DNA from: Roseovarius mucosus
GTDB lineage: Bacteria; Pseudomonadota; Alphaproteobacteria; Rhodobacterales; Rhodobacteraceae
Assembly (NCBI RefSeq): GCF_002080415.1
Contig: NZ_CP020474.1
Coordinates: forward strand, 1,873,501-1,937,500
Length of the DNA stretch: 64,000 nucleotides
Direction: 5' to 3'
Positions 1 to 64,000 of this stretch are shown here, in pieces. Under the pieces are notes generated by a model. The model searched no databases. It was given only the letters and a program-made list of their open reading frames with translations, and was not told the origin of the DNA. The position numbers and the translations under genes are program-made. Each line of letters opens with the position of its first letter. Position 1 is the stretch's first letter.

Positions 1-452
1 GCCATCAGGCCCAGCGCCTCTGCCGCCCCAGCAGCGGCCTCCGGCCCCATCTGCCCCTTGGCCATGTCCTCCAGCGCCGCCCGTGGCCCAGCCTCAAGCC
101 CGCCGGTTTCCAGCAAATCGCGCAAATGCTTGAGCCGCCGCAGGGGTGCGGGCACGCGCGCAGGCCCCGCACCGAGATGTGCCTTGCGCCCTTCAGCCTG
201 CCCAGTGGTCAGAAAATGCGTGAACGGATCAAGCCCCGCCGCCGCGACATCGGGATTGGCCGCAAGATAGGCACGCGCCGCGAACTGCGGCCCCGGATCA
301 CGCGCCAAAAAGGCACCGATCCATGCATAATGCGTGGCGGGATCAAGCGGCAGACGCGCGACATCCGGATAGACCCGCCCATACCAACCCGCATCAAACC
401 ATGCCGACCGGCGCAACCGCGCGACCGCTTCGGGATCAACATCGGGCCGCAT
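1..452 (-). CDS. Glycosyltransferase-associated protein with NPDV repeats (3' end outside window)
   Basis: The reading frame starts at an ATG at 452, 4 bases after the stop of the preceding small gene, and runs off the left edge, so only about 150 residues are visible. They contain two degenerate copies of a repeat also present in the neighbouring glycosyltransferase: a WFDAGWY..YPDV..LPLDPATHY unit at residues 18-42 and an AYLAANPDVAAAGLDPFTHF unit at 61-80, followed by GQAEGR. This repeat is common next to glycosyltransferase domains in alphaproteobacterial surface-polysaccharide enzymes. No catalytic domain is visible; it would lie in the missing part if the protein is a glycosyltransferase. 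It probably belongs to one operon with the two upstream genes. Confidence 0.7.
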   Translation of the reverse strand, partial: MRPDVDPEAVARLRRSAWFDAGWYGRVYPDVARLPLDPATHYAWIGAFLARDPGPQFAARAYLAANPDVAAAGLDPFTHFLTTGQAEGRKAHLGAGPARVPAPLRRLKHLRDLLETGGLEAGPRAALEDMAKGQMGPEAAAGAAEALGLM

Positions 453-455
453 GGA

Positions 456-671
456 TCAGCGCCGCCGCGCGTGTAGCCGCGCCAAAAGACCAGAGGGCTC
501 GGGGGAAGCACGAAGCGCCTCCAACTCCAAAAGCCGCGCACTCAGCCGCGTGATCTCATCCTCGCGCGCGGCCAGCGTTCCACGCAGCGCCTCGACCTGT
601 TCCAGCAACAGCCGGTTCTGGGCGCGCAACGCGGCCATGCCCCGCGCAATATCATCCTCTGGATCGGTCAT
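456..671 (-). CDS. Small coiled-coil protein in glycosyltransferase operon
   Basis: A 71-residue protein that is almost entirely charged heptad-like sequence (for example RAQNRLLLEQVEALRGTLAA), predicted to form one long coiled coil, with an arginine-rich C-terminus. Its ATG overlaps the stop of the upstream glycosyltransferase by 4 bases (ATGA) and its stop lies 4 bases before the next gene, so all three are probably co-translated. I do not recognise a family. A role as a scaffold or tether for the flanking surface-glycan enzymes is only an inference from its place in the operon. Confidence 0.7.
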   Translation of the reverse strand: MTDPEDDIARGMAALRAQNRLLLEQVEALRGTLAAREDEITRLSARLLELEALRASPEPSGLLARLHARRR

Positions 672-1972
672 GGCCCCTCCGGAATACTGCCCTGCTTGGC
701 GCGAATATGGGCAAGGTTCGGCCCCAACGCCTCCCGTGTCGAGATGTTATCAAGGCCAAGACTGTCCACCACATGATGCCCGGTAATGATCGGCAGCGCG
801 ACCGGGTCCGACAGGGCGGTATACCGCAGGATCAGATCCCAATCCACCAGCCGCGTCAGGGCCGTATCAAACCCACCCAGCGTCTCGACCAGCCCACGCC
901 GATGCACAAAACTGTTGAGGTCGATGAAATTCTCTTCGGTCAGTGCCGGCCGGTCAAAACTCTGAAACAACACATCGCTCCACCCCTGCGAGAGGTTGTG
1001 CCGACAAATCGCGGTATAGGCACTCTGCGCCCCCGGCACCGCCAGCAATCCGCCCACCGCATAGAGCAGGTGATCCGCCTCCCAGTAATTGTCACTGTCG
1101 AGATAGGCGATCACGTCGCCCTGCGCCCGCGCCAGCCCAGCATTGCGCGCCGCCGACACCCCCGCATTCTCCTGCCCAAGCAGGACAAGCCGCCCCGCCG
1201 CCACAGGCTCGGGAAACCGCTGCTGCAACAGCTCCAACGTGGCATCGCGGCTGCCGTCGTCGATCACGATCACCTCTTTGGGCGCATAGGATTGCAAGAG
1301 GGCGGATGCCACCGCCGTCACAACCGTATGCGCTCGGTTCCAAGTTGGCAGGATCACGCTAACCTCCGGTCTCTGCTGCCCCAAAAGCGCCAGCGCCTCG
1401 GCGCGCAGCGCCTCTTGCAGGTCGCGACAAGACCGGGGCGCGGGGCAGGTCTCGATCAGCGCCCCAAGAGTTTCCCCCCCTTGATCCAACCATCGCGGCG
1501 CGCGCCCCTCCGCCGCCCCGCTTGAGAGGTAATGCGCCAGCGGATCAACCCCGGCCAAGGCCACATCCGGATTACTCGCCAGATACTCCTCCGGCGAAAA
1601 AAGCATGGCGCGCTGCGCCTCCGGCAGATCAGGCAGCACCTGCGCCAAAAGCAGGCCCAGCGCCCGCGCCCTGCCCGACAGCCTGTCGGCCTCTTCCGCT
1701 TTTTGCGCCGCGCGCAGGGTCAATAGCTCGAATTGCGCGGCCTGCGCCGCAATCCGGCCTTTCAACCCATCCTGCGCCATGCGCATCAGCAGCGCCCCCA
1801 GAAAATCCGCTAGGGGTGTTGCCCCCTCCTGCGCCTGCACCCACGCCTGCGCTGCCTGAAGCTGCGGCCCAAGTGCTACCGAAGCTGCCCCGGTCTCATC
1901 GGTCTGGGGCCGCTCCAGAAACCGGCTGAGGTCCGCCAACATCTCTGGCATGTCAGGGGGCGGCAGGGGCAT
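668..1972 (-). CDS. Family 2 glycosyltransferase with N-terminal NPDV-repeat region
   Basis: A 434-residue protein. Residues about 205-420 form a GT-A, family 2 glycosyltransferase domain: VSVILPTWNR at the first strand, VIDDGS (DDG at 238-240) for nucleotide-sugar binding, NAGVSAARNAGL, and the metal-binding LDSD motif (292-294). Such enzymes transfer a sugar from a nucleotide donor, usually at the cytoplasmic membrane face, to build exo- or surface polysaccharides. The N-terminal 200 residues are not catalytic: a helical region, then a YLASNPDVALAGVDPLAHY repeat with AEGR at about 130-156, matching the partial gene at the left edge. It is first in a three-gene minus-strand operon. The acceptor cannot be deduced. 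Confidence 0.85.
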   Translation of the reverse strand: MPLPPPDMPEMLADLSRFLERPQTDETGAASVALGPQLQAAQAWVQAQEGATPLADFLGALLMRMAQDGLKGRIAAQAAQFELLTLRAAQKAEEADRLSGRARALGLLLAQVLPDLPEAQRAMLFSPEEYLASNPDVALAGVDPLAHYLSSGAAEGRAPRWLDQGGETLGALIETCPAPRSCRDLQEALRAEALALLGQQRPEVSVILPTWNRAHTVVTAVASALLQSYAPKEVIVIDDGSRDATLELLQQRFPEPVAAGRLVLLGQENAGVSAARNAGLARAQGDVIAYLDSDNYWEADHLLYAVGGLLAVPGAQSAYTAICRHNLSQGWSDVLFQSFDRPALTEENFIDLNSFVHRRGLVETLGGFDTALTRLVDWDLILRYTALSDPVALPIITGHHVVDSLGLDNISTREALGPNLAHIRAKQGSIPEGP

Positions 1973-2104
1973 GACACAAGCCTTCTTTCCGGTCGGACAT
2001 CAGTCCGGGGATTGCGGGTCAGGACCACGGCCCAAAGCGGGCGCAATCCTGTCCAAGGTTTAATGCGCCCCTTCCTGCGCTGCAATCTTTTCCCCCGGCT
2101 GGCC
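1973..2104. other. Intergenic spacer between dabA and the glycosyltransferase operon
   Basis: A 132-base spacer. On the minus strand it contains a GGGCGCA/TGCGCCC inverted repeat separated by about 20 bases but no following T-run, so it is not a convincing terminator. The promoter of the glycosyltransferase operon would have to lie here, but I see no clear -35/-10 pair. Confidence 0.4.
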
Positions 2105-4510
2105 TCAGGCCGCCGCGCGAATGCCCCGTTCCTCGCGGCAGCCCTGCCACTCCAACCCGCCCCGATAGCGCTGCACGATCCGTCCCGCATCATCCAGCAA
2201 CATCAGATGCAGCCACCGATTGTCAAACAGCGCACGCAGATCGGGATGCCGCGCCAGAATACCCGTCACCGCCTCTGCCGGGGCTGCAACACATGCCGTC
2301 AGGCGCAGCGGTTCATGCATGAACTCCGCCCCGTCATGCACTGACTGCCACGGCAGCCCCACCCGCAGGGTGCCACCATTCCCCTCGACCACGCCAACCC
2401 CGCCGGTCACATTATGCAACAGCTTGTTGCCCGCGCCGAACACCTCGGGCGCGACCACCGATCCATAATATTGCAGGCTGATCCAGCTTGCGACAACGAC
2501 CGGCGCGGTCAGGATCAATTCCAGCACGCCAAAGCCGTCGTCTTGCCGCCAGTCATAGTCGTGCAGAAAGGCCCGCCCCCCCAACGGCTTGCCCCGCGTC
2601 CGGTCGCGCGGTGCCGCAACAAAGGCGTTGCACCCCGCCAGCCCCCATTCGGGCCGGGTTTCGGCCCAATCGGTGCTGCGTGCGCCAATATCGCCCCCCT
2701 TGCCCGCACGCGGCAGGCGCAGCGCACGCTCCGTCCGCGCCAGTGCCCCCGCCTCTTGCAAAACCATCTGCGCGCGCTCCAACAGGGCCGGGATCACGGC
2801 ACAACCGGGATCTTGCGCATAGAGCGTCACCGCATCCGTGGTCGTATCATGCATCCCCGCGACAAAAACCGTATCATGGGGAATGTCGATCCCTTCCGCG
2901 ATCAGCCCGGCACGCACCTCCGCCTCATTCAGCAGCCCCGCCAAAAGCCGCGCATTGGCATCGCCGGGATAGCCACCACAGGCCCCGCAGTGCAACGCGC
3001 TGGCATGCGGGTTGTTCACCACACGCGCCCCATGCCCCACCAACAGCACCAGAGGCGCAAAATCCCCGGTCAGCGACATCGCCCGCAGAATGGCCGCAGC
3101 CGTGGCAATCCGCTCGGTCAGGGTAAATTCGGCACTGAACTGCGGCGCGGGGGGGATGTTGTGGCGCGGGGCCTGTCCCAAAGCATCCCGCAAGAGTTTG
3201 CCCAGATAGACCGGCCCGGTCGCCTCGACAAAGGCAAAGGACGACACCGCCGCCAGCTTGAACCGCCCCCAGGCCCGCGCCGCCCGCGCCCCGAACCGTG
3301 CAGCCTGATCGGCACCCGCCGCGCTCGGGGCTGTGGCCGTGCTCGACAGCTTCGGTGCCAGCAACACTGGCAACCGCGCCTCGATCACATCCGAAGCAAA
3401 ATTGCGATGCCCATGCGCCAAGCCAAAGAACCCGGCAAAGCCAAGGGTTTGAATGCCGGGATACAGGCTTTCCAGCGCGCGCCGAAACACCTCGGACCGC
3501 ACGTCGATACAGAACGCCGCCTGAAGCATGGGGCGCGCCTGCACCTTCTCGGGCACCTCCGCCTCCAGCACCTCGGCCAAATCGCGCTGCGCCGCCCGCT
3601 CTGCGGCCTCTTGCAGCACACAAGCGGCCAGCTGCGCCGGTGTCGCGCATGCCGGCGTCGCATGGGTGGCGCGTATATCCGCCCAACGCGCCGCAATCTG
3701 ATCGCCATATTGCGCGAAGAGCGCCGCTTCCCAAACCAGCCGGATCGTCAAAAGATCCGTCGTAATCGGCTCTGCCTGCCCGTCCATCTCGGCTTGCCAC
3801 AACCGTTGCCGCGCCAGCTGGGACCAGCCCCCAAGCCCTAGCAAAAGCTGGTGAAAATAGCTCTCCGCCGCGCCCGCCTCCAAACCCAAGGCGTCGCAGG
3901 CCAGTGACAACGCCACCCGCGCGCGTCCCGGCTGTGCTGCAACGCGCGCCGCAAACCCGGTCAAACCCGAGATTTCCGGCGTCAGGTCCCGGCTGGCAAA
4001 AATCTGCCAGCTTTCATAGGCCCCGCGCCCCGCCGTCACCTGCCAGAGCGCTTGACCCGCATCGAAATAACCTGCTGCCCACGCGCCAATGCGCGCCTCG
4101 ATCAGGCCCGGCCAGTCCACGCCCGACACCTCCTGCGCCAGATGCGCGAGGGTGGGCAATGCCTCGGGCGTCTCTTGCTCCGCCTCCGCCGCCGCCTTCA
4201 ACGCAGCCACCGTCGCGGGCGCACCCGCAGGGGCCTCCGCCAGCGCCGCCTCAAGGTCAGCCGCAGTGATCCGCCCCTCGGCAATCCGCGCGCGATACCA
4301 GGCATTCGGCATCGTCACCCGCAGGCCCGCGATCCGGCCCAGCTTGGCCGATACCTGCGCCAAACTCTGCCCCGTGTGCCCAAGGAAGGGATTGACCGCA
4401 ACGGTCGCCTCCAACGGCCAGAGCGGCGGAATAACGCGGCTCACCTTCTCCGACAGGGCAATCAGTTCCAGATGGGGGCCGGTAAACCCGGCATGCGTTT
4501 CGCTCTTCAT
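2105..4510 (-). CDS. dabA: Inorganic carbon transporter subunit DabA (DUF2309)
   Basis: An 801-residue protein of the DUF2309/UPF0753 family. With the NuoL-like partner DabB it forms an energy-coupled complex that accumulates dissolved inorganic carbon as bicarbonate. DabA is the cytoplasmic, beta-carbonic-anhydrase-like zinc subunit. The expected zinc ligands are visible: CIDVR (C334, D336), VGHGARV (H493) and [10 protein letters not shown] (C508); the H-to-C spacing of 15 matches that known for the family. The ATG at 4510 overlaps the dabB stop by 4 bases (ATGA), so I prefer it to longer in-frame starts. Gene order is dabB-dabA with a divergent LysR gene upstream. In a predicted heterotroph it may serve anaplerotic carboxylation rather than Calvin-cycle growth; that is inference. 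Confidence 0.93.
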
Positions 4511-6093
4511 GATGCCGCTCCCTTGCGCGCCCGTGGCCGCGACCAGACCCGCAACAGGCGGTCCTCGACGGCATTGATGTAAAATCCGTTGGTGATATGC
4601 ACCCGCAGCCCCTGCGCCGCCGGATGATGCGCCCAGAGCGGCAGGGTCGATTGCGCCACCGCCACCGCGCCGAAACTGACCAGCGCCAACAGGATCAGCG
4701 CCCATTCCAGCGGCCCCGCCACAGGCGCAGGCGGCAAGACACCAGCGGTCAGCCATTCCGCACCCCGTTGCAGCGCAAGATACGCCACCGTCGCCAGCAC
4801 CGACATCTGCGCCGTGCGCCGTGTCAGCGCGCGCGGGGCCGCATCCGCCAACCCCTGCGCCAAAAGATAGGCCACACCAAAGATCAGGATCGCGCCCAGC
4901 GCCACCGCCTGCGGCGATTTCGCGCCAAACCCGATCAGCGCGCCCGAGGCAAGATAAACCAACCCATAAATCGTGATCGCCAACCCAAAGGCCCGCGCGA
5001 CAGAGCGCAGCCCCGGCACCGCCACCGGCCCCGGCCGCCGCTGCGCCGCCACCCGCTCAATAGCGCCGCCCGCCGACAGGAACGCATGCGCCTTATACAG
5101 CGAATGCGCCACGATATGCAGCAGGGCGAGCGGAAAGAGCGCCAGACCACATTGCAGGATCATGAACCCCATCTGCGACACCGTGGACCACGCCAACGAG
5201 ACCTTGACCGTCGGTTGCGTCAGCATCACCACCCCGCCAAAAAGCGCGGTAAACCCGCCGATCCCCACCAGCACCGCCAGCACCAGCGGCGACAACAGCA
5301 GGACATCGGCAAACCGGATCAACAAAAACCCGCCGCCATTCACCACCCCGGCATGCAGCAGGGCCGAGACCGGCGTGGGCGCCTCCATCACCTCGGTCAG
5401 CCAGCCGTGGCTCGGGAATTGCGCCGATTTCAGCAGCGCGGCCAGCGCCAAGAACCCCGCCGCCGCCGCTGCCAGCGCGCCGCCTTCACCCAACCGCGCG
5501 GCGCTCAGGATACCCGCGATCTGCGTGGTTCCATAGGCCGCAACCAGCAGCAGCGCCGCACCGATCAGCGCCGCATCCCCCAGCCGCGCAGTCACAAATT
5601 TCTTATAGGCCGCGCGCTGCGCCCCGATCCGCTCGGGGTAAAACAGCAGCAAACGATGCAGACAGAGGCTGGTGGCGATCCACGCCCCCACGAACTGCAC
5701 CACCGTGCCCGACAGCACAAGGATCTGCACCGCGGCCAGCGTCGCCAAAAGCCACAGGGCAAAGCGGGCCTGCCCCGCCTCGCCATCCAGATAGGTGCGC
5801 GCATACCGCGCCACGACCCAGCCGATAAAGGCCACCAGCATCAGCATCACGGCGCTGACCACATCCACCCGCACGGCGATCACATGGCCCAGCACGCCGG
5901 GCGCGGCCCCATCGCCCGCCCCTGTGACCATCAGGATCACCGGCATCGTCAGCGCCACTAGTAGCGCCACAAGGCCAGCCCCTTCCGCCAGCCACGCGGC
6001 GCGGCGCGGGGTGATAGTCCGCTGTGCAGGGATCAGCACTGCGGCAACGATCAGAACGACAGGCGCAAGCAGGGGCAAAAGATGGATCGGCAT
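4507..6093 (-). CDS. dabB: Inorganic carbon transporter membrane subunit DabB (NuoL-like)
   Basis: A 528-residue, highly hydrophobic protein of the NADH-quinone oxidoreductase subunit 5 / Mrp antiporter family. Typical proton-channel segments are present: [20 protein letters not shown] in the middle, and [10 protein letters not shown] followed by [18 protein letters not shown]. In DabAB systems this subunit conducts cations and drives CO2 hydration by the DabA partner. Assignment to DabB rather than NuoL or Mrp rests on direct coupling to dabA and the lack of other nuo or mrp genes. I chose the ATG at 6093 because GGAGG lies just before it; a longer in-frame start at 6144 lacks this. Confidence 0.9.
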
Positions 6094-6156
6094 GTAACCT
6101 CCGGGGGCAAATGGCTCTCCCGGTGATAGGCAAAACCCGATCATAATAAAAATTCA

Positions 6157-6169
6157 TTGTTCCAAACAA
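6157..6169. promoter_or_regulatory. Candidate LysR operator (T-N11-A palindrome) between dabB and lysR
   Basis: The 13-base sequence TTGTTCCAAACAA is a perfect 5-bp inverted repeat with the T-N11-A form of LysR-type binding sites. It lies in the AT-rich divergent region 6094-6192, 24 bases before the likely lysR start and 64 bases before dabB. This position would allow control of both directions. Confidence 0.5.
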
Positions 6170-6192
6170 ATCATTCTTCTAAACAGAACGAT

Positions 6193-7068
6193 ATGAGCGA
6201 AATGAACTACAACCATCTGCGCTATTTCTGGGAGGTCGCCCGCGACGGCAACCTCACCCGCACCGCGGCCCGGCTCAACCTCTCGCAATCCGCTCTCTCG
6301 GTGCAGATCCGCAAGCTCGAGGATCGTCTGGGCCAGCCTGTGTTCGAGCGGCGCAATCGCCAATTGCACCTGACCGAGGCGGGGCGCATCACGCTCGACT
6401 ATGCCGAAACCATCTTTGGCGCAGGGCAAGAGCTGATCGCGACGCTGCGCCAGACCGGTCATGCGCAACAAGTGCTGCGCGTGGGGGCACTCGCCACACT
6501 GTCGCGCAATTTCCAGATCGAATTCCTGCGCCCGCTCTTGGGCCAGCCTCAGATCGAACTTGTCCTGCGCTCCGGCACCTCTATCGAATTGCTCCAGGGG
6601 CTAGAGGCGCTCAGCCTCGATGTCGTGCTCACGAATGTGGCCCCCAGCGCCGATGCGCTCACCAGCTTCATCGTGCATCCCGTGGCGCAGCAGCCCGTCA
6701 GCGTGATCGGCACCCCCGCCCGGATCGAGGCCGCAGACAGCCTTGCCGCTTTGCTAAGCGCCAATCCGATCATCGTGCCCACGCTCGAGTCTCCGGTGCG
6801 CGCCGGGTTCGACGCGCTCTGCGCGCGGCTCTCGATCCGCCCGGTGCTCGCCGCCGAAGTCGATGACATGGCCATGATGCGCCTTCTCGCGCGCGAAGAT
6901 ATCGGCCTTGCGGTGCTGCCCCCCATCGTGGTCAAGAACGAACTGGAATCGGGCCTCCTGCAAGAGGCCGCCCATAGCGTCGGCCTCACCGAACATTTCC
7001 ACGCCGTCACCGCCAAACGCAGATTCCCCAACCCCCTCCTCGCGCAACTCTTCGACCGCGCGCTTTGA
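6193..7068 (+). CDS. LysR-family transcriptional regulator of dabAB (probable)
   Basis: A 291-residue LysR-type regulator. The N-terminal winged helix-turn-helix (residues 1-65) reads YNHLRYFWEVARDGNLTRTA followed by LNLSQSALSVQIRKLEDRLG, a standard LysR pattern; the rest is a periplasmic-binding-protein-like co-inducer domain. It is divergent from dabBA with a T-N11-A palindrome between them. LysR regulators (CcmR/CbbR types) are known next to inorganic-carbon uptake genes, so control of dabAB by carbon status is the natural guess, but the effector is unknown. The ATG at 6193 is preferred; an in-frame TTG at 6157 would place the operator inside the gene. Confidence 0.85.
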   Translation: MSEMNYNHLRYFWEVARDGNLTRTAARLNLSQSALSVQIRKLEDRLGQPVFERRNRQLHLTEAGRITLDYAETIFGAGQELIATLRQTGHAQQVLRVGALATLSRNFQIEFLRPLLGQPQIELVLRSGTSIELLQGLEALSLDVVLTNVAPSADALTSFIVHPVAQQPVSVIGTPARIEAADSLAALLSANPIIVPTLESPVRAGFDALCARLSIRPVLAAEVDDMAMMRLLAREDIGLAVLPPIVVKNELESGLLQEAAHSVGLTEHFHAVTAKRRFPNPLLAQLFDRAL

Positions 7069-7083
7069 GGTGGGTGCTTACCT

Positions 7084-7102
7084 GTTTTCTTGAAAAGAAA
7101 AC
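7084..7102. repeat. Short perfect hairpin after lysR (AAGAAA type)
   Basis: GTTTTCTT-GAA-AAGAAAAC is a perfect 8-bp stem with a 3-base loop, 16 bases after the lysR stop. No T-run follows, so it is not a classical terminator. A near-identical hairpin lies between serC and serA (35556-35576), which suggests a recurring element, perhaps for 3'-end processing. Confidence 0.5.
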
Positions 7103-7226
7103 GGTACCAGCACTTTTTACTCCTGACGCTCAGACACTACAGATTGTTGCTACCCATCCCTTGAATTCTGGATTTCACGAAAAGGTTGTGCGATTGAAGG
7201 GGAAACCCTCAAAGCGACAGTCCACG

Positions 7227-7916
7227 ATGTTAGTTCCATGCTCCGCCTTGCCGACGTTGTATATTTTTCTTGATGAAGGCGGGAACTTTGACTTCTCGCC
7301 ATCGGGATCAAAGTTTTTCACGCTCTCATGTGTCAGCCTCTACCGGCCTTTCACGCTCCACACAGAGTTGGACAGTTACAAATACGATCTTATCGAGCAC
7401 AGAATAATGCCGCGTATCGAGATGGAGTTCTTTCATTGTGCAGACGACAACCGATACGTACGGGGCAAGATTTTCACCATGCTACACGCTTCCGTTCCAA
7501 GCGCTTCAGTTGACTCAGTGATAGTTGAGAAACGCAAAACAGGCCCAGCTTTGCAGCCGCCAGAGAAATTCTACCCAAAGATGTTGGGGTATCTGCTTCG
7601 ATACGCACTCGAAAAGGCGTCTCAAGGTGTCGGTGAAGTTGTTGTGATAACAGACAACCTGCCTGTCGCTAAAAAGCGTAATGCAATCGAAAAGGGTATC
7701 AAAACTACTCTGGCCGACATGTTACCGAAAGGCGTCCCGTATCGGATGATGCATCATTCATCTCGATCCCACTACGGCTTGCAAATCGCCGATTACTTCA
7801 ACTGGGCCATTTACCGCAAATGGGAACACGGTGACGACACATCGTATGCGACAATCCAATCTCAAATACGCAGCGAGTTCGACATTTTTAAAAGCGGTCA
7901 AAGAAACTATTATTGA
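7227..7916 (+). CDS. DUF3800 domain protein
   Basis: A 229-residue protein of the DUF3800 family. It begins with a YIFLDEGGNFDFSPSGSKFF strand-turn motif carrying the acidic D-E-x-G pair and ends with SHYGLQIADYFNWAIYRKWE, the conserved C-terminal Q-I-A-D segment. DUF3800 proteins have a predicted RNase H-like fold and often occur alone in mobile or defence islands; their biochemical role is not established. The gene and its flanks are clearly less GC-rich than the neighbours and use A/T-ending codons, which suggests horizontal acquisition. An in-frame TTG at 7065 overlapping the lysR stop would add 54 unconserved-looking residues; I prefer the ATG at 7227 just before the conserved motif. Confidence 0.8.
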   Translation: MLVPCSALPTLYIFLDEGGNFDFSPSGSKFFTLSCVSLYRPFTLHTELDSYKYDLIEHRIMPRIEMEFFHCADDNRYVRGKIFTMLHASVPSASVDSVIVEKRKTGPALQPPEKFYPKMLGYLLRYALEKASQGVGEVVVITDNLPVAKKRNAIEKGIKTTLADMLPKGVPYRMMHHSSRSHYGLQIADYFNWAIYRKWEHGDDTSYATIQSQIRSEFDIFKSGQRNYY

Positions 7917-8145
7917 TGTCATATTTTTTGATAATATGACCCCTCCGACTACCCGAAGGAGAACCCCTTGGGTTCTTGTCATCGGAGGGGAACCTTTGAA
8001 TGCAATATATACACCAAGCAATTAATATCAAGTTAAGAGGCGTCCTGTGTCCAAGGTATGCTTGAAACTGCCCAAGTCATATGACAACGCACGGATGCAA
8101 TCCCAAACCCTTGCCTGCCCCCCACAAAACCCCTAAAGCCAGCCC
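7917..8145 (+). other. Structured low-GC spacer downstream of the DUF3800 gene
   Basis: Starting 2 bases after the DUF3800 stop there are consecutive perfect inverted repeats. First is GTCATATT/AATATGAC (7918-7925, 7933-7940; 7-base loop). Next is a long stem CCCCTCCGA/TCGGAGGGG (7940-7948, 7982-7990) that encloses an inner hairpin AGAACCC-CTT-GGGTTCT (7960-7976). The rest, to the ttcA start, is AT-rich with no ORF I can support. The structure could be a transcription-end signal, an end of a mobile islet or a structured RNA; the sequence does not decide. Confidence 0.55.
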
Positions 8146-9015
8146 ATGCTAGACGAGTCCGAAGAGATCCATCCGCTATTCCACGGCGCGCCCAGCAGCA
8201 CCGAATTCAAAAAGCTGCGCAAACGGATCGTGCGCCTTACCCGCGAGGCGATCGAGCAATATGGCATGATCGCGCCGGGCGGCAAATGGCTCGTGTGCCT
8301 CTCGGGTGGCAAGGATAGCTACACCCTGCTCGCCGTGCTCTACGAACTCAAATGGCGCGGCCTTTTGCCGATAGAGCTGTTGGCCTGCAATCTCGATCAG
8401 GGCCAGCCCGGTTTCCCGGCCACCGTCCTGCCGGATTTTCTCAGCCGTATGCAGGTGCCCCACCGCATCGAATATCAGGACACCTATTCCATCGTCATGG
8501 ACAAGGTGCCTGCCGGGCGCACCTATTGCGCGCTCTGTTCACGCCTGCGCCGGGGCAATCTCTACCGCATCGCCCGCGAAGAGGGCTGCACAGCGGTCGT
8601 GCTCGGCCATCACCGCGATGACATTCTCGAAACCTTCTTCATGAACCTCTTTCACGGTGGGCGGCTCGCCACCATGCCGCCCAAGCTGGTGAACGAAGAG
8701 GGCGATTTGTTCCTCTACCGCCCGCTTGCGCATGTCGCCGAAGAGGATTGCGAGCGGTTCGCCCGCGCCATGAATTACCCGATCATCCCCTGTGACCTTT
8801 GCGGGTCTCAGGATGGGCTGCAACGCCAGCAGGTCAAACAAATCCTCGACAGCTGGGAAGCGCGCAGCCCCGGCCGCCGTCAGGTCATGTTCCGCGCGCT
8901 GATGAACGCGCGGCCCTCGCATCTGCTTGATCCGAAATTGTTCGATTTCGCGGGCCTGACCACCGAATCGATAAAATCCGACGCAAATCCCGAAGGCTTG
9001 CCCAAACTCCGTTAA
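8146..9015 (+). CDS. ttcA: tRNA 2-thiocytidine biosynthesis protein TtcA
   Basis: A 289-residue PP-loop ATPase that thiolates cytidine 32 of certain tRNAs, using an Fe-S cluster and ATP in the cytoplasm. Visible features are the PP-loop [10 protein letters not shown] (SGGKDS at 53-58), the CALC pair (C128, C131) and the later CDLC pair (C216, C219), which together supply the cysteines that hold the TtcA iron-sulfur cluster. The [19 protein letters not shown] segment is also typical. Length matches the family. It stands alone, with no obvious operon partner: the spacer before it is structured, and the EAL gene follows 45 bases later. Confidence 0.95.
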
Positions 9016-9060
9016 CCCCCACCGCGCTAGGCTCATCGCCAGATTGCGGGACAAGGGTTG

Positions 9061-10578
9061 ATGGTCACAGCAGGACAAGAACGGATTGCAGGGATTGCGG
9101 CACGGCTGCGCGCGCGCCATTGGCCGCAATCGCTGGCGCTGATCGCGGCGGCGGGTCTGGCAACCCACTGGTTCGGGCTTGCGGCCCTGCTTTTGGCGCT
9201 ACCGCTCACCCTTCTGGCGCTTGCCCTATCGGACCGCCGCCAAACCCCACCCCTGACGGATGAGGCCGCGCGCAGCGCGCCCCTGCGCGCCGCCATCGCC
9301 GATAGCCTCTCCAACACGCGGCAGGGGGGCACACGCACCGCCTGCCTGCTTCTTCAGATCGACGAATTCGAGACGCTGACGCATCGCCACGGCCTTGCCG
9401 CCGCCGACCGTGTGATCCTTCAAAGCCTTGAACGCCTCGCGCGCATGCTGCGGCCCGCGGACCAGCTTTTCGATCTTGGCGACGGGCGGCTTGGGGTGCT
9501 CTTGGCGCCCAAGCCCGGCCTCACGCTGGGCCCGCTTCTGGCCTTGGCCGAGCGGCTGCGCGCGGCACTGGCAGAGCCTATCGCGCTCGATGCCACCACG
9601 CTGCATATCTCGGCCTCGCTGGGCCTTTGTCTTGATGCACAGGCCCCCGCGCGCACCGCCACAGCCCTTTATGACGCCTGCCACACCGCCCTGCATGAGG
9701 CGCAGCGCCACGGGCCTGCGGCGATCCGCGCCTATGGCCGCGGCATGGCCGCACCTACGCCTCCGCCGCGCGCACTTGCACAAGAGGTAACAACAGCCCT
9801 GCAAGAGGGGCGGCTAATCACATGGTTCCAGCCGCAGATTTGCACCGATACCGGCCAAATCACCGGGTTCGAGGCGCTTGCACGTTGGCAGCACCCCACA
9901 GCAGGCTTGATCGCGCCTGCGGAATTCCTGCCGCTGCTCGCCGCCTCCGGCCGGATGGAGGTGCTGGGCGATGCCATGCTCGCCAATGCGCTCCGCGCCC
10001 TGCAAACATGGGATCACCTCGGCCTCGATATACCCTGCGTCGGCCTCAACCTCTCTCCCGAGGAATTGCGCAATCCCACCCTGCCCGAGAAATTCGCCTG
10101 GGAGCTGGATCGCTGCGACCTGCCCGCCCATCGGCTGGTGATCGAAGTGCTGGAAACCGTGGTCGCCATCTCTGCCGACGATGTCATCACCCGCAATATC
10201 GCGGCACTGGCGCGCATGGGCTGCCCCATTGACCTTGACGATTATGGCACCGGCCACGCCTCGCTCGCCACGATCCGCCGCTTTGCCGTCCACCGGCTCA
10301 AGATCGACCGGTCCTATGTCACCGCCATTGACCGCGACCCGGACCAACAGCGCATGGTGGGGGCCATCCTGTCGATGGCTGACCGTCTTGGCCTCGCCAC
10401 ACTTGCCGAAGGGGTCGAAACAGCGGGCGAACTTGCCATGCTCGCGCAACTGGGCTGCGCCCATGTGCAGGGCTTTGGCATCGCCCGCCCCATGCCCCTC
10501 GCGGCAACGCCCGACTGGATCGCGGCGCATCGCGCCAAACTCGGCCCCGTGCCCCGGATCGCCCGCGCCAAGGGCTGA
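9061..10578 (+). CDS. Membrane-associated GGDEF/EAL protein, probable c-di-GMP phosphodiesterase
   Basis: A 505-residue protein with two N-terminal hydrophobic segments (about residues 20-58), a GGDEF-like domain (about 85-225) and a C-terminal EAL domain (about 245-495). The GGDEF signature is replaced by GDGRLG, so diguanylate cyclase activity is not expected. The EAL domain keeps the catalytic signatures: FEALARW, NLSPEE, the DDYGTGHAS loop, KIDRS and AEGVET. It probably hydrolyses c-di-GMP, with the degenerate domain serving a regulatory role, possibly GTP sensing. The ATG at 9061 immediately follows an in-frame TTG. yidC follows after 112 bases; c-di-GMP control of motility or surface attachment is the usual role. 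Confidence 0.88.
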   Translation: MVTAGQERIAGIAARLRARHWPQSLALIAAAGLATHWFGLAALLLALPLTLLALALSDRRQTPPLTDEAARSAPLRAAIADSLSNTRQGGTRTACLLLQIDEFETLTHRHGLAAADRVILQSLERLARMLRPADQLFDLGDGRLGVLLAPKPGLTLGPLLALAERLRAALAEPIALDATTLHISASLGLCLDAQAPARTATALYDACHTALHEAQRHGPAAIRAYGRGMAAPTPPPRALAQEVTTALQEGRLITWFQPQICTDTGQITGFEALARWQHPTAGLIAPAEFLPLLAASGRMEVLGDAMLANALRALQTWDHLGLDIPCVGLNLSPEELRNPTLPEKFAWELDRCDLPAHRLVIEVLETVVAISADDVITRNIAALARMGCPIDLDDYGTGHASLATIRRFAVHRLKIDRSYVTAIDRDPDQQRMVGAILSMADRLGLATLAEGVETAGELAMLAQLGCAHVQGFGIARPMPLAATPDWIAAHRAKLGPVPRIARAKG

Positions 10579-10690
10579 ACCCTGCGATGAATCCCCGCGC
10601 CTTGGGGTAAAATCCCCGGAATCCCCTTGACCTTTGCCGCCGCACTCTGTTGAACCGCCCTGACATGTAATACAGGGATGGCCATCGGCG

Positions 10691-12526
10691 ATGGATGATC
10701 AGAACAAGAACCTTATCTTGGCAACAGCACTTAGTTTCGTCGTGATTCTAGTGTGGTTCGTGATGTTCCCACCACCCGAACCCGCCCCGGTCGATCCCAA
10801 CGCCGCCGTACCCACGGCAACCGAGAGCCTGCCCACCCCCTCGGCCACGGGCGGCGCAGAGGCGACCACCGCCACAACCGCAGCCCCCGTGGCAGAGCCG
10901 GACGCGCCGCGCCTTACCATCGACACGCCCAGCCTGAAGGGCACGATTTCCCTGCAAGGCGGCCGGATCGACGACATCTTCCTCAAGAATTACCGCGAAA
11001 CGATCGACCCCGCGTCAGAGATCGTGCGCCTGATGGCCCCTGTCGGCAACGAAACACCCTATTACGCCCTTTATGGCTGGGCCCCCGGCGCTGGCCTGAC
11101 CCCCGATCAAGTGCCCGGCGCGAACACGCTCTGGCAGGTCGAGAGCGGCGAAAAGCTGACGACAAGCACGCCCGTCACCCTCTCGTGGGACAATGGCGCA
11201 GGCCTCATCTTCCGCCGCGAACTCAGCGTCGACGAGGATTTCATGTTCTCCGTCCGCCAGTCGGTCGAGAATACCGGGGCAACCGCCGTCAGCCTTGCCC
11301 CTTACGGTATCCTTGCACGTCATGGCCGCCCCGCCGACCTCAAGAACTTCTTCATCCTCCACGAGGGGTTGATCATGATGGCGGATGGCACCCTGTCGGA
11401 AATCGACTATGACGATGTCGAGGAATACCCGTTCAACGCCCGCGAAGGTGCGCCCGCCGAAGTCACCCAAGTGACCGAGAATGGCTGGATCGGCTTTACG
11501 GATCACTACTGGATGACCACCCTCATCCCCGCAGCGGGCAGCTCGTTCAAGGCGGTGGCCAAGTTCGATCCGCAACGCGGCATCTATCAGACCGAAGCCG
11601 TGCAACCGACCCAAACGGTCGAGCCAGGCCAGACCGCAAGCGCCGAAACCCGCCTCTTTGCCGGGGCCAAGGAATGGGCGACGATCCGGCACTATCAGAA
11701 CGAACAGGGCGTTGACCGCTTTCTCGATTCCATTGACTGGGGCTGGTTCTTCTTCCTGACCAAACCGATCTTTGCGGTGCTGCATTGGCTCAATGCCCTG
11801 ATTGGCAACATGGGCTGGGCGATCATCGCGCTGACGCTGCTGATCAAGGCGCTTGTGCTGCCCTTGGCCTATAAATCCTACGTCTCCATGGCCAAGATGA
11901 AAGACCTCCAGCCGCAGATGGAGAAGATCAAAGAGACCGCTGGCGATGACCGCCAGAAACTCCAGAAAGAAATGATGGAGCTCTACAAGCGGGAAAAGGT
12001 CAATCCGGCGGCGGGCTGTCTGCCGATCCTGCTGCAAATTCCCATCTTCTTCTCGCTCTACAAGGTGATCTTCGTCACGCTCGAATTGCGCCACGCGCCT
12101 TGGGTCGGCTGGATCAAGGATCTCTCGGCTCCCGATCCTTCGTCGCTCTTCAACCTCTGGGGCGTGCTGCCTTGGGCCGCGCCGGAACCGGGCTCGATCA
12201 TGGCGCTGATCTTCATTGGCATCCTGCCCTTGGCTTTGGGCATCTCGATGTGGTTGCAGCAGAAACTGAACCCGTCACCCACCGACCCCACGCAAAAGAT
12301 GATCTTTGCCTGGATGCCTTGGGTCTTCATGTTCATGCTGGGCAGCTTTGCCTCGGGCCTCGTGATCTACTGGATCGCCAACAACGTGATCACCTTCTCG
12401 CAGCAATACATGATCATGCGCAGCCAAGGCTATAAACCGGATGTGTTCGGCAATATCACCTCGGGCTTCAAACGAGAGAAACCCGCGGCCGAATCCACGC
12501 CCAAAACAACACCCAAGAAAAAATGA
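10691..12526 (+). CDS. yidC: Membrane protein insertase YidC
   Basis: A 611-residue YidC/Oxa1 insertase, which inserts and folds inner-membrane proteins alone or with SecYEG. It has an N-terminal anchor (about residues 8-26), a proline/alanine-rich linker, the large periplasmic P1 domain (about 75-355), and the C-terminal Oxa1 core with five membrane segments starting near WGWFFFLTKPIFAVLHWL. The core contains the conserved positively charged coiled loop LQPQMEKIKE and the AGCLPILLQIPIFFSLYKV segment. Its stop overlaps the start of the MOSC gene by 4 bases, so it heads a yidC-MOSC-engB operon, an arrangement known in Rhodobacterales. rnpA and rpmH are not next to it. Confidence 0.97.
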   Translation: MDDQNKNLILATALSFVVILVWFVMFPPPEPAPVDPNAAVPTATESLPTPSATGGAEATTATTAAPVAEPDAPRLTIDTPSLKGTISLQGGRIDDIFLKNYRETIDPASEIVRLMAPVGNETPYYALYGWAPGAGLTPDQVPGANTLWQVESGEKLTTSTPVTLSWDNGAGLIFRRELSVDEDFMFSVRQSVENTGATAVSLAPYGILARHGRPADLKNFFILHEGLIMMADGTLSEIDYDDVEEYPFNAREGAPAEVTQVTENGWIGFTDHYWMTTLIPAAGSSFKAVAKFDPQRGIYQTEAVQPTQTVEPGQTASAETRLFAGAKEWATIRHYQNEQGVDRFLDSIDWGWFFFLTKPIFAVLHWLNALIGNMGWAIIALTLLIKALVLPLAYKSYVSMAKMKDLQPQMEKIKETAGDDRQKLQKEMMELYKREKVNPAAGCLPILLQIPIFFSLYKVIFVTLELRHAPWVGWIKDLSAPDPSSLFNLWGVLPWAAPEPGSIMALIFIGILPLALGISMWLQQKLNPSPTDPTQKMIFAWMPWVFMFMLGSFASGLVIYWIANNVITFSQQYMIMRSQGYKPDVFGNITSGFKREKPAAESTPKTTPKKK

Positions 12527-13266
12527 CAGAGGTTCGCGCCCTCTGGCGGCATCCGATCAAGAGCCACGGGCGCGAAGCGCTGAGCACCGTCACGCTGACC
12601 GCCGGGCAGGCCATGCCCGGCGACCGTCTTTGGGCAGTCGCCCTCGAAATCGCCCGGCTGACGGACGGCGAATGGGGGCCTTGCGTCAACTTTTCGCGCG
12701 GGTCCAAGACCGGCGCACTCATGGCGATCAATGCGCAGTTGGATGAGGCGGCTGAGACCGTCACCCTCACCCATCCCGACCGCCCCGATCTGACCTTTCA
12801 TCCCGATCACGACGGGCAGGCGTTTCTCGATTGGGTGCGCCCCCTGATGCCGCCCGAGGGCACGCAGCCCCTGCGCCTCTACCGGCTTGATGGGCGCGGC
12901 TATACCGATACCGACTACCCGTCGGTGAGCCTGCTCAACCTCGCCTCAAACGCAGACCTCGCAGACAAGATGGGGGCCGATGTGTCACCCCTACGCTGGC
13001 GCTGTAACATCCATCTCGACGGGCTTGCCCCTTGGGCCGAATTTGACCTCATCGGTAAAACTCTGCGCCTCGGGACCGCCGAAATGATCGTGCGTGAACC
13101 GATCCGCCGCTGCTTGGCCACCACCGCCAACCCCGCGACCGGCGCGCGCGACCTCGACACGCTGGCAGCCCTCAACAAGACCTGGGATCATCAGGATTTC
13201 GGCATTTACGCCGAGGTGATCACCGGCGGCACCATCGCCCTTGGCGACCAGCTTGAGGTGCTGTGA
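12523..13266 (+). CDS. MOSC domain protein
   Basis: A 247-residue protein with an N-terminal MOSC beta-barrel region (VRALWRHPIKSHGREALSTV) and the core segment PSVSLLNLAS..RWRCNIHLDGLAPWAEFDLIGKTLRLG, ending with REPIRRCLATTANPATG, which carries the conserved cysteine thought to bind sulfur or molybdenum cofactor. MOSC proteins include the molybdenum-enzyme mARC proteins and sulfur carriers; the substrate here is unknown. It is translationally coupled on both sides: ATGA overlap with yidC and TGATG overlap with engB. The link to those two essential genes is positional and has no known functional reason. Confidence 0.88.
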   Translation: MTEVRALWRHPIKSHGREALSTVTLTAGQAMPGDRLWAVALEIARLTDGEWGPCVNFSRGSKTGALMAINAQLDEAAETVTLTHPDRPDLTFHPDHDGQAFLDWVRPLMPPEGTQPLRLYRLDGRGYTDTDYPSVSLLNLASNADLADKMGADVSPLRWRCNIHLDGLAPWAEFDLIGKTLRLGTAEMIVREPIRRCLATTANPATGARDLDTLAALNKTWDHQDFGIYAEVITGGTIALGDQLEVL

Positions 13267-13916
13267 TGCAACTGCGTTTTCCCATCGCGCCAGAGCCTGA
13301 GCACGAGATTTCCGAACAGGGCCGCAAGCTCTTTGCCGGGCCGGTTGATTTCGTCAAAGGCGTCGTCGCCATGTCCGGCCTGCCGCCCGCCGACCGGCTC
13401 GAGGTGTGCTTTGCCGGGCGCTCCAATGTTGGGAAATCCAGCCTGATCAACGCGCTCACAGGCCGCAAGGCGCTCGCGCGCGCCTCCAACACCCCCGGCC
13501 GCACGCAGGAAATCAACTTCTTCGCATTGGGCGAGAGCCACTATCTCGTCGACCTTCCCGGTTATGGCTATGCCAATGCGCCGCTCGCCGTGGTGCAAAA
13601 ATGGCAGGCGCTCTTGAAGCAATACCTGTCAGGTCGCCAAACCCTGCGCCGCGCCTTTGTGCTGGTCGATGCGCGCCACGGCATCAAAACCGTGGATGAA
13701 GAGATCATGTCGCTCCTCGACGCCTCCGCCGTGACCTTTCAATGCGTTCTGACCAAGACGGATAAGATCAACGCCGCCGACCGCGACCGCGTGCTGGATC
13801 AGGTGCGCGCCAAACTTGCCCCGCATCCGGCGGCCTATCCCGAGCTGATCCTCACCTCCAGCGAGAAATCCGAGGGGCTGGCCACCCTGCGCGCCACCAT
13901 CGCCACGCTGGAATAG
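13266..13916 (+). CDS. engB: Ribosome biogenesis GTP-binding protein EngB (YihA/YsxC)
   Basis: A 216-residue TrmE-Era-EngA-like GTPase needed for large ribosomal subunit assembly. The G motifs are clear: GRSNVGKSSLIN (G1), the T in the SNTPGRTQ stretch (G2), DLPGYGYANAP (G3), TKTDK (G4) and SSEKSEG (G5). Length is slightly above the 200-residue norm because of an N-terminal extension. The ATG at 13266 overlaps the MOSC stop (TGATG); the in-frame GTG one codon earlier is less likely. The next gene is convergent, so the operon ends here. Confidence 0.95.
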   Translation: MQLRFPIAPEPEHEISEQGRKLFAGPVDFVKGVVAMSGLPPADRLEVCFAGRSNVGKSSLINALTGRKALARASNTPGRTQEINFFALGESHYLVDLPGYGYANAPLAVVQKWQALLKQYLSGRQTLRRAFVLVDARHGIKTVDEEIMSLLDASAVTFQCVLTKTDKINAADRDRVLDQVRAKLAPHPAAYPELILTSSEKSEGLATLRATIATLE

Positions 13917-13974
13917 GGCGCGCCCCTAACTCGGTCACGCCCCGGGGCCTCTCCCGCGCCACACCCAACCCCTT

Positions 13975-14016
13975 AAAAATAGATCGGCCCGCGAACCCCT
14001 CCTGATCCGCGAGCCG
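13975..14016 (-). terminator. Intrinsic terminator of ccr
   Basis: On the minus strand, CGGCTCGCG pairs with CGCGGGCCG (14016-14008 and 13993-13985, one T-G wobble) and is followed by ATCTATTTTTAA. It lies 24 bases after the ccr stop. This spacer (13917-14039) between convergent engB and ccr holds nothing else I can support. Confidence 0.75.
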
Positions 14017-14039
14017 CTCCTCCCTTTGCCAGACGCGCC

Positions 14040-15326
<1,287 letters not shown>

Positions 15327-15461
15327 GGTCAACCTCCTGTCTCAGAATGCCGCAATGCAGAATCGTCCGTCTTGCCCTGAAATACAAACGGCTAAGTAAT
15401 AATGCAATAGCATTTGGTGATTTTTTGTAATTTTATAACCGAGCGGATGCAGAAAATCCAC
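15327..15461. promoter_or_regulatory. ccr upstream region with AATGC-N4-GCATT palindrome
   Basis: An AT-rich 135-base spacer before ccr. It contains the perfect inverted repeat AATGC-AATA-GCATT (15401-15414), about 75 bases upstream of the ccr start, next to a T-rich run. It is a plausible operator for a regulator of acetate or propionate metabolism, but it does not match the published TTTGCAAA-type PccR motif, so the regulator is unknown. No clear -35/-10 pair was identified. Confidence 0.35.
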
Positions 15462-16835
15462 CTATCCCCTGCTGCGCCCGCAAAATAGATGGTCGATCGA
15501 GGCGGCATAATAGGCCACCACCGGCCGCTCTGCCTCGGTGATCACAAAGGCACCCTGCCGCTCTTCAATCATCCCGCGCTCGCGCAGCACCTGAATCCCG
15601 AACCGCGCCGCATATCCCAAATCCTTGCGCGGCAGATGCACATGCGCGCGCGGCACCGCGCCCAGCATCTCTGCCACCGCCGCATCAAGAGCGTCTCGCG
15701 TCAGCGGCCCCTCGGCCTGCATCAATGCCCGCGCCACCAAGGGCACCGGCAACACCGGCACTTCCGCCCCGATCCGCGCCATCAGGGCCCGCGCCAACCC
15801 CCTTAGCCCTGCCTCCGGATGGTCGCGCTCAAACTCCGCCAGAGACATCGGCGCGCCAAAACTCACCGCCGCATAGCCATGTCGGTGATAGCGCCGCCGC
15901 AGCCGCAGCCACACCTGCCGGAGCACGAATCCCGCCACGACAGAAATCCGCGCCGGAAACCGCCGCCCGCCCGCTTCCGCTGCGGCCACCAACAACCGAT
16001 CCTCGAAGACCCGGTCATAATTGATCGCCACCGGCACAAACACCACGTCGCGCCCATCGGGGCTGCGCTCTTCCACCATATATTTCAAGAGGCCCAGCTT
16101 GGGCGGCTGCAATCCCCCCGTCAGGCTCAGCCCGCCCTCAGGAAACATCGCCTGTGTCACGCCCCCATCCGTCGCCATCCCGACATAGCGCGCCAGCACC
16201 CGGCGATAAAGATCACCGCGCGATTTGCGCCGGATGAAATAGGCTCCCATTGCCTTGATAAGCCGGCTCAGCGGCCAGACCCGCGCCCATTCCCCCACCG
16301 CATAGCTCAGCGCCGACCGCTCTGCCGCCAGCCATGTCACCAGCACATAATCCATATTGCTGCGGTGGTTCATCACAAAAACCACCGTCGCTTCGCGGTC
16401 TACCGCCGCCAGCGCCTCTTCGTCGAAATGCCCCAACCGCACCCGATACAGCGACCGGCTCAGCCATTTCGCCAGCTTGATCGCAATGCCGAAATAGGCA
16501 GTGGCGGAAAAGCTTGGAACGATTTCACGCGCATAGCGCTTGGCCTGCTCAAACGCCACGTTTTCGGGGATGCCCTCGGCCTGTGCATGGGCGGCAATCG
16601 CCCGGCTCACTTCGGGATCATAGATCAACCGCTGGATCATGTCATAACGCCGTGCCAGCTTGAATGGCTCAATCGGGCGCTGCAACCGCGTGTTCAGCCG
16701 CGCCACCGCCCGCTCCAGCCTGCGCCGCAGAAACCATCGCACCGACGGAAAAAGAAAATGACTGGCAAAGGTGACGGCCGCAAACCCCACCAACAACACT
16801 AACGCCCAGAGCGGCATGTCCACGGTCTGTCCCAT
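15462..16835 (-). CDS. PlsB-like 1-acylglycerol/glycerol-3-phosphate acyltransferase
   Basis: A 457-residue membrane-bound acyltransferase of the PlsC/PlsB superfamily. One N-terminal membrane segment (about residues 9-30) precedes the acyltransferase domain, with motif I NHRSNMDYVL (HX4D), motif II around GAYFIRRKSRGDLYRRVL, motif III FPEGGLS and motif IV VFVPVAINYDR. It probably acylates glycerol-3-phosphate or lysophosphatidate in phospholipid synthesis. It is shorter than E. coli PlsB (about 800 residues) and resembles the short alphaproteobacterial PlsB-like group. It is in the same direction as ccr, 135 bases upstream of it; the spacer has its own regulatory look, so an operon is uncertain. 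Confidence 0.87.
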   Translation of the reverse strand: MGQTVDMPLWALVLLVGFAAVTFASHFLFPSVRWFLRRRLERAVARLNTRLQRPIEPFKLARRYDMIQRLIYDPEVSRAIAAHAQAEGIPENVAFEQAKRYAREIVPSFSATAYFGIAIKLAKWLSRSLYRVRLGHFDEEALAAVDREATVVFVMNHRSNMDYVLVTWLAAERSALSYAVGEWARVWPLSRLIKAMGAYFIRRKSRGDLYRRVLARYVGMATDGGVTQAMFPEGGLSLTGGLQPPKLGLLKYMVEERSPDGRDVVFVPVAINYDRVFEDRLLVAAAEAGGRRFPARISVVAGFVLRQVWLRLRRRYHRHGYAAVSFGAPMSLAEFERDHPEAGLRGLARALMARIGAEVPVLPVPLVARALMQAEGPLTRDALDAAVAEMLGAVPRAHVHLPRKDLGYAARFGIQVLRERGMIEERQGAFVITEAERPVVAYYAASIDHLFCGRSRG

Positions 16836-16882
16836 AGCGCCACCAAATCAGGGTTTTTGGTTTTGGTAAATGGCAACATCAT

Positions 16883-16901
16883 CCTCGGGCGCGACCCGAG
16901 G
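16883..16901. repeat. Palindromic repeat (CCTCGGG/CCCGAGG)
   Basis: CCTCGGG-CGCGA-CCCGAGG is a perfect 7-bp inverted repeat followed by ACCTC. A related palindrome, GTCCCGGG/CCCGGGAC with a 5-base spacer followed by CTC, lies at 20869-20889. Both look like copies of a short dispersed intergenic palindrome with consensus GACCCGrGGACCTC on one side. Confidence 0.45.
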
Positions 16902-16945
16902 ACCTCCCCAAAAAACATCCCACCCACATGCCGCAACGCAGCGAA

Positions 16946-16973
16946 TTGACAGCGCAACCTTCTTGCCTATACC
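16946..16973 (+). promoter_or_regulatory. Candidate sigma-70 promoter of ecm
   Basis: A consensus TTGACA (16946-16951) is followed after 16 bases by TATACC (16968-16973), about 50 bases before the ecm start at 17023. It lies in the divergent spacer between the acyltransferase gene and ecm. Confidence 0.5.
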
Positions 16974-17022
16974 CTCCCTCGAAACGTAACAAAATTGCGC
17001 ACCCTGATTCACGAGGCCCCGT

Positions 17023-19002
17023 ATGTCGCAGCCGCAGCAAGACCGCCCCAAGGACAAGCCTTGGCTCATCCGCACCTATGCGGGCCATTCCACCGCCGCG
17101 AAATCCAACGCTCTCTACCGCGCCAATCTTGCCAAGGGGCAGACCGGCCTGTCGGTGGCCTTCGATCTGCCCACGCAAACGGGCTATGACAGCGATCATA
17201 TCCTCAGCAAAGGCGAGGTGGGCAAGGTCGGCGTGCCCGTCTGCCACTTGGGCGACATGCGCGCGCTCTTCGCGGATATCCCGCTCGACCAGATGAACAC
17301 CTCGATGACGATCAACGCCACCGCGCCGTGGCTTCTGGCACTCTATATCGCCGTGGCCGAGGAGCAGGGCGCCGATGTCACCGCCCTGCAAGGCACGGTG
17401 CAGAACGATCTGATCAAGGAATATCTCAGCCGGGGCACCTATATCTGCCCGCCCGCACCCAGCCTGCGGATGATCGGCGATGTGGCCGAATACTGCTACA
17501 CCAATGTGCCCAAATGGAACCCGATGAACGTCTGTTCCTACCATTTGCAAGAGGCAGGCGCCACGCCCGAGCAGGAACTGGCCTTTGCCCTCGCCACCGC
17601 CATCGCCGTGCTCGACGAATTGCGCCCCCGCGTGCCCGCCTCTGATTTCCCGGCGCTCGCGTCGCGGATTTCCTTCTTTGTCAACGCGGGCATCCGGTTC
17701 GTGACCGAAATGTGCAAGATGCGCGCCTTCGTTGATCTCTGGGATGAAATCCTGCGCGACCGTTACGGCGTGGACGATCCCAAACACCGCCGCTTCCGCT
17801 ACGGCGTGCAGGTCAACTCCCTTGGCCTGACCGAGCAGCAGCCCGAGAATAACGTCTACCGCATCCTGATCGAGATGCTGGCCGTCACCCTCTCGAAACG
17901 CGCCCGCGCCCGCGCGGTGCAACTGCCCGCCTGGAACGAGGCATTGGGCCTGCCCCGCCCTTGGGATCAGCAATGGTCTATGCGGATGCAACAGATCCTT
18001 GCCTATGAAACCGACCTCTTGGAATTCGATGACCTCTTCGATGGCAACCCCGCTGTGGATGCCAAAGTCGAGGCGCTCAAGGATGGCGCACGGCACGAAT
18101 TGGCCAATCTCGAGTCCATGGGCGGCGCGGTGTCGGCCATCGAATACATGAAGTCCCGTCTGGTCGAGTCGAACGCAGACCGTCTTGGCCGGATCGAACG
18201 GAATGAGACCATCGTTGTCGGCGTCAACCGCTGGCAGGCGGGCGAACCCTCGCCATTGCAAACCGAGGATGGCGGCATCATGACCGTTGATCCAGCGGTC
18301 GAGGCCGAACAGGTCGCGCGGCTCAATGACTGGCGCGCCGCGCGCGACACTGCCGCCGTAACCTCCGCACTTGCCGCGTTGCGTGCCGCCGCCGCAGAGG
18401 GGCGCAATGTGATGGAACCGTCAATTGCCTGCGCCCGCGCCGGCGTCACCACTGGCGAATGGGCCGCACAGATGCGCGCCGTCTTTGGCGAATATCGCGG
18501 GCCAACCGGCGTGTCTGCCAACCCCTCGAACCGGACCGAAGGGTTGGATGACATCCGCGCCGCCGTCAGCGCGGTTTCCGACCGGCTTGGCCGACGCCTC
18601 AAATTCCTTGTGGGCAAACCCGGTCTTGATGGCCATTCCAACGGGGCGGAACAAATCGCCTGCCGCGCCCGCGATTGCGGCATGGATATCGGATACGAGG
18701 GCATCCGCCTCACCCCCGAACAAATCGTCAATGCCGCGCTCGAGGATCGCGCCCATGTCGTCGGCCTCTCGATCCTCTCAGGCAGCCATATGCCGCTGGT
18801 CGAGGATCTGATGGACCGTATGCGCGCGGCTGGTCTGGGCGACGTGCCCGTGATCGTCGGCGGCATCATCCCCGAGGATGACGCCCGCCGCCTGCGCGAA
18901 ATGGGCGTGGCACGGGTCTACACACCCAAGGATTTCGAGTTGAACACCATTATGATGGATATCGTGACGCTGGTCGATCCGCAGGCCGTGGCAGCGGAAT
19001 GA
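17023..19002 (+). CDS. ecm: Ethylmalonyl-CoA mutase (MeaA-type, B12-dependent)
   Basis: A 659-residue coenzyme B12-dependent acyl-CoA mutase. It converts (2R)-ethylmalonyl-CoA to (2S)-methylsuccinyl-CoA in the ethylmalonyl-CoA pathway. The N-terminal TIM-barrel substrate domain starts with PWLIRTYAGHSTAAKSNALY and contains FDLPTQTGYDSDH; the C-terminal cobalamin domain carries GKPGLDGHSNGAEQIA (the DxHxxG motif, His as lower cobalt ligand), then SILSGSH and VIVGGIIP. Being close to ccr and having this start distinguish it from methylmalonyl-CoA mutase, which is longer. A GNAT gene overlaps its stop by 4 bases (ATGA). Confidence 0.93.
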   Translation: MSQPQQDRPKDKPWLIRTYAGHSTAAKSNALYRANLAKGQTGLSVAFDLPTQTGYDSDHILSKGEVGKVGVPVCHLGDMRALFADIPLDQMNTSMTINATAPWLLALYIAVAEEQGADVTALQGTVQNDLIKEYLSRGTYICPPAPSLRMIGDVAEYCYTNVPKWNPMNVCSYHLQEAGATPEQELAFALATAIAVLDELRPRVPASDFPALASRISFFVNAGIRFVTEMCKMRAFVDLWDEILRDRYGVDDPKHRRFRYGVQVNSLGLTEQQPENNVYRILIEMLAVTLSKRARARAVQLPAWNEALGLPRPWDQQWSMRMQQILAYETDLLEFDDLFDGNPAVDAKVEALKDGARHELANLESMGGAVSAIEYMKSRLVESNADRLGRIERNETIVVGVNRWQAGEPSPLQTEDGGIMTVDPAVEAEQVARLNDWRAARDTAAVTSALAALRAAAAEGRNVMEPSIACARAGVTTGEWAAQMRAVFGEYRGPTGVSANPSNRTEGLDDIRAAVSAVSDRLGRRLKFLVGKPGLDGHSNGAEQIACRARDCGMDIGYEGIRLTPEQIVNAALEDRAHVVGLSILSGSHMPLVEDLMDRMRAAGLGDVPVIVGGIIPEDDARRLREMGVARVYTPKDFELNTIMMDIVTLVDPQAVAAE

Positions 19003-19445
19003 CCGCGGCCCTCACCATCCGCCAGGTAGAACCCGCCGATCGTCCCGCTTGGGGCGATCTCTGGCGCGCCTATCTCGATTTCTACGAAACCACCCTGCCA
19101 GAGCAGGTTTATGACACCACCTTTGCACGCCTCCTTTCGCCGGATCACCCCGATCAGAACGGTCTGATTGCGCTTCTGGCCGGTCGCCCGGTCGGGCTCG
19201 TGCATTATATCTACCACGCGCATAATTGGCGTGTGGAACAGGTCTGCTACCTTCAGGATCTCTACGCCGCCCCCGAAGCGCGCGGCCTTGGCGTGGGCCG
19301 CGCCCTGATCGAGGCGGTCTATGCCCGCGCCGATGCAGACGGCCGCCCAACGGTTTACTGGATGACGCAAGAGTTCAACACCACCGCGCGCCAACTTTAC
19401 GATCGCATCGCCACCGTGACCCCATTCATCAAGTATAGCCGTTAA
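18999..19445 (+). CDS. GNAT family N-acetyltransferase
   Basis: A 148-residue GCN5-related acetyltransferase. The acetyl-CoA binding motif is visible as LQDLYAAPEARGLGVGRALI (motif A, R-x-x-G-x-G/A), followed by YWMTQEFNTTARQLYDRI typical of motif B. It is translationally coupled to ecm through an ATGA overlap, so the two are transcribed together, but no substrate is evident. It could acetylate a small molecule or protein; a role in the ethylmalonyl-CoA pathway is not established. Confidence 0.85.
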   Translation: MTAALTIRQVEPADRPAWGDLWRAYLDFYETTLPEQVYDTTFARLLSPDHPDQNGLIALLAGRPVGLVHYIYHAHNWRVEQVCYLQDLYAAPEARGLGVGRALIEAVYARADADGRPTVYWMTQEFNTTARQLYDRIATVTPFIKYSR

Positions 19446-19559
19446 CCGCTGATCCGCTCCGGCCCTGCAACCTTTCGGTGGCGCGGTCCGGGGCATCTCG
19501 CCTATGCTCGCAGGACGTGCCTTTCGTTTCATCCCCATAGGTCCGCCCATAGGCCCGCC

Positions 19560-20822
19560 ATGACCGACCCGGCTAAATACCGTCGCCAGATCGAGATCCT
19601 CCGTCACGCGGATGCCACCTCCGTGACGGAAATTCTCACGCGCTACGCCATCGTCATCGGCGCGGCGCTCCTTTTGTGGATCAGCACGGGGCAAACCCTC
19701 ATGCTGATCTGGGGGTTTGTCTATACCGTACTCAACGGGGTCTATATCTTCGTGCTGCGCGCACCCAATTTGCCCAAGACGCGCGGGGCCTATTGCGCGC
19801 TTTTTCTGGCGAGTATGATCATTTCCACGTGGTATGCGGCAATGACCATCTATCTCACCACCCTCGACAGCCGGGCTTATGAATTCATCGGCATTTGCGG
19901 GCTGATCGGCCTTGGCCTCTACAATCTCAGCCGCCATACCGATCTGACTTTTCTGGCGCTGTGGGATACGCTCTTGCTCACGCTCTGTGTCATAGGCATC
20001 GTTCTGGCCTTTGTCGCCAAGACCGAGACCCAAAGCCATCAGGTCGCCATCGTCTTTGCCGGGTTCGGCATCAATGCCTATTACATGATGACCTATCTCT
20101 CGATGATGCGCACCCGCGCGACCCTGCGCAGCGCCCAAGAGGCCGAGGTGCAATCGCAAAAGATGCGCGCGGTCGGTCAACTGACCAGCGGCATCGCCCA
20201 TGACTTCAACAACATCCTGACCGTGATCCGGGGCAATCTCGATCTCGCGTCGGAACTGCCCAATCTGGCAGAGCGTGAACTCATGCTGGACGAGGCCCGC
20301 GCCGGCACCGACCGCGCCGCCCATCTTGTTCGACAGTTGCTGGCCTTCTCGCGCAAATCCCAAATGATGCGAAGCGATATCGCCCTTGGCCCCTTTCTCG
20401 AAGACTTCGCGGTTTCGCTGCGCCGCCTTTTGCCCGAAACGGTGCGCATCGCCCTCTCTGGCACGCTGCCAGACCTCAGCCTGCGCGCGGATCGTCAGCT
20501 GTTGGAAACCGCGCTCTTGAACTGCGCCATCAACGCGCGCGATGCGATGCACCCCGAAGGCGGCATTTTGCGGCTCTCGGCCGTGGTCGACACAGCCGCG
20601 CACGAGGTGGCAATCCTGATCGAGGATACCGGCCCCGGCGTGCCCCCCGCCATGATCGACCGCATCACAGAGCCTTTCTTTACCACCAAGCAGGTGGGCG
20701 AGGGCTCAGGTCTCGGGCTGTCGATGGTCAAGGGCTTTGCTGAACAATCCGGCGGGCGGCTTGAGTTGCGCAACCAGCCCTCTCGCGGCCTGCAAGTGGC
20801 GCTGATTTTACCACTGGTCTGA
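19560..20822 (+). CDS. Membrane sensor histidine kinase (orphan)
   Basis: A 420-residue histidine kinase. The N-terminal 180 residues hold about six hydrophobic membrane segments without a periplasmic sensor domain. A dimerisation/phosphoacceptor domain follows with GQLTSGIAHDFNNILTVIRG (His in IAHDFNN), then an HATPase domain with NCAINARDAM (N box), EDTGPGVPP (G1) and GSGLGLSMVKGF (G2). The HDFNN type resembles NtrB/FixL-like kinases. There is no receiver domain and no response-regulator gene next to it, so its partner is elsewhere. A GNAT gene precedes it by 114 bases; the region downstream is non-coding. Confidence 0.9.
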   Translation: MTDPAKYRRQIEILRHADATSVTEILTRYAIVIGAALLLWISTGQTLMLIWGFVYTVLNGVYIFVLRAPNLPKTRGAYCALFLASMIISTWYAAMTIYLTTLDSRAYEFIGICGLIGLGLYNLSRHTDLTFLALWDTLLLTLCVIGIVLAFVAKTETQSHQVAIVFAGFGINAYYMMTYLSMMRTRATLRSAQEAEVQSQKMRAVGQLTSGIAHDFNNILTVIRGNLDLASELPNLAERELMLDEARAGTDRAAHLVRQLLAFSRKSQMMRSDIALGPFLEDFAVSLRRLLPETVRIALSGTLPDLSLRADRQLLETALLNCAINARDAMHPEGGILRLSAVVDTAAHEVAILIEDTGPGVPPAMIDRITEPFFTTKQVGEGSGLGLSMVKGFAEQSGGRLELRNQPSRGLQVALILPLV

Positions 20823-21030
20823 AACGGGACATTCCCCCGGCAATGCGCTCCCCATCGAAACCACACCCGTCCCGGGCTTGACCCGGGACCTCGCCAAGGC
20901 GGGATGGAGGCCCCGGCTCAGGGGCCGGGGCGATGTGGACCCGGTCGAACGCAACACGCCCCAAAATGCCGCACGACCTTACATAATCCCCTTACACACC
21001 TTACGAAGCTTACACGCTGCGCCATCCAAA
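20823..21030. other. Non-coding spacer with palindromes and CTTACR repeats
   Basis: No supportable ORF. It contains GTCCCGGG/CCCGGGAC (20869-20876, 20882-20889), CCCCGGC/GCCGGGG (20911-20917, 20924-20930) and four hexamers CTTACA, CTTACA, CTTACG, CTTACA starting at 20978, 20991, 21000 and 21009. The palindromes may act as ends of histidine-kinase transcripts or as dispersed repeats; the hexamer cluster could be a protein-binding array. Confidence 0.5.
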
Positions 21031-21062
21031 TCAAAAGGGCCGTCCCAACCGGGAACGGCCCT
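21031..21062 (-). terminator. Strong intrinsic terminator of the minus-strand small RNA unit
   Basis: On the minus strand, AGGGCCG-T-TCCC pairs with GGGA-CGGCCCT around a GGTT loop (an 11-bp stem with one bulged base), followed by TTTTGATTT. It is oriented to end transcripts coming from 21215 or from mepA upstream. Confidence 0.8.
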
Positions 21063-21127
21063 CTAGAAGTCGCGGAGGTGGGCCGGTTAGGCGCACCAAT
21101 TCAGGTCGTTTTCACCTCGGGGCTGCC

Positions 21128-21184
21128 CTAGGCGATCACCTCCCAAACTGTTCCGACACCTCGCTCCAATCCCTCTATAGACAC
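21128..21184 (-). CDS. 18-residue peptide with exceptionally strong Shine-Dalgarno
   Basis: A GTG-initiated 18-codon reading frame encoding MSIEGLERGVGTVWEVIA, ending in TAG. AGGAGG lies 7 bases before the GTG, inside a 16-base match to the anti-Shine-Dalgarno tail of 16S rRNA. No family is recognised and the peptide has no signal or membrane segment. It may be a real microprotein, a leader peptide whose translation changes RNA folding, or a by-product of a ribosome-binding RNA. No minus-strand gene follows the terminator closely, so classical attenuation of a downstream gene is unlikely. Confidence 0.4.
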   Translation of the reverse strand: MSIEGLERGVGTVWEVIA

Positions 21185-21292
21185 TGGACCACCTCCTTTC
21201 GCTTGTTGAACTTACCCACAGGTTGCCACAGATTTTGCGCTTGTCAAAACAAAATCATGTGGTGCCCGCAAAATTTCTCGCATCATGCTGAT

Positions 21293-22216
21293 TTATTCGG
21301 CTTGTAAAACGGCGACGCACTGCCCCGGCAGATCCGCCATTGTCAATTCGCGCTTGGGCTTGGGCGCAGGCGCATTGGGATCAGGTGGCGGCGGATTGAG
21401 GATATTGCGCACCCACTGTTCCGCCTCTGCACAGCCATCCCCCGGCGGCATCGCCTCCTGCGTCACGCAACCCGTTGCTCCGCTTGGACAATTCAGCCTG
21501 ACATGAAAATGATAATGATGCCCATACCACGGCCGCACCTTACGCAGCCACTCCCGATCACTGCCCTGTTCATCCTTGCACATCTGCGCCTTGGCCCCGG
21601 CGAAAATGAAAATCCGGGCTGTGCGCGGGTCCTTGGCAGCGGCTTTGACGATCTCGTGATGGGCGCGGGTCCACTGGCTGTTGGTATAGGCCCCGTTCGC
21701 CTTCTGCATTGAAATAGAAGAGATATTTTCTCTCTGCGCCACGCTGAGGTTTAGATTATCCGCCGGTCTTAGCCAGATATCGGCATCCAAACCCATCTGA
21801 TGGCTGGCATGTCCCGTCAGCATCGGCCCACCCCGTGGTTGACTGATATCCCCCACATAGAGGCCGCTCCACCCCGGCTGCTGCGCCGCAACGAGCGACA
21901 ATTTCTGAACCAGATCAATGGTTTCCGGGTGCCCCCAGTTGCGGTTGCGGCTCAGGCGCATGGCCTGCCACGTAGGCCCGCTCTCAGGCAGGGCCACGCC
22001 CCCTGCCAAACAGCCCTTGGCATAGCTGCCATAGGCCGCCGGGCTATGCTCGGACGCACCCCGCTGTGCACCAAAAAGTTGTTTGGCTTGAATACCTTGC
22101 ATCGACGCAGGGATGCTTTGGCTGGACAAAACGCCGGTTGCTTCGGGTTCCGGTTTAGACTGCATACAGCCCGCAAGCCCAAGCAAAAGCGCCGTGACGG
22201 CTACGATCCGACCCAT
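21293..22216 (-). CDS. mepA: Penicillin-insensitive murein endopeptidase MepA (lipoprotein)
   Basis: A 307-residue M74-family metallopeptidase that cleaves D-Ala-meso-diaminopimelate cross-links in peptidoglycan. The N-terminus is a lipoprotein signal (hydrophobic core then LAGC, Cys17), so it is probably anchored in the outer membrane. Zinc-site motifs are present: GHASHQMGLDAD (about 135-146) and YGHHYHFHVRL (231-241). Paired cysteines in the C-terminal part are usual for MepA. Its start overlaps the stop of the upstream transporter by 16 bases, suggesting co-transcription with a UMF1 transporter. Confidence 0.93.
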   Translation of the reverse strand: MGRIVAVTALLLGLAGCMQSKPEPEATGVLSSQSIPASMQGIQAKQLFGAQRGASEHSPAAYGSYAKGCLAGGVALPESGPTWQAMRLSRNRNWGHPETIDLVQKLSLVAAQQPGWSGLYVGDISQPRGGPMLTGHASHQMGLDADIWLRPADNLNLSVAQRENISSISMQKANGAYTNSQWTRAHHEIVKAAAKDPRTARIFIFAGAKAQMCKDEQGSDREWLRKVRPWYGHHYHFHVRLNCPSGATGCVTQEAMPPGDGCAEAEQWVRNILNPPPPDPNAPAPKPKRELTMADLPGQCVAVLQAE

Positions 22217-23580
22217 GTTTCCTTGTCCCCTTCCGCTTTGACCCAGCGTAGCAGAACAAGGCCGATTACAAAAAGCAAAATCACAGGCGACACCCCGATG
22301 CGCGCCGACCCGCTGAGTGTGGTCACAAGGCCAATAAGTGCCGGTGCCATGAATGCCGTCGCCCGCCCCGAAAGCCCATAAAGTCCAAAGTTTTCAGTGG
22401 GTAAGGCCGGATCAGTATGCCGCACCATCAGTGACCGGCTAGACGCTTGCAGCACCCCGCCAAAGCCACCGATCAATACGCCACAGCCGAAAAAGATCAT
22501 ATCCGGCAGCGTGGATCCCTCCGCCAAGGGCACCCCGAAAATCTGACTGCGATCCATACCCACTACAATGACGCAGACGCCGATCAAGGCCCAGATGGCG
22601 ACCTTGATCACTGGCTTGGGCCCAAACCGCTTGTCCGCCTTGCCGCCCAACCAGCTAAACACCGCCCCGGCAATCGCCCCGATGATCCCGAACACACCGA
22701 CAGAGGTGATCGACCAGTTCAGCACCAGAATGGCATAGGTGCCGCCAAACCCGTATAATCCGTTAAGCGCATCCCGGTAGAACATCGACGATCCCAAATA
22801 GGTGCTCAGGCTCAACCGATGCCGCAAGCTATTGATTGTCTTCATTAATGTTCCAAGCGCTACAGCCACGCCGCCGCCATGCCCCCTTGGGCCCGTGTCC
22901 CTCACCCATAGGAAATAGGGCACCATGAAGACCACGAACCAAAGCGCCGTGAACGGCCCCACGGCCCGCGTCCCTTCGCGCAGCGTGGCATCCAGCCCAA
23001 GGATCGGATCAAGCCCGATCAGGGTCTTGCCGCTTCCTTGCTCAACAAACAGCGCCAGCACGATCAAGAGCGACAGAACCCCGCCCAGATACCCAAAGGC
23101 AAAACCCGACCCCGAGATATCCCCCACCTCCTCCGGCTTGCCGAGCGAGGGCAGTTGCGAATTGATGAAAATCAGCGCGTATTCCGCCCCGACAAAGCCG
23201 AACCCAAAGGCAATAAGCCCCCACCAAAGGTTTGATCCATCCGGCAACATGCCCCAAATCGCCGTGGCACCAATCACGTAAATCATTGAAAACACAATGA
23301 TCCATGGCAATCGCCGCCCGGTGGTATCGGCAAAGGCCCCCATAAACGGTGCCCCCAACCCGATGATCAGCCCCGTCGCCGTCAGACACCAAGACCACAT
23401 CGCCTGTGCTTGCGCATCGGCCACTTCTTCGGGCAGGCCCGTGCCGATGAAATACTCTGACGCGACCGAGGCGAAATAGGGGCCAAAGATAAAGGTGACG
23501 AGCAGCGTGTGATAGGGTTGGCTGGCCCAGTCAAAGAAATACCAGCCCCAGATCCGCTTGCGTGGCGATACGCCTGTCAT
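22201..23580 (-). CDS. MFS transporter, UMF1 family
   Basis: A 459-residue membrane protein with about 12 predicted transmembrane helices. The N-terminal RKRIWGWYFFDWASQPYHTL segment is typical of the UMF1 (Atg22-like) family of the major facilitator superfamily, common in Rhodobacterales. Substrate is unknown; Atg22 exports amino acids from yeast vacuoles, and bacterial members may export amino acids or peptides. The overlap with mepA hints at a cell-wall turnover link, for example handling of murein-derived products, but this is inference only. Confidence 0.85.
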   Translation of the reverse strand: MTGVSPRKRIWGWYFFDWASQPYHTLLVTFIFGPYFASVASEYFIGTGLPEEVADAQAQAMWSWCLTATGLIIGLGAPFMGAFADTTGRRLPWIIVFSMIYVIGATAIWGMLPDGSNLWWGLIAFGFGFVGAEYALIFINSQLPSLGKPEEVGDISGSGFAFGYLGGVLSLLIVLALFVEQGSGKTLIGLDPILGLDATLREGTRAVGPFTALWFVVFMVPYFLWVRDTGPRGHGGGVAVALGTLMKTINSLRHRLSLSTYLGSSMFYRDALNGLYGFGGTYAILVLNWSITSVGVFGIIGAIAGAVFSWLGGKADKRFGPKPVIKVAIWALIGVCVIVVGMDRSQIFGVPLAEGSTLPDMIFFGCGVLIGGFGGVLQASSRSLMVRHTDPALPTENFGLYGLSGRATAFMAPALIGLVTTLSGSARIGVSPVILLFVIGLVLLRWVKAEGDKETWVGS

Positions 23581-23636
23581 GCCCCAACCCCTTTGGTTTC
23601 AAAGGGATATGACAACCCTCACAGGCTTTGCGCAAG

Positions 23637-24182
23637 CTATTCCTGCGCATCCTGCATCGGTGGCCAAGGACGTGTGGCATCCGCAGCAATCCACGCTTGT
23701 GCCCAGTCCGGCAATGCGGGCGCCGCTATGTCTTGCCCTAATTCGGCCACCACGCGATCTGGGGCGATGATCCCCTCACGCCCCGTAATCGCCGCGCGTA
23801 ACAAGATGTGGTTGGCACATTCGCCAGATGCTTTCCACATGGATTGCTCGACATAGACAAATTTCTCATCCCATGACAGCAAGCGAGAGCGCATTTCGAT
23901 CCGCTCCAACATGGTGATCCGGCGGCGATACCGCACACTCGCCCCGGCAATCGCCAAACCCCAGCGATTGCGCTTGAGCGTGCCAATCAGCCCCACACGC
24001 CCCGCCAGGGGTATTCGCCCCAGATCAAAGATCGTCAGCGTCCGACCATTGTTCAGCTCGCGCCACAGATCGATGTCCCAGGGCATGCAGATATGGTGCG
24101 AAACATGCGTCCCTGTAAGCGCAAGGCGCGGGGATTTGCGGTGCAGGAAAAGCTGCCACATCAGGCGCAGAACGGGGTACAT
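23637..24182 (-). CDS. Hotdog-fold thioesterase family protein
   Basis: A 181-residue protein beginning MYPVLRLMWQLF, followed by THVSHHICMPWDIDLWRELNNGRTLTIFD, the pattern of 4-hydroxybenzoyl-CoA-thioesterase-like (THEM6-type) proteins in which a D-x-D-x-x-x-E-x-N-N motif sits at the hotdog active site. It probably hydrolyses an acyl thioester, substrate unknown. The ATG at 24182 has AAGGAG seven bases upstream, which is why I reject the longer in-frame start at 24224. It is divergent from yggT and 56 bases from the transporter gene. Confidence 0.78.
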   Translation of the reverse strand: MYPVLRLMWQLFLHRKSPRLALTGTHVSHHICMPWDIDLWRELNNGRTLTIFDLGRIPLAGRVGLIGTLKRNRWGLAIAGASVRYRRRITMLERIEMRSRLLSWDEKFVYVEQSMWKASGECANHILLRAAITGREGIIAPDRVVAELGQDIAAPALPDWAQAWIAADATRPWPPMQDAQE

Positions 24183-24311
24183 CGGCAATCTCCTTCGCGG
24201 CTGGCTTGGCATTGCCACATTCATGCGTCAACCGCGACCGCGCGTCAGGCTTGCGCTTTGGCGCAGGCTTGCATAGGTCATAGGCGGCTAGACCCAGAGG
24301 ATATTCGCCAA

Positions 24312-24599
24312 ATGCAATCGCTTTTCCAGATCCTGATGCTCCTTCTCGACATCCTGTGGTTCTTTATCATCGCGCATGTGATCATGTCTTGGCTGATTAA
24401 TTTTCAGGTTTTGAACCTGCGGCAGCAATTCGTCGCGCAGGTCTGGTATGGTCTCAATCGCCTGTTAGAGCCGATTTATGGCCGTGTGCGCCGGATTTTA
24501 CCGCCGATGTCTGGCATCGACCTTGCACCGCTTGTTGTGCTGGTCGCGGTTTACGCGCTGCGGATCGTGCTGATCAACAATGCGGCGGCGTTTTACTGA
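24312..24599 (+). CDS. YggT family membrane protein
   Basis: A 95-residue protein with two hydrophobic segments, the first MLLLDILWFFIIAHVIMSWL and the second near VVLVAVYALRIVLI. Between them, YGLNRLLEPIYGRVRRILPP carries the conserved P-I-Y-x-x-x-R-x-x-x-P signature of the YggT (CCB3) family. These proteins are implicated in osmotic tolerance and cytochrome or division-related membrane processes; the exact role is unsettled. The ATG at 24312 gives the usual family length. recQ follows after 79 bases. Confidence 0.9.
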   Translation: MQSLFQILMLLLDILWFFIIAHVIMSWLINFQVLNLRQQFVAQVWYGLNRLLEPIYGRVRRILPPMSGIDLAPLVVLVAVYALRIVLINNAAAFY

Positions 24600-24678
24600 T
24601 CGCCGGGGCTTGTTCACCTAATCTTAGTGTGAAAAACCTCTTGTAAGAGCAGATATAGTCAAAACTTACAGGGGTCTC

Positions 24679-26715
24679 ATGTCAGGCGCTGCCACGCTAT
24701 TGCGCGATGTGTTCGGATTCGATGCCTTTCGTCCGGGGCAGGAAGAGATCATTCACACCGTCGCCACGGGTTGCAACACGCTGGCAATCATGCCCACGGG
24801 CGGTGGTAAATCGCTCTGCTTTCAAATCCCCGCGCTGATGCGCGAGGGGGTGACGGTTGTGATCTCACCGCTCATCGCCCTGATGCGCGATCAGGTCCGC
24901 GCCCTGCGCGCCGCGGGTGTCGAGGCGGGCGCGCTTACCTCTGGGAATACCGAGGAAGAAACCACCGAGGTCTGGCAAGCACTTGAGGCGGGGCGCTTGC
25001 GCCTGCTCTATATCGCGCCAGAACGGCTGGCGGCGGGGTCATCGCTTGGCATGTTGCGCCGCATTGGCGTGGGCCTCATCGCCGTGGACGAGGCCCATTG
25101 CGTAAGCCAGTGGGGCCATGATTTCCGCCCCGATTATTTGCGGATTGGGGAACTCAGGCGCGCGCTCAATGTTCCGCTTGCCGCGTTCACCGCCACCGCC
25201 GATGCCGAAACCCGTGACGAGATCGTCGAAAAACTGTTTGACGGACAGCCGCCACAAACCTTCTTGCAAGGCTTTGACCGGCCCAATATCCATATGGCCT
25301 TTGCCGCCAAGGACAATCCGCGCGCGCAGATCATGGCCTTTGCCGCCGCGCGCAAGGGACAGTCTGGCATCGTCTATTGCGGCACTCGCGCCAAGACCGA
25401 AACCCTCGCACGCGCGCTATTGGATGCGGGGCACTCTGCCTGCGCCTATCATGGCGGGATGGAGGCCGAGGCCCGGCGCATCGTCGAAGGCCGCTTCAGC
25501 AGCGAGGATGGGTTGATCGTTGTGGCCACCGTCGCCTTTGGCATGGGGGTGGACAAACCGGATATCCGCTGGGTCGCACATGCCGACCTGCCCAAATCCA
25601 TCGAAGGCTATTATCAGGAAATTGGCCGCGCCGGGCGCGATGGCGCACCGGCCGAGACCCTCACGCTCTTTGGTCCCGACGACATCCGCCTGCGCCGCAC
25701 CCAGATTGACGAAGGGCTTGCCCCGCCGGAACGGCGCATGGCCGATCACGGGCGGCTCAATGCCCTTTTGGGTTTGGCAGAGGCGCTGGAATGCCGCCGG
25801 GCCACGCTCTTGCGCTATTTCGGCGAGCAGGCCACACCCTGTGGCAATTGTGACCTCTGCGATACCCCACCCGAAACGTTTGACGGCACCGAGGCCGTGC
25901 GCAAGGCGCTCTCGGCGATCCTGCGCACCGGCGAGAGCTTTGGCTCTGGCCATCTGATCGACATCCTCACCGGCACCGCCACCGATAAGGTGCGCCAACG
26001 CGGCCACGAGGCGCTGCCAACCTTTGGTGTCGGGCGCGACATGGACAAACGCGGTTGGCAGGGGGTTTTTCGCCAGATGATGGGCCACGACCTGATCCGG
26101 CCCGACCGTGAGCGGCATGGCGCGCTGGTGATGACAGAGACCGCCCGCCCGATCCTGCGTGGCGAAGAAGGCGTGACCCTGCGCCGCGACACGATCGACC
26201 ATACCCCGCGTCCCGCTGTGCGCGCGCTTGTGTCGGACGAGGATGCGCCGCTCCTTTCGGCGCTCAAGGCCAAACGCCGTGCCTTGGCAGAGGCGGCAGG
26301 CGTGCCCGCCTATATCGTTTTCAACGACCGAACCCTGATAGAGATGGCCGAAACCCGGCCAGAAACGCTGGATCAAATGGCCCGGATCAGCGGCGTCGGC
26401 GCCAAAAAGCTGGAGCGCTTCGGCGCCGAATTCCTCGAAGTCATCACCGGCGCACGAGAGCCTGTGCATCCCACCCGCCGCAAACTGGCCGGCAGCACCG
26501 CTGGCGAGGTCTACGACCGTCTGATGCAGGCGCAGGCCGATCTGAACCGGGGAGAGACGGGCATTGACCGCCCGCTCAGTTGCTCTTCCGCGCTCCTGGC
26601 CAAGGTTGCCAGCCAGCGACCCCGCACCGCACAAGAGATGCAGCGTCTTCTGGGCGAGAAATACGCCGACCGCTTCGGCGCGGCGTTTCTCGCGGCATTA
26701 CATCTGCAAGAGTGA
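24679..26715 (+). CDS. recQ: ATP-dependent DNA helicase RecQ
   Basis: A 678-residue 3'-to-5' SF2 helicase for recombination repair and replication restart. It shows the RecQ motif 0 FGFDAFRPGQEEII, Walker A MPTGGGKSLCFQ, DEAH box VDEAHCVSQWGHDFRPDY, FTATAD motif III, and motif VI QEIGRAGRDG. The RQC zinc site is CRRATLLRYFGE followed by CGNCDLC, and an HRDC domain lies near residues 525-600 (PAYIVFNDRTLIEMAE). Length is slightly above the 610-residue E. coli protein, with a C-terminal extension. Transcribed alone. Confidence 0.96.
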   Translation: MSGAATLLRDVFGFDAFRPGQEEIIHTVATGCNTLAIMPTGGGKSLCFQIPALMREGVTVVISPLIALMRDQVRALRAAGVEAGALTSGNTEEETTEVWQALEAGRLRLLYIAPERLAAGSSLGMLRRIGVGLIAVDEAHCVSQWGHDFRPDYLRIGELRRALNVPLAAFTATADAETRDEIVEKLFDGQPPQTFLQGFDRPNIHMAFAAKDNPRAQIMAFAAARKGQSGIVYCGTRAKTETLARALLDAGHSACAYHGGMEAEARRIVEGRFSSEDGLIVVATVAFGMGVDKPDIRWVAHADLPKSIEGYYQEIGRAGRDGAPAETLTLFGPDDIRLRRTQIDEGLAPPERRMADHGRLNALLGLAEALECRRATLLRYFGEQATPCGNCDLCDTPPETFDGTEAVRKALSAILRTGESFGSGHLIDILTGTATDKVRQRGHEALPTFGVGRDMDKRGWQGVFRQMMGHDLIRPDRERHGALVMTETARPILRGEEGVTLRRDTIDHTPRPAVRALVSDEDAPLLSALKAKRRALAEAAGVPAYIVFNDRTLIEMAETRPETLDQMARISGVGAKKLERFGAEFLEVITGAREPVHPTRRKLAGSTAGEVYDRLMQAQADLNRGETGIDRPLSCSSALLAKVASQRPRTAQEMQRLLGEKYADRFGAAFLAALHLQE

Positions 26716-26812
26716 TGGAACCTGCCTGACCAAGCCCTGCTGCTCCGTTGTTGTTCACCGGCTTCTGTGCTAAATCCTGATCATTGGTAACACGCCGCAG
26801 AATAGGTTTTGG

Positions 26813-27679
26813 ATGCGACATCTGTTAAAGCGTTTTTCAAATTTGTGGTCGGTTCATTCTTCGCCTTCCCAGACAAAACCTGACTCTGACAAGAGACCTG
26901 ATGCATCACCCCCCAAAAGACGTCCCAAGGATGCATTGCGTAAGAAATTCCTTGAGTCCTACGCGCTGGAAAATGGTCGAGGTTTGGAAATCGGCCCGTT
27001 TTGTCGCCCCGTCTTTCGGCGCGAGAGCTATCCCAACATGCTTTATGCCGATGTCAAATCAGAAGATTTTCTGAAACGACTGGTCAGAAAGGGCGACACA
27101 TACAAAGAAGAAGATATCGTTCCGCTGGACTATGTGCTTGGCAATCAGCATCTGGATGCCGTTGTCGCACATGAAACGCTGGATTTCGTCTTTTGTGCGC
27201 ATGTCCTTGAGCATGTTCCTGATATGATATCGTCACTCAAGGGAATTGAACGCGTGCTCAAACCCGGCGGTCTGTTTCTATGTTTCTATCCGGATCGCAG
27301 GTTTACGTATGACATCGACCGCCCCACAACGACGCTCTCACAGCTAGAAACGCGCCACCAACTTCGGATCACGCGCCCTGCCTCGGACACGGTGCTGGAA
27401 CATTTCACGTTCAATCGAAAGGTTGACGCGGGAAAGGTGTGGGCGAACCACAACGATGCGGTTGGAGAGCGCCGGTTCACCGCGGAACAAGCACAGGAAT
27501 TCGCCCTTCAGGCAACGCGCTCTTATGTTGATGTGCATTGCAATGTGTTCTCGGATTCAGAGTTTTCCGACATGATTGAGACTTTGGGCGCGGCGGGTCA
27601 TATCTCGCTGCGTGTGGATCGCATGGTGCCAACTCGGGCACCGTTCAACGAGTTTCATGTCGCCTTGCGGAAACCATAA
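26813..27679 (+). CDS. SAM-dependent methyltransferase domain protein
   Basis: A 288-residue protein with a basic, proline-rich N-terminal 45 residues and a class I methyltransferase core: GRGLEIGPFCRPVF (motif I region), ADVKSEDFLK, FVFCAHVLEHVPDM (motif IV) and IERVLKPGGLFLCFYPDRR (motif V/VI). This type resembles methyltransferases near glycan or sugar-modification loci, but no partner is visible; recQ is upstream and yaaA downstream. Its base composition is less GC-rich than its neighbours, which suggests recent transfer. Substrate unknown. Confidence 0.82.
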   Translation: MRHLLKRFSNLWSVHSSPSQTKPDSDKRPDASPPKRRPKDALRKKFLESYALENGRGLEIGPFCRPVFRRESYPNMLYADVKSEDFLKRLVRKGDTYKEEDIVPLDYVLGNQHLDAVVAHETLDFVFCAHVLEHVPDMISSLKGIERVLKPGGLFLCFYPDRRFTYDIDRPTTTLSQLETRHQLRITRPASDTVLEHFTFNRKVDAGKVWANHNDAVGERRFTAEQAQEFALQATRSYVDVHCNVFSDSEFSDMIETLGAAGHISLRVDRMVPTRAPFNEFHVALRKP

Positions 27680-27767
27680 CACGCCCATCGGGTAATCAGC
27701 TTGCAAAGCGCCTGTAGCCTTCCATATGCAGGGCTATAACACAGGCACCGCAAACACAGGAAATCCC

Positions 27768-28516
27768 ATGCTCGTCGTCGTATCCCCTGCCAAAAAATTG
27801 GACATGACCCCGGTCGAGGGGATTACACCCACCCGCCCCGTGTTCGCCCAGGAGGCCGCTGAACTGGCACATGTGGCACAGGGATTGAATGTGGGTGATC
27901 TGCAAAAGCTGATGCATATCAGCGAAAGCCTTGCACGCCTAAACGCCGACCGTTTCGCCGATTTTGGGCAAATGGCGCAGAAACCCGCCGCGCTCGCCTT
28001 TGCCGGGGATACCTATCAGGGGCTTGAGGCGGGATCGCTTGACCCAGACGAGATGGGCTGGGCGCAGGATCACTTGCGCATCCTGTCAGGACTTTATGGT
28101 GTGCTGCGCCCACTCGACGCGATTGAGCCTTATCGCCTTGAGATGGGCAGCCGATTAAAGACCGCGCGCGGCAAGACACTCTACGACTACTGGGGGGCAC
28201 AGATTTCCACGGCCCTGAATACGCAGGCAGAAACGCTTGGGGCAGAAACGCTCATCAACTGTGCGAGCCAAGAGTATTTCGGCGCGGTTGATCGAAACGC
28301 GCTGCGCCTGCGGGTGGTGACACCTGTGTTTATGGAGGAAAAGGCTGGCGCGCCAAAGATCGTCAGCTTCTACGCCAAACGTGCGCGAGGTGCCATGGCG
28401 CGCTTTATCATCCAGCATCGGTTGACCGATCCGGATGCCATTCTCGATTTCGACAGTGGCGGCTATCGGTATACGGCCAGCCTTTCAAAACCCGATCAAC
28501 CGGTATTCCTACGCGA

Positions 28517-28532
<16 letters not shown>
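27768..28532 (+). CDS. yaaA: Peroxide stress protein YaaA (DUF328)
   Basis: A 254-residue YaaA/DUF328 protein. In E. coli it is induced by OxyR and lowers intracellular unincorporated iron during hydrogen peroxide stress, which limits DNA damage. The family start MLVVVSPAKKLD, the middle AFAGDTYQGLEA and LSGLYGVLRPLD, and the C-terminal IVSFYAKRARG plus DFDSGGYRY are all visible. The ATG at 27768 gives the canonical N-terminus. Its 3' end overlaps the convergent hybrid kinase gene by 16 bases. Confidence 0.93.
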
Positions 28533-30679
<2,147 letters not shown>

Positions 30680-30765
30680 GCCTGTCCTCCGACATGCCGG
30701 ATCGTGATGACCTCACCATCCGGCATCGTCGTGAACAAGCGGTTAAAGCCACTGAAAATATGCTC

Positions 30766-31941
30766 TCAGAGCCGCTCGATAGCCAAGGCAATCCCCTGAC
30801 CACCACCAATGCACATTGTGATGATGGCCCGCTTGCCTCCGGTCCGCTCCAGTTCATAGAGCGCCTTGACCGTGAGGATCGCCCCGGTTGCCCCAACCGG
30901 ATGGCCAAGCGCAATCGCGCCGCCATTGGGATTGACACGGGCGGGATCAAGGCCAAGGCCCTTGTTGACCGCAAGCGCTTGCGCGGCAAAGGCCTCATTG
31001 GATTCGATCACATCAAAATCCGAAGCCTCAAGCCCAATGCGTTTGAGCAGCATCTCGACAGCAGGGACCGGGCCAATGCCCATCACCTGCGGACGCACCC
31101 CGGCGTGGGCATATCCAAGAATACGCGCGCGCGGTTTAAGACCCGCTGCCTCCGCCGCACTGGCCCGCGCCAGAACAAGGGCTGCAGCCCCGTCGTTGAT
31201 GCCGCTGGCATTCCCAGCGGTCACGGTGCCATCCTTTTGAAACACAGTCTTAAGACCGGCGAGCGCCTCGGGCGTTGTGGCCTTGGGATGCTCATCGGTA
31301 TCAAAGGCCACCATGTCGCGTTTCACACGCACCTCTACCGGCACGATCTGGGATTTAAATCGTCCCTCGCTGATCGCCACACCAGCACGCCTCTGGCTCT
31401 CAAGCGCAAAGGCATCCTGATCCGCGCGGCTGATCCCATGTTCCGCTGCGACATTCTCGGCGGTGACACCCATATGGCCGGTGCCAAAGGGACAGTTGAG
31501 CGCACCCAGCATCATATCGAGCGTTTTGACATCGCCCATCTTGGCCCCCCACCGTTGGTCGGGGATGATAAAGGGCGAGCGGCTCATGTTCTCGGACCCA
31601 CCCGCAAGGCCGAAATCGGCATCGCCCAGCATCAGGGATTGCACCACCGAAACAATCGCCTGCGCGCCAGAGCCGCAGAGGCGATTGACGTTCATCGCCG
31701 GTGCCGTGTCCGGGATACCCGCCTCAATCGCCGCCACGCGGCTGACATACATATCGCGCGGTTCGGTGTTGATGACATGGCCAAACACCACGTGACCAAT
31801 CTGCCCTCCTTCAACCCCAGACCGGGCAAGCGCCTCGCGCGCCACAATGGCCCCAAGAGTGGTGGGCGGCGTCGCGGCAAGCGCCCCACCAAAAGTGCCA
31901 ATCGCCGTGCGGCATCCGTCCAGAATCACGATGTCGGTCAT
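30766..31941 (-). CDS. Acetyl-CoA C-acetyltransferase (thiolase)
   Basis: A 391-residue thiolase condensing two acetyl-CoA to acetoacetyl-CoA, or the reverse. Active-site features are NRLCGSGAQAIVS (C89, acylated), GHPVGATGA (H347) and CIGGGQG (C377). The length and the VNRLCGSG context fit biosynthetic or degradative acetoacetyl-CoA thiolases of the PhaA/AtoB group. It could feed polyhydroxybutyrate or the ethylmalonyl-CoA pathway, whose ccr and ecm lie 12-17 kb away. The ATG at 31941 follows GGAGG and is preferred to a longer start at 31995. Next gene on the strand is the hybrid kinase. Confidence 0.9.
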   Translation of the reverse strand: MTDIVILDGCRTAIGTFGGALAATPPTTLGAIVAREALARSGVEGGQIGHVVFGHVINTEPRDMYVSRVAAIEAGIPDTAPAMNVNRLCGSGAQAIVSVVQSLMLGDADFGLAGGSENMSRSPFIIPDQRWGAKMGDVKTLDMMLGALNCPFGTGHMGVTAENVAAEHGISRADQDAFALESQRRAGVAISEGRFKSQIVPVEVRVKRDMVAFDTDEHPKATTPEALAGLKTVFQKDGTVTAGNASGINDGAAALVLARASAAEAAGLKPRARILGYAHAGVRPQVMGIGPVPAVEMLLKRIGLEASDFDVIESNEAFAAQALAVNKGLGLDPARVNPNGGAIALGHPVGATGAILTVKALYELERTGGKRAIITMCIGGGQGIALAIERL

Positions 31942-32038
31942 GGGTATCCTCCCCCCGGGTTGCGTTGGCAGGAGCCTAGCGGCAGGGATGCACATCTGGC
32001 AACGGGGACGTGTCGTCAGACACCTTTGCCTGCCCTAG

Positions 32039-32752
32039 TCAGAGCGGAATACGGCCCCTTTCCGTCAGGAGCCACGCATCACGCCCTTCAAACACCGCAG
32101 GCCAGAGCGGGCGGCCATAGGCGGCCCCACCGTCCAAATCTATGCGGTTGCCAAAATGGGTGGGCATCTCGAGCGCGGTGTGACCATGGACAACAAGCCA
32201 AGGATGCGCCCCCTCATGGTCGAGAAAGCCGTCCCGGATCCACATCAGATCCTCGGGGTCTTGGGCGGTCAAGGCAACTCCGGGGCGGATACCGGCATGA
32301 ACGAAAAGCAGATCCCCCACCTCTTGCCAAAGCGGCAAACCCGCCAGCCAGTCGCGATGCGCCTGAGGCACAGCGCAGCGGGCCGCTTGCCATTGCGTCG
32401 CGTTCTCGGTCACGTCAAGCCCGTAGGAGGCCAGCGTCGCGACCCCACCCAAGCGGTGATTCAACCATGAGAGGCCAGATCCGATATGCGGCGAATGGAT
32501 CACGCCGGTATCGAGGAAATCGATCAACATCTGATCATGATTGCCGCGTAACACGGTCCAAGGACAGCCCTGCGCCTGCCCTGTCATAAGCCGGTCGATC
32601 ACCGCGCGGCTATCTGGCCCCCGGTCCACCAAATCCCCAAGGAATATGATACGCGCCTCTGTCCCGCCATCGCGCGCGACAAGGTCAAGTGCAGCTTCTA
32701 GCAGGGCGTCCTGCCCGTGAATATCGGGAATGGCATAAATCGGATCAGTCAT
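32039..32752 (-). CDS. Calcineurin-like serine/threonine phosphoesterase
   Basis: A 237-residue metallophosphoesterase of the bacterial PPP (PrpA-like/ApaH-related) type. The metal-site motifs appear in order: PDIHGQ, GDLVDRGPDS, LRGNHDQML, FVHAGIRPG and VVHGHTALE. It probably dephosphorylates Ser/Thr or Tyr residues, or cleaves dinucleoside polyphosphates. The ATG at 32752 gives a normal start just before the first motif. It lies 97 bases upstream of the thiolase gene on the same strand and next to a LysR gene of the same direction. Confidence 0.9.
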   Translation of the reverse strand: MTDPIYAIPDIHGQDALLEAALDLVARDGGTEARIIFLGDLVDRGPDSRAVIDRLMTGQAQGCPWTVLRGNHDQMLIDFLDTGVIHSPHIGSGLSWLNHRLGGVATLASYGLDVTENATQWQAARCAVPQAHRDWLAGLPLWQEVGDLLFVHAGIRPGVALTAQDPEDLMWIRDGFLDHEGAHPWLVVHGHTALEMPTHFGNRIDLDGGAAYGRPLWPAVFEGRDAWLLTERGRIPL

Positions 32753-32803
32753 GGCCCCGTTGAACCCCTGCACGCGGCAGATGTCCAGCGATTCCCAAGC
32801 TGG

Positions 32804-33685
32804 TCAAAGCGTATCGGCCAAACGCTCGCGCAGCCAACGATGGGCGGGATCGTTTTGGGACCTGACATGCCAGACCATTGCAACATCGGTCACCGCAATC
32901 GGCTCTGGCAGGGCATAAACCGCAAGGCCCTGCCCAGTAACCAGGTGGACTGCAAGGGGCCGGGGCAGAATAGACACCAGTGGTGTGCGCGACAACATCG
33001 CCGCAAGGGTATGCACATCCGGCAGGGTAACGACCGTGCGCCCGGCTTTCTGTCCGGGGTTCGCGCCGCAATCCGCCCGCGGCAGTTCTGCCAAAAGGTC
33101 GGAGGGCACCGTATCGCCGGGCGCAAGCCCCGCCGCCACAAGGCGCGGGTGATCTTGACGCGCCAAAAGCACCTGCCCCGCGCGATAGAGTGGCTGTGCC
33201 GCGGCCCAGTCGGGCAAGTCGCACATAGGGCAAAGCGCCAGATCAGCGCGTTTTAGCAGCAACGCCTCAGAAGGGTCAGGACCGGACATCGTCGCACAGT
33301 AAAGAGTGACGCCGGGCGCCACAGACGCCAGATGCGCCATCAACTCGGGCAAGAGATGGGCACCCCAAAACTCTGCCCCCAGAATATGAAAATGCCGCTC
33401 GGACCGGGCAGGCTCGAAACTGGTCGGTCGCGTCAAAAGCGCCTCGGTCTCGGCCAGAATGGCACGAACAGGCTGTGCCAGCGATTGCGCATAATCTGTG
33501 GGCACCAGATGACGCCCTTCACGCAGGAAAAGCGGATCATTCAGTGCCACCCTCAAACGACCAAGGGCCGACGAGACAGCGGATTGCGAGAGCCCCACCT
33601 GTTGTCCCGCCACGGTGGTAGAGCGGGTGATAAGCAGCGCGTCGAGGACGCGCAAAAGATTCATGTCAAACTTTGAAAAATCCAT
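32804..33685 (-). CDS. LysR-family transcriptional regulator
   Basis: A 293-residue LysR-type regulator, NodD/SyrM-like by its start DMNLLRVLDALLITRSTTVA, followed by QVGLSQSAVSSALGRLRVAL in the helix-turn-helix. The C-terminal co-inducer domain is typical. No divergent target gene is visible: the phosphatase gene follows in the same direction and serA lies upstream, also in the same direction. Target and effector unknown; it may act elsewhere in the genome. Confidence 0.88.
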   Translation of the reverse strand: MDFSKFDMNLLRVLDALLITRSTTVAGQQVGLSQSAVSSALGRLRVALNDPLFLREGRHLVPTDYAQSLAQPVRAILAETEALLTRPTSFEPARSERHFHILGAEFWGAHLLPELMAHLASVAPGVTLYCATMSGPDPSEALLLKRADLALCPMCDLPDWAAAQPLYRAGQVLLARQDHPRLVAAGLAPGDTVPSDLLAELPRADCGANPGQKAGRTVVTLPDVHTLAAMLSRTPLVSILPRPLAVHLVTGQGLAVYALPEPIAVTDVAMVWHVRSQNDPAHRWLRERLADTL

Positions 33686-33815
33686 CTTCTAGACGATATG
33701 TCCAACAGTGGTTCCCGGGTATTGATCGGTTTGCACCGTGGATACGGGCAAGCGTTGTGTGGTTTTAGGGTGGCAAGAACAGCTTTCAAGATTTTTCCGT
33801 TCAATAGTTCATCCC

Positions 33816-33852
33816 CAAAAAGAAAACCGCCGCCCGGCGCATGCAGGCGGCG
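33816..33852 (-). terminator. Intrinsic terminator of serA
   Basis: On the minus strand CGCCGCC pairs with GGCGGCG (33852-33846 and 33834-33828), followed by GTTTTCTTTTT. It lies about 45 bases after the serA stop. The rest of the 33686-33897 spacer holds nothing I can support. Confidence 0.8.
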
Positions 33853-33897
33853 ATCATTGGTTCAAGTCACGTTGAGTGGCAGAGCTTGCGTTGCGCG

Positions 33898-35493
33898 TCA
33901 GCTCACGTCGAATCTCAATTCGCGGATCTGCTGAAACTTGCCCGTGGCATGCAACGCCTTGATCGCGGCCTCGGGCACGGGGGCATCCACATAGAGGAGC
34001 GCAATCGCTTCGCCGCCTGCGTCCGACCGCCCAAGTGTGAAGTTGGCGATGTTGACGCCGTGATCACCCATTGTCATCCCCAAGGTGCCGATGATGCCCG
34101 GCACATCCTCGTTGGTGGTATAGAGCATGTGGCGACCGATTTCAGCGTCGATATTGATCCCCTTGATCTGGATGAAACGCGGCTTGCCATCCGAGAATAC
34201 CGTGCCCCCGATAGACCGCTCACGCTTGTCCGTGACCACGGTAATTTTGATGTAGCCCTCAAAAGCGCCGGATTTGTCCTGCTTGGTGGTGCTGATCTTG
34301 ACACCGCGCTCTTTGGCCACCACGGGGGCCGAGACCATGTTGACCTCGGGGTTGACCGATTTCATGATCCCCGCCACCGCCGCAGAGGTGAGCGCACCAA
34401 GGTTCATCTCGGACACAACACCATCATAAAGGATGTTGATCGCCTTGATTGGCTCGTCGGTCATCTGGCCGATGAAATTGCCAAGGTGATCCGCCAGCTT
34501 GATCCACGGCCCCATCACCTTGGCCTCTTCCGCCGTCACCGAGGGCATGTTGAGCGCGTTGGTGACGGCGCCGGTCAGAAGATAGTCTGACATCTGTTCG
34601 GCCACTTGCAGCGCCACGTTTTCCTGCGCCTCTGTGGTGGCCGCACCCAGATGCGGCGTGCAGACAACATTGGGCAGACCGAATAGCGGATTCTCAACTG
34701 CCGGCTCCTCGGTAAAGACGTCAAAGCCAGCACCGGCGACATGGCCGGATTTCAGGAGGTCAGCAAGTGCCTGTTCATCCACCAGACCGCCACGCGCGCA
34801 GTTGATGATGCGGACACCCTTCTTGGTCTTTTCAAGGTTCTCACGGCTTAGAACATTGCGGGTCTGATCGGTCAGCGGCACATGCAGCGTGATGAAATCG
34901 GACCGCTTCAGCAACTCGTCCAAGTCGACCTTTTCCACCCCCATCTTGTCAGCTTTTTCCTGACCCAAGAAGGGATCATAGGCGATCACCTTCATCTTGA
35001 GGCCGCGCGCCCGGTCACAGACAATACCCCCGATATTGCCCGCACCAATCACGCCGAGGGTCTTGTTGAAAAGCTCCACCCCCATAAAGGCGTTCTTCTC
35101 CCATTTGCCAGCATGGGTCGAGGCAGAGGCCTCGGGCAGCTGTCGTGCCACCGCGAACATCATCGCAATCGCGTGTTCTGCGGTGGTGATCATATTGCCA
35201 AAAGGCGTGTTCATGACGATCACGCCTTTCTTAGAGGCGGCTTCCTTGTCGATATTGTCGGTGCCAATCCCTGCGCGCGCGATCACCTTGAGCTTGTGCG
35301 CGTTGGCAAGGATTTTTTCCGTGACCTTGGTCGCGGACCGGATAGCGAGGCCATCATAGTCACCGATCACTTCGGCGAGTTTATCCTTGTCCTTGCCCAA
35401 TTCAGGGCGGAAATCCACCTCGATGCCCCGATCGCGAAAGATCTGGACAGCGGTTTCGGAAAGTTTGTCGGAGACGAGAACCTTGGGCGCCAT
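33898..35493 (-). CDS. serA: D-3-phosphoglycerate dehydrogenase
   Basis: A 531-residue enzyme catalysing the first step of the phosphorylated serine pathway, 3-phosphoglycerate to 3-phosphohydroxypyruvate, with NAD. The substrate and nucleotide domains are clear (ARAGIGTDNID with the catalytic Arg region, LGVIGAGNIGG Rossmann motif, PHLGAATTEAQENVA with the catalytic His). After them comes an intervening ASB-like domain and a C-terminal ACT domain (GIIGTLGMTMGDHGVNIANF) for serine feedback. Length matches the long type with ACT. The ATG at 35493 has AAGGAG upstream. serC lies upstream on the same strand after 86 bases with a hairpin, and a terminator follows. Confidence 0.96.
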   Translation of the reverse strand: MAPKVLVSDKLSETAVQIFRDRGIEVDFRPELGKDKDKLAEVIGDYDGLAIRSATKVTEKILANAHKLKVIARAGIGTDNIDKEAASKKGVIVMNTPFGNMITTAEHAIAMMFAVARQLPEASASTHAGKWEKNAFMGVELFNKTLGVIGAGNIGGIVCDRARGLKMKVIAYDPFLGQEKADKMGVEKVDLDELLKRSDFITLHVPLTDQTRNVLSRENLEKTKKGVRIINCARGGLVDEQALADLLKSGHVAGAGFDVFTEEPAVENPLFGLPNVVCTPHLGAATTEAQENVALQVAEQMSDYLLTGAVTNALNMPSVTAEEAKVMGPWIKLADHLGNFIGQMTDEPIKAINILYDGVVSEMNLGALTSAAVAGIMKSVNPEVNMVSAPVVAKERGVKISTTKQDKSGAFEGYIKITVVTDKRERSIGGTVFSDGKPRFIQIKGINIDAEIGRHMLYTTNEDVPGIIGTLGMTMGDHGVNIANFTLGRSDAGGEAIALLYVDAPVPEAAIKALHATGKFQQIRELRFDVS

Positions 35494-35555
35494 TGTAGGG
35501 CTCCTTGACTGAAAATCTTGAGGGGGAGACCCGGACTCTTGCACAAAGCCCGGGT

Positions 35556-35576
35556 CGATTTCTTTTCAAGAAATCG
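35556..35576. repeat. Perfect hairpin between serC and serA
   Basis: CGATTTCTT and AAGAAATCG form a perfect 9-bp stem around TTC on the plus strand, just 3 bases after the serC stop, followed by an ACCCGG/CCGGGT pair. It resembles the hairpin at 7084-7102. It may lower serA expression relative to serC or protect the serC message end. Confidence 0.5.
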
Positions 35577-35579
35577 GGA

Positions 35580-36734
35580 TCACGCAGATACGGACAGCGC
35601 GGCGATCTCGGTCTCGAACGCCCATTTGATCCACGGCATCAACGCCGCGACATCAGCGGTTTCGACCGTGCCACCACACCAGATCCGCAGGCCGGCAGGC
35701 GCATCGCGATACGCCCCGATATCATAGGCGACATCCGCCGTTTCCAGCCGCTTGGCCACCGCCTTGGCAAAGGCTGCACCATCCTTGATCCGCGCATCCT
35801 CGAAGGTAAGGCAGACGGACGTATTCGAGCGGATCTCAGGATCAGCCGCCAGAAACGCCAGCCAATCGTTTTGCGTCACAAATTCTTCAACCGCCGCAAG
35901 ATTGGCATTGGCGCGTGCCTGCAGGCCGGTCAGCCCGCCAATCGACGACGCCCAATCGAGCGCCACAAGGTAATCCTCTACCGCGAGCATCGAGGGCGTG
36001 TTGATGGTCTCGCCTACAAAGATGCCGTCAATCAGCTTGCCGCCTTTGGTCAGGCGGAAAATCTTGGGCAGTGGCCATGCGGGCGTATAGCTTTCCAGCC
36101 GTTCCACAGCGCGGGGGCTAAGGATCAGCATGCCATGCGCCGCTTCGCCCCCCAGCACCTTTTGCCAAGAAAAGGTCGTCACGTCGAGCTTGTCCCATGG
36201 CAGGTCCTGCGCAAAGGCCGCACTTGTCGCGTCACAGATTGTCAGACCCTGACGATCCGCCTTGATCCAATCGCCATTCGGTACGCGCACACCAGAGGTG
36301 GTGCCGTTCCAGGTGAACACGACATCCTTGTCGGTATCAACCGATGCCAGATCAACGATCTGGCCATAATCAGCAGTTTTGACCACCGCATCGAGTTTGA
36401 GTTGCTTCACCGCATCGGTGACCCAGCCTGCGCCAAAGCTCTCCCAAGCCAGCATTTCGACGGGGCGCGCGCCGAGCAGGTTCCACATCGCCATCTCGAC
36501 GGCCCCGGTGTCAGAGGCGGGAACGATGCCGATCTTGTAATCAGCAGGCACGCCCAGAATGGCGCGGGTGTTCTCGATGGCGGCCTTTAGCTTGGCCTTG
36601 CCCCCGGCAGCACGATGGCTGCGGCCCAAGGGGGCATCAGACAGCATGTCGAGCGTGAATGTGGGGATTTTGGCACAAGGGCCAGAAGAAAAACGCGGAT
36701 TTTCCGGCCGCGTTGCCGGTGCTTCAATAGCCAT
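35580..36734 (-). CDS. serC: Phosphoserine aminotransferase
   Basis: A 384-residue PLP-dependent aminotransferase making phosphoserine from phosphohydroxypyruvate and glutamate. Features include [13 protein letters not shown] at the N-terminus, [40 protein letters not shown] and the PLP-Lys region [16 protein letters not shown]. It is of the type II alphaproteobacterial form. It precedes serA on the same strand, with serB divergent, and a serC-type leader RNA candidate lies directly upstream. Confidence 0.96.
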
Positions 36735-36737
36735 ATA

Positions 36738-36805
36738 GCTACCCTCTCAGATAAGCGCCCCTCGTTGGGGAGGGGTGTCCCACGGATCGGATTACGGCCA
36801 AGCAG
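36738..36805 (-). ncRNA. Candidate serC leader RNA motif
   Basis: The region right before serC folds on the minus strand into a hairpin CCCCTC-CCCAAC-GAGGGG (36775-36770 and 36763-36758), preceded by CCGATCCGTGGGACA and followed by AGAGGGT near the start codon. A conserved serC RNA motif is known upstream of serC-serA operons in Alphaproteobacteria, and position and hairpin agree with it. I could not score it against the Rfam model. Its known function is unproven; regulation of serine synthesis is suspected. Confidence 0.6.
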
Positions 36806-36892
36806 GGTCTTTCGCAAGTGCAGAAATGACGCTAGAACGCCGCTTGAGCTAGAAAATACGACACTGCACGGCTACGATCGGAAACCTGCCCC

Positions 36893-37762
36893 ATGTTTAC
36901 CACCACCTTGATCGCAGCACCCGGTGCGCTTGACCCCGCTCTTGCCGAGGCATTGCGCAATGCCTGGGGCGGCGGGGCGGTGCAGTGGTTGGCCCCTGAT
37001 GAGGCGGCGGAATTTGACATGCCCGAGGTGCCGGGAAACCGATGGGAGGTTTGGGCCGAACTGCAAAACCAAGCCGTTGATCTGGTGGTTCAGCCCACAG
37101 AGGGGCGGCGCAAAAAGATGCTGCTCGCCGATATGGACAGCACCATGATCCAGCAGGAATGTATTGACGAATTGGCAGAGGTCGCAGGCGTGGGCGCGCA
37201 TGTCCGCGCCATCACTGCGCGGGCGATGAACGGCGAGCTGGATTTCGAGGGCGCGCTGATCGAGCGTGTGGCGCTGCTCAAGGATTTGCCCGAAACCGTG
37301 ATTGCCGAGGTTCTCGCTAACCGGATCACCTATATGCCGGGAGGTTCCGCATTGGTCGCGACGATGCGGGCCAACGGGGCCTATTGCGCGCTGGTCTCGG
37401 GCGGGTTCACCGCGTTTACGCAATCGGTCGCCGCACATCTAGGCTTTGACGAAAATCGCGCCAACACGCTTTTGGTTGCGAAGGGTCGCCTGATTGGGGA
37501 TGTCGCGCGCCCCATCTTGGGCCGCGCAGCCAAGGTGCAGGCACTGGAAGAGATCAGCGCACGGCTTGGGCTCTCAGAGACCGACGTACTCGCCGTGGGG
37601 GACGGGGCCAATGATCTGGGCATGTTGGGGCGTGCGGGCGCAGGCGTAGCGCTTCATGCTAAGCCAAGCGTCGCCGCGCAATGTGACATCCGCATCCAGC
37701 ACGCAGACTTGACGGCGTTGCTCTATATCCAAGGCTATGCGCGGGATCAGTTCGTGATCTGA
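36893..37762 (+). CDS. serB: Phosphoserine phosphatase
   Basis: A 289-residue HAD-family phosphatase for the last step of serine synthesis, phosphoserine to serine. The HAD motifs are visible: LLADMDSTMIQQE (D80 nucleophile, D82 acid), LVSGGFTAFT (motif II), the Lys in RAAKVQAL (motif III) and VGDGANDLGML (motif IV). An N-terminal ACT-like region (1-70) is present. It is divergent from serC-serA; the 158-base spacer therefore contains promoters for both directions and the serC leader candidate. Confidence 0.95.
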   Translation: MFTTTLIAAPGALDPALAEALRNAWGGGAVQWLAPDEAAEFDMPEVPGNRWEVWAELQNQAVDLVVQPTEGRRKKMLLADMDSTMIQQECIDELAEVAGVGAHVRAITARAMNGELDFEGALIERVALLKDLPETVIAEVLANRITYMPGGSALVATMRANGAYCALVSGGFTAFTQSVAAHLGFDENRANTLLVAKGRLIGDVARPILGRAAKVQALEEISARLGLSETDVLAVGDGANDLGMLGRAGAGVALHAKPSVAAQCDIRIQHADLTALLYIQGYARDQFVI

Positions 37763-37777
37763 GACGCGGACAGAGCG

Positions 37778-38587
37778 TTAGAAATTGGCGGTCACGCCCG
37801 GCAGGTTCAGCGCCTTGATCAATTCGCGCAATTCCTGACGCGCGGCGATGTTCGAGATGTTGAGACCCTTGACCCCGATATCCTTGAGGTCGAGCAGCGT
37901 CAAACCACGCGGGAACAACTCCCGAAAGATCACGCGCTCGTTAAAGCCCGGTGCCACGCGAAAGCCGATGCGCTTTGCGAGGTTGTCGACCGCATCGCCC
38001 ATCTTCTTCTTGTTGACCATCTGTTGTGCGCCCAGACGGTTGCGCACCACCACCCAGTCAATCGCGCGCAGACCGGCTTGTGCCCGCAGTTGTCGCGCGC
38101 TCCAGACCATCTCGGAATAGACCGACGGGCCGAGGATCTTCTTGCCGTCGCTGTCGATCCGGGCGAGGAGATCAAAGTCGATAAAACTGTCGTTGAGGGG
38201 CGTAATCAGCGTATCGGCGAGGCTATGGGCCACTTGGCTCAGACGGGTGTGCGAGCCGGGGCAGTCGATCACGATGAAATCGCTATCCGCCTCCAGTTGC
38301 GCCACCGCCGCCGAGAGCCGCCGATCATAGACATTCTCGCCCGGCTTGAGCTGATCCGCCGCCACTTCGGGCAGTTCGTGATACCGTGGGCTCGGCAGAT
38401 CAAGGCCGGATGTCGCCAAGAATTTGGCGCGGTTCTCCGCGTAGCGGCCAAAGGTCCGCTGGCGCAGGTCGAGATCAAGCGCGCTGGTTTTGTGGCCCAT
38501 TCGGGCTAGGGCCGTCGCCACATGCATCGACACGGTCGATTTGCCCGCGCCGCCCTTTTCATTGCCGACGACGATGATATGCGCCAT
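37778..38587 (-). CDS. mipZ: Division-plane positioning ATPase MipZ
   Basis: A 269-residue ParA-superfamily ATPase. In Caulobacter MipZ forms a gradient from the poles and inhibits FtsZ, so that division occurs at midcell. It has the deviant Walker A KGGAGKST (11-18), the Walker A' region ALDLDLRQRTFGRYAENR, and Walker B FIVIDCPGSHTRLS. The MipZ-specific stretch LLARIDSDGKKILGPSVYSE distinguishes it from chromosome-partition ParA. It is not near parAB. Its direction is opposite to serB (convergent) and to the helicase gene (divergent). Confidence 0.93.
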   Translation of the reverse strand: MAHIIVVGNEKGGAGKSTVSMHVATALARMGHKTSALDLDLRQRTFGRYAENRAKFLATSGLDLPSPRYHELPEVAADQLKPGENVYDRRLSAAVAQLEADSDFIVIDCPGSHTRLSQVAHSLADTLITPLNDSFIDFDLLARIDSDGKKILGPSVYSEMVWSARQLRAQAGLRAIDWVVVRNRLGAQQMVNKKKMGDAVDNLAKRIGFRVAPGFNERVIFRELFPRGLTLLDLKDIGVKGLNISNIAARQELRELIKALNLPGVTANF

Positions 38588-38741
38588 TGTCCATTCCCCT
38601 TGGTCGCGAGGTGCGGATCGTTGCCGCCCCCGGTCTTTTTGCCAGACAGTACCCGGCTGCGCTGCAATAGGGAAGTGCGCCCCGACTGGTCAAGCGCCTT
38701 TGGCTCTGGCACCTGCCCCACACCAAGGATAGGGTCGCGCC

Positions 38742-40271
38742 ATGACGCAAACAGCACTGACATATTCGCCCGATCAGGCCGAGGCGCATGACCGTATCGC
38801 GGCGGCGCTGCGCAGTGTCGGTGTTGATCTTGACACAGGGCTATTGACCCCACCCCGCGACGGCAAGACTGCGGTCATGGCCGTCACCGGCAAGGCGGGA
38901 TCCGGCAAGACATTGCTTTTGGCCGCGCTCTACCGCGCGCTGGAAGAGGCAGGCGTCGAGATCGTTTCAGGCGATTACGAGAGCCGCAAACGCCGGGACA
39001 AGCGCACGCTGGCCATCCTTGCGCCCACCAACAAGGCCGCGAGCGTGCTTCGGATGCGCGGGGTGCCTGCCACCACCATTCACCGCATCCTCTACACCCC
39101 CGTCTATCACCCGGAATATGAGAAGATCGCCGAATGGCTGGCCGGTCAGGGCGAGCGCCCCGAGATCGAGGGCTTGACCGATCTGGCGCTGGACCGTGCC
39201 TTTGCGTTTTACCAGAGCAACAAATCCATCCCCGGCGCGCTTGCCGCTGCTGGCCTGCGAGGCTCGGATTTCATCACCGGCTGGAAGCGTCGCGAAGAAC
39301 CACTCGATATCGGCTTTGTCGATGAGGCGAGCATGCTGGATGGTCAGCAATTCGAGGATCTGCAAGAGATTTTCCCAACCCTTCTGCTCTTTGGCGATCC
39401 CGCACAATTACCGCCTGTGAAATCGACCGGCGGTATGGTGTTTGAAACGCTGCCCGCGCCGGCGCGTCTGGAACTCAGCCGCATTCACCGGCAGGACGCG
39501 GACAACCCGATCCTTGACCTGGCCCACGCCCTTGCCGATCCTGCACTGGACTTTCACCAGTTCGAGCGCATGATTGAAGATGCAGCGCAGCGGGACGAAC
39601 GGGTAAGATGGGCAGAGCGGGTCGAGGTTGATTTGATGGCGCGCTCGCCGGTGCTGGTCTGGCGCAATGCCACGCGCATCCGCCTGATCAATGCCTTTCG
39701 CGCGGTGCATGGCGCGCCCGAAACCGAGCTTCTGGCAGGTGAGCCTTTGATCTGCGACGGGATCGAACTACCGCTCAAGCATCGCAAAAAGCGGCTCGAT
39801 CTCGAGGCGCGCGGGCTGATAAAGGGCGCGCAGGTGGTTTACCTTGGACCAGGGCGTAGGCCCGGCTTTTCCCGCCTGCATGTGATCGGAGCGGAAGATC
39901 CGCAGATTTCTGCCGCGTCCATCGTCAAGATCGAAAAACCGGATGAAGAAGAGCCGTTCATCCCCTTTGCCGCCAATATGGGGGCAACGTTCCTGCATGG
40001 GGCTGCCGTGACGATCCACAAGGCACAAGGCAGCCAATGGCAAGATGTGCAGGTGTTCGCCCCTGACATTTACGCCGCTGCACAGATGGGCCGCTCAGAG
40101 GCGGGGCAACCGCTCTGGAAGCGGCTGGCCTATGTGGCAATTACCCGCGCCGAAGAGCGGTTGCACTGGATCGTGCGCAACCGGCTATCCAAACCCTCGG
40201 CACCACTCACAGTTGATGATCTGCGCGGCGGACCTGCGCCCCTGCAACTCGAACAGGAGGAAGAGACATGA
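38742..40271 (+). CDS. SF1 DNA helicase, RecD/Dda-like
   Basis: A 509-residue SF1 helicase of the RecD2/Dda class (UvrD_C_2 type C-terminus). Walker A is TGKAGSGKTLLLAALY, motif Ia is LAPTNKAASVLR, motif II is FVDEASMLDG, motif III is LFGDPAQLPPV, and the late motifs are FLHGAAVTIHKAQGSQWQ (V) and YVAITRAEERLHWI (VI). It lacks an N-terminal domain as in full RecD. It probably unwinds DNA 5' to 3' in repair or recombination; no RecB/RecC partner is near. The following SDR gene overlaps its stop by 4 bases. Confidence 0.88.
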   Translation: MTQTALTYSPDQAEAHDRIAAALRSVGVDLDTGLLTPPRDGKTAVMAVTGKAGSGKTLLLAALYRALEEAGVEIVSGDYESRKRRDKRTLAILAPTNKAASVLRMRGVPATTIHRILYTPVYHPEYEKIAEWLAGQGERPEIEGLTDLALDRAFAFYQSNKSIPGALAAAGLRGSDFITGWKRREEPLDIGFVDEASMLDGQQFEDLQEIFPTLLLFGDPAQLPPVKSTGGMVFETLPAPARLELSRIHRQDADNPILDLAHALADPALDFHQFERMIEDAAQRDERVRWAERVEVDLMARSPVLVWRNATRIRLINAFRAVHGAPETELLAGEPLICDGIELPLKHRKKRLDLEARGLIKGAQVVYLGPGRRPGFSRLHVIGAEDPQISAASIVKIEKPDEEEPFIPFAANMGATFLHGAAVTIHKAQGSQWQDVQVFAPDIYAAAQMGRSEAGQPLWKRLAYVAITRAEERLHWIVRNRLSKPSAPLTVDDLRGGPAPLQLEQEEET

Positions 40272-40987
40272 AAACCGTTCTGATTACCGGGGCAAGCGCC
40301 GGTATCGGGGCCGCCTGCGCGCGCGCCTTTCTTGGGGCTGGCTGGCATGTCGGGCTGATGGCGCGGCGGCCAGAGGCGCTGGACGCTGTGGCAAAGGGGC
40401 ATGACAACGCCGTGATCCTGCCCGGCGATGTGACTGACCCCGGCGATGTGGTGCGGGTGTTCGAGGATTTCATCGCCCGCGCCGGGCGGCTTGATGTGCT
40501 CTTCAACAACGCCGGCAGCTTTGGCCGCGCCGCGATGATCGACGAGCTGAGCTATGAGGAGTGGCGGCAAGTCGTGGATGTGAACCTGCATGGCATGTTT
40601 CTTTGCGCGCGCGCGGCCTTTGCCCAAATGCGCAATCAATCCCCGATGGGGGGGCGGATCATCAATAATGGCTCGATTTCGGCGCATGCGCCGCGCCCCG
40701 GTTCGGTGGCCTATACCACCACCAAACATGCGATCACCGGCTTGACCAAGACGCTCAGCCTTGATGGACGCCCCTATGATATCGCGTGCAGTCAGATCGA
40801 CATCGGCAATGCCAGAACCGAATTGCTGGAGGGGATCATCGCCGCCAATCCTGACGCGCCGCCACCCACGATGGACGTAGAGCACGTGGGCGCATCGGTG
40901 CTGCATATGGCGGATTTGCCGCTAGAGGCGAATGTGCAGTTCATGACGCTGATGGCAACGAAAATGCCCTTTATCGGGCGGGGCTAA
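40268..40987 (+). CDS. Short-chain dehydrogenase/reductase
   Basis: A 239-residue SDR. The nucleotide-binding motif TGASAGIG is at residues 7-14, followed by NNAGSF (the NNAG motif), and the catalytic residues S (NNGSISAHAPRP), Y and K (YTTTKHA). Typical classical SDR length. It is translationally coupled to the helicase (ATGA). The substrate is unknown; the helicase-SDR coupling has no clear functional reason and is probably positional. Confidence 0.92.
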   Translation: MKTVLITGASAGIGAACARAFLGAGWHVGLMARRPEALDAVAKGHDNAVILPGDVTDPGDVVRVFEDFIARAGRLDVLFNNAGSFGRAAMIDELSYEEWRQVVDVNLHGMFLCARAAFAQMRNQSPMGGRIINNGSISAHAPRPGSVAYTTTKHAITGLTKTLSLDGRPYDIACSQIDIGNARTELLEGIIAANPDAPPPTMDVEHVGASVLHMADLPLEANVQFMTLMATKMPFIGRG

Positions 40988-40997
40988 AGACCCAAGA

Positions 40998-41774
40998 TCA
41001 CACCCGCCGAACATCGACCGCTTGCCAGAGGGGGCGCGCCCAGTCTTCGGTTTCCATGAAGGCCACATCGCTTGCGTCCCGACCAGAGCCGATCACCACC
41101 ATGTCGGCGGCGCTGCTCATACCGGTGGCATCGACAAGGTGCCACGCCCCCTCTAGCCAAACCTCGGCCACAGCGTGAAAATCGGGCGGGTCCACATCAG
41201 CACCATAAACCGAGGTATAGCGCGCCGGGATATTGCCCGCGCGCGCCAGGCTGCATACGAGATGGGCGTAGTCGCGGCACACGCCCTTGCGGGCTATGAA
41301 ACTGTCTATTGCCGAGGTTGTGGCGCTGGATGAGCCGGACACATAGCTGATCTCGGAACGGGCCCAGTCTACAATCGCCGCAATCCGCGCTCCTCCCTCG
41401 AGACCACGAAACTGTTGGGTCGCGAATTCGGTCAAAAGGTCGGATTGGCAGAACCGTGACGGGCGCAAGTAGCTCACAACCTCGCCGGGCAGGTCGCGCA
41501 TCGCCGTGCCCACGAGCCTTTCCAAATCCGCACATGTGCGTGTCACCTCAACACGTGCACGATACCGCAATCTCATCCGATCACTCGTCACATGCGCCCA
41601 GACCCGGCGCCCCGGCATCCCCTCAACCTCGATCCAACGCAGGTCGGCACCCTCGACGTCAAGCGTGCTCTCGATCACGGTTTGCCCATCGGTCTCCGCC
41701 GCTTCAAGTGTCAGGAGCACTGTGTCATGCCCTGTCAGCTGGTAATCCATGGTCACGTCGATGTTCAGGCGCAT
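40998..41774 (-). CDS. Transglutaminase-like family protein
   Basis: A 258-residue transglutaminase-like protein without signal peptide. The catalytic triad of the papain-like fold is in place: C166 in KGVCRDYAHL, H200 in DFHAVAEVWLEG and D215 in LVDATG. An N-terminal beta-rich domain of about 80 residues precedes it. Members act as proteases or amidases rather than cross-linkers in bacteria; substrate unknown. It follows the TIGR02186 gene on the minus strand after a 63-base gap. Confidence 0.87.
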   Translation of the reverse strand: MRLNIDVTMDYQLTGHDTVLLTLEAAETDGQTVIESTLDVEGADLRWIEVEGMPGRRVWAHVTSDRMRLRYRARVEVTRTCADLERLVGTAMRDLPGEVVSYLRPSRFCQSDLLTEFATQQFRGLEGGARIAAIVDWARSEISYVSGSSSATTSAIDSFIARKGVCRDYAHLVCSLARAGNIPARYTSVYGADVDPPDFHAVAEVWLEGAWHLVDATGMSSAADMVVIGSGRDASDVAFMETEDWARPLWQAVDVRRV

Positions 41775-41837
41775 AAGCTCTCTATCTTGATCTCAGGGTT
41801 TTGGGCCGGTGCCTAAACGAAGCCGCCCGCAGCGATA

Positions 41838-42599
41838 TCAGCCACGCCGCATCGCTTGAAACGCTGCGGACGCGCCCCAGCCCGCAGCGATGGCAATCGC
41901 CAGCGACATCAGGCCATAGACCAGCGGTTGCTGGCGGGACAGGGTGTAGAGCCAGCGTTCCAGCCCCACTTTCTGCACGTCAATCACGGTTTCGAGTTGC
42001 GATACCACGCGCCCCTCTCGGGTCAGGAATATCCGGGTTAGATATTCCCCTTCGGTCAGATTGGCCGGGAGTTGAATCGCGCCACGAAAGAGCGTTTCCT
42101 GATCCAGTACCACAGCCCCTTCGCGCATTGCATAGGCCCCTTGATCCCGGCGAATACGGATCAGGGCATCCGTAAAGCGCTCTGCATCCTCGGCCATGCT
42201 GGCCGCGCCCACAGAACGGATTGCGCGCGGGATCGAGACGCGATGCCGCAAATCCTCGGTATCGGACATGACCTTGTCGAGCGGGCCTGTCGTGGCGACG
42301 GCATAAAAGCTGGGGGCGGAATCAAGCACGACCATTTCCGTATTCACCCAGATGCCAAAGCGGCGATCCTTGCGGCGTACCGTCACCGGCTCTGACGGAC
42401 CAGCAACCGCGATGACCACATCCAGCGGAATATCAGGAATCGGGGACTCGCGCTTGACCGCACCAAAGATCAAAATTTCCGAGCCTTCAAAGGTCGCCGT
42501 GATCGCCACCTTGTCTTTGCTCAGCCCCAATACAACCTCTTCGGCGCGCAGCGGCAGGGCGGCAAGGCCCAGCAAAAGCAACAGACGCCAGAACATCAC
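41838..42599 (-). CDS. TIGR02186 family membrane-anchored protein
   Basis: A 253-residue protein with an N-terminal signal peptide (to about residue 19, LPLRA-E), a periplasmic beta-rich region, and one C-terminal transmembrane helix (about 228-248), so it is probably exported and anchored at its C-terminus. It matches the TIGR02186 family pattern as I recall it: EEVVLGLSKDKVAITATFEG and IFGAVKRE near the start. This family usually lies beside TauE/SafE anion exporters. It overlaps the TauE gene upstream by 4 bases (ATGA). Function unproven. Confidence 0.8.
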   Translation of the reverse strand: MMFWRLLLLLGLAALPLRAEEVVLGLSKDKVAITATFEGSEILIFGAVKRESPIPDIPLDVVIAVAGPSEPVTVRRKDRRFGIWVNTEMVVLDSAPSFYAVATTGPLDKVMSDTEDLRHRVSIPRAIRSVGAASMAEDAERFTDALIRIRRDQGAYAMREGAVVLDQETLFRGAIQLPANLTEGEYLTRIFLTREGRVVSQLETVIDVQKVGLERWLYTLSRQQPLVYGLMSLAIAIAAGWGASAAFQAMRRG

Positions 42600-43510
42600 G
42601 CCCCCCCGCCCGTACCAAGCGAGTAGAGTTCCGATGGCGTGGCCAAGAGATCGAACGCCAGCTTACCACAGACCGCCAACACCATGATCGCAAGAAGGAT
42701 GCGCAATTGCTCGGCCTTCATCCTTGTGCCGATAGACGTTCCGAACTGTGCGCCGATCACGCCCCCCACCAGCAAGAATACGGCAAGGGCGATATCAACC
42801 GTGTAATTTGTCATTGCATGCAAGAGCGTGGTAAACGCAGTGACGAAGATGATCTGAAAAAGTGAGGTGCCCACCACAACCTTGGTCGGCATGCCCAAAA
42901 GATAGATCATCGCGGGGACCATGATAAAGCCGCCGCCGACCCCCATGATCGCTGCGAGAACACCCACACTGATCCCCACCAGAAGTGGCGGGATAACCGA
43001 AATATAAAGGCCACTGGTCCGAAACCGCATCTTGAACGGCAAGCCATGAACCCAGCCGTGTTTCTTGCGCTTGGGGGGCACGCCACGCCGTGTGTTGCGG
43101 ATGGCGCGCAGGCTTTCGATGAACATCATGCCGCCGATGACGCCCAGAAAAACCACATAGCAGAGCGTGACCAAAAGATCGACCTGCCCCAACGACTTGA
43201 GATAGTTGAACACCATCACCCCAAGAGCGGCCCCAATGAGGCCGCCAATCAGCAGCACCGTGCCCATTTCGAGATCGACGGTCTTGCGCCTAAAATGCGC
43301 AAGAACTGCGGAAAAGGAGGCAGCCATGATCTGATTGGCGCCGGTCGCTACGGCGACCGCAGGCGGAATGCCGATAAAGAACAAAAGCGGCGTCAGAATA
43401 AAGCCGCCCCCAACCCCGAACATGCCCGAAAGAATGCCCACGATGCCACCCAACCCCAAGAGGAGAAAGATGTTGACCGACACCTCGGCTATGGGGAGGT
43501 AAATCTGCAT
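42596..43510 (-). CDS. Sulfite exporter TauE/SafE family protein
   Basis: A 304-residue inner-membrane protein with about eight hydrophobic segments and two TauE-type repeats. Each repeat starts with the glycine-rich LSGMFGVGGGFILTPLLFFIG or IMGVGGGFIMVPAMIYLLG motif. TauE/SafE proteins export sulfite, sulfoacetate or related organosulfonate anions. Pairing with a TIGR02186 protein is conserved in alphaproteobacteria. The ATG at 43510 follows AGGAA and avoids the longer start at 43528. Confidence 0.9.
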   Translation of the reverse strand: MQIYLPIAEVSVNIFLLLGLGGIVGILSGMFGVGGGFILTPLLFFIGIPPAVAVATGANQIMAASFSAVLAHFRRKTVDLEMGTVLLIGGLIGAALGVMVFNYLKSLGQVDLLVTLCYVVFLGVIGGMMFIESLRAIRNTRRGVPPKRKKHGWVHGLPFKMRFRTSGLYISVIPPLLVGISVGVLAAIMGVGGGFIMVPAMIYLLGMPTKVVVGTSLFQIIFVTAFTTLLHAMTNYTVDIALAVFLLVGGVIGAQFGTSIGTRMKAEQLRILLAIMVLAVCGKLAFDLLATPSELYSLGTGGGA

Positions 43511-43617
43511 GGCAATTCCTAGCCCCATGTTCCGCCATTTTGCAAGGGCGCGGGCGTGCAGAGCCGTCCAGGTCTGATGAATTTCTTGTAACTGGACCTA
43601 TCGCGAGGCTATTCGGA

Positions 43618-44034
43618 TCAGTCCAGCGTTTTATGCAGGATCAGCGCGTCCACTTTGGGCCCTTGGCTGCGGGCATAATATCCGGTGCGGCGCGCGCTTT
43701 CCCGGTAGCCAGCCGCATCATAAAGCGCGAGGGCCGGCGGATTGTCCTCGGCGACTTCGAGAAAGGCCATGGTCGCGCCGCGCGCGCGCGCTATCACCTC
43801 AAAGGCGCTGAGGCAGGCCCGCGCAAGACCGTTGCGGCGATGATCAGGATCGGTGGCAAGCGTCAGCACTTCGGCTTCATCGGCGATGACCCGACCCAGC
43901 ACAAAGGCCCGCGCATCGCCGGATATGAAAACGAATGCGCTGTCCAGAAGCGTGGCGAATTCCTCCGCCGACCAAGCCCTGCCCGCCCCGGCAAAAGCGC
44001 GCGCGTGGCAGGTCGCGAGGGCCTCAGGCGTCAT
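43618..44034 (-). CDS. rimI: Ribosomal-protein-alanine N-acetyltransferase RimI-like
   Basis: A 138-residue GNAT acetyltransferase. The acetyl-CoA motif is visible as LATDPDHRRNGLARACLSAF and the end as ALALYDAAGYRESARRTGYY, typical of RimI, which acetylates the N-terminal alanine of ribosomal protein S18. It overlaps the tsaB stop by 11 bases; the tsaB-rimI pair is common in bacteria. Next gene downstream is the TauE block, with about 107 bases between. Confidence 0.88.
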   Translation of the reverse strand: MTPEALATCHARAFAGAGRAWSAEEFATLLDSAFVFISGDARAFVLGRVIADEAEVLTLATDPDHRRNGLARACLSAFEVIARARGATMAFLEVAEDNPPALALYDAAGYRESARRTGYYARSQGPKVDALILHKTLD

Positions 44035-44602
44035 CGAGGATCACCGGTGGCCGATCGCGCGCGGGGGCGGCATCGGCGGGGCGCACATAAAGCGGGGCAG
44101 GCGGCGGGCTGTTCTCAGGTGCCAGAGTTGCCAGCCGCGCAATCAGTTCGGCCAGTCGCACCGGATCAGGCGGCAAGACAGGATCTGCGACAGAGGCAAG
44201 CGCAACCAATTCGGGCGCGGCGTTGCGGGTCTGGACATAGGCCATGTCGCGGGGTGCGGGCACGCAGGGCGTCCCTGCGCCAGCCTGCGCGCGGATCGCG
44301 TCAAGCGTGCTGATCCCGACTGTCGGAATTCCAAGGCTGAGGGCCAGCCCCCGCGCGGCCGCTACAGAAATTCGAATACCGGTAAAATTGCCGGGCCCGA
44401 TGCCGACACCGATTCGGTTAAGGTCGCTCCATGTGACCCCGGCCTGATCCAGCACCTCTTGCAGCAAGGGCATAAGACGCTCTGCCTGTCCGCGCCCCAT
44501 CTCTTCGGCACGTGCAGACAAAACGCGGCCTCCTCGCAACAAAGCGGCCGCGCAATGCGCGGCCGATGTGTCAAAAGCCAGTATCAGCGGTTCAGAGACC
44601 AA
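44024..44602 (-). CDS. tsaB: tRNA threonylcarbamoyladenosine biosynthesis protein TsaB
   Basis: A 192-residue ASKHA-fold protein that with TsaD and TsaE installs the t6A37 modification of ANN-decoding tRNAs. Visible are LILAFDTSAAHCAAALL, MPLLQEVLDQAGV and GVGIGPGNFTGIRISVAAARGLAL, the TsaB signature. It is slightly short in the C-terminal half, as is usual in alphaproteobacteria. The start is a TTG overlapping the nfu stop by 11 bases; no in-frame ATG is near, so the start is inferred. rimI follows with overlap. Confidence 0.9.
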   Translation of the reverse strand: MVSEPLILAFDTSAAHCAAALLRGGRVLSARAEEMGRGQAERLMPLLQEVLDQAGVTWSDLNRIGVGIGPGNFTGIRISVAAARGLALSLGIPTVGISTLDAIRAQAGAGTPCVPAPRDMAYVQTRNAAPELVALASVADPVLPPDPVRLAELIARLATLAPENSPPPAPLYVRPADAAPARDRPPVILDDA

Positions 44603-45155
44603 CAGGGCGCACCTCTGTCACCTCGGGGATGTAGTGGCGCAGCAGATTCTCGATGCCCATTTTGAGCGTGATGGTCGAAGACGGGCAGCCCGCGCAAGCA
44701 CCCTGCATATGCAAATAGACCACGCCACGGTCAAAGCCGTGAAAGGTAATATCGCCGCCATCCTGCGCCACGGCGGGACGTACGCGGGTATCCAGCAATT
44801 CCTTGATCTGGTTCACGATCGCCGAATCCTCGCCAGTATGCTCGGCATGGCCAGAGGCCACAGCGCTTTCGCCCAACATGACTGGCTGACCGGATTGGTA
44901 ATGCTCCATGATCGCCCCCAAGATCGCGGGCTTGATATGATCCCACTCAATCGCCTCGCCCTTGGTGACGGTCACGAAATCATTACCAAAAAACACGCCA
45001 GACACCCCGGGCACACGGAAAATACGCTCGGCCAACGGGGAACTTCCGGACTTTTCGGCGCTTGGAAAATCAGCGGTGCCAGCTTCAAGCACGGTTTGAC
45101 CGGGCAGGAATTTCAGCGTCGCGGGATTGGGGGTGGATTCGGTCTGGATGAACAT
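44592..45155 (-). CDS. NifU-domain Fe-S scaffold/carrier protein (Nfu type)
   Basis: A 187-residue protein with the N-terminal Nfu_N domain (MFIQTESTPNPATLKFLPG) and the C-terminal NifU domain with the cluster-binding CXXC pair in ACAGCPSSTITL. Such proteins carry Fe-S clusters to target apoproteins. The ATG at 45155 gives the canonical MFIQTE start; a longer in-frame start at 45209 would lie upstream of the likely promoter. It overlaps tsaB by 11 bases. An Irr-type iron box and a good -35/-10 pair lie directly upstream. Confidence 0.93.
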   Translation of the reverse strand: MFIQTESTPNPATLKFLPGQTVLEAGTADFPSAEKSGSSPLAERIFRVPGVSGVFFGNDFVTVTKGEAIEWDHIKPAILGAIMEHYQSGQPVMLGESAVASGHAEHTGEDSAIVNQIKELLDTRVRPAVAQDGGDITFHGFDRGVVYLHMQGACAGCPSSTITLKMGIENLLRHYIPEVTEVRPVGL

Positions 45156-45180
45156 GGCGCGCCCTTTCGTGGTTGCCAAA

Positions 45181-45209
45181 GATATGCGCCCGACGCCCTC
45201 TGGTGTCAA
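45181..45209 (-). promoter_or_regulatory. Candidate sigma-70 promoter of nfu-tsaB-rimI
   Basis: On the minus strand TTGACA (45209-45204) is followed after exactly 17 bases by CATATC (45186-45181), 25 bases before the nfu ATG. It lies just below the candidate Irr box. Confidence 0.6.
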
Positions 45210-45212
45210 GGA

Positions 45213-45228
45213 TTGGAACGATTCTAAA
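45213..45228 (-). promoter_or_regulatory. Candidate Irr/ICE iron-control box upstream of nfu
   Basis: The minus strand reads TTTAGAA-TCG-TTCCAA, close to the alphaproteobacterial iron-control element of form TTTAGAA-N3-TTCTAAA (left half exact, right half with one internal mismatch). It ends 3 bases before the -35. Location upstream of a promoter of an Fe-S gene is what one expects for Irr regulation; a site upstream of -35 rather than over it more often means activation. Confidence 0.5.
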
Positions 45229-45243
45229 CTAGAACTACGCTGC

Positions 45244-45699
45244 TCAGGTAATGGCCTCGAGCCGTTCTTTGGTCAGATCGCCGGGCACAATGGTGATGGG
45301 AATGGGCAGGGTGCCAGCGGTCTTGGTCAGTTGCGTGACCAGTGGGCCAGGTCCCTTCTTGCCAGTGGCAGCCCCCAGAACCAGCACGCCGATGGCGGGA
45401 TCATCCTGCACCTGCGCGATGATCTCGACTGCGGGATCGCCTTCGCGGATTACCAGCTCTGGATTAATCCCCTGCTTGTCACGCATCCATTTGGCAAAGA
45501 CTTCGAAATGCGCCTCGATCCGCTCACGCTGTTCCTCACGCATGAGATCACCCACGCCGATCCAATGGTTGAATTCTTCGGGCGGGATCACAGCGAGGAT
45601 TTCCACCCCAGCCCCGGTATGGGCGGCGCGCATGGCAGCAAAGCGCATGGCATTGAGACATTCGCGGCTATCATCCAGCACGACAAGAAACTTGCGCAT
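45244..45699 (-). CDS. Universal stress protein (UspA family)
   Basis: A 151-residue single-domain Usp. The start KFLVVLDDSRECLNAMRFAA carries the expected phosphate-loop Asp region, and the end GVLVLGAATGKKGPGPLVTQ includes the ATP-binding G-2X-G-9X-G-like pattern (partly altered). Role: stress adaptation by unknown means. It stands in the same direction as nfu, with an 88-base spacer holding the nfu promoter, so transcription may be joint or separate. Confidence 0.88.
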   Translation of the reverse strand: MRKFLVVLDDSRECLNAMRFAAMRAAHTGAGVEILAVIPPEEFNHWIGVGDLMREEQRERIEAHFEVFAKWMRDKQGINPELVIREGDPAVEIIAQVQDDPAIGVLVLGAATGKKGPGPLVTQLTKTAGTLPIPITIVPGDLTKERLEAIT

Positions 45700-45760
45700 C
45701 GGTTCTATCTCCTCAGGCGCGCATCATGCCGTGGATTTTTCGCGGGGGCAATCGCAGAGT

Positions 45761-45779
45761 CGGGGGGCGCTGCCCCCCG
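45761..45779. repeat. GC-rich intergenic palindrome (CGGGGGGC/GCCCCCCG)
   Basis: A perfect 8-bp stem CGGGGGGC-GCT-GCCCCCCG, followed by GCCCCCGAGGTATTTAAGG and CCAGATGAAAC. It has the look of the recurrent Rhodobacterales intergenic element with a GAGGTATTT-like tail. It is in the 121-base spacer between the Usp gene and the membrane-protein gene (45821-46837), both on the minus strand, and could be a transcript end. Confidence 0.5.
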
Positions 45780-45820
45780 GCCCCCGAGGTATTTAAGGCC
45801 AGATGAAACCGAGGCGCGGA

Positions 45821-46837
45821 TCAGTCGAAGGTGCCCGCGACACGCCCCAAGAGCATGAAGGCGCGGGCCGTGCGGGTTTCGGAGAGTTCCGAAATTTCGG
45901 CATCACTGGCGGTTTCGGCAAACTGTGTGAACATCTTGTCAAAGCGGCGCAGAAAATGGTGTGCAGCATCCCGAAAGATCGTGTCCTGCTTCATCCGGGC
46001 CGCTGTCAACGCCAAAGACGACCGGTCCCTGATACCGCCCAAGGCGGCGATGGTGCGGCCACGCTCGCCCCCGGCAAAGCGGCGCCAAACCTCGGGTCGG
46101 GCCATATCAGGGCGCAGGTCGTCCATATAGATGCCATCATGGGACATCAGCGTCAGGATATCCTGCGAGGCGCGGATCAATTGGGCGGTGGGCCGGTCCT
46201 TGAGTGCGCGGCGCAGCGCGGCAAATCCGATCTTGTCTTCGGGGTTGTCGGGGAAATTCAGGGCGCGGATGAAATCAGACCGCTCGAGTGGGGCCTGAAT
46301 ATCCTCAGCAGAGGTTCCAAGCGGCAACGACACCTGATCGCCGGGATCATTTGGCGAGGGTGCCGGGGCAAGCACCGGGCGGGGTTCTGGCAGACCCACA
46401 CGGATCGAGGAAAACGTCGCCAATGCCGTTTCGGTCTTGCGCTGAGCGGCGGCGATTTCGTCGAGTTTCTGGCTGACGGTCTTGTCGACGGTCTGACCAA
46501 GCGTTTGGCTCTGAGCGACATAGGCGGCGCGGATGGCGTCGATGGCCGCGCGCAAGCGGCGACTTTCCTCGCGCATCACCCGGCTGGTGCGGGCGGCCGT
46601 GGCACCGACCCAAATCATCGCCACTGGCATGAAGACGGCAATCAAAACGATGACAAATTGCAGCGCAGTGCCACCAGTTTCCAACTGCGGAGTGAGCACC
46701 AGAAAGAACACAGCCGAGCCCAAGAGCCATAGCGCCGAAAGCGCCACCGCGATCCATTCGATCGCGGTGACGGCTTCGGTTTCAGATTTCGTGTCAAACC
46801 CCTTGGAAGGGCCATTTTCGGTGCGGGCTGGGCGCAT
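45821..46837 (-). CDS. Conserved membrane protein of unknown function
   Basis: A 338-residue protein. Residues about 25-75 form two membrane helices (IEWIAVALSALWLLGSAVFF and LQFVIVLIAVFMPVAMIWVG); a coiled coil follows (about 85-140, EESRRLRAAIDAIRAAYVAQ), then a proline-rich linker and a helical cytoplasmic domain of about 160 residues. I do not recognise the family beyond its resemblance to Rhodobacteraceae hypothetical proteins. It starts 14 bases after the greA stop and is probably co-transcribed with greA. A chemotaxis-like or envelope scaffold role cannot be assigned. Confidence 0.8.
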   Translation of the reverse strand: MRPARTENGPSKGFDTKSETEAVTAIEWIAVALSALWLLGSAVFFLVLTPQLETGGTALQFVIVLIAVFMPVAMIWVGATAARTSRVMREESRRLRAAIDAIRAAYVAQSQTLGQTVDKTVSQKLDEIAAAQRKTETALATFSSIRVGLPEPRPVLAPAPSPNDPGDQVSLPLGTSAEDIQAPLERSDFIRALNFPDNPEDKIGFAALRRALKDRPTAQLIRASQDILTLMSHDGIYMDDLRPDMARPEVWRRFAGGERGRTIAALGGIRDRSSLALTAARMKQDTIFRDAAHHFLRRFDKMFTQFAETASDAEISELSETRTARAFMLLGRVAGTFD

Positions 46838-46851
46838 GATGGGGTGCCTGA

Positions 46852-47322
46852 TCAGATATAGGCGACTTTTATCACCTCATAGCCGCGATCACCACCGGGC
46901 GTGCGCACTTCGACGCTATCGCCCTCTTCTTTGCCGATGAGCGCCCGGGCAATCGGCGATTTTATGTTCAGAAGCCCTTTTTCGATGCTGGCCTCGTGTT
47001 CGCCCACGATCTGATAGGTGCGTTCCTCGCCCGAATCTTCATCAACGAGCGTAACAGTCGCGCCAAACTTGATCGGGCCCGACAGCTTGGCCGGGTCGAT
47101 CACCTCAGCCAGGCTGAGGATGCCTTCGAGTTCCTTGATCCGCCCTTCGATAAAGGACTGTTTCTCTTTGGCGGAGTGATACTCGGCATTCTCGCTGAGA
47201 TCACCATGTTCGCGCGCCTCGGCAATGGCACGGATGATCGCCGGCCGTTCGACCGATTTCAGCTGCTTCAACTCGACCTCAAGCGCGGCATGGCCGCCAG
47301 CCGTCATCGGGATCTTTTCCAT
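46852..47322 (-). CDS. greA: Transcription elongation factor GreA
   Basis: A 156-residue GreA, which rescues backtracked RNA polymerase by stimulating transcript cleavage. The N-terminal coiled coil carries [16 protein letters not shown] and the tip motif [20 protein letters not shown] with the catalytic acidic pair (D and E in GDLSENAEY). The C-terminal FKBP-like domain ends [20 protein letters not shown]. Canonical length. It probably heads an operon with the membrane-protein gene at 45821-46837. Confidence 0.96.
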
Positions 47323-47599
47323 TTCAACCGTCCATTGTCAGAAGCGGGGCCGCTGGATAGCTGGCCCCGTGATAACATGCCCAAGATTTCAGCGCAGCTT
47401 GCCCGAAGCGCGCGCCCGATTGCAAGAGCGGATCGCAGACCCCATGAGATTAGGCCGCTGGCACGTGACGAAATGCCGTTTTCCATCTGGTTTTACGTCG
47501 TGTTTCAATTGACGCTTGACGCATGCGCAGGCTAGTCACACTCGCAACTTTGTTGCGCGTCAGGCCGTAGTTGCCGCGCCCGAGAAAAGGATGAGCACG
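47323..47599. promoter_or_regulatory. Divergent greA / ETF-QO spacer with candidate ETF-QO promoter
   Basis: A 277-base spacer without a supportable ORF. A candidate promoter for the plus strand is TTGACG (47509-47514), 18 bases, then TAGTCA (47533-47538), 60 bases before the ETF-QO start; the -10 is weak. An AAGGA before the start at 47600 serves as ribosome-binding site. Confidence 0.35.
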
Positions 47600-49249
47600 A
47601 TGACCGAGATAACACGCGAAACGATGGAGTATGACGTTGTAATCGTGGGCGCAGGCCCAGCCGGTCTGTCGGCTGCGATCCGCCTGAAGCAGCTTGATCC
47701 TGATTGCGCCGTTGTGGTTCTGGAAAAAGGATCCGAGGTTGGCGCGCATATCCTGTCAGGTGCGGTACTTGATCCTTGCGGTCTCAACGCGCTGATCCCG
47801 GATTGGAAAGAGCGGGGCGCGCCCCTTCACACCCCCGTGACCGAGGATAATTTTTACATGCTGGGCGAGGCCGGACGCATTCGCGTGCCGAATTTCCCGA
47901 TGCCTCCGCTGATGAACAATCACGGAAATTACATCGTCAGCATGGGTAATGTCTGTCGCTGGATGGCCGAGCAGGCCGAGGAGCTGGGCGTTGAGATTTT
48001 CCCCGGCATGTCGTGCTCAGAGCTGGTCTATGGTGGGTCTGGCGAGATCAAGGGCGTTGTCGCTGGCGAGTTTGGCAAGAATGAGGATGGCACGCCCGGC
48101 CCGAATTATGAGCCGGGGATGGAGCTGCACGGCAAATACGTATTTCTCTCAGAGGGTGTGCGTGGATCGCTCGCCAAAGAAGTGATCGCAAAATATGACC
48201 TGTCCAAGGGCAAGGAGCCGCAAAAATTCGGCCTTGGGATGAAAGAGATTTGGGAAGTCGATCCCGCCAAGCACCGCCCCGGCACCGTCACGCATACGAT
48301 GGGATGGCCGCTAGGCAGCAATGCAGGCGGCGGATCGTTCATCTATCATCTTGAGAACAATCAGGTTTATGTGGGCTTTGTGGTGCATCTCAACTACAAG
48401 AACCCCTATCTTTTTCCCTATATGGAATTTCAGCGATTCAAGCATCATCCGATGGTGGCGGAGCTGCTGAAGGGTGGAAAGCGTGTGGCTTACGGCGCAC
48501 GCGCGATTTCCGAGGGCGGGTATCAGTCGATGCCGAAAATGGTGGCACCCGGCGTGGCGCTGTTGGGCTGTTCGGTGGGCATGGTCAACGTGCCGCGCAT
48601 CAAGGGCAATCACAACGCCATGCTGTCTGGCAAGGCCGCTGCAGAGGCAGCGCATGCCGCGCTCTCTGCGGGCCGCGCGAGTGATGAGTTGACCGATTAC
48701 GAGACCGAAGTGCGCAGCGGTGCAATCGGCAAGGATCTTAAAAAGGTTCGCAATGTCAAACCGCTCTGGTCGAAGTACGGCCTCTTGGCGTCGCTTGGTC
48801 TCGGTGGGTTCGACATGTGGACCAATACCGCGGGCTTCAGCCTGTTGGGCACGCTAAGTCATGGCAAGACCGATGCCGCCGCCACAGAACCCGCGTCGAA
48901 ACACAAGCCCATCGACTATCCCAAGCCAGATGGAAAGCTGAGTTTTGACCGGCTGACCAATGTCAGTTTCTCGATGACCAACCACGAGGAAAGCCAGCCT
49001 GCGCATCTGCACTTAAAGGATTCATCGGTGCCGATTGGCGTGAACCTGCCGAAATATGACGAGCCCGCGCAGCGCTATTGCCCGGCAGGCGTGTATGAGG
49101 TGGTGCGCGAAGAGGGCAAAGACCCGCGGTTCGTGATCAACTTTCAGAACTGCGTGCATTGCAAGACCTGCGACATCAAAGACCCGAGCCAAAACATCAA
49201 CTGGGTCACGCCGCAGGGTGGGGATGGGCCGAACTATCCCAATATGTAA
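47600..49249 (+). CDS. Electron transfer flavoprotein-ubiquinone oxidoreductase
   Basis: A 549-residue ETF-QO (ETF dehydrogenase). It passes electrons from ETF, reduced by acyl-CoA and amino-acid dehydrogenases, to ubiquinone at the inner membrane. The FAD motif VVIVGAGPAGLSAAIRLK is at the N-terminus, the quinone region follows in the middle, and the C-terminal 4Fe-4S site is YCPAG followed by NCVHCKTCDIKDPSQNI. I chose the ATG at 47600 because of the 8-base spacing from AAGGA; an in-frame ATG at 47591 is also possible. It connects to fatty-acid and ethylmalonyl-CoA-route oxidations. Confidence 0.94.
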   Translation: MTEITRETMEYDVVIVGAGPAGLSAAIRLKQLDPDCAVVVLEKGSEVGAHILSGAVLDPCGLNALIPDWKERGAPLHTPVTEDNFYMLGEAGRIRVPNFPMPPLMNNHGNYIVSMGNVCRWMAEQAEELGVEIFPGMSCSELVYGGSGEIKGVVAGEFGKNEDGTPGPNYEPGMELHGKYVFLSEGVRGSLAKEVIAKYDLSKGKEPQKFGLGMKEIWEVDPAKHRPGTVTHTMGWPLGSNAGGGSFIYHLENNQVYVGFVVHLNYKNPYLFPYMEFQRFKHHPMVAELLKGGKRVAYGARAISEGGYQSMPKMVAPGVALLGCSVGMVNVPRIKGNHNAMLSGKAAAEAAHAALSAGRASDELTDYETEVRSGAIGKDLKKVRNVKPLWSKYGLLASLGLGGFDMWTNTAGFSLLGTLSHGKTDAAATEPASKHKPIDYPKPDGKLSFDRLTNVSFSMTNHEESQPAHLHLKDSSVPIGVNLPKYDEPAQRYCPAGVYEVVREEGKDPRFVINFQNCVHCKTCDIKDPSQNINWVTPQGGDGPNYPNM

Positions 49250-49272
49250 GGTTTGCGTGATCTTTGGGGTGT

Positions 49273-49294
49273 GGCGCGGCAATTATGCCGCGCC
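49273..49294. repeat. GC-rich stem-loop after ETF-QO
   Basis: GGCGCGGC-AATTAT-GCCGCGCC is a perfect 8-bp inverted repeat 24 bases after the ETF-QO stop. No T-run follows, so it may stabilise or end the message with factor help. Confidence 0.45.
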
Positions 49295-49359
49295 GCATTG
49301 CCTTGGGGGGGCGGGCATATTACCTTTGCGACAACCCAGACCATAAAAGGCAGGACAGC

Positions 49360-51072
49360 GTGACTCATCGACCCCTTGCAGCGCTTGCATTCACCGCCCT
49401 TTTGCAGGTCATGCCCCTGCCCGCGATGTCAGAGGTGTCTTCTGGCGCCTATCTCGCGGCACAGCAGGCGCGGGCCAGTGGGGATTTCGCCGCTGCCGCA
49501 CAGTATTATGCGCAGGCGCTGACCCGCGACCCGTCAAATCCGGCCCTTCTGGAAAATGCGACAGTCGCCTATTTGGCCTTGGGCAAACTGGAGCCTGCAG
49601 TCGCCGTCGCGCGCAAGATCGAGGCGGACGGGCTACGCAGTCAGGTCAGTCAGATGGCGCTGGTCGCCGACGAAACGCGGCAAGGGCAGTGGGATGCTCT
49701 TTTGAAGCGGATCGAAGAGGGGCGCGGGGTTGGCGATCTGGCGGATGGCATGATTTCAGCCTGGGCCGATCTGGGCAAAGGCGACATGACTTCGGCGTTG
49801 GCGCGGTTTGATGATGTGGCCAAGGAACGTGGGTTGCGTAGCTTTGCCATCTATCACAAAGCGCTGGCTCTGGCCTCGGTCGGGGACTTTGAAGGCGCAG
49901 ACAAAGTCTTCAGCGGCGAAGATGATGGACCAATCCAGCGGACAAGGCGCGGCGTCATCGGCTGGTCGCAGGTGCTGAGCCAACTCGGAGAGCACGAGCG
50001 CGCCGTCACGATCATCGACGATACATTTGGCACAGATCTTGATCCCGAGATCGAAACGCTGCGCGCACGGCTCGCGGACGGCGAGAGCCTCCCCTTTGAT
50101 CTCGTGAACAGCGCATCGGACGGAATTTCCGAAGTCTTCTTTTCGCTTGGCCGCGCCCTGATGCAAGAGGCCAATGATGAGTATGTCTTGATCTATGCTC
50201 GCGTGGCCGAGATGATCAAACCTGCCCATGTCGATGCCGTGCTGATGGCGGCAGACCTGCTAGAGGATCTGGAGCGTTTCGATCTAGCAATCGAGGCGTT
50301 TAAGAAAGTACCGCGCGATCACCCCTCTTACCATCTGGCGGAACTGGGGCGCAGCGATGTGCTGCGTCGCGCTGGCAAGCCTGACGCGGCGATCGAAGTT
50401 CTGGAGCAATTGGCAAAAGACTATCCCAACCTTGCCGAGGTTCATGTTGCAGTGGGCGATCTCCATCGCTCACAAGAGGATTTTTCCGCCGCAGTGCCAG
50501 CCTATGACCGGGCGCTCGAGCTGTATCAGTCGCGGGGGAACGATCAATGGTTCGTGCGTTATGCCCGCGCCATCAGCCACGAACGCTTGGACAACTGGCC
50601 CGAGGCTGAGGCCGATTTTCGTCGTGCGTTGGAGTTGAACCCGGATCACCCACAGGTGTTGAACTATCTCGGGTATACGATGGTGGAAAAGCACATCAAT
50701 CTCGATGAGGCACTGAATATGATCGAGCGCGCCGTCGCCGCGCAACCCGATAGCGGTTATATTGTGGATAGTCTGGGATGGGTTCTCTATCGTCTTGGCC
50801 GGTATGAAGAGGCCATCGTGCAGATGGAGCGTGCCGCCGAATTGATGCCGACTGACCCGGTGGTGAATGACCATCTGGGAGACGTTCTCTGGGCTGTAGG
50901 CCGCAAGGTCGAAGCGCGGTTTCAATGGAAACGCGCATTGTCCCTGAACGAGAGCGAGCCGTCGCCCGATCTGGAACCTGAGCGCGTGCGCCGCAAGCTC
51001 GAAGTCGGTCTGGATCAAGTGCTGAAGGACGAAGGCGCGGAGCCGCTAAAACTTGTCAAAGATGGTAATTGA
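49360..51072 (+). CDS. Exported tetratricopeptide repeat protein
   Basis: A 570-residue protein with an N-terminal hydrophobic signal (PLAALAFTALLQVMPLPAMS) and at least eight TPR units, for example AQYYAQALTRDPSNPALLEN and NWPEAEADFRRALELNPDHP; later units FDLAIEAFKKVP and YEEAIVQMERAAELMPTDP. It is probably a periplasmic or outer-membrane-associated scaffold (YfgC/BamD-like arrangements are known, but no catalytic domain is seen). The GTG at 49360 with AGGA before it is used as start. It overlaps ispE by 11 bases. Confidence 0.82.
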   Translation: MTHRPLAALAFTALLQVMPLPAMSEVSSGAYLAAQQARASGDFAAAAQYYAQALTRDPSNPALLENATVAYLALGKLEPAVAVARKIEADGLRSQVSQMALVADETRQGQWDALLKRIEEGRGVGDLADGMISAWADLGKGDMTSALARFDDVAKERGLRSFAIYHKALALASVGDFEGADKVFSGEDDGPIQRTRRGVIGWSQVLSQLGEHERAVTIIDDTFGTDLDPEIETLRARLADGESLPFDLVNSASDGISEVFFSLGRALMQEANDEYVLIYARVAEMIKPAHVDAVLMAADLLEDLERFDLAIEAFKKVPRDHPSYHLAELGRSDVLRRAGKPDAAIEVLEQLAKDYPNLAEVHVAVGDLHRSQEDFSAAVPAYDRALELYQSRGNDQWFVRYARAISHERLDNWPEAEADFRRALELNPDHPQVLNYLGYTMVEKHINLDEALNMIERAVAAQPDSGYIVDSLGWVLYRLGRYEEAIVQMERAAELMPTDPVVNDHLGDVLWAVGRKVEARFQWKRALSLNESEPSPDLEPERVRRKLEVGLDQVLKDEGAEPLKLVKDGN

Positions 51073-51886
51073 CGGGTTCGCCCCCGCCAAGATCAACCTC
51101 TCGCTACATGTCACCGGCCAACGGGCAGATGGGTATCATTTGCTCGATTCGCTGGTGGTCTTTGCCGATGTGGGAGACCGACTGCGCGTGCGGCCTGCGC
51201 CCGATGCGCGGCTAACAGTGACCGGACCCATGGCCGTGGGTGTGCCGGGCGGCCCAGACAACCTCGTGCTGCGCGCTGCGGCATTGATGGGGATCACCGC
51301 CGAGATTAGCTTGGACAAGCATCTGCCCGCAGCAGCTGGCATTGGCGGCGGGTCAAGCGATGCGGCCGCCTGCCTTAGGGCGCTGTCAGAATTGCGCGGT
51401 CAGCCTGTGCCAAACGATGTCCTGGCTCTTGGCGCCGATGTGCCGGTTTGCCTGCTGGCGCGCGCCGCGCGGATGCGCGGAATTGGCGAGGATGTGGTGC
51501 CCGTGGCAGGCTTGCCCACGCTTGATGCCGTGCTGGTCAATCCCGGCGTGCCGGTCTCGACGCCTGCGATTTTCCACAGGCTGACACAACGTGAAAATCC
51601 AGCGATGCCTGCGCAAATGCCCGAATGGCCTGATGCCGCCGCTCTGATCGACTGGCTGCGCGCACAACGCAACGACCTGCAAGATGCGGCTATTACCTTA
51701 GAGCCGGTAGTGGCCGATGTGCTGCACGCGATTTCCGCGACGCAGCACTGTGCCCTAGCGCGGATGTCGGGATCAGGAGCCACTTGTTTCGGGCTCTATC
51801 CTGATACCGCGACTGCCACGCGTGCTGCCCAAGCGCTGGTTGCGGCACACCCCGGCTGGTGGGTGCAGGCCACGCGCCTTAGCTGA
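51062..51886 (+). CDS. ispE: 4-diphosphocytidyl-2-C-methyl-D-erythritol kinase
   Basis: A 274-residue GHMP kinase of the MEP isoprenoid pathway, phosphorylating CDP-ME at the 2-hydroxyl. Motifs: FAPAKINLSLHVTGQRADGYH at the start, PAAAGIGGGSSDAAACLRAL (the GHMP ATP motif) and the C-terminal ALARMSGSGATCFGLYPD. The ATG at 51062 is preferred; an upstream in-frame TTG at 51053 is possible. It overlaps the TPR gene by 11 bases. Next to it, convergent, is a polyprenyl synthase gene, which uses isoprenoid precursors. Confidence 0.95.
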   Translation: MVIDGFAPAKINLSLHVTGQRADGYHLLDSLVVFADVGDRLRVRPAPDARLTVTGPMAVGVPGGPDNLVLRAAALMGITAEISLDKHLPAAAGIGGGSSDAAACLRALSELRGQPVPNDVLALGADVPVCLLARAARMRGIGEDVVPVAGLPTLDAVLVNPGVPVSTPAIFHRLTQRENPAMPAQMPEWPDAAALIDWLRAQRNDLQDAAITLEPVVADVLHAISATQHCALARMSGSGATCFGLYPDTATATRAAQALVAAHPGWWVQATRLS

Positions 51887-52880
51887 TCCGCGCCACAACA
51901 TACCCCGCAAGACGATCGAGCATCCCACGCACCGGATGATCCGGCAGCACGGCAATCGCCGCGCGTGCGCGGGCGGCCCAATCCAATGCTTCGGCGCGGG
52001 TCTGTTCCAAGGCACCATGTGACTGCATCAGCGCCAAGGCATGCTCCAGATCGCCATCGCGCTGATCGCCTTTTTCGATGGTACGTTTCCAAAACGCACG
52101 CTCTTCGGCATTGGCCGCTGAAACCGCCTTGATCACCGGCAGGGTCAATTTACGCTCGCGAAAATCATCGCCGACATTCTTGCCGGTGGATTTCGCGTCG
52201 CCCTGATAGTCGAGCAGGTCATCGACGATCTGGAACGCGATACCAAGCGCATCGCCATACTCGAACAGCGCCTTGATCTGCGTCTCGGGCGCACCTGCAA
52301 TCACGCCGCCCACCTCGGTTGCGGCGGAAAAGAGCGCTGCCGTTTTACCACGCACCACTTGGAGGTAGATATCCTCGGTCGTCGCGAGATCCTGCGCCGC
52401 GCTCAGTTGCAATACCTCGCCTTCGGCAATCGTCGCCGAGGCGTTGGACAGGATATCGAGCACGCGAAGCGATCCCGGCTCGACCATCAATTGGAAGGCG
52501 CGCGCAAAAAGGTAATCGCCCACGAGAACACTTGATTTGTTGTCCCAAAGCAAATTGGCGGTGGGGCGGCCCCGCCGCTGCGCGCTCTCGTCCACGACGT
52601 CGTCATGCAAGAGGGTAGCAGTATGGATAAACTCAACCGTCGCAGCCAGATGCACATCAAACGGTCCGTCGTAACCACAGAGGTCTGCTGTCGCCAGCAC
52701 AAGCATGGGGCGCAGACGCTTGCCGCCCGCCTCAACCAGATGCGCGGTGACTTGGGGGATGCGCGGCGCATGACGCGAGGCCATCCTATCGCGGATCAAA
52801 AGATTGACCGCCTCCATCTTGGCTGCAAGATGCGCAGCAAGTTGTTCATGCGGTTTTGTGGCGATTTCGTCCAATCCCAT
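51879..52880 (-). CDS. Polyprenyl (probably decaprenyl) diphosphate synthase
   Basis: A 333-residue trans-polyprenyl synthase. The first Asp-rich motif is LLHDDVVDESAQRRGRPTAN and the second is QIVDDLLDYQGD; GGKRLRPMLVLA and GDYLFARAFQLM are also typical. The length fits the decaprenyl diphosphate synthase that makes the side chain of ubiquinone-10 in this group; chain length cannot be proved from sequence. The ATG at 52880 gives the usual start. Its 3' end overlaps the convergent ispE by 8 bases. Confidence 0.92.
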   Translation of the reverse strand: MGLDEIATKPHEQLAAHLAAKMEAVNLLIRDRMASRHAPRIPQVTAHLVEAGGKRLRPMLVLATADLCGYDGPFDVHLAATVEFIHTATLLHDDVVDESAQRRGRPTANLLWDNKSSVLVGDYLFARAFQLMVEPGSLRVLDILSNASATIAEGEVLQLSAAQDLATTEDIYLQVVRGKTAALFSAATEVGGVIAGAPETQIKALFEYGDALGIAFQIVDDLLDYQGDAKSTGKNVGDDFRERKLTLPVIKAVSAANAEERAFWKRTIEKGDQRDGDLEHALALMQSHGALEQTRAEALDWAARARAAIAVLPDHPVRGMLDRLAGYVVARIS

Positions 52881-52936
52881 ACTTCCCCCGTCAACATGGC
52901 TCGACATAGAGCGCGCCCTGCCCTTATCTATGGCCT

Positions 52937-53152
52937 ATGAAACAACTTTTGCGAACCAATGACATCGCGTCCATCGCCTTTGCTCAGGCTCTTCTTCAGG
53001 GCGAGGGTATAGACTGCTTTGAAATGGACGTAAACATGAGCATCCTTGAGGGCTCGATCGGCATTTTCCCGCGCCGTCTGATGGTCGCCAATGAAGATTA
53101 CGAAGACGCACGGATCACGTTGATTGACAATGGTTTCTCGCTTGAGGACTGA
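52937..53152 (+). CDS. DUF2007 domain protein
   Basis: A 71-residue protein of the DUF2007 (putative signal-transducing) family, with LLRTNDIASIAFAQALLQGEG and a final LMVANEDYEDARITLIDNGF. It resembles a small GlnB-like regulatory domain, function unknown. It is divergent from the polyprenyl synthase and overlaps the start of the TrmN6-like gene by 23 bases. Confidence 0.87.
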   Translation: MKQLLRTNDIASIAFAQALLQGEGIDCFEMDVNMSILEGSIGIFPRRLMVANEDYEDARITLIDNGFSLED

Positions 53153-53915
53153 GCCATTTGCCGAGGAAGACCTGAGCCACGATGCGTTTTTGGGGGGGCG
53201 TCTGCGCATGGCGCAACCCAAGACGGGCTATCGCGCCGGGGTCGATCCGGTGCTTTTGGCGGCAAGCGTTCCGGCGCGGGCGGGTCAGAGCCTGCTTGAT
53301 CTGGGGTGCGGGTCGGGAATTGCTGCGCTTTGCGTTGCGTCACGGGTGCCGGGCGTCACTCTGGCTGGACTAGAGATTCAGGCCGCCTATGCGGCGTTGG
53401 CCCGCCAGAATAGCGCCTCCAATGGGATCGCACTTGAGGTTTTCGAGGGCGATATTGCAGACATGCCAGCCAGCTTGCGGAAGCGTCAGTTCGATCACAT
53501 AATCGCCAACCCACCCTATTTCGAGCGTGACCGAAGCACTCCAGCCAGCGACACCGGGCGCGAAAAGGCGATGGGCGAGGCGTTGCCCTTGGCGGATTGG
53601 GTGCATGCCGCCGCTCGGCGTACGGGCGTTGGCGGCACCGTGACCTTCATTCAGAGGGTAGAACGATTACCGGATCTTCTGGCGGCAATGGCGACACATC
53701 TGGGCAGTATCGAGATTTTGCCGCTGATCCCACGCCGGGGCCGTGCGGCACGGCTGATTCTGCTGCGAGGGCGCAAAGGGGGGCGCGCCGCACTGCGATT
53801 GCACGATGGTTGGCTGCTTCACGCGGGTGAAAATCATGGGCAGGATGGGGCAGATTACACCACTGCAACCTCGGATGTGCTCAGGAACGCAGCAGCGCTG
53901 CCTTTTCCGGATTGA
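53130..53915 (+). CDS. TrmN6-like tRNA1(Val) adenine methyltransferase
   Basis: A 261-residue class I methyltransferase. Motif I is LLDLGCGSGIAALCVASR, the acidic residue for SAM is in LEIQAAYAALARQN, and the catalytic motif IV is IIANPPYFE (N-P-P-Y), the pattern of N6-adenine methylases. The TrmN6 family methylates adenine 37 in tRNA1(Val). The ATG at 53130 lies inside the end of the DUF2007 gene in another frame (23-base overlap). Family identity is good; exact RNA substrate is inferred. Confidence 0.85.
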   Translation: MVSRLRTEPFAEEDLSHDAFLGGRLRMAQPKTGYRAGVDPVLLAASVPARAGQSLLDLGCGSGIAALCVASRVPGVTLAGLEIQAAYAALARQNSASNGIALEVFEGDIADMPASLRKRQFDHIIANPPYFERDRSTPASDTGREKAMGEALPLADWVHAAARRTGVGGTVTFIQRVERLPDLLAAMATHLGSIEILPLIPRRGRAARLILLRGRKGGRAALRLHDGWLLHAGENHGQDGADYTTATSDVLRNAAALPFPD

Positions 53916-53951
53916 TTTTTCTAAAATGCCGCAGGCAAAGCGCCGCGCAGT

Positions 53952-53980
53952 TTGCAGGTGCAGCGTGACAGTATTGTAAA
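53952..53980 (+). promoter_or_regulatory. Candidate sigma-70 promoter of the DUF465 gene
   Basis: TTGCAG (53952-53957), 17 bases, TGTAAA (53975-53980), 57 bases before the ATG at 54038. An AGAGGAG ribosome-binding site follows at 54024-54030. Confidence 0.55.
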
Positions 53981-54037
53981 AATGTGGTGCACTTCCCATG
54001 TCGAATAGACACATCCACACCACAGAGGAGACTGCCC

Positions 54038-54208
54038 ATGAGCTTGAGTTCGCATATTGAAGAACTGAAGAAGAAACATCACGCGCTCTCGGAACAAGTG
54101 GAACGGGCGCAGCGCGCGCCGGGCAGCAGCACGCTGGAAATCGCGGAGCTGAAAAAGCAGAAACTCAAGATCAAAGAAGAAATCGAGCGCCTTTCTGTCA
54201 ACGCCTGA
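54038..54208 (+). CDS. DUF465 family protein (YdcH-like)
   Basis: A 56-residue helical protein starting SLSSHIEELKKKHHALSEQV and ending LKKQKLKIKEEIERLSVNA; it is one long amphipathic coiled coil typical of DUF465. These tiny proteins are common in Rhodobacterales; function unknown. It has its own promoter, AGAGGAG site and intrinsic terminator, so it is a monocistronic, probably highly expressed unit. The longer in-frame start at 53984 is rejected because of the site before 54038. Confidence 0.88.
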   Translation: MSLSSHIEELKKKHHALSEQVERAQRAPGSSTLEIAELKKQKLKIKEEIERLSVNA

Positions 54209-54230
54209 CAGCGCCGGTTCTTTTATTACG

Positions 54231-54265
54231 GGTCTTGTCCGCCAGTGCGCGGACAAGGCCTTTTT
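54231..54265 (+). terminator. Intrinsic terminator of the DUF465 gene
   Basis: GGTCTTGTCCGC pairs with GCGGACAAGGCC (one T-G wobble, 6-base loop) and is followed by TTTTT (54261-54265). It lies 22 bases after the DUF465 stop. Confidence 0.85.
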
Positions 54266-54286
54266 AATGCGCTACGGCGTGGCGCC

Positions 54287-54895
54287 TCACATCACCACCC
54301 GGCAGGTCAGATTGATCCGCCCACCCCCGCGCAATAGGCCTGAGGTGCCGGGTCTGATCCGGTCGATCCCATGATAGACCAGCCGTGCCGCGCCGCCCAT
54401 GACCACCACGTCGCCAGACGCAAGCCAGAGCGAGTCGGTCTTGCCGCCGCGTGTCACATTGCCGATGCGAAAGAGCGCATCATCCCCCAAAGAAATCGAC
54501 AGCACCGGCCAAGTAAAATCAGCCTCATCCCGATCTTGATGCAGGCCCATGCGCGCCTGCCCCATGTAGTGGTTGATCAAGCAGCAATCCGGCAGCCGTG
54601 TTTCGCTGACCAAGGCGCGCCAGATTGCCAGAACAGTTTCGGGAATCGGGGGCCAACCCATTCCATCAGGATGATGGCCCGCGTAACGATAGCCATTTCG
54701 GTCACTGATCCAACCACAGCGCCCCGCCGAAGTCATGCGCACACTCATCGCGCGGCCCGAGGGTGTCACCGGCTGAAAAAGCGGTGCCTGAGCCACCACA
54801 TCGCGCAGGGACGCGATCAACGCCTCTTGTTCCAGAGGGTCGAGCCACCCTTTGTAGATTGCGACATCCCGCAGGATCAGCGTTGGCTCTGGCAT
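54287..54895 (-). CDS. alkB: AlkB-type 2-oxoglutarate/Fe(II) dioxygenase
   Basis: A 202-residue AlkB homologue that oxidatively demethylates 1-methyladenine and 3-methylcytosine in DNA or RNA. Iron ligands are H119 and D121 (LHQDRDE) and H175 (VYHGIDRI); the 2-oxoglutarate pocket is RINLTCR (R193, R199). The spacing from H119 to H175 is 56 residues, as in E. coli AlkB (131 to 187). The ATG at 54895 follows AAAGGAGG. No ada gene is adjacent. Confidence 0.93.
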   Translation of the reverse strand: MPEPTLILRDVAIYKGWLDPLEQEALIASLRDVVAQAPLFQPVTPSGRAMSVRMTSAGRCGWISDRNGYRYAGHHPDGMGWPPIPETVLAIWRALVSETRLPDCCLINHYMGQARMGLHQDRDEADFTWPVLSISLGDDALFRIGNVTRGGKTDSLWLASGDVVVMGGAARLVYHGIDRIRPGTSGLLRGGGRINLTCRVVM

Positions 54896-54964
54896 CCTGT
54901 GCCTCCTTTTGCGCCGGACAGCGCCAATTCGGACCAAATTCGAGGAATTGCCCAGCAGCCACCG

Positions 54965-54996
54965 CTTGCAGGGGCACAATCCCCTGCCTATATACG
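54965..54996 (+). promoter_or_regulatory. Candidate heat-shock promoter region of dnaK
   Basis: A CTTGCA (-35-like, 54965-54970) and CCTATATA (about 54986-54993) lie about 115 bases before dnaK, embracing a perfect inverted repeat GCAGGGG-CACAAT-CCCCTGC (54968-54987). The -35/-10 spacing is only roughly that of alphaproteobacterial RpoH promoters. It is not the CIRCE operator. Confidence 0.35.
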
Positions 54997-55105
54997 CCCG
55001 GAACCACTGGTCATGCCACGGGCTGACCTGTCATTCACCGGGGGCCGGATGCCGTAACGGGTCAGGCCTCTGTCACATCGCCTAAGTTAGAAGGGATCGA
55101 ACAAC

Positions 55106-57013
55106 ATGGCCAAAGTTATTGGTATTGACCTCGGCACCACGAACAGCTGCGTCGCGATCATGGACGGCTCTCAGGCCCGCGTGATCGAAAACTCCGAAGG
55201 CGCGCGCACCACCCCCTCCATCGTCGCATTTACCGAGACCGAGCGTCTCGTCGGCCAGCCCGCCAAGCGGCAGGCCGTGACCAATCCAGAAAACACCATC
55301 TTTGGTGTGAAACGTCTGATTGGCCGTCGCGCGGACGATTCGTATCTCGCCAAAGACAAAAAGAACATGCCGTTCACCGTTATTGATGGTGGCAATGGCG
55401 ATGCCTGGGTTCAGGCTCGTGGTGAGAAATACAGCCCCTCACAGATTTCTGCCTTCATCCTCGGCAAGATGAAGGAAACCGCCGAAAGCTATCTTGGCGA
55501 AGAGGTGACGCAGGCCGTCATCACAGTGCCCGCCTATTTCAACGACGCTCAGCGTCAGGCCACCAAGGACGCAGGCAAGATTGCCGGTCTTGAGGTGCTG
55601 CGTATCATTAACGAGCCGACGGCAGCGGCACTCGCCTATGGTCTGGACAAGAAAGATACGCATACCATCGCGGTTTATGACCTTGGCGGCGGCACCTTCG
55701 ATGTCACCATTCTCGAGATTGACGATGGCCTCTTCGAGGTGAAATCCACCAATGGCGATACGTTCCTTGGCGGTGAAGACTTTGACATGCGCATCGTCAA
55801 CTACCTTGCCGATGAGTTCAAAAAAGAGCATGGCGTTGATCTGACCAAGGATAAGATGGCGCTTCAGCGCCTCAAGGAAGCGGCAGAAAAGGCCAAGATC
55901 GAGCTGTCGAGCTCGTCCCAGACCGAGATCAACCAGCCATTCATTTCGATGGGGTCGAATGGCCAGCCGCTGCACATGGTCGTCAAACTGACCCGTGCCA
56001 AGCTTGAAAGCCTTGTGGGCGATCTCATCACCGCGTCGCTCAAGCCCTGTAAAGCCGCGCTCAAGGATGCGGGCCTTACCGCCGCCGACATCGACGAGGT
56101 GGTTCTTGTGGGCGGTATGACCCGCATGCCCCGCGTGGTTGAGGAAGTGACCAAGTTCTTTGGCAAGGAGCCGCACAAGGGCGTGAACCCCGATGAGGTT
56201 GTCGCCATGGGCGCTGCCATTCAGGCGGGTGTGCTTCAGGGCGACGTCAAGGATGTGGTGTTGCTCGACGTAACGCCGCTGTCGCTCGGGATTGAGACCT
56301 TGGGTGGCGTGTTCACCCGCCTCATTGACCGCAACACAACCATTCCGACGAACAAAAGCCAAATCTTCTCGACTGCCGAAGACAACCAGTCTGCCGTCAC
56401 GATCCGCGTCTTCCAAGGCGAGCGTGAGATGGCAGCGGACAACAAGATGCTGGGCCAGTTCAATCTGGAACACATCCCACCCGCACCGCGCGGCATGCCG
56501 CAGATCGAGGTGACATTCGACATTGACGCCAACGGTATCGTGTCTGTTTCGGCCAAAGACAAAGGCACCAACAAGGAACAGAAGATCACGATCCAAGCGT
56601 CGGGCGGTCTCTCGGACGAAGACATCGAGAAGATGATCAAGGACGCCGAAGAGAATGCCGAGGCCGACAAGGCCCGTCGCGAACTGGTCGAAGCCCGCAA
56701 TCAGGCCGAAAGCCTTATCAATTCGACCGAAAAGTCGATTGAAGAACATGGCGACAAGGTTGATCCAACCACAGTTGAGGCGATCGAACTGGCCATTGCC
56801 GCGCTCAAGGACGAGCTTGAGACCGACAATGTTGGCAAGATCAAATCTGGCATCCAAAACGTGGCCGAAGCCTCGATGAAGCTGGGCGAGGCGATCTACA
56901 AGTCCAGCCAGAGCGACCCGGACGACGAACCGCGTGCAGCCGATCGCGGCGGCGATGAGGATGATATCCTTGACGCCGATTTCGAGGATCTCGACGACAA
57001 CAAGCGCGCCTGA
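55106..57013 (+). CDS. dnaK: Molecular chaperone DnaK
   Basis: A 635-residue Hsp70 chaperone. The ATPase domain (1-385) has [44 protein letters not shown] and [12 protein letters not shown]; the substrate-binding domain follows (about 390-540, [14 protein letters not shown]) and a helical lid with an acidic tail ending [10 protein letters not shown]. It works with DnaJ, next in order, and GrpE (not in the window) to fold and rescue proteins. The spacing to dnaJ is 78 bases. Length matches the usual form. Confidence 0.98.
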
Positions 57014-57091
57014 GGCCCGTCTTGACCCATCGGGGCCGGTTCGGCATCGCGCCGGATCGGTCCCATTAGGGTCACACCAAGGAGATCCCCG

Positions 57092-58252
57092 ATGGCCAAA
57101 CGTGACTATTACGAAGTGCTCGGGCTGTCCAAGGGCGCCTCGGCCGATGATATAAAAAAGGCCTATCGCAAGAAGGCCAAGGAACTGCACCCCGACCGCA
57201 ACGCCGACAACCCCGACTCTGAACGCCAGTTCAAAGAGGCAGGAGAGGCGTATGACGTGCTCAAGGACCCGGAAAAGAAAGCGGCTTATGATCGCTTTGG
57301 TCATGCGGCCTTTGAAGGTGGCATGGGCGGTGGCGGCGCGCGTCCGGGTGGATTTGGCGGTGGTGCCGGCCAAGGCGACTTCGCTTCTGCCTTCTCTGAT
57401 GTGTTCGATGACCTTTTCGGCGATTTCATGGGCGGTGCGCGTGGCGGCACCGGGCGGCAGCGTGCCGCACGTGGCGCCGACCTGCGCTATAACCTGCGCA
57501 TAACGCTGGAAGAGGCCTATGCTGGCCTGCAAAAGACGATCAAAGTGCCCTCTGCCGTGCCCTGCGATGCCTGCGAGGGTTCTGGGGCCGAAGGCGGTGC
57601 GCAGCCCAGCACCTGCCCCACCTGTTCAGGCATGGGCAAGGTGCGCGCGCAGCAGGGTTTCTTTACCGTTGAGCGGACTTGTCCCACCTGCGGAGGCCTG
57701 GGGCAGATCATCAAGAACCCCTGCAAAAGCTGTCAGGGTCAAGGCCGCGTGCAGAAAGATCGCGCGCTCTCGGTCAACATCCCAACCGGGGTGGAAACCG
57801 GCACCCGCATTCGGCTTGCTGGTGAGGGCGAGGCTGGCATGCGTGGCGGTCCGGCAGGCGACCTTTACATCTTCATCGAGGTGGCCAAGCATGAGCTGTT
57901 TGAGCGCGAGGAAACCAACCTCTTTTGCCGCGTGCCAGTGTCGATGACCAAGGCCGCACTGGGTGGCGATATCGAGGTGCCCACCATCGACGGCGGGCGC
58001 AGCCGGGTCAAGATACCACCCGGTTCGCAATCAGGCCGCCAGATGCGCCTGCGTGGCAAGGGGATGCCCGCGCTGCGCGGTGGGGCGCATGGCGACATGT
58101 TCATCGAAATGGCGGTTGAAACTCCGGTGAACCTTACCTCGCGGCAAACCGAGTTGTTGCGTGAGTTCGAAGCGCTGAGCGAGGACAATAGCCCCGAGAG
58201 CAAGAGCTTTTTCTCATCGGTCCGAAGTTTCTGGGACTCGATGAAAAGCTAA
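57092..58252 (+). CDS. dnaJ: Molecular chaperone DnaJ
   Basis: A 386-residue class I Hsp40. J domain (1-70) with HPD in [10 protein letters not shown], a long glycine/phenylalanine-rich region (about 75-125), the zinc domain with four CxxCxGxG repeats ([32 protein letters not shown]), and the C-terminal substrate domain. It stimulates DnaK ATP hydrolysis and delivers clients. It follows dnaK after 78 bases with AAGGAG before its ATG, and an intrinsic terminator follows it. Confidence 0.98.
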
Positions 58253-58256
58253 ACCA

Positions 58257-58284
58257 AACCCGGCCAGACACGGCCGGGTTTTTT
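58257..58284 (+). terminator. Intrinsic terminator of dnaK-dnaJ
   Basis: AACCCGGCC pairs perfectly with GGCCGGGTT (58257-58265 and 58272-58280) around a 6-base loop, followed by TTTT. It starts 5 bases after the dnaJ stop. Confidence 0.9.
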
Positions 58285-58301
58285 CATGCGCCGCGCAGTC
58301 G

Positions 58302-58316
58302 TTAACCTCTTGCTAA
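58302..58316 (+). promoter_or_regulatory. Candidate CtrA box upstream of radC
   Basis: TTAA-CCTCTTG-CTAA matches the CtrA consensus TTAA-N7-TTAA with one mismatch, 24 bases before the radC ATG at 58340. CtrA sites before DNA-uptake and repair genes have been described in Rhodobacterales. Confidence 0.35.
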
Positions 58317-58339
58317 GGCTCTTGCGGCAATGTGGGCGC

Positions 58340-59095
58340 ATGAGCAAACCCCGCGCCTTTTCCGATATGCCCCTTCCCCTCTTTGCCAATGACGTAGCAG
58401 AGGGACAACGAAGTGCGTCACAGCCTTCCTATATTCGCGATCACCGCACCCGGCTGCGCAGTCGCTTTCTTGAAGGAGGGGCCGCAGCGATACCAGATTA
58501 CGAGCTTTTGGAACTCGTGCTTTTTCGCGCCATTCCCCGGCGCGATGTGAAACCGTTGGCGCATGCGCTTTTGGCACAATTCGGGGATTTCAACGGGGTC
58601 ATCTCTGCCCCGCTGGACCGGCTTATCGCGCTGCCCGGCGTGGGTGAAGCGGTGGCAACAGAGCTTAAGATCGTGGAAGCCGCAGCGCATCGTCTGGCCC
58701 GCGCCCGTGTGCTCCGGCGTCAGGTCATTTCCTCTTGGGATGCCCTGCTCGATTATTGCCACACCACAATGGCCCATGCCGAGATCGAACAGTTCCGCGT
58801 GTTTTATCTGGACCGCAAGAATATCCTCATCGCCGATGAGGAACAGGCGCGTGGCACCATTGATCATGTCCCTGTCTATCCGCGCGAGGTGGTCAAGCGT
58901 GCGCTACATCTCAATGCAAGCGCGCTTATCCTGGTGCATAACCACCCCTCGGGTGATCCTACGCCCTCCGCCGCTGATATCAGCATGACGCGACAGGTTC
59001 AGACCGCCGCAGAGGCGCTCGGCCTGACGCTGCACGACCATATCGTGATCGGTAAATCCTCTGAGGTCAGCTTTCGGTCGTCAGGCTTTCTCTGA
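58340..59095 (+). CDS. radC: RadC (JAB/JAMM domain) DNA repair-associated protein
   Basis: A 251-residue RadC. An N-terminal UPF0758 region with a helix-hairpin-helix-like segment (LDRLIALPGVGEAVATELKI) precedes the JAMM metalloprotease-like domain with VHNHPSGDPTPSAAD (H-x-H-x10-D) and the Glu upstream. Its biochemical function is unproven; it is linked to DNA repair, competence and mobile elements. The ATG at 58340 is used; longer in-frame starts overlap the terminator. It is convergent with the OmpA-fusion gene. Confidence 0.9.
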   Translation: MSKPRAFSDMPLPLFANDVAEGQRSASQPSYIRDHRTRLRSRFLEGGAAAIPDYELLELVLFRAIPRRDVKPLAHALLAQFGDFNGVISAPLDRLIALPGVGEAVATELKIVEAAAHRLARARVLRRQVISSWDALLDYCHTTMAHAEIEQFRVFYLDRKNILIADEEQARGTIDHVPVYPREVVKRALHLNASALILVHNHPSGDPTPSAADISMTRQVQTAAEALGLTLHDHIVIGKSSEVSFRSSGFL

Positions 59096-59101
59096 CGGCT
59101 G

Positions 59102-60658
59102 TCAGCGCACCCAGACTTCGACGCGACGGTTCACTTGCCGCCCCCAGGCTGTGTCATCGCAGGCCATCGGCATCGCCTCGCCAAAGGCATCCAACTCTAG
59201 GCCGATTCGCTCTAGATTTGCAGTCTCGGCGGCACGCATCACGGCACGCTGTACCGTCTCGGCCCGGCGCAGGGCAATGTCGCGATTGGTGCCCGCCGGA
59301 CCATCGCCATCGGAAAAGCCGACAAAGACCAATCGCCGTGCATCGTAATGGCCCAGTTCCATCGCTCGCGCCAACTGCTCGGCGTTAGAGCGGGATTGCG
59401 CATCAAGCCGCACCGATCCAGCCTCGAACCGAAAGGTTGTGGTCAGACGTTTGAGCGGCCCCAGAACCTTCACCATCCGTTGCAGTTCTTCCAATCCTAC
59501 CTCTGTGCCTGCCTGCGCGATGGCATTGGCAAATCGGTCGCCTTGGGCGTTAATCTCGATTTCCTCTGGGGTTTGATCCACAAACCCGGCGCGTCGAATG
59601 ACCAACTGCGCCGACGGATCCCTCAGATAGGTCATGAACTCGCGCCCCAGTTTCGGAAGCCGCCGTGCGGGCAAATAGATAAAGAGGGGGGCGGTCAGCG
59701 GATAATCCTCGGTCTTGACGGCGCGACGGGTGGCGCTGAGGGCAAAACCACAGTCCCCGCTCAGCGCCAGTTCCCAAGTGTTACCCTGTTCAGAACGTGT
59801 CGTGAGACCAATGGCAAATGGATCGCTGGCTACCGTCTCGGCAAATGTCGCACCGTCGGGGTGACGTTGCACGCGTTCCAGCACGTCCCGCCCCTCTGGT
59901 CGCAGCACCTGATCGACGCTGGCCTGACCAATGCCGGTCGCCGCATCCCAGAGGTGCACATCAATCGGCGCATCTGGCCCCCCCAAAGCGGCCCAATTGG
60001 TAACGTCACCCGACAGCACCTGCGCCAATTCGCGCAGGCTGATATCCTGAACCGGATTGCTTGGTGCGACCACGGGAATGAGTGCATCAAGTGCCAGCAC
60101 GCGCACCTGTCCCGGGGCCATCAGATTGCCCAATCCCGCCTCGCGCGCGCGCGTGATCTCGTCCTGCCGCGCCTCGCGCAGGGTCATGGCAATATCGGCC
60201 TCATTAGCCAAAAGATCGGCAAAACCTTCGTCGGTATTGGTCAGGCGAAACACAAATTCGCCAACTAAAGTGCCGTCGCCCTGATTCAGCGCAAACCGCA
60301 GCTCTTGCGGGCTCAGATCTTCGCGGGTCACGTCGTAATTACCGCGAATGGCGAATGCCTCGATCAGAGCGGGCATCAACACCCGGCCAATCGTGGGCGC
60401 CCCGGAAAACACCAGACGTGCCACGTAATGTTCCAGGTCAGGACAACCCGGCCCCTCACAGGCCACGCCAGAGCCATCTACCGTCAGCTCGCCATAAATC
60501 GTGTCGACGCGATAAAACTCGCCATCAAAGCCCAAAAGATTGCCAGAAATCTCCACAGCGCCGTCGTGCGAGCGTAGCGTGACATCCTGCGCTCGGGCAA
60601 AGCCAGGTAATATCAGAAACGAAAGTGCGGCGAAGAACGCCGCACGCACAATTGTCAT
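59102..60658 (-). CDS. Periplasmic binding-protein/OmpA domain fusion
   Basis: A 518-residue exported protein with a signal peptide (to about residue 23, ending ARAQ). Residues about 75-365 resemble a phosphate-type periplasmic binding protein (PstS-like; RVLALDALIPVVAPSNPVQD and SGDVTNWAALGG). The C-terminal 120 residues are an OmpA peptidoglycan-binding domain (TTTFRFEAGSVRLDAQSRSN, LVFVGFSDGDGPAGTNRDIA, RRAETV, NRRVEVWVR). It probably binds a ligand while tethered to the cell wall. The ligand is unknown, and no ABC transporter lies beside it. It follows the exported protein 60684-61658 on the same strand. Confidence 0.85.
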   Translation of the reverse strand: MTIVRAAFFAALSFLILPGFARAQDVTLRSHDGAVEISGNLLGFDGEFYRVDTIYGELTVDGSGVACEGPGCPDLEHYVARLVFSGAPTIGRVLMPALIEAFAIRGNYDVTREDLSPQELRFALNQGDGTLVGEFVFRLTNTDEGFADLLANEADIAMTLREARQDEITRAREAGLGNLMAPGQVRVLALDALIPVVAPSNPVQDISLRELAQVLSGDVTNWAALGGPDAPIDVHLWDAATGIGQASVDQVLRPEGRDVLERVQRHPDGATFAETVASDPFAIGLTTRSEQGNTWELALSGDCGFALSATRRAVKTEDYPLTAPLFIYLPARRLPKLGREFMTYLRDPSAQLVIRRAGFVDQTPEEIEINAQGDRFANAIAQAGTEVGLEELQRMVKVLGPLKRLTTTFRFEAGSVRLDAQSRSNAEQLARAMELGHYDARRLVFVGFSDGDGPAGTNRDIALRRAETVQRAVMRAAETANLERIGLELDAFGEAMPMACDDTAWGRQVNRRVEVWVR

Positions 60659-60683
60659 AGCTTGCCCCCTGCAACACCGCGCT

Positions 60684-61658
60684 TTAGTTCGACGCGATCT
60701 TCAGGTCATTGAACAGGTTTTTCAACACAAGAAAGTCACCAATCCCCTCGCAGTCGGGCATTGCCAGCACAATATCTTGCACCACGAGTCCCTCTGCGCC
60801 CGTCGCGATAGACTGCGCTTCGAAATCCCGGCTGCAATTGGCGTCTGTTACCTCAGCCTCGACCTGAAAATGCACAACGCCATCTTGCAGCATGGCACCA
60901 GTGGGAAAGGTATAGACCTCGGCCCTCAGCCCCTGATCGAGATTCGGCTCACCAAGAGATGTCAGGAACCCACCCTCGCCCTTGAGCGCGCGTGTCATAT
61001 CTTCACTGGCATTGGCCCAGACATGACCAGAGCCACCGAATTCAGCACCATATTCGAACGCATGCAGATGCAGCACCTCGCCTCCGCGCCATTGCACGAC
61101 AAAGCGGTCATAAAGCGCCAGCGTGTCCATTGTTGCAGTAGAAATGGCACCTTCGCCATCTTCGAACGCAGCAATGAACACCGCCGCTTCGGCCAATGCG
61201 GGGATGGTCAACGTGCTCTCACCCTGATCATCGGTGACGGCTGTGAACATCATGCCGTTGTGGTGCAACGTGAAATTTGTGTTGGGCTGACAGGGCGCAC
61301 TGAGTGTCACCTCGACCATCGCGGCGGCCTGCGCGCGGGCCTCCATTATGTAATCACAGGCAAAACTGGGCGCGATCTCTTCTTCGGGCAGGGTGTCAGT
61401 CAAAGGCACATCCTGAGCCACGGCCAGCGTCACGGGTGTTGCAGGCAAGGCAACAGGCTCTGGCGCTGTCATCGGCGGCACCGCCCCTGCAGAGGTCAGC
61501 TCGATCTGGGTAATCTCAACCGGCGCTTCTAGGGCCGGGCCGGGGATTGCAGTGGCATTCTGCGCCGGGCTCTGAGCCCCGGCCTGCATGAAATACCCGA
61601 TCCCCAAAGCACAGGCGAGCGTGCCGCCTGCAGTGATGTAACGTCTGGCCTTGGACAT
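60684..61658 (-). CDS. Exported protein of unknown function
   Basis: A 324-residue protein with an N-terminal uncleaved-anchor or signal segment (YITAGGTLACALGIGYFMQA), a proline/alanine-rich linker (about 35-90) and a beta-rich C-terminal domain of about 220 residues that includes three cysteine-containing stretches (FACDYIMEA, LSAPCQPN, DANCSRDF, AMPDCEG). Similar proteins near secA in Rhodobacteraceae are often labelled 'translocase' without evidence. It is 25 bases upstream of the binding-protein/OmpA gene; both may form an envelope operon. Function unknown. Confidence 0.75.
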   Translation of the reverse strand: MSKARRYITAGGTLACALGIGYFMQAGAQSPAQNATAIPGPALEAPVEITQIELTSAGAVPPMTAPEPVALPATPVTLAVAQDVPLTDTLPEEEIAPSFACDYIMEARAQAAAMVEVTLSAPCQPNTNFTLHHNGMMFTAVTDDQGESTLTIPALAEAAVFIAAFEDGEGAISTATMDTLALYDRFVVQWRGGEVLHLHAFEYGAEFGGSGHVWANASEDMTRALKGEGGFLTSLGEPNLDQGLRAEVYTFPTGAMLQDGVVHFQVEAEVTDANCSRDFEAQSIATGAEGLVVQDIVLAMPDCEGIGDFLVLKNLFNDLKIASN

Positions 61659-61753
61659 AAGACTCTCCCTGACACATCAATTGTCAGGGAAAGGCCTAAT
61701 GCACAAAAATGGCCCCGGTATGGCGCGGAATGGGTGTCAATCGGGCGCTGGTG
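61659..61753. other. Short spacer after secA
   Basis: A 95-base spacer between the secA stop and the exported-protein start. It contains no clear terminator or promoter that I can support. Confidence 0.3.
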
Positions 61754-64000
61754 TCAGGCCAGACGCCCGTGGCAATGCTTGAATTTCTTGCCGGATCCAC
61801 AAGGGCATGGATCGTTGCGCCCCGGATTGCCCCAAGTTGCAGGATCGTTTTCATCAAAACCGGGGGCTGCATTCTCATTCACTTCAGCTGGTTCGCTGGT
61901 GTCAGCAGCCGCCATCATCGCTGCGCGCTGCGCTGCCATTTCCTGCATCAGCTGCTGCTGCTCGGCCTCATTCATGGGGCGAATCTGAGCCAGTTTCTGG
62001 GTTACATCCATGCGCAGGCTATCGAGCATGTTTTCGAACAATTGGAACGCTTCATTTTTATATTCGTTGAGCGGGTCGCGCTGTGCATAGCCACGGAACC
62101 CAACGACGCTGCGCAGATGCTCGAGCGTCAGCAAATGTTCGCGCCATTTTCCGTCGATGGTCTGCAACAGAATCTGCTTTTCAATCATCCGCATGGTATC
62201 GGGGCCGAATTGTGCTGCCTTGGCCGCCATCATCTCATCGGCGGCCTTGTCCAGCCGGGCGACGATATCCTCGTCGTCCACGCCGTCTTCTGCGGCCCAG
62301 TCGATCACCGGAAGGTCCATGTTGAGCTTTTCGATCACCGCCGCATAGAGACCTTGGGTGTCCCACTGATCGGCATAGGTCTTGGGTGGCATGTATTGAT
62401 CGACCAGATCGTCGATCACCTCGCCGCGCATGTCCTTGATGATCTCACTCAGATCTTCGGCGCGCATGATGTCGAGACGCTGCTTGAAGATCACCTTGCG
62501 CTGCTCGTTCATCACATCGTCGAATTTCAGCAATTGCTTGCGGATGTCAAAGTTGCGCCCTTCGACCTTGGCTTGCGCGCGCTCCAGCGATTTGTTGACC
62601 CAAGGGTGAATGATCGCCTCGCCCTCTTTCATGCCAAGCGTTGCCAGCACCTTTTCCAGCCGTTCAGAACCGAAGATGCGCATAAGATCGTCTTCGAGAC
62701 TGAGGAAGAAGGCGGATTTACCCGGATCGCCTTGACGGCCCGAGCGACCACGCAGCTGATTGTCGATCCGACGACTCTCGTGTCGTTCGGTCGCCAGCAC
62801 AAAGAGGCCACCAGCGGCCTTCACCGCCTCTTCATCGGCGGCATGTTCGGCCTCGATCCGTTTGCGAATTTCTTCGGGATCTGCTTCTGGGTCGGCGGCG
62901 ATAGCCTCCATAACTTTGAAGTCGACGTTGCCGCCCAATTTGATGTCGGTGCCGCGTCCGGCCATGTTGGTGGCGATGGTCACCGCGCCCAACCTGCCCG
63001 CATCGGCAACGATCTGCGCCTCTTTTTCATGCTGGCGCGCGTTGAGCACGTTATGAGCAATGCCCGCTTCGGTCAGCAGCTTGCTCAGCATTTCGGATTT
63101 TTCGATAGAGGTGGTGCCCACCAGCGTCGGCTGACCCTTTTCGCTCGCGGTGCGAATGGCCGAGGCAATCGCCTCGTATTTCTCGCGGGCGGTGCGATAG
63201 ACGGCATCATCCTTGTCGATGCGCGCGATGGGCCTGTTGGTTGGCACCTCGACCACGCCAAGACCGTAGATTTCGCCAAATTCCTCGGCTTCTGTCAGGG
63301 CGGTGCCGGTCATACCCGACAGCCGGTCATAGAGGCGAAAGTAGTTCTGAAACGTCACAGAGGCCAGCGTCACATTCTCTGGCTGGATCGTGCAGCCCTC
63401 TTTGGCCTCAATCGCCTGATGCAAACCGTCCGACAGGCGCCGGCCCGCCATCATCCGGCCGGTAAATTCGTCGATCAACACCACATCGCCACCGCGCACG
63501 ATATAGTCCTTGTCCTTGGTAAAGAGTTTGTGCGCGCGCAGACCCTGATTGACGTGATGCACGATGGTCGTGCTCTCGGGATCATAGAGAGATTGCCCCT
63601 CGGGCAGCACACCACGTGTCACAAGCAGGTTTTCGAGAAACTCGTTACCCTCTTCCGTGAATGTGACATTTCGGGTCTTTTCGTCCAGCTTATAGTGTTC
63701 GTCTTGCAATTCAGGGATCAGCGTATCGATCGACTGATAAAGACTGCTGCGGTCCTGACTTGGCCCAGAGATAATCAGGGGCGTGCGCGCCTCGTCGATC
63801 AGGATGCTGTCCACCTCGTCGACCACCGCGAAGTTATGGCCGCGCTGGTTCATATCCTCGAGCGACGATTTCATGTTGTCGCGCAGGTAATCGAACCCAA
63901 GTTCGTTATTCGTGGCGTAGGTCACATCAGCGGCATAGGCCGTCTTTTTCTCGGACTCGGGCTGTTGGGGATAGACTACACCCGTCGTCATTCCGAGCGC
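61754..64000 (-). CDS. secA: Preprotein translocase ATPase SecA (N-terminus outside window)
   Basis: The last 748 codons of SecA are visible; the frame continues without a break to the right edge, so the apparent ATG at 63991 is internal ([11 protein letters not shown]). SecA drives Sec-dependent export with SecYEG. Seen are [20 protein letters not shown] (DEAD-type motif II), the PPXD region, [14 protein letters not shown] and [13 protein letters not shown] (motifs V/VI), the helical scaffold domain, and the C-terminal zinc motif [20 protein letters not shown]. About 150 N-terminal residues, including Walker A, lie outside. Confidence 0.97.

What the first reader, a model, noticed from the sequence alone, without database searches (positions are those of the whole stretch)
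21031..21247. Undescribed-looking minus-strand unit: 16-nt Shine-Dalgarno, 18-codon ORF, four GAGGTG motifs, strong terminator
The minus strand at 21199-21184 reads AAAGGAGGTGGTCCAG, which can pair with the last 16 bases of the alphaproteobacterial 16S rRNA (one G-U). This is far beyond an ordinary ribosome-binding site. It is followed 7 bases after AGGAGG by a GTG-started 18-codon frame, three further GAGGTG motifs, a perfect internal complement CCACCTCC of the Shine-Dalgarno, and an 11-bp intrinsic terminator. The pieces suggest a microprotein, a ribosome-binding decoy RNA, or a self-folding leader. The unit is not attached to a downstream gene on its strand, which argues against classical attenuation.
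Basis: partly seen in the sequence, partly recalled or inferred. Interest (0 to 1): 0.72.

Follow-up and report, generated by a model that had tools for sequence, protein, structure and literature searches.

The report
Ribosome-grabbing small RNA, orphaned from arfB
This is a divergent form of a widespread alphaproteobacterial small RNA whose 5' end matches the tail of ribosomal RNA almost perfectly and starts a tiny reading frame; in most related bacteria examined it sits just in front of a ribosome-rescue gene, which suggests, but does not prove, that it senses or manages ribosomes.

Summary
In detail: super-Shine-Dalgarno (21199-21184, minus), GTG-started 18-codon ORF (21184-21128), CCACCTCC and terminator are as described. 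The unit is not undescribed: it is a divergent relative of Rfam RF01867 "CC2171", a Caulobacter sRNA (43.1 bits, full length, E 9e-8, below Rfam's cut-off of 75). Relatives occur across Alphaproteobacteria as separate terminated units. In 55 non-redundant Rhodobacterales-type copies the stop is kept by swapping TAG/TGA/TAA (53/55), start codons swap GTG/ATG/TTG, yet codon positions show no third-position excess: translation looks selected, the peptide does not. Two helices over the ORF covary. Folding predicts an SD mostly open in nascent RNA and locked in the finished RNA, though the start codon stays mostly paired. In 45 of 62 Rhodobacterales-type loci arfB (ribosome rescue) starts within 128 nt after the terminator; here arfB lies about 560 kb away, so this copy is an orphan. 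Elsewhere the downstream strand is random (40 same, 43 opposite). Best reading: a stand-alone, ribosome-engaged regulatory RNA whose fold is set by translation of a throw-away mini-ORF. Output unknown, no expression data; arfB attenuation is a live rival.

The parts
21242..21247 (-). -35 element TTGACA of the unit's probable own promoter
   Evidence: Read. At 47-51 nt before AAAGG a >=5/6 match is present in 46 of 52 non-redundant Rhodobacterales-type loci (control windows 0-2 of 52); in other clades only 22 of 91 (controls 2-3 of 91).
21220..21225 (-). probable -10 element CAACCT (spacer 16); transcription start inferred near 21213-21210
   Evidence: By spacing from the -35 and from the start of the Rfam model at CAACAA; weak match to a -10 consensus; start not mapped experimentally.
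21200..21210 (-). 5' leader TTCAACAAGCG with the CAACAA box
21184..21199 (-). super-Shine-Dalgarno AAAGGAGGTGGTCCAG, complementary to the 16S rRNA 3' tail
   Evidence: among 32 single-mismatch hits in class genomes none falls in the SD core.
21128..21184 (-). 18-codon ORF, GTG start, TAG stop
   Evidence: start and stop conservation.
21165..21188 (-). start-codon hairpin UCCAGU/AUUGGA (21188-21183 with 21170-21165)
   Evidence: RNAalifold; compensatory form CCCAU/AUGGG in congener L010.
21097..21150 (-). helix P3: CAGTTTGGG (21150-21142) with CCTGAATTG (21105-21097)
   Evidence: Native pairs far better than swapped pairs, z -12.5, 0 of 300 permutations.
21112..21137 (-). helix P4, hairpin around the stop codon
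   Evidence: z -8.3, 0 of 300 permutations.
21074..21081 (-). CCACCTCC, anti-SD element predicted to lock the SD in the finished RNA
   Evidence: covariation test z -3.1, hardly beyond the largest control of -2.9; the SD is nearly invariant, so the test has little power.
21036..21062 (-). intrinsic terminator, 11 bp then TTTT
   Evidence: a strong terminator-like hairpin follows in 149 of 156 loci against 4 of 156 control windows.

Best explanation
A stand-alone regulatory RNA gene, about 175 nt, homologous to the alphaproteobacterial sRNA CC2171. Its 5' end is an almost perfect complement of the 16S rRNA tail, so a 30S subunit can bind as soon as the nascent RNA emerges (inferred). The ribosome initiates at GTG and reads 18 codons to a conserved stop; the peptide is a by-product (inferred from conservation of start and stop but not of amino acids). 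When the 3' part has been made, CCACCTCC closes the SD, the start codon sits in its own hairpin, and P3/P4 fold around the end of the ORF (predicted; P3 and P4 supported by covariation). Ribosome traffic thus decides which fold the RNA takes, and hence whether its anti-SD element is free to act or whether the RNA is protected (inferred). In Rhodobacterales the gene mostly lies between queT or mepA and arfB, so its usual setting there is beside ribosome rescue; here it is an orphan, arfB being elsewhere in the genome.
For: Promoter box (46 of 52 Rhodobacterales-type loci) and terminator (149 of 156). Pattern with <=1 mismatch in 54 of 289 class genomes, 0 reversed-pattern hits, one copy in all but one of them; RF01867 at E<=0.001 in 61 of 289. 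Of the 32 single-mismatch hits all lie in the two bases before the start codon, in its first base (3, all giving TTG) or at the pattern ends (1 each); none in the SD core or in the T and G of the start codon. Fairer, because found without the pattern: of 14 RF01867 matches in the 13 RF01867-positive genomes that lack the pattern, 10 have AAGGAGGTG plus a start codon (TTG 4, ATG 3, GTG 3). L010 is two bases shorter there, has ATG instead of GTG and keeps 18 codons. Stop at codon 19 in 53 of 55 non-redundant copies, TAG 25, TGA 19, TAA 9, TGG 0 against 9 expected. Codon-position entropies 0.74, 0.76, 0.67. P3 and P4 covary. SD core unpaired 0.57-0.70 between 55 and 120 nt, 0.18 at 140 nt, 0.02 complete (mean of 62); 0.32 with the 3' part shuffled.
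Against: No RNA-seq or ribosome profiling was available: transcription and translation in this organism are not shown. The start codon stays mostly paired in its hairpin from 55 nt on (unpaired 0.11-0.14, mean of 62; 0.34-0.37 in the window copy), which speaks against easy loading on the nascent RNA. The open-then-locked SD is seen only in Rhodobacterales-type RNAs, not in the three other clades tested (40, 12 and 21 RNAs). SD/anti-SD (z -3.1) and P1 (z -2.4) hardly differ from the controls (-2.9 to +2.2). The super-SD is not universal: 13 of 61 RF01867-positive genomes lack the pattern at <=1 mismatch, and 4 of 14 matches there show no SD at all (weak matches, perhaps false). Outside Rhodobacterales-type loci the promoter box is weak (22 of 91). 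The stop-codon probability ignores phylogeny. The output (target or partner) is unknown.
Confidence: 0.45

Rival explanations
1. It is, by origin, the 5' leader of arfB: translation of the mini-ORF decides between terminator and read-through, so that ArfB is made when ribosomes stall; the window holds an orphaned leader.
For: arfB begins 5-128 nt after the terminator on the same strand in 45 of 62 Rhodobacterales-type loci, 13-35 nt in several, little room for a separate promoter; downstream gene on the same strand in 51, opposite in 6, none called in 5 of 62. RNA and ArfB co-occur: 41 of 67 RNA-bearing class genomes have ArfB, 54 of 222 others.
Against: The unit is kept where no arfB was found within 1200 nt downstream (14 of 62 loci, among them L001, L002 and Paracoccus L038, L044, L084, L091; some stretches are short); in other clades the downstream strand is random, 40 same and 43 opposite; 26 of 67 RNA-bearing genomes have no ArfB over the cut-off. 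By eye a number of arfB genes have a TANNNT box 12-15 nt before ATG, a possible leaderless promoter (sequences, not tested). No antiterminator was looked for systematically.
Confidence: 0.22
2. A 30S decoy or parking RNA: the super-SD captures free 30S subunits, and the mini-ORF only lets them leave again.
For: Strongest 16S-tail complementarity in the window, SD core free of mismatches among near hits, different ORFs in different clades.
Against: A pure decoy needs neither a kept stop codon nor covarying helices over the ORF; the Rhodobacterales-type RNA is predicted to lock its SD when complete.
Confidence: 0.15
3. A microprotein gene: the 18-aa peptide is the product.
For: Kept start and stop and a recurring LERGVGT core in Rhodobacterales-type copies. 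Caution: Ser2 was built into the search pattern and [LVM]E at codons 6-7 into the definition of the set, so these two are no evidence; two copies found without the pattern have His or Lys at codon 2 (L189, L192).
Against: No third-position excess; TTGGAG at codons 6-7 is explained by pairing with UCCAGU; unrelated peptides of 14-35 residues in other clades.
Confidence: 0.08
4. A base-pairing sRNA whose CCACCTCC motif represses SD-bearing mRNAs, the SD at its own 5' end being only a lid.
For: A CCRCCTCC/CCATCTCC-type motif recurs in the Rhodobacterales-type alignment; C-rich anti-SD motifs are described for other alphaproteobacterial sRNAs (SmelA075/099, passage of PMC3927594; SisA-D, passage of PMC12559287).
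Against: No such motif is apparent in the Rhizobiales-type RNAs (by eye), and a lid does not need a start and a stop codon.
Confidence: 0.1

Closest known systems
Rfam RF01867 CC2171 (Caulobacter sRNA)
   Same: Full-length covariance-model match 1-159, the same 5' block CAACAA-GAAAGGAGGUG-UCCAGUGUCU, terminator at the 3' end; copies with intermediate scores bridge the gap.
   Different: 43.1 bits against a cut-off of 75; different interior, an SD-locking anti-SD element, an 18-codon ORF and arfB as usual neighbour.
S. meliloti trp attenuator RNA rnTrpL/peTrpL
   Same: Short ORF at the 5' end of a terminated small RNA that is ribosome-engaged (passages of PMC10117765).
   Different: rnTrpL is leaderless and sits before trpE; here there is a super-SD, no downstream gene, and a peptide that is not conserved as a peptide.
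Dual-function sRNAs (e.g. VcdRP; Pos19 of Rhodobacter sphaeroides)
   Same: sRNA-sized transcript with an ORF (search listing and starts of abstracts only).
   Different: For VcdRP a functional small protein is described; here conservation speaks against one.
Extended-SD mRNAs of Staphylococcus aureus
   Same: SD pairing longer than the core (passages of PMC13009471).
   Different: There a feature of many mRNAs; here a stand-alone RNA, usually one per genome, with about 16-18 pairs.

Membership tests
Rfam RF01867 (CC2171) | score at or above the gathering score (75 bits) | tested here: not met
   43.1 bits, E 9e-8; five other Rhodobacterales-type copies 32.5-47 bits.
Rfam RF01867 (CC2171) | alignment over the whole model with the 5' block | tested here: met
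   Model 1-159, not cut off.
Rfam RF01867 (CC2171) | closing helix (codons 3-5 with the stretch before the terminator) | tested here: inconclusive
   Readable by eye, but z -2.4 in Rhodobacterales-type copies lies within the control range.
transcription attenuator (leader peptide type) | regulated gene directly downstream on the same strand | tested here: not met
   None in the window; met in 45 of 62 Rhodobacterales-type loci.
transcription attenuator (leader peptide type) | mutually exclusive antiterminator and terminator | not tested
   Terminator present; no antiterminator search was made.
dual-function sRNA | ORF is translated | not testable with these tools
   Only conservation evidence.
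dual-function sRNA | the encoded peptide is conserved as a peptide | tested here: not met
   Codon-position entropies 0.74/0.76/0.67.

The most novel reading that the evidence does not exclude
A class-wide riboregulator that measures 30S availability: a super-SD RNA that is translated once while nascent and then locks itself, coupling ribosome supply to ribosome rescue (arfB in Rhodobacterales) and perhaps to other translation genes elsewhere.
Probability: 0.17. Interest if true: 0.87.

Novelty: new variant of a known kind. Interest (0 to 1): 0.6.

Why it matters
RF01867 is catalogued in Rfam as an sRNA gene. The evidence here gives it a start codon that swaps only to other start codons, a selected stop codon, an exceptional ribosome-binding site, a wider range than Rfam's cut-off admits and, in one order, a neighbour in ribosome rescue. 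That turns a family with no function named in the sources I could read into a directly testable case of an RNA whose translation, not whose peptide, is the function.

Tried and rejected
Leader of a conserved downstream gene class-wide: rejected, downstream strand random outside Rhodobacterales-type loci. RNase R (3 loci) and YaiI/DUF188 (8 loci) are local neighbours; these names, and MATE for the gene before the moved arfB, are recalled from the sequences, not from a profile search (one search failed). CrfA/SisA sponge paper seen as outline and passages: different RNA. The mir-8830 match is far below its cut-off. Gene callers were replaced by that. P1 and SD/anti-SD covariation: not clearly above controls.

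Selection effects. The sets come from a pattern that contains SD, NTG and TC, and the Rhodobacterales-type set is defined by the peptide filter VS...[LVM]E, not by taxonomy; so Ser2, codons 6-7 and most start-codon counts there are not independent evidence. The stop codon, codons 8-18 and the pattern-free set are.

Literature: ten searches. Two papers name RF01867 (PMC5596092, a Mesorhizobium table row; PMC11701678, an Rfam table row; passages seen); the other 15 of the 17 hits were judged by title only. Passages were also seen of PMC4842269, PMC2873474, PMC3927594, PMC5082802, PMC4117421, PMC8012679, PMC10117765, PMC13009471, PMC4809877, PMC5107571 and PMC5521070. None of what I saw describes this ORF, the super-SD or a link to arfB. 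The Caulobacter discovery paper (Landt et al. 2008) was not held and is known from recall and a reference list. Supplements were not open to me and the library holds open-licence papers only.

Dropped rows: L037, L134, L171 too short; L024, L035, L042 left out of alignment A1 (59 of 62); identical copies merged; L008, L010, L018 missed by the SD regex and examined; L147 without terminator; L053, L099, L106, L143 and Azospirillum L090, L129, L147 left out by judgement (L053 and L106 share flanking genes, and may be genuine).

Full report
What is there. The minus strand between mepA (21293-22216, penicillin-insensitive murein endopeptidase, 336 bits against a cut-off of 272) and a convergent histidine kinase gene (19560-20822, plus) carries a compact unit: -35 TTGACA (21247-21242), probable -10 CAACCT (21225-21220), CAACAA box, super-SD (21199-21184), GTG ORF of 18 codons (21184-21128), anti-SD CCACCTCC (21081-21074) and an 11-bp terminator (21062-21036). 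The RNA folds at -81.6 kcal/mol, z -3.5 against shuffles.

What it is. A sensitive Rfam scan matched 21208-21037 minus to RF01867, the Caulobacter sRNA CC2171, along its whole length (43.1 bits, E 9.1e-8, cut-off 75). All twenty other loci tried gave end-to-end matches, from 91.5 bits (L088) through 81.7 (L028) and 69.8 (L025) down to 32.5 (L040); the five Rhodobacterales-type ones gave 32.5-47. By Rfam's threshold the window copy is not a member; by sequence, anatomy and intermediates it is a homologue. Among 289 class genomes 54 have the pattern with at most one mismatch, with no reversed-pattern hits, and 61 have RF01867 at E<=0.001, 9 above the cut-off; 48 genomes have both. In a phylum-wide draw of 299 genomes all 51 matches at E<=1e-4 were in the same class (228 non-matching genomes were not listed, so their kinship is unknown to me).

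Translation. Of the 32 one-mismatch hits all but two differ in the two bases before the start codon or in its first base (three cases, all TTG); the other two lie at the pattern's ends; none is in the SD core or in the T or G of the start codon. As a fairer test I fetched the 14 RF01867 matches of the 13 genomes that lack the pattern: 10 show AAGGAGGTG followed by a start codon (TTG 4, ATG 3, GTG 3), two of them with codon 2 other than serine, and ORFs of 14-26 codons; 4 show no SD. Two of the ten are from the window's own family and have exactly 18 codons (L188 TTG...TGA, L189 GTG...TAA). In 55 non-redundant Rhodobacterales-type copies 53 stop at codon 19, with TAG 25, TGA 19, TAA 9 and no TGG where about 9 would be expected (P 6e-8 ignoring ancestry), while first stops in the other two frames scatter. 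Congener L010 has two bases fewer before the start, ATG instead of GTG, and 18 codons. Yet mean entropy by codon position is 0.74, 0.76, 0.67, and other clades encode unrelated peptides of 14-35 residues. So start, stop and length look selected while the peptide does not. This is conservation evidence; translation itself is not shown.

Structure. RNAalifold on 59 copies pairs GGAGGU with the distal ACCUCC, puts the start codon in a hairpin UCCAGU/AUUGGA and finds the terminator. L010 shows a compensatory form CCCAU/AUGGG of the start hairpin. A partner-swapping test supports P3 (codons 12-15 with the 3' side; z -12.5) and P4 (around the stop codon; z -8.3); four control pairings ranged from -2.9 to +2.2, so P1 (-2.4) and SD/anti-SD (-3.1) are not clearly supported. 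Partition functions on growing transcripts (62 Rhodobacterales-type RNAs) give an SD core unpaired 0.57-0.70 between 55 and 120 nt, 0.18 at 140 nt and 0.02 when complete; with the 3' part shuffled the complete RNA gives 0.32. Against easy loading, the start codon is unpaired only 0.11-0.14 from 55 nt on (0.34-0.37 in the window copy). The three other clades tested show no such switch.

Independence and neighbours. A strong terminator-like hairpin follows in 149 of 156 loci against 4 of 156 control windows. A TTGACA-like box (>=5/6) lies 47-51 nt before the SD in 46 of 52 Rhodobacterales-type loci (controls 0-2) but only in 22 of 91 others (controls 2-3). Outside Rhodobacterales-type loci the next gene is on the same strand in 40, opposite in 43, not called in 11 of 94. 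Within them it is on the same strand in 51 of 62; arfB (NF006718, 182 bits for the L104 protein) starts within 1200 nt in 48 and 5-128 nt after the terminator in 45; 14 show none (the three smallest gaps rest on an early start codon). Upstream lies queT in 42 and mepA in 9 called loci. The three other genomes of the window's family in the class sample all show RNA and arfB adjacent. The window's genome is an exception: its arfB is at G000:C1:2453927-2454337, about 560 kb away, behind a gene that looks like a MATE transporter (recalled), and the only other DNA match to the unit in this genome is a chance-level one (E 0.48) elsewhere. The string TGTAAGGTCGTG occurs both behind the orphan terminator and before the moved arfB. 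Across the class sample 41 of 67 RNA-bearing genomes have ArfB against 54 of 222 others, but 26 RNA-bearing genomes lack it, and genome size and ancestry confound the test.

How it most likely works. Shown: the sequence features, their conservation, the random downstream strand outside Rhodobacterales-type loci, and P3/P4 covariation. Predicted: SD largely open in nascent RNA, closed in finished RNA. Inferred: ribosomes load during transcription, the mini-ORF is read, the peptide is discarded, and ribosome traffic sets the fold and so the activity or stability of the RNA. The output is not known. The arfB neighbourhood suggests ribosome rescue, either in cis by attenuation (rival, 0.22) or as a regulatory neighbour. 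A decoy (0.15), an anti-SD sRNA with a lid (0.10) and a microprotein (0.08) are less well supported.

Novelty. In the held papers I found RF01867 only as table rows; no description of the ORF, the super-SD or the arfB link turned up in the ten searches named in Tried and rejected. Most subscription papers, including the discovery paper, were not readable here. I rate it a new variant of a known kind.

Noticed in passing
window 36734-36785 (-): serC leader RNA (RF00517, 69.7 bits), the only Rfam match in the window above a gathering score.
   Followed up: no
window 20981-21031 (-): Repeated TGTAAG/CGTAAG motifs behind the terminator; TGTAAGGTCGTG recurs upstream of the relocated arfB (L186), perhaps a relic of the arfB promoter or a regulator site.
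   Followed up: partly
L003, L011, L020, L021 between terminator and arfB: GTAC-centred repeats, some palindromic, before arfB in several congeners, possibly an operator.
   Followed up: no
L045, L069, L126: The gene downstream of the RNA looks like RNase R, another factor tied to nonstop-mRNA decay (identification recalled from the sequence).
   Followed up: no
L070, L171, L134: arfB lies upstream on the opposite strand of the RNA in these non-Rhodobacterales-type loci, L070 and L134 being Hyphomonadaceae records.
   Followed up: no
L090, L129, L147 (Azospirillum): The same super-SD precedes a 57-59 aa ORF that looks like a secreted peptide.
   Followed up: no
G035, G062, G183, G267, G294, G301: Second or third weaker RF01867 matches, possible paralogues or chance.
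   Followed up: partly
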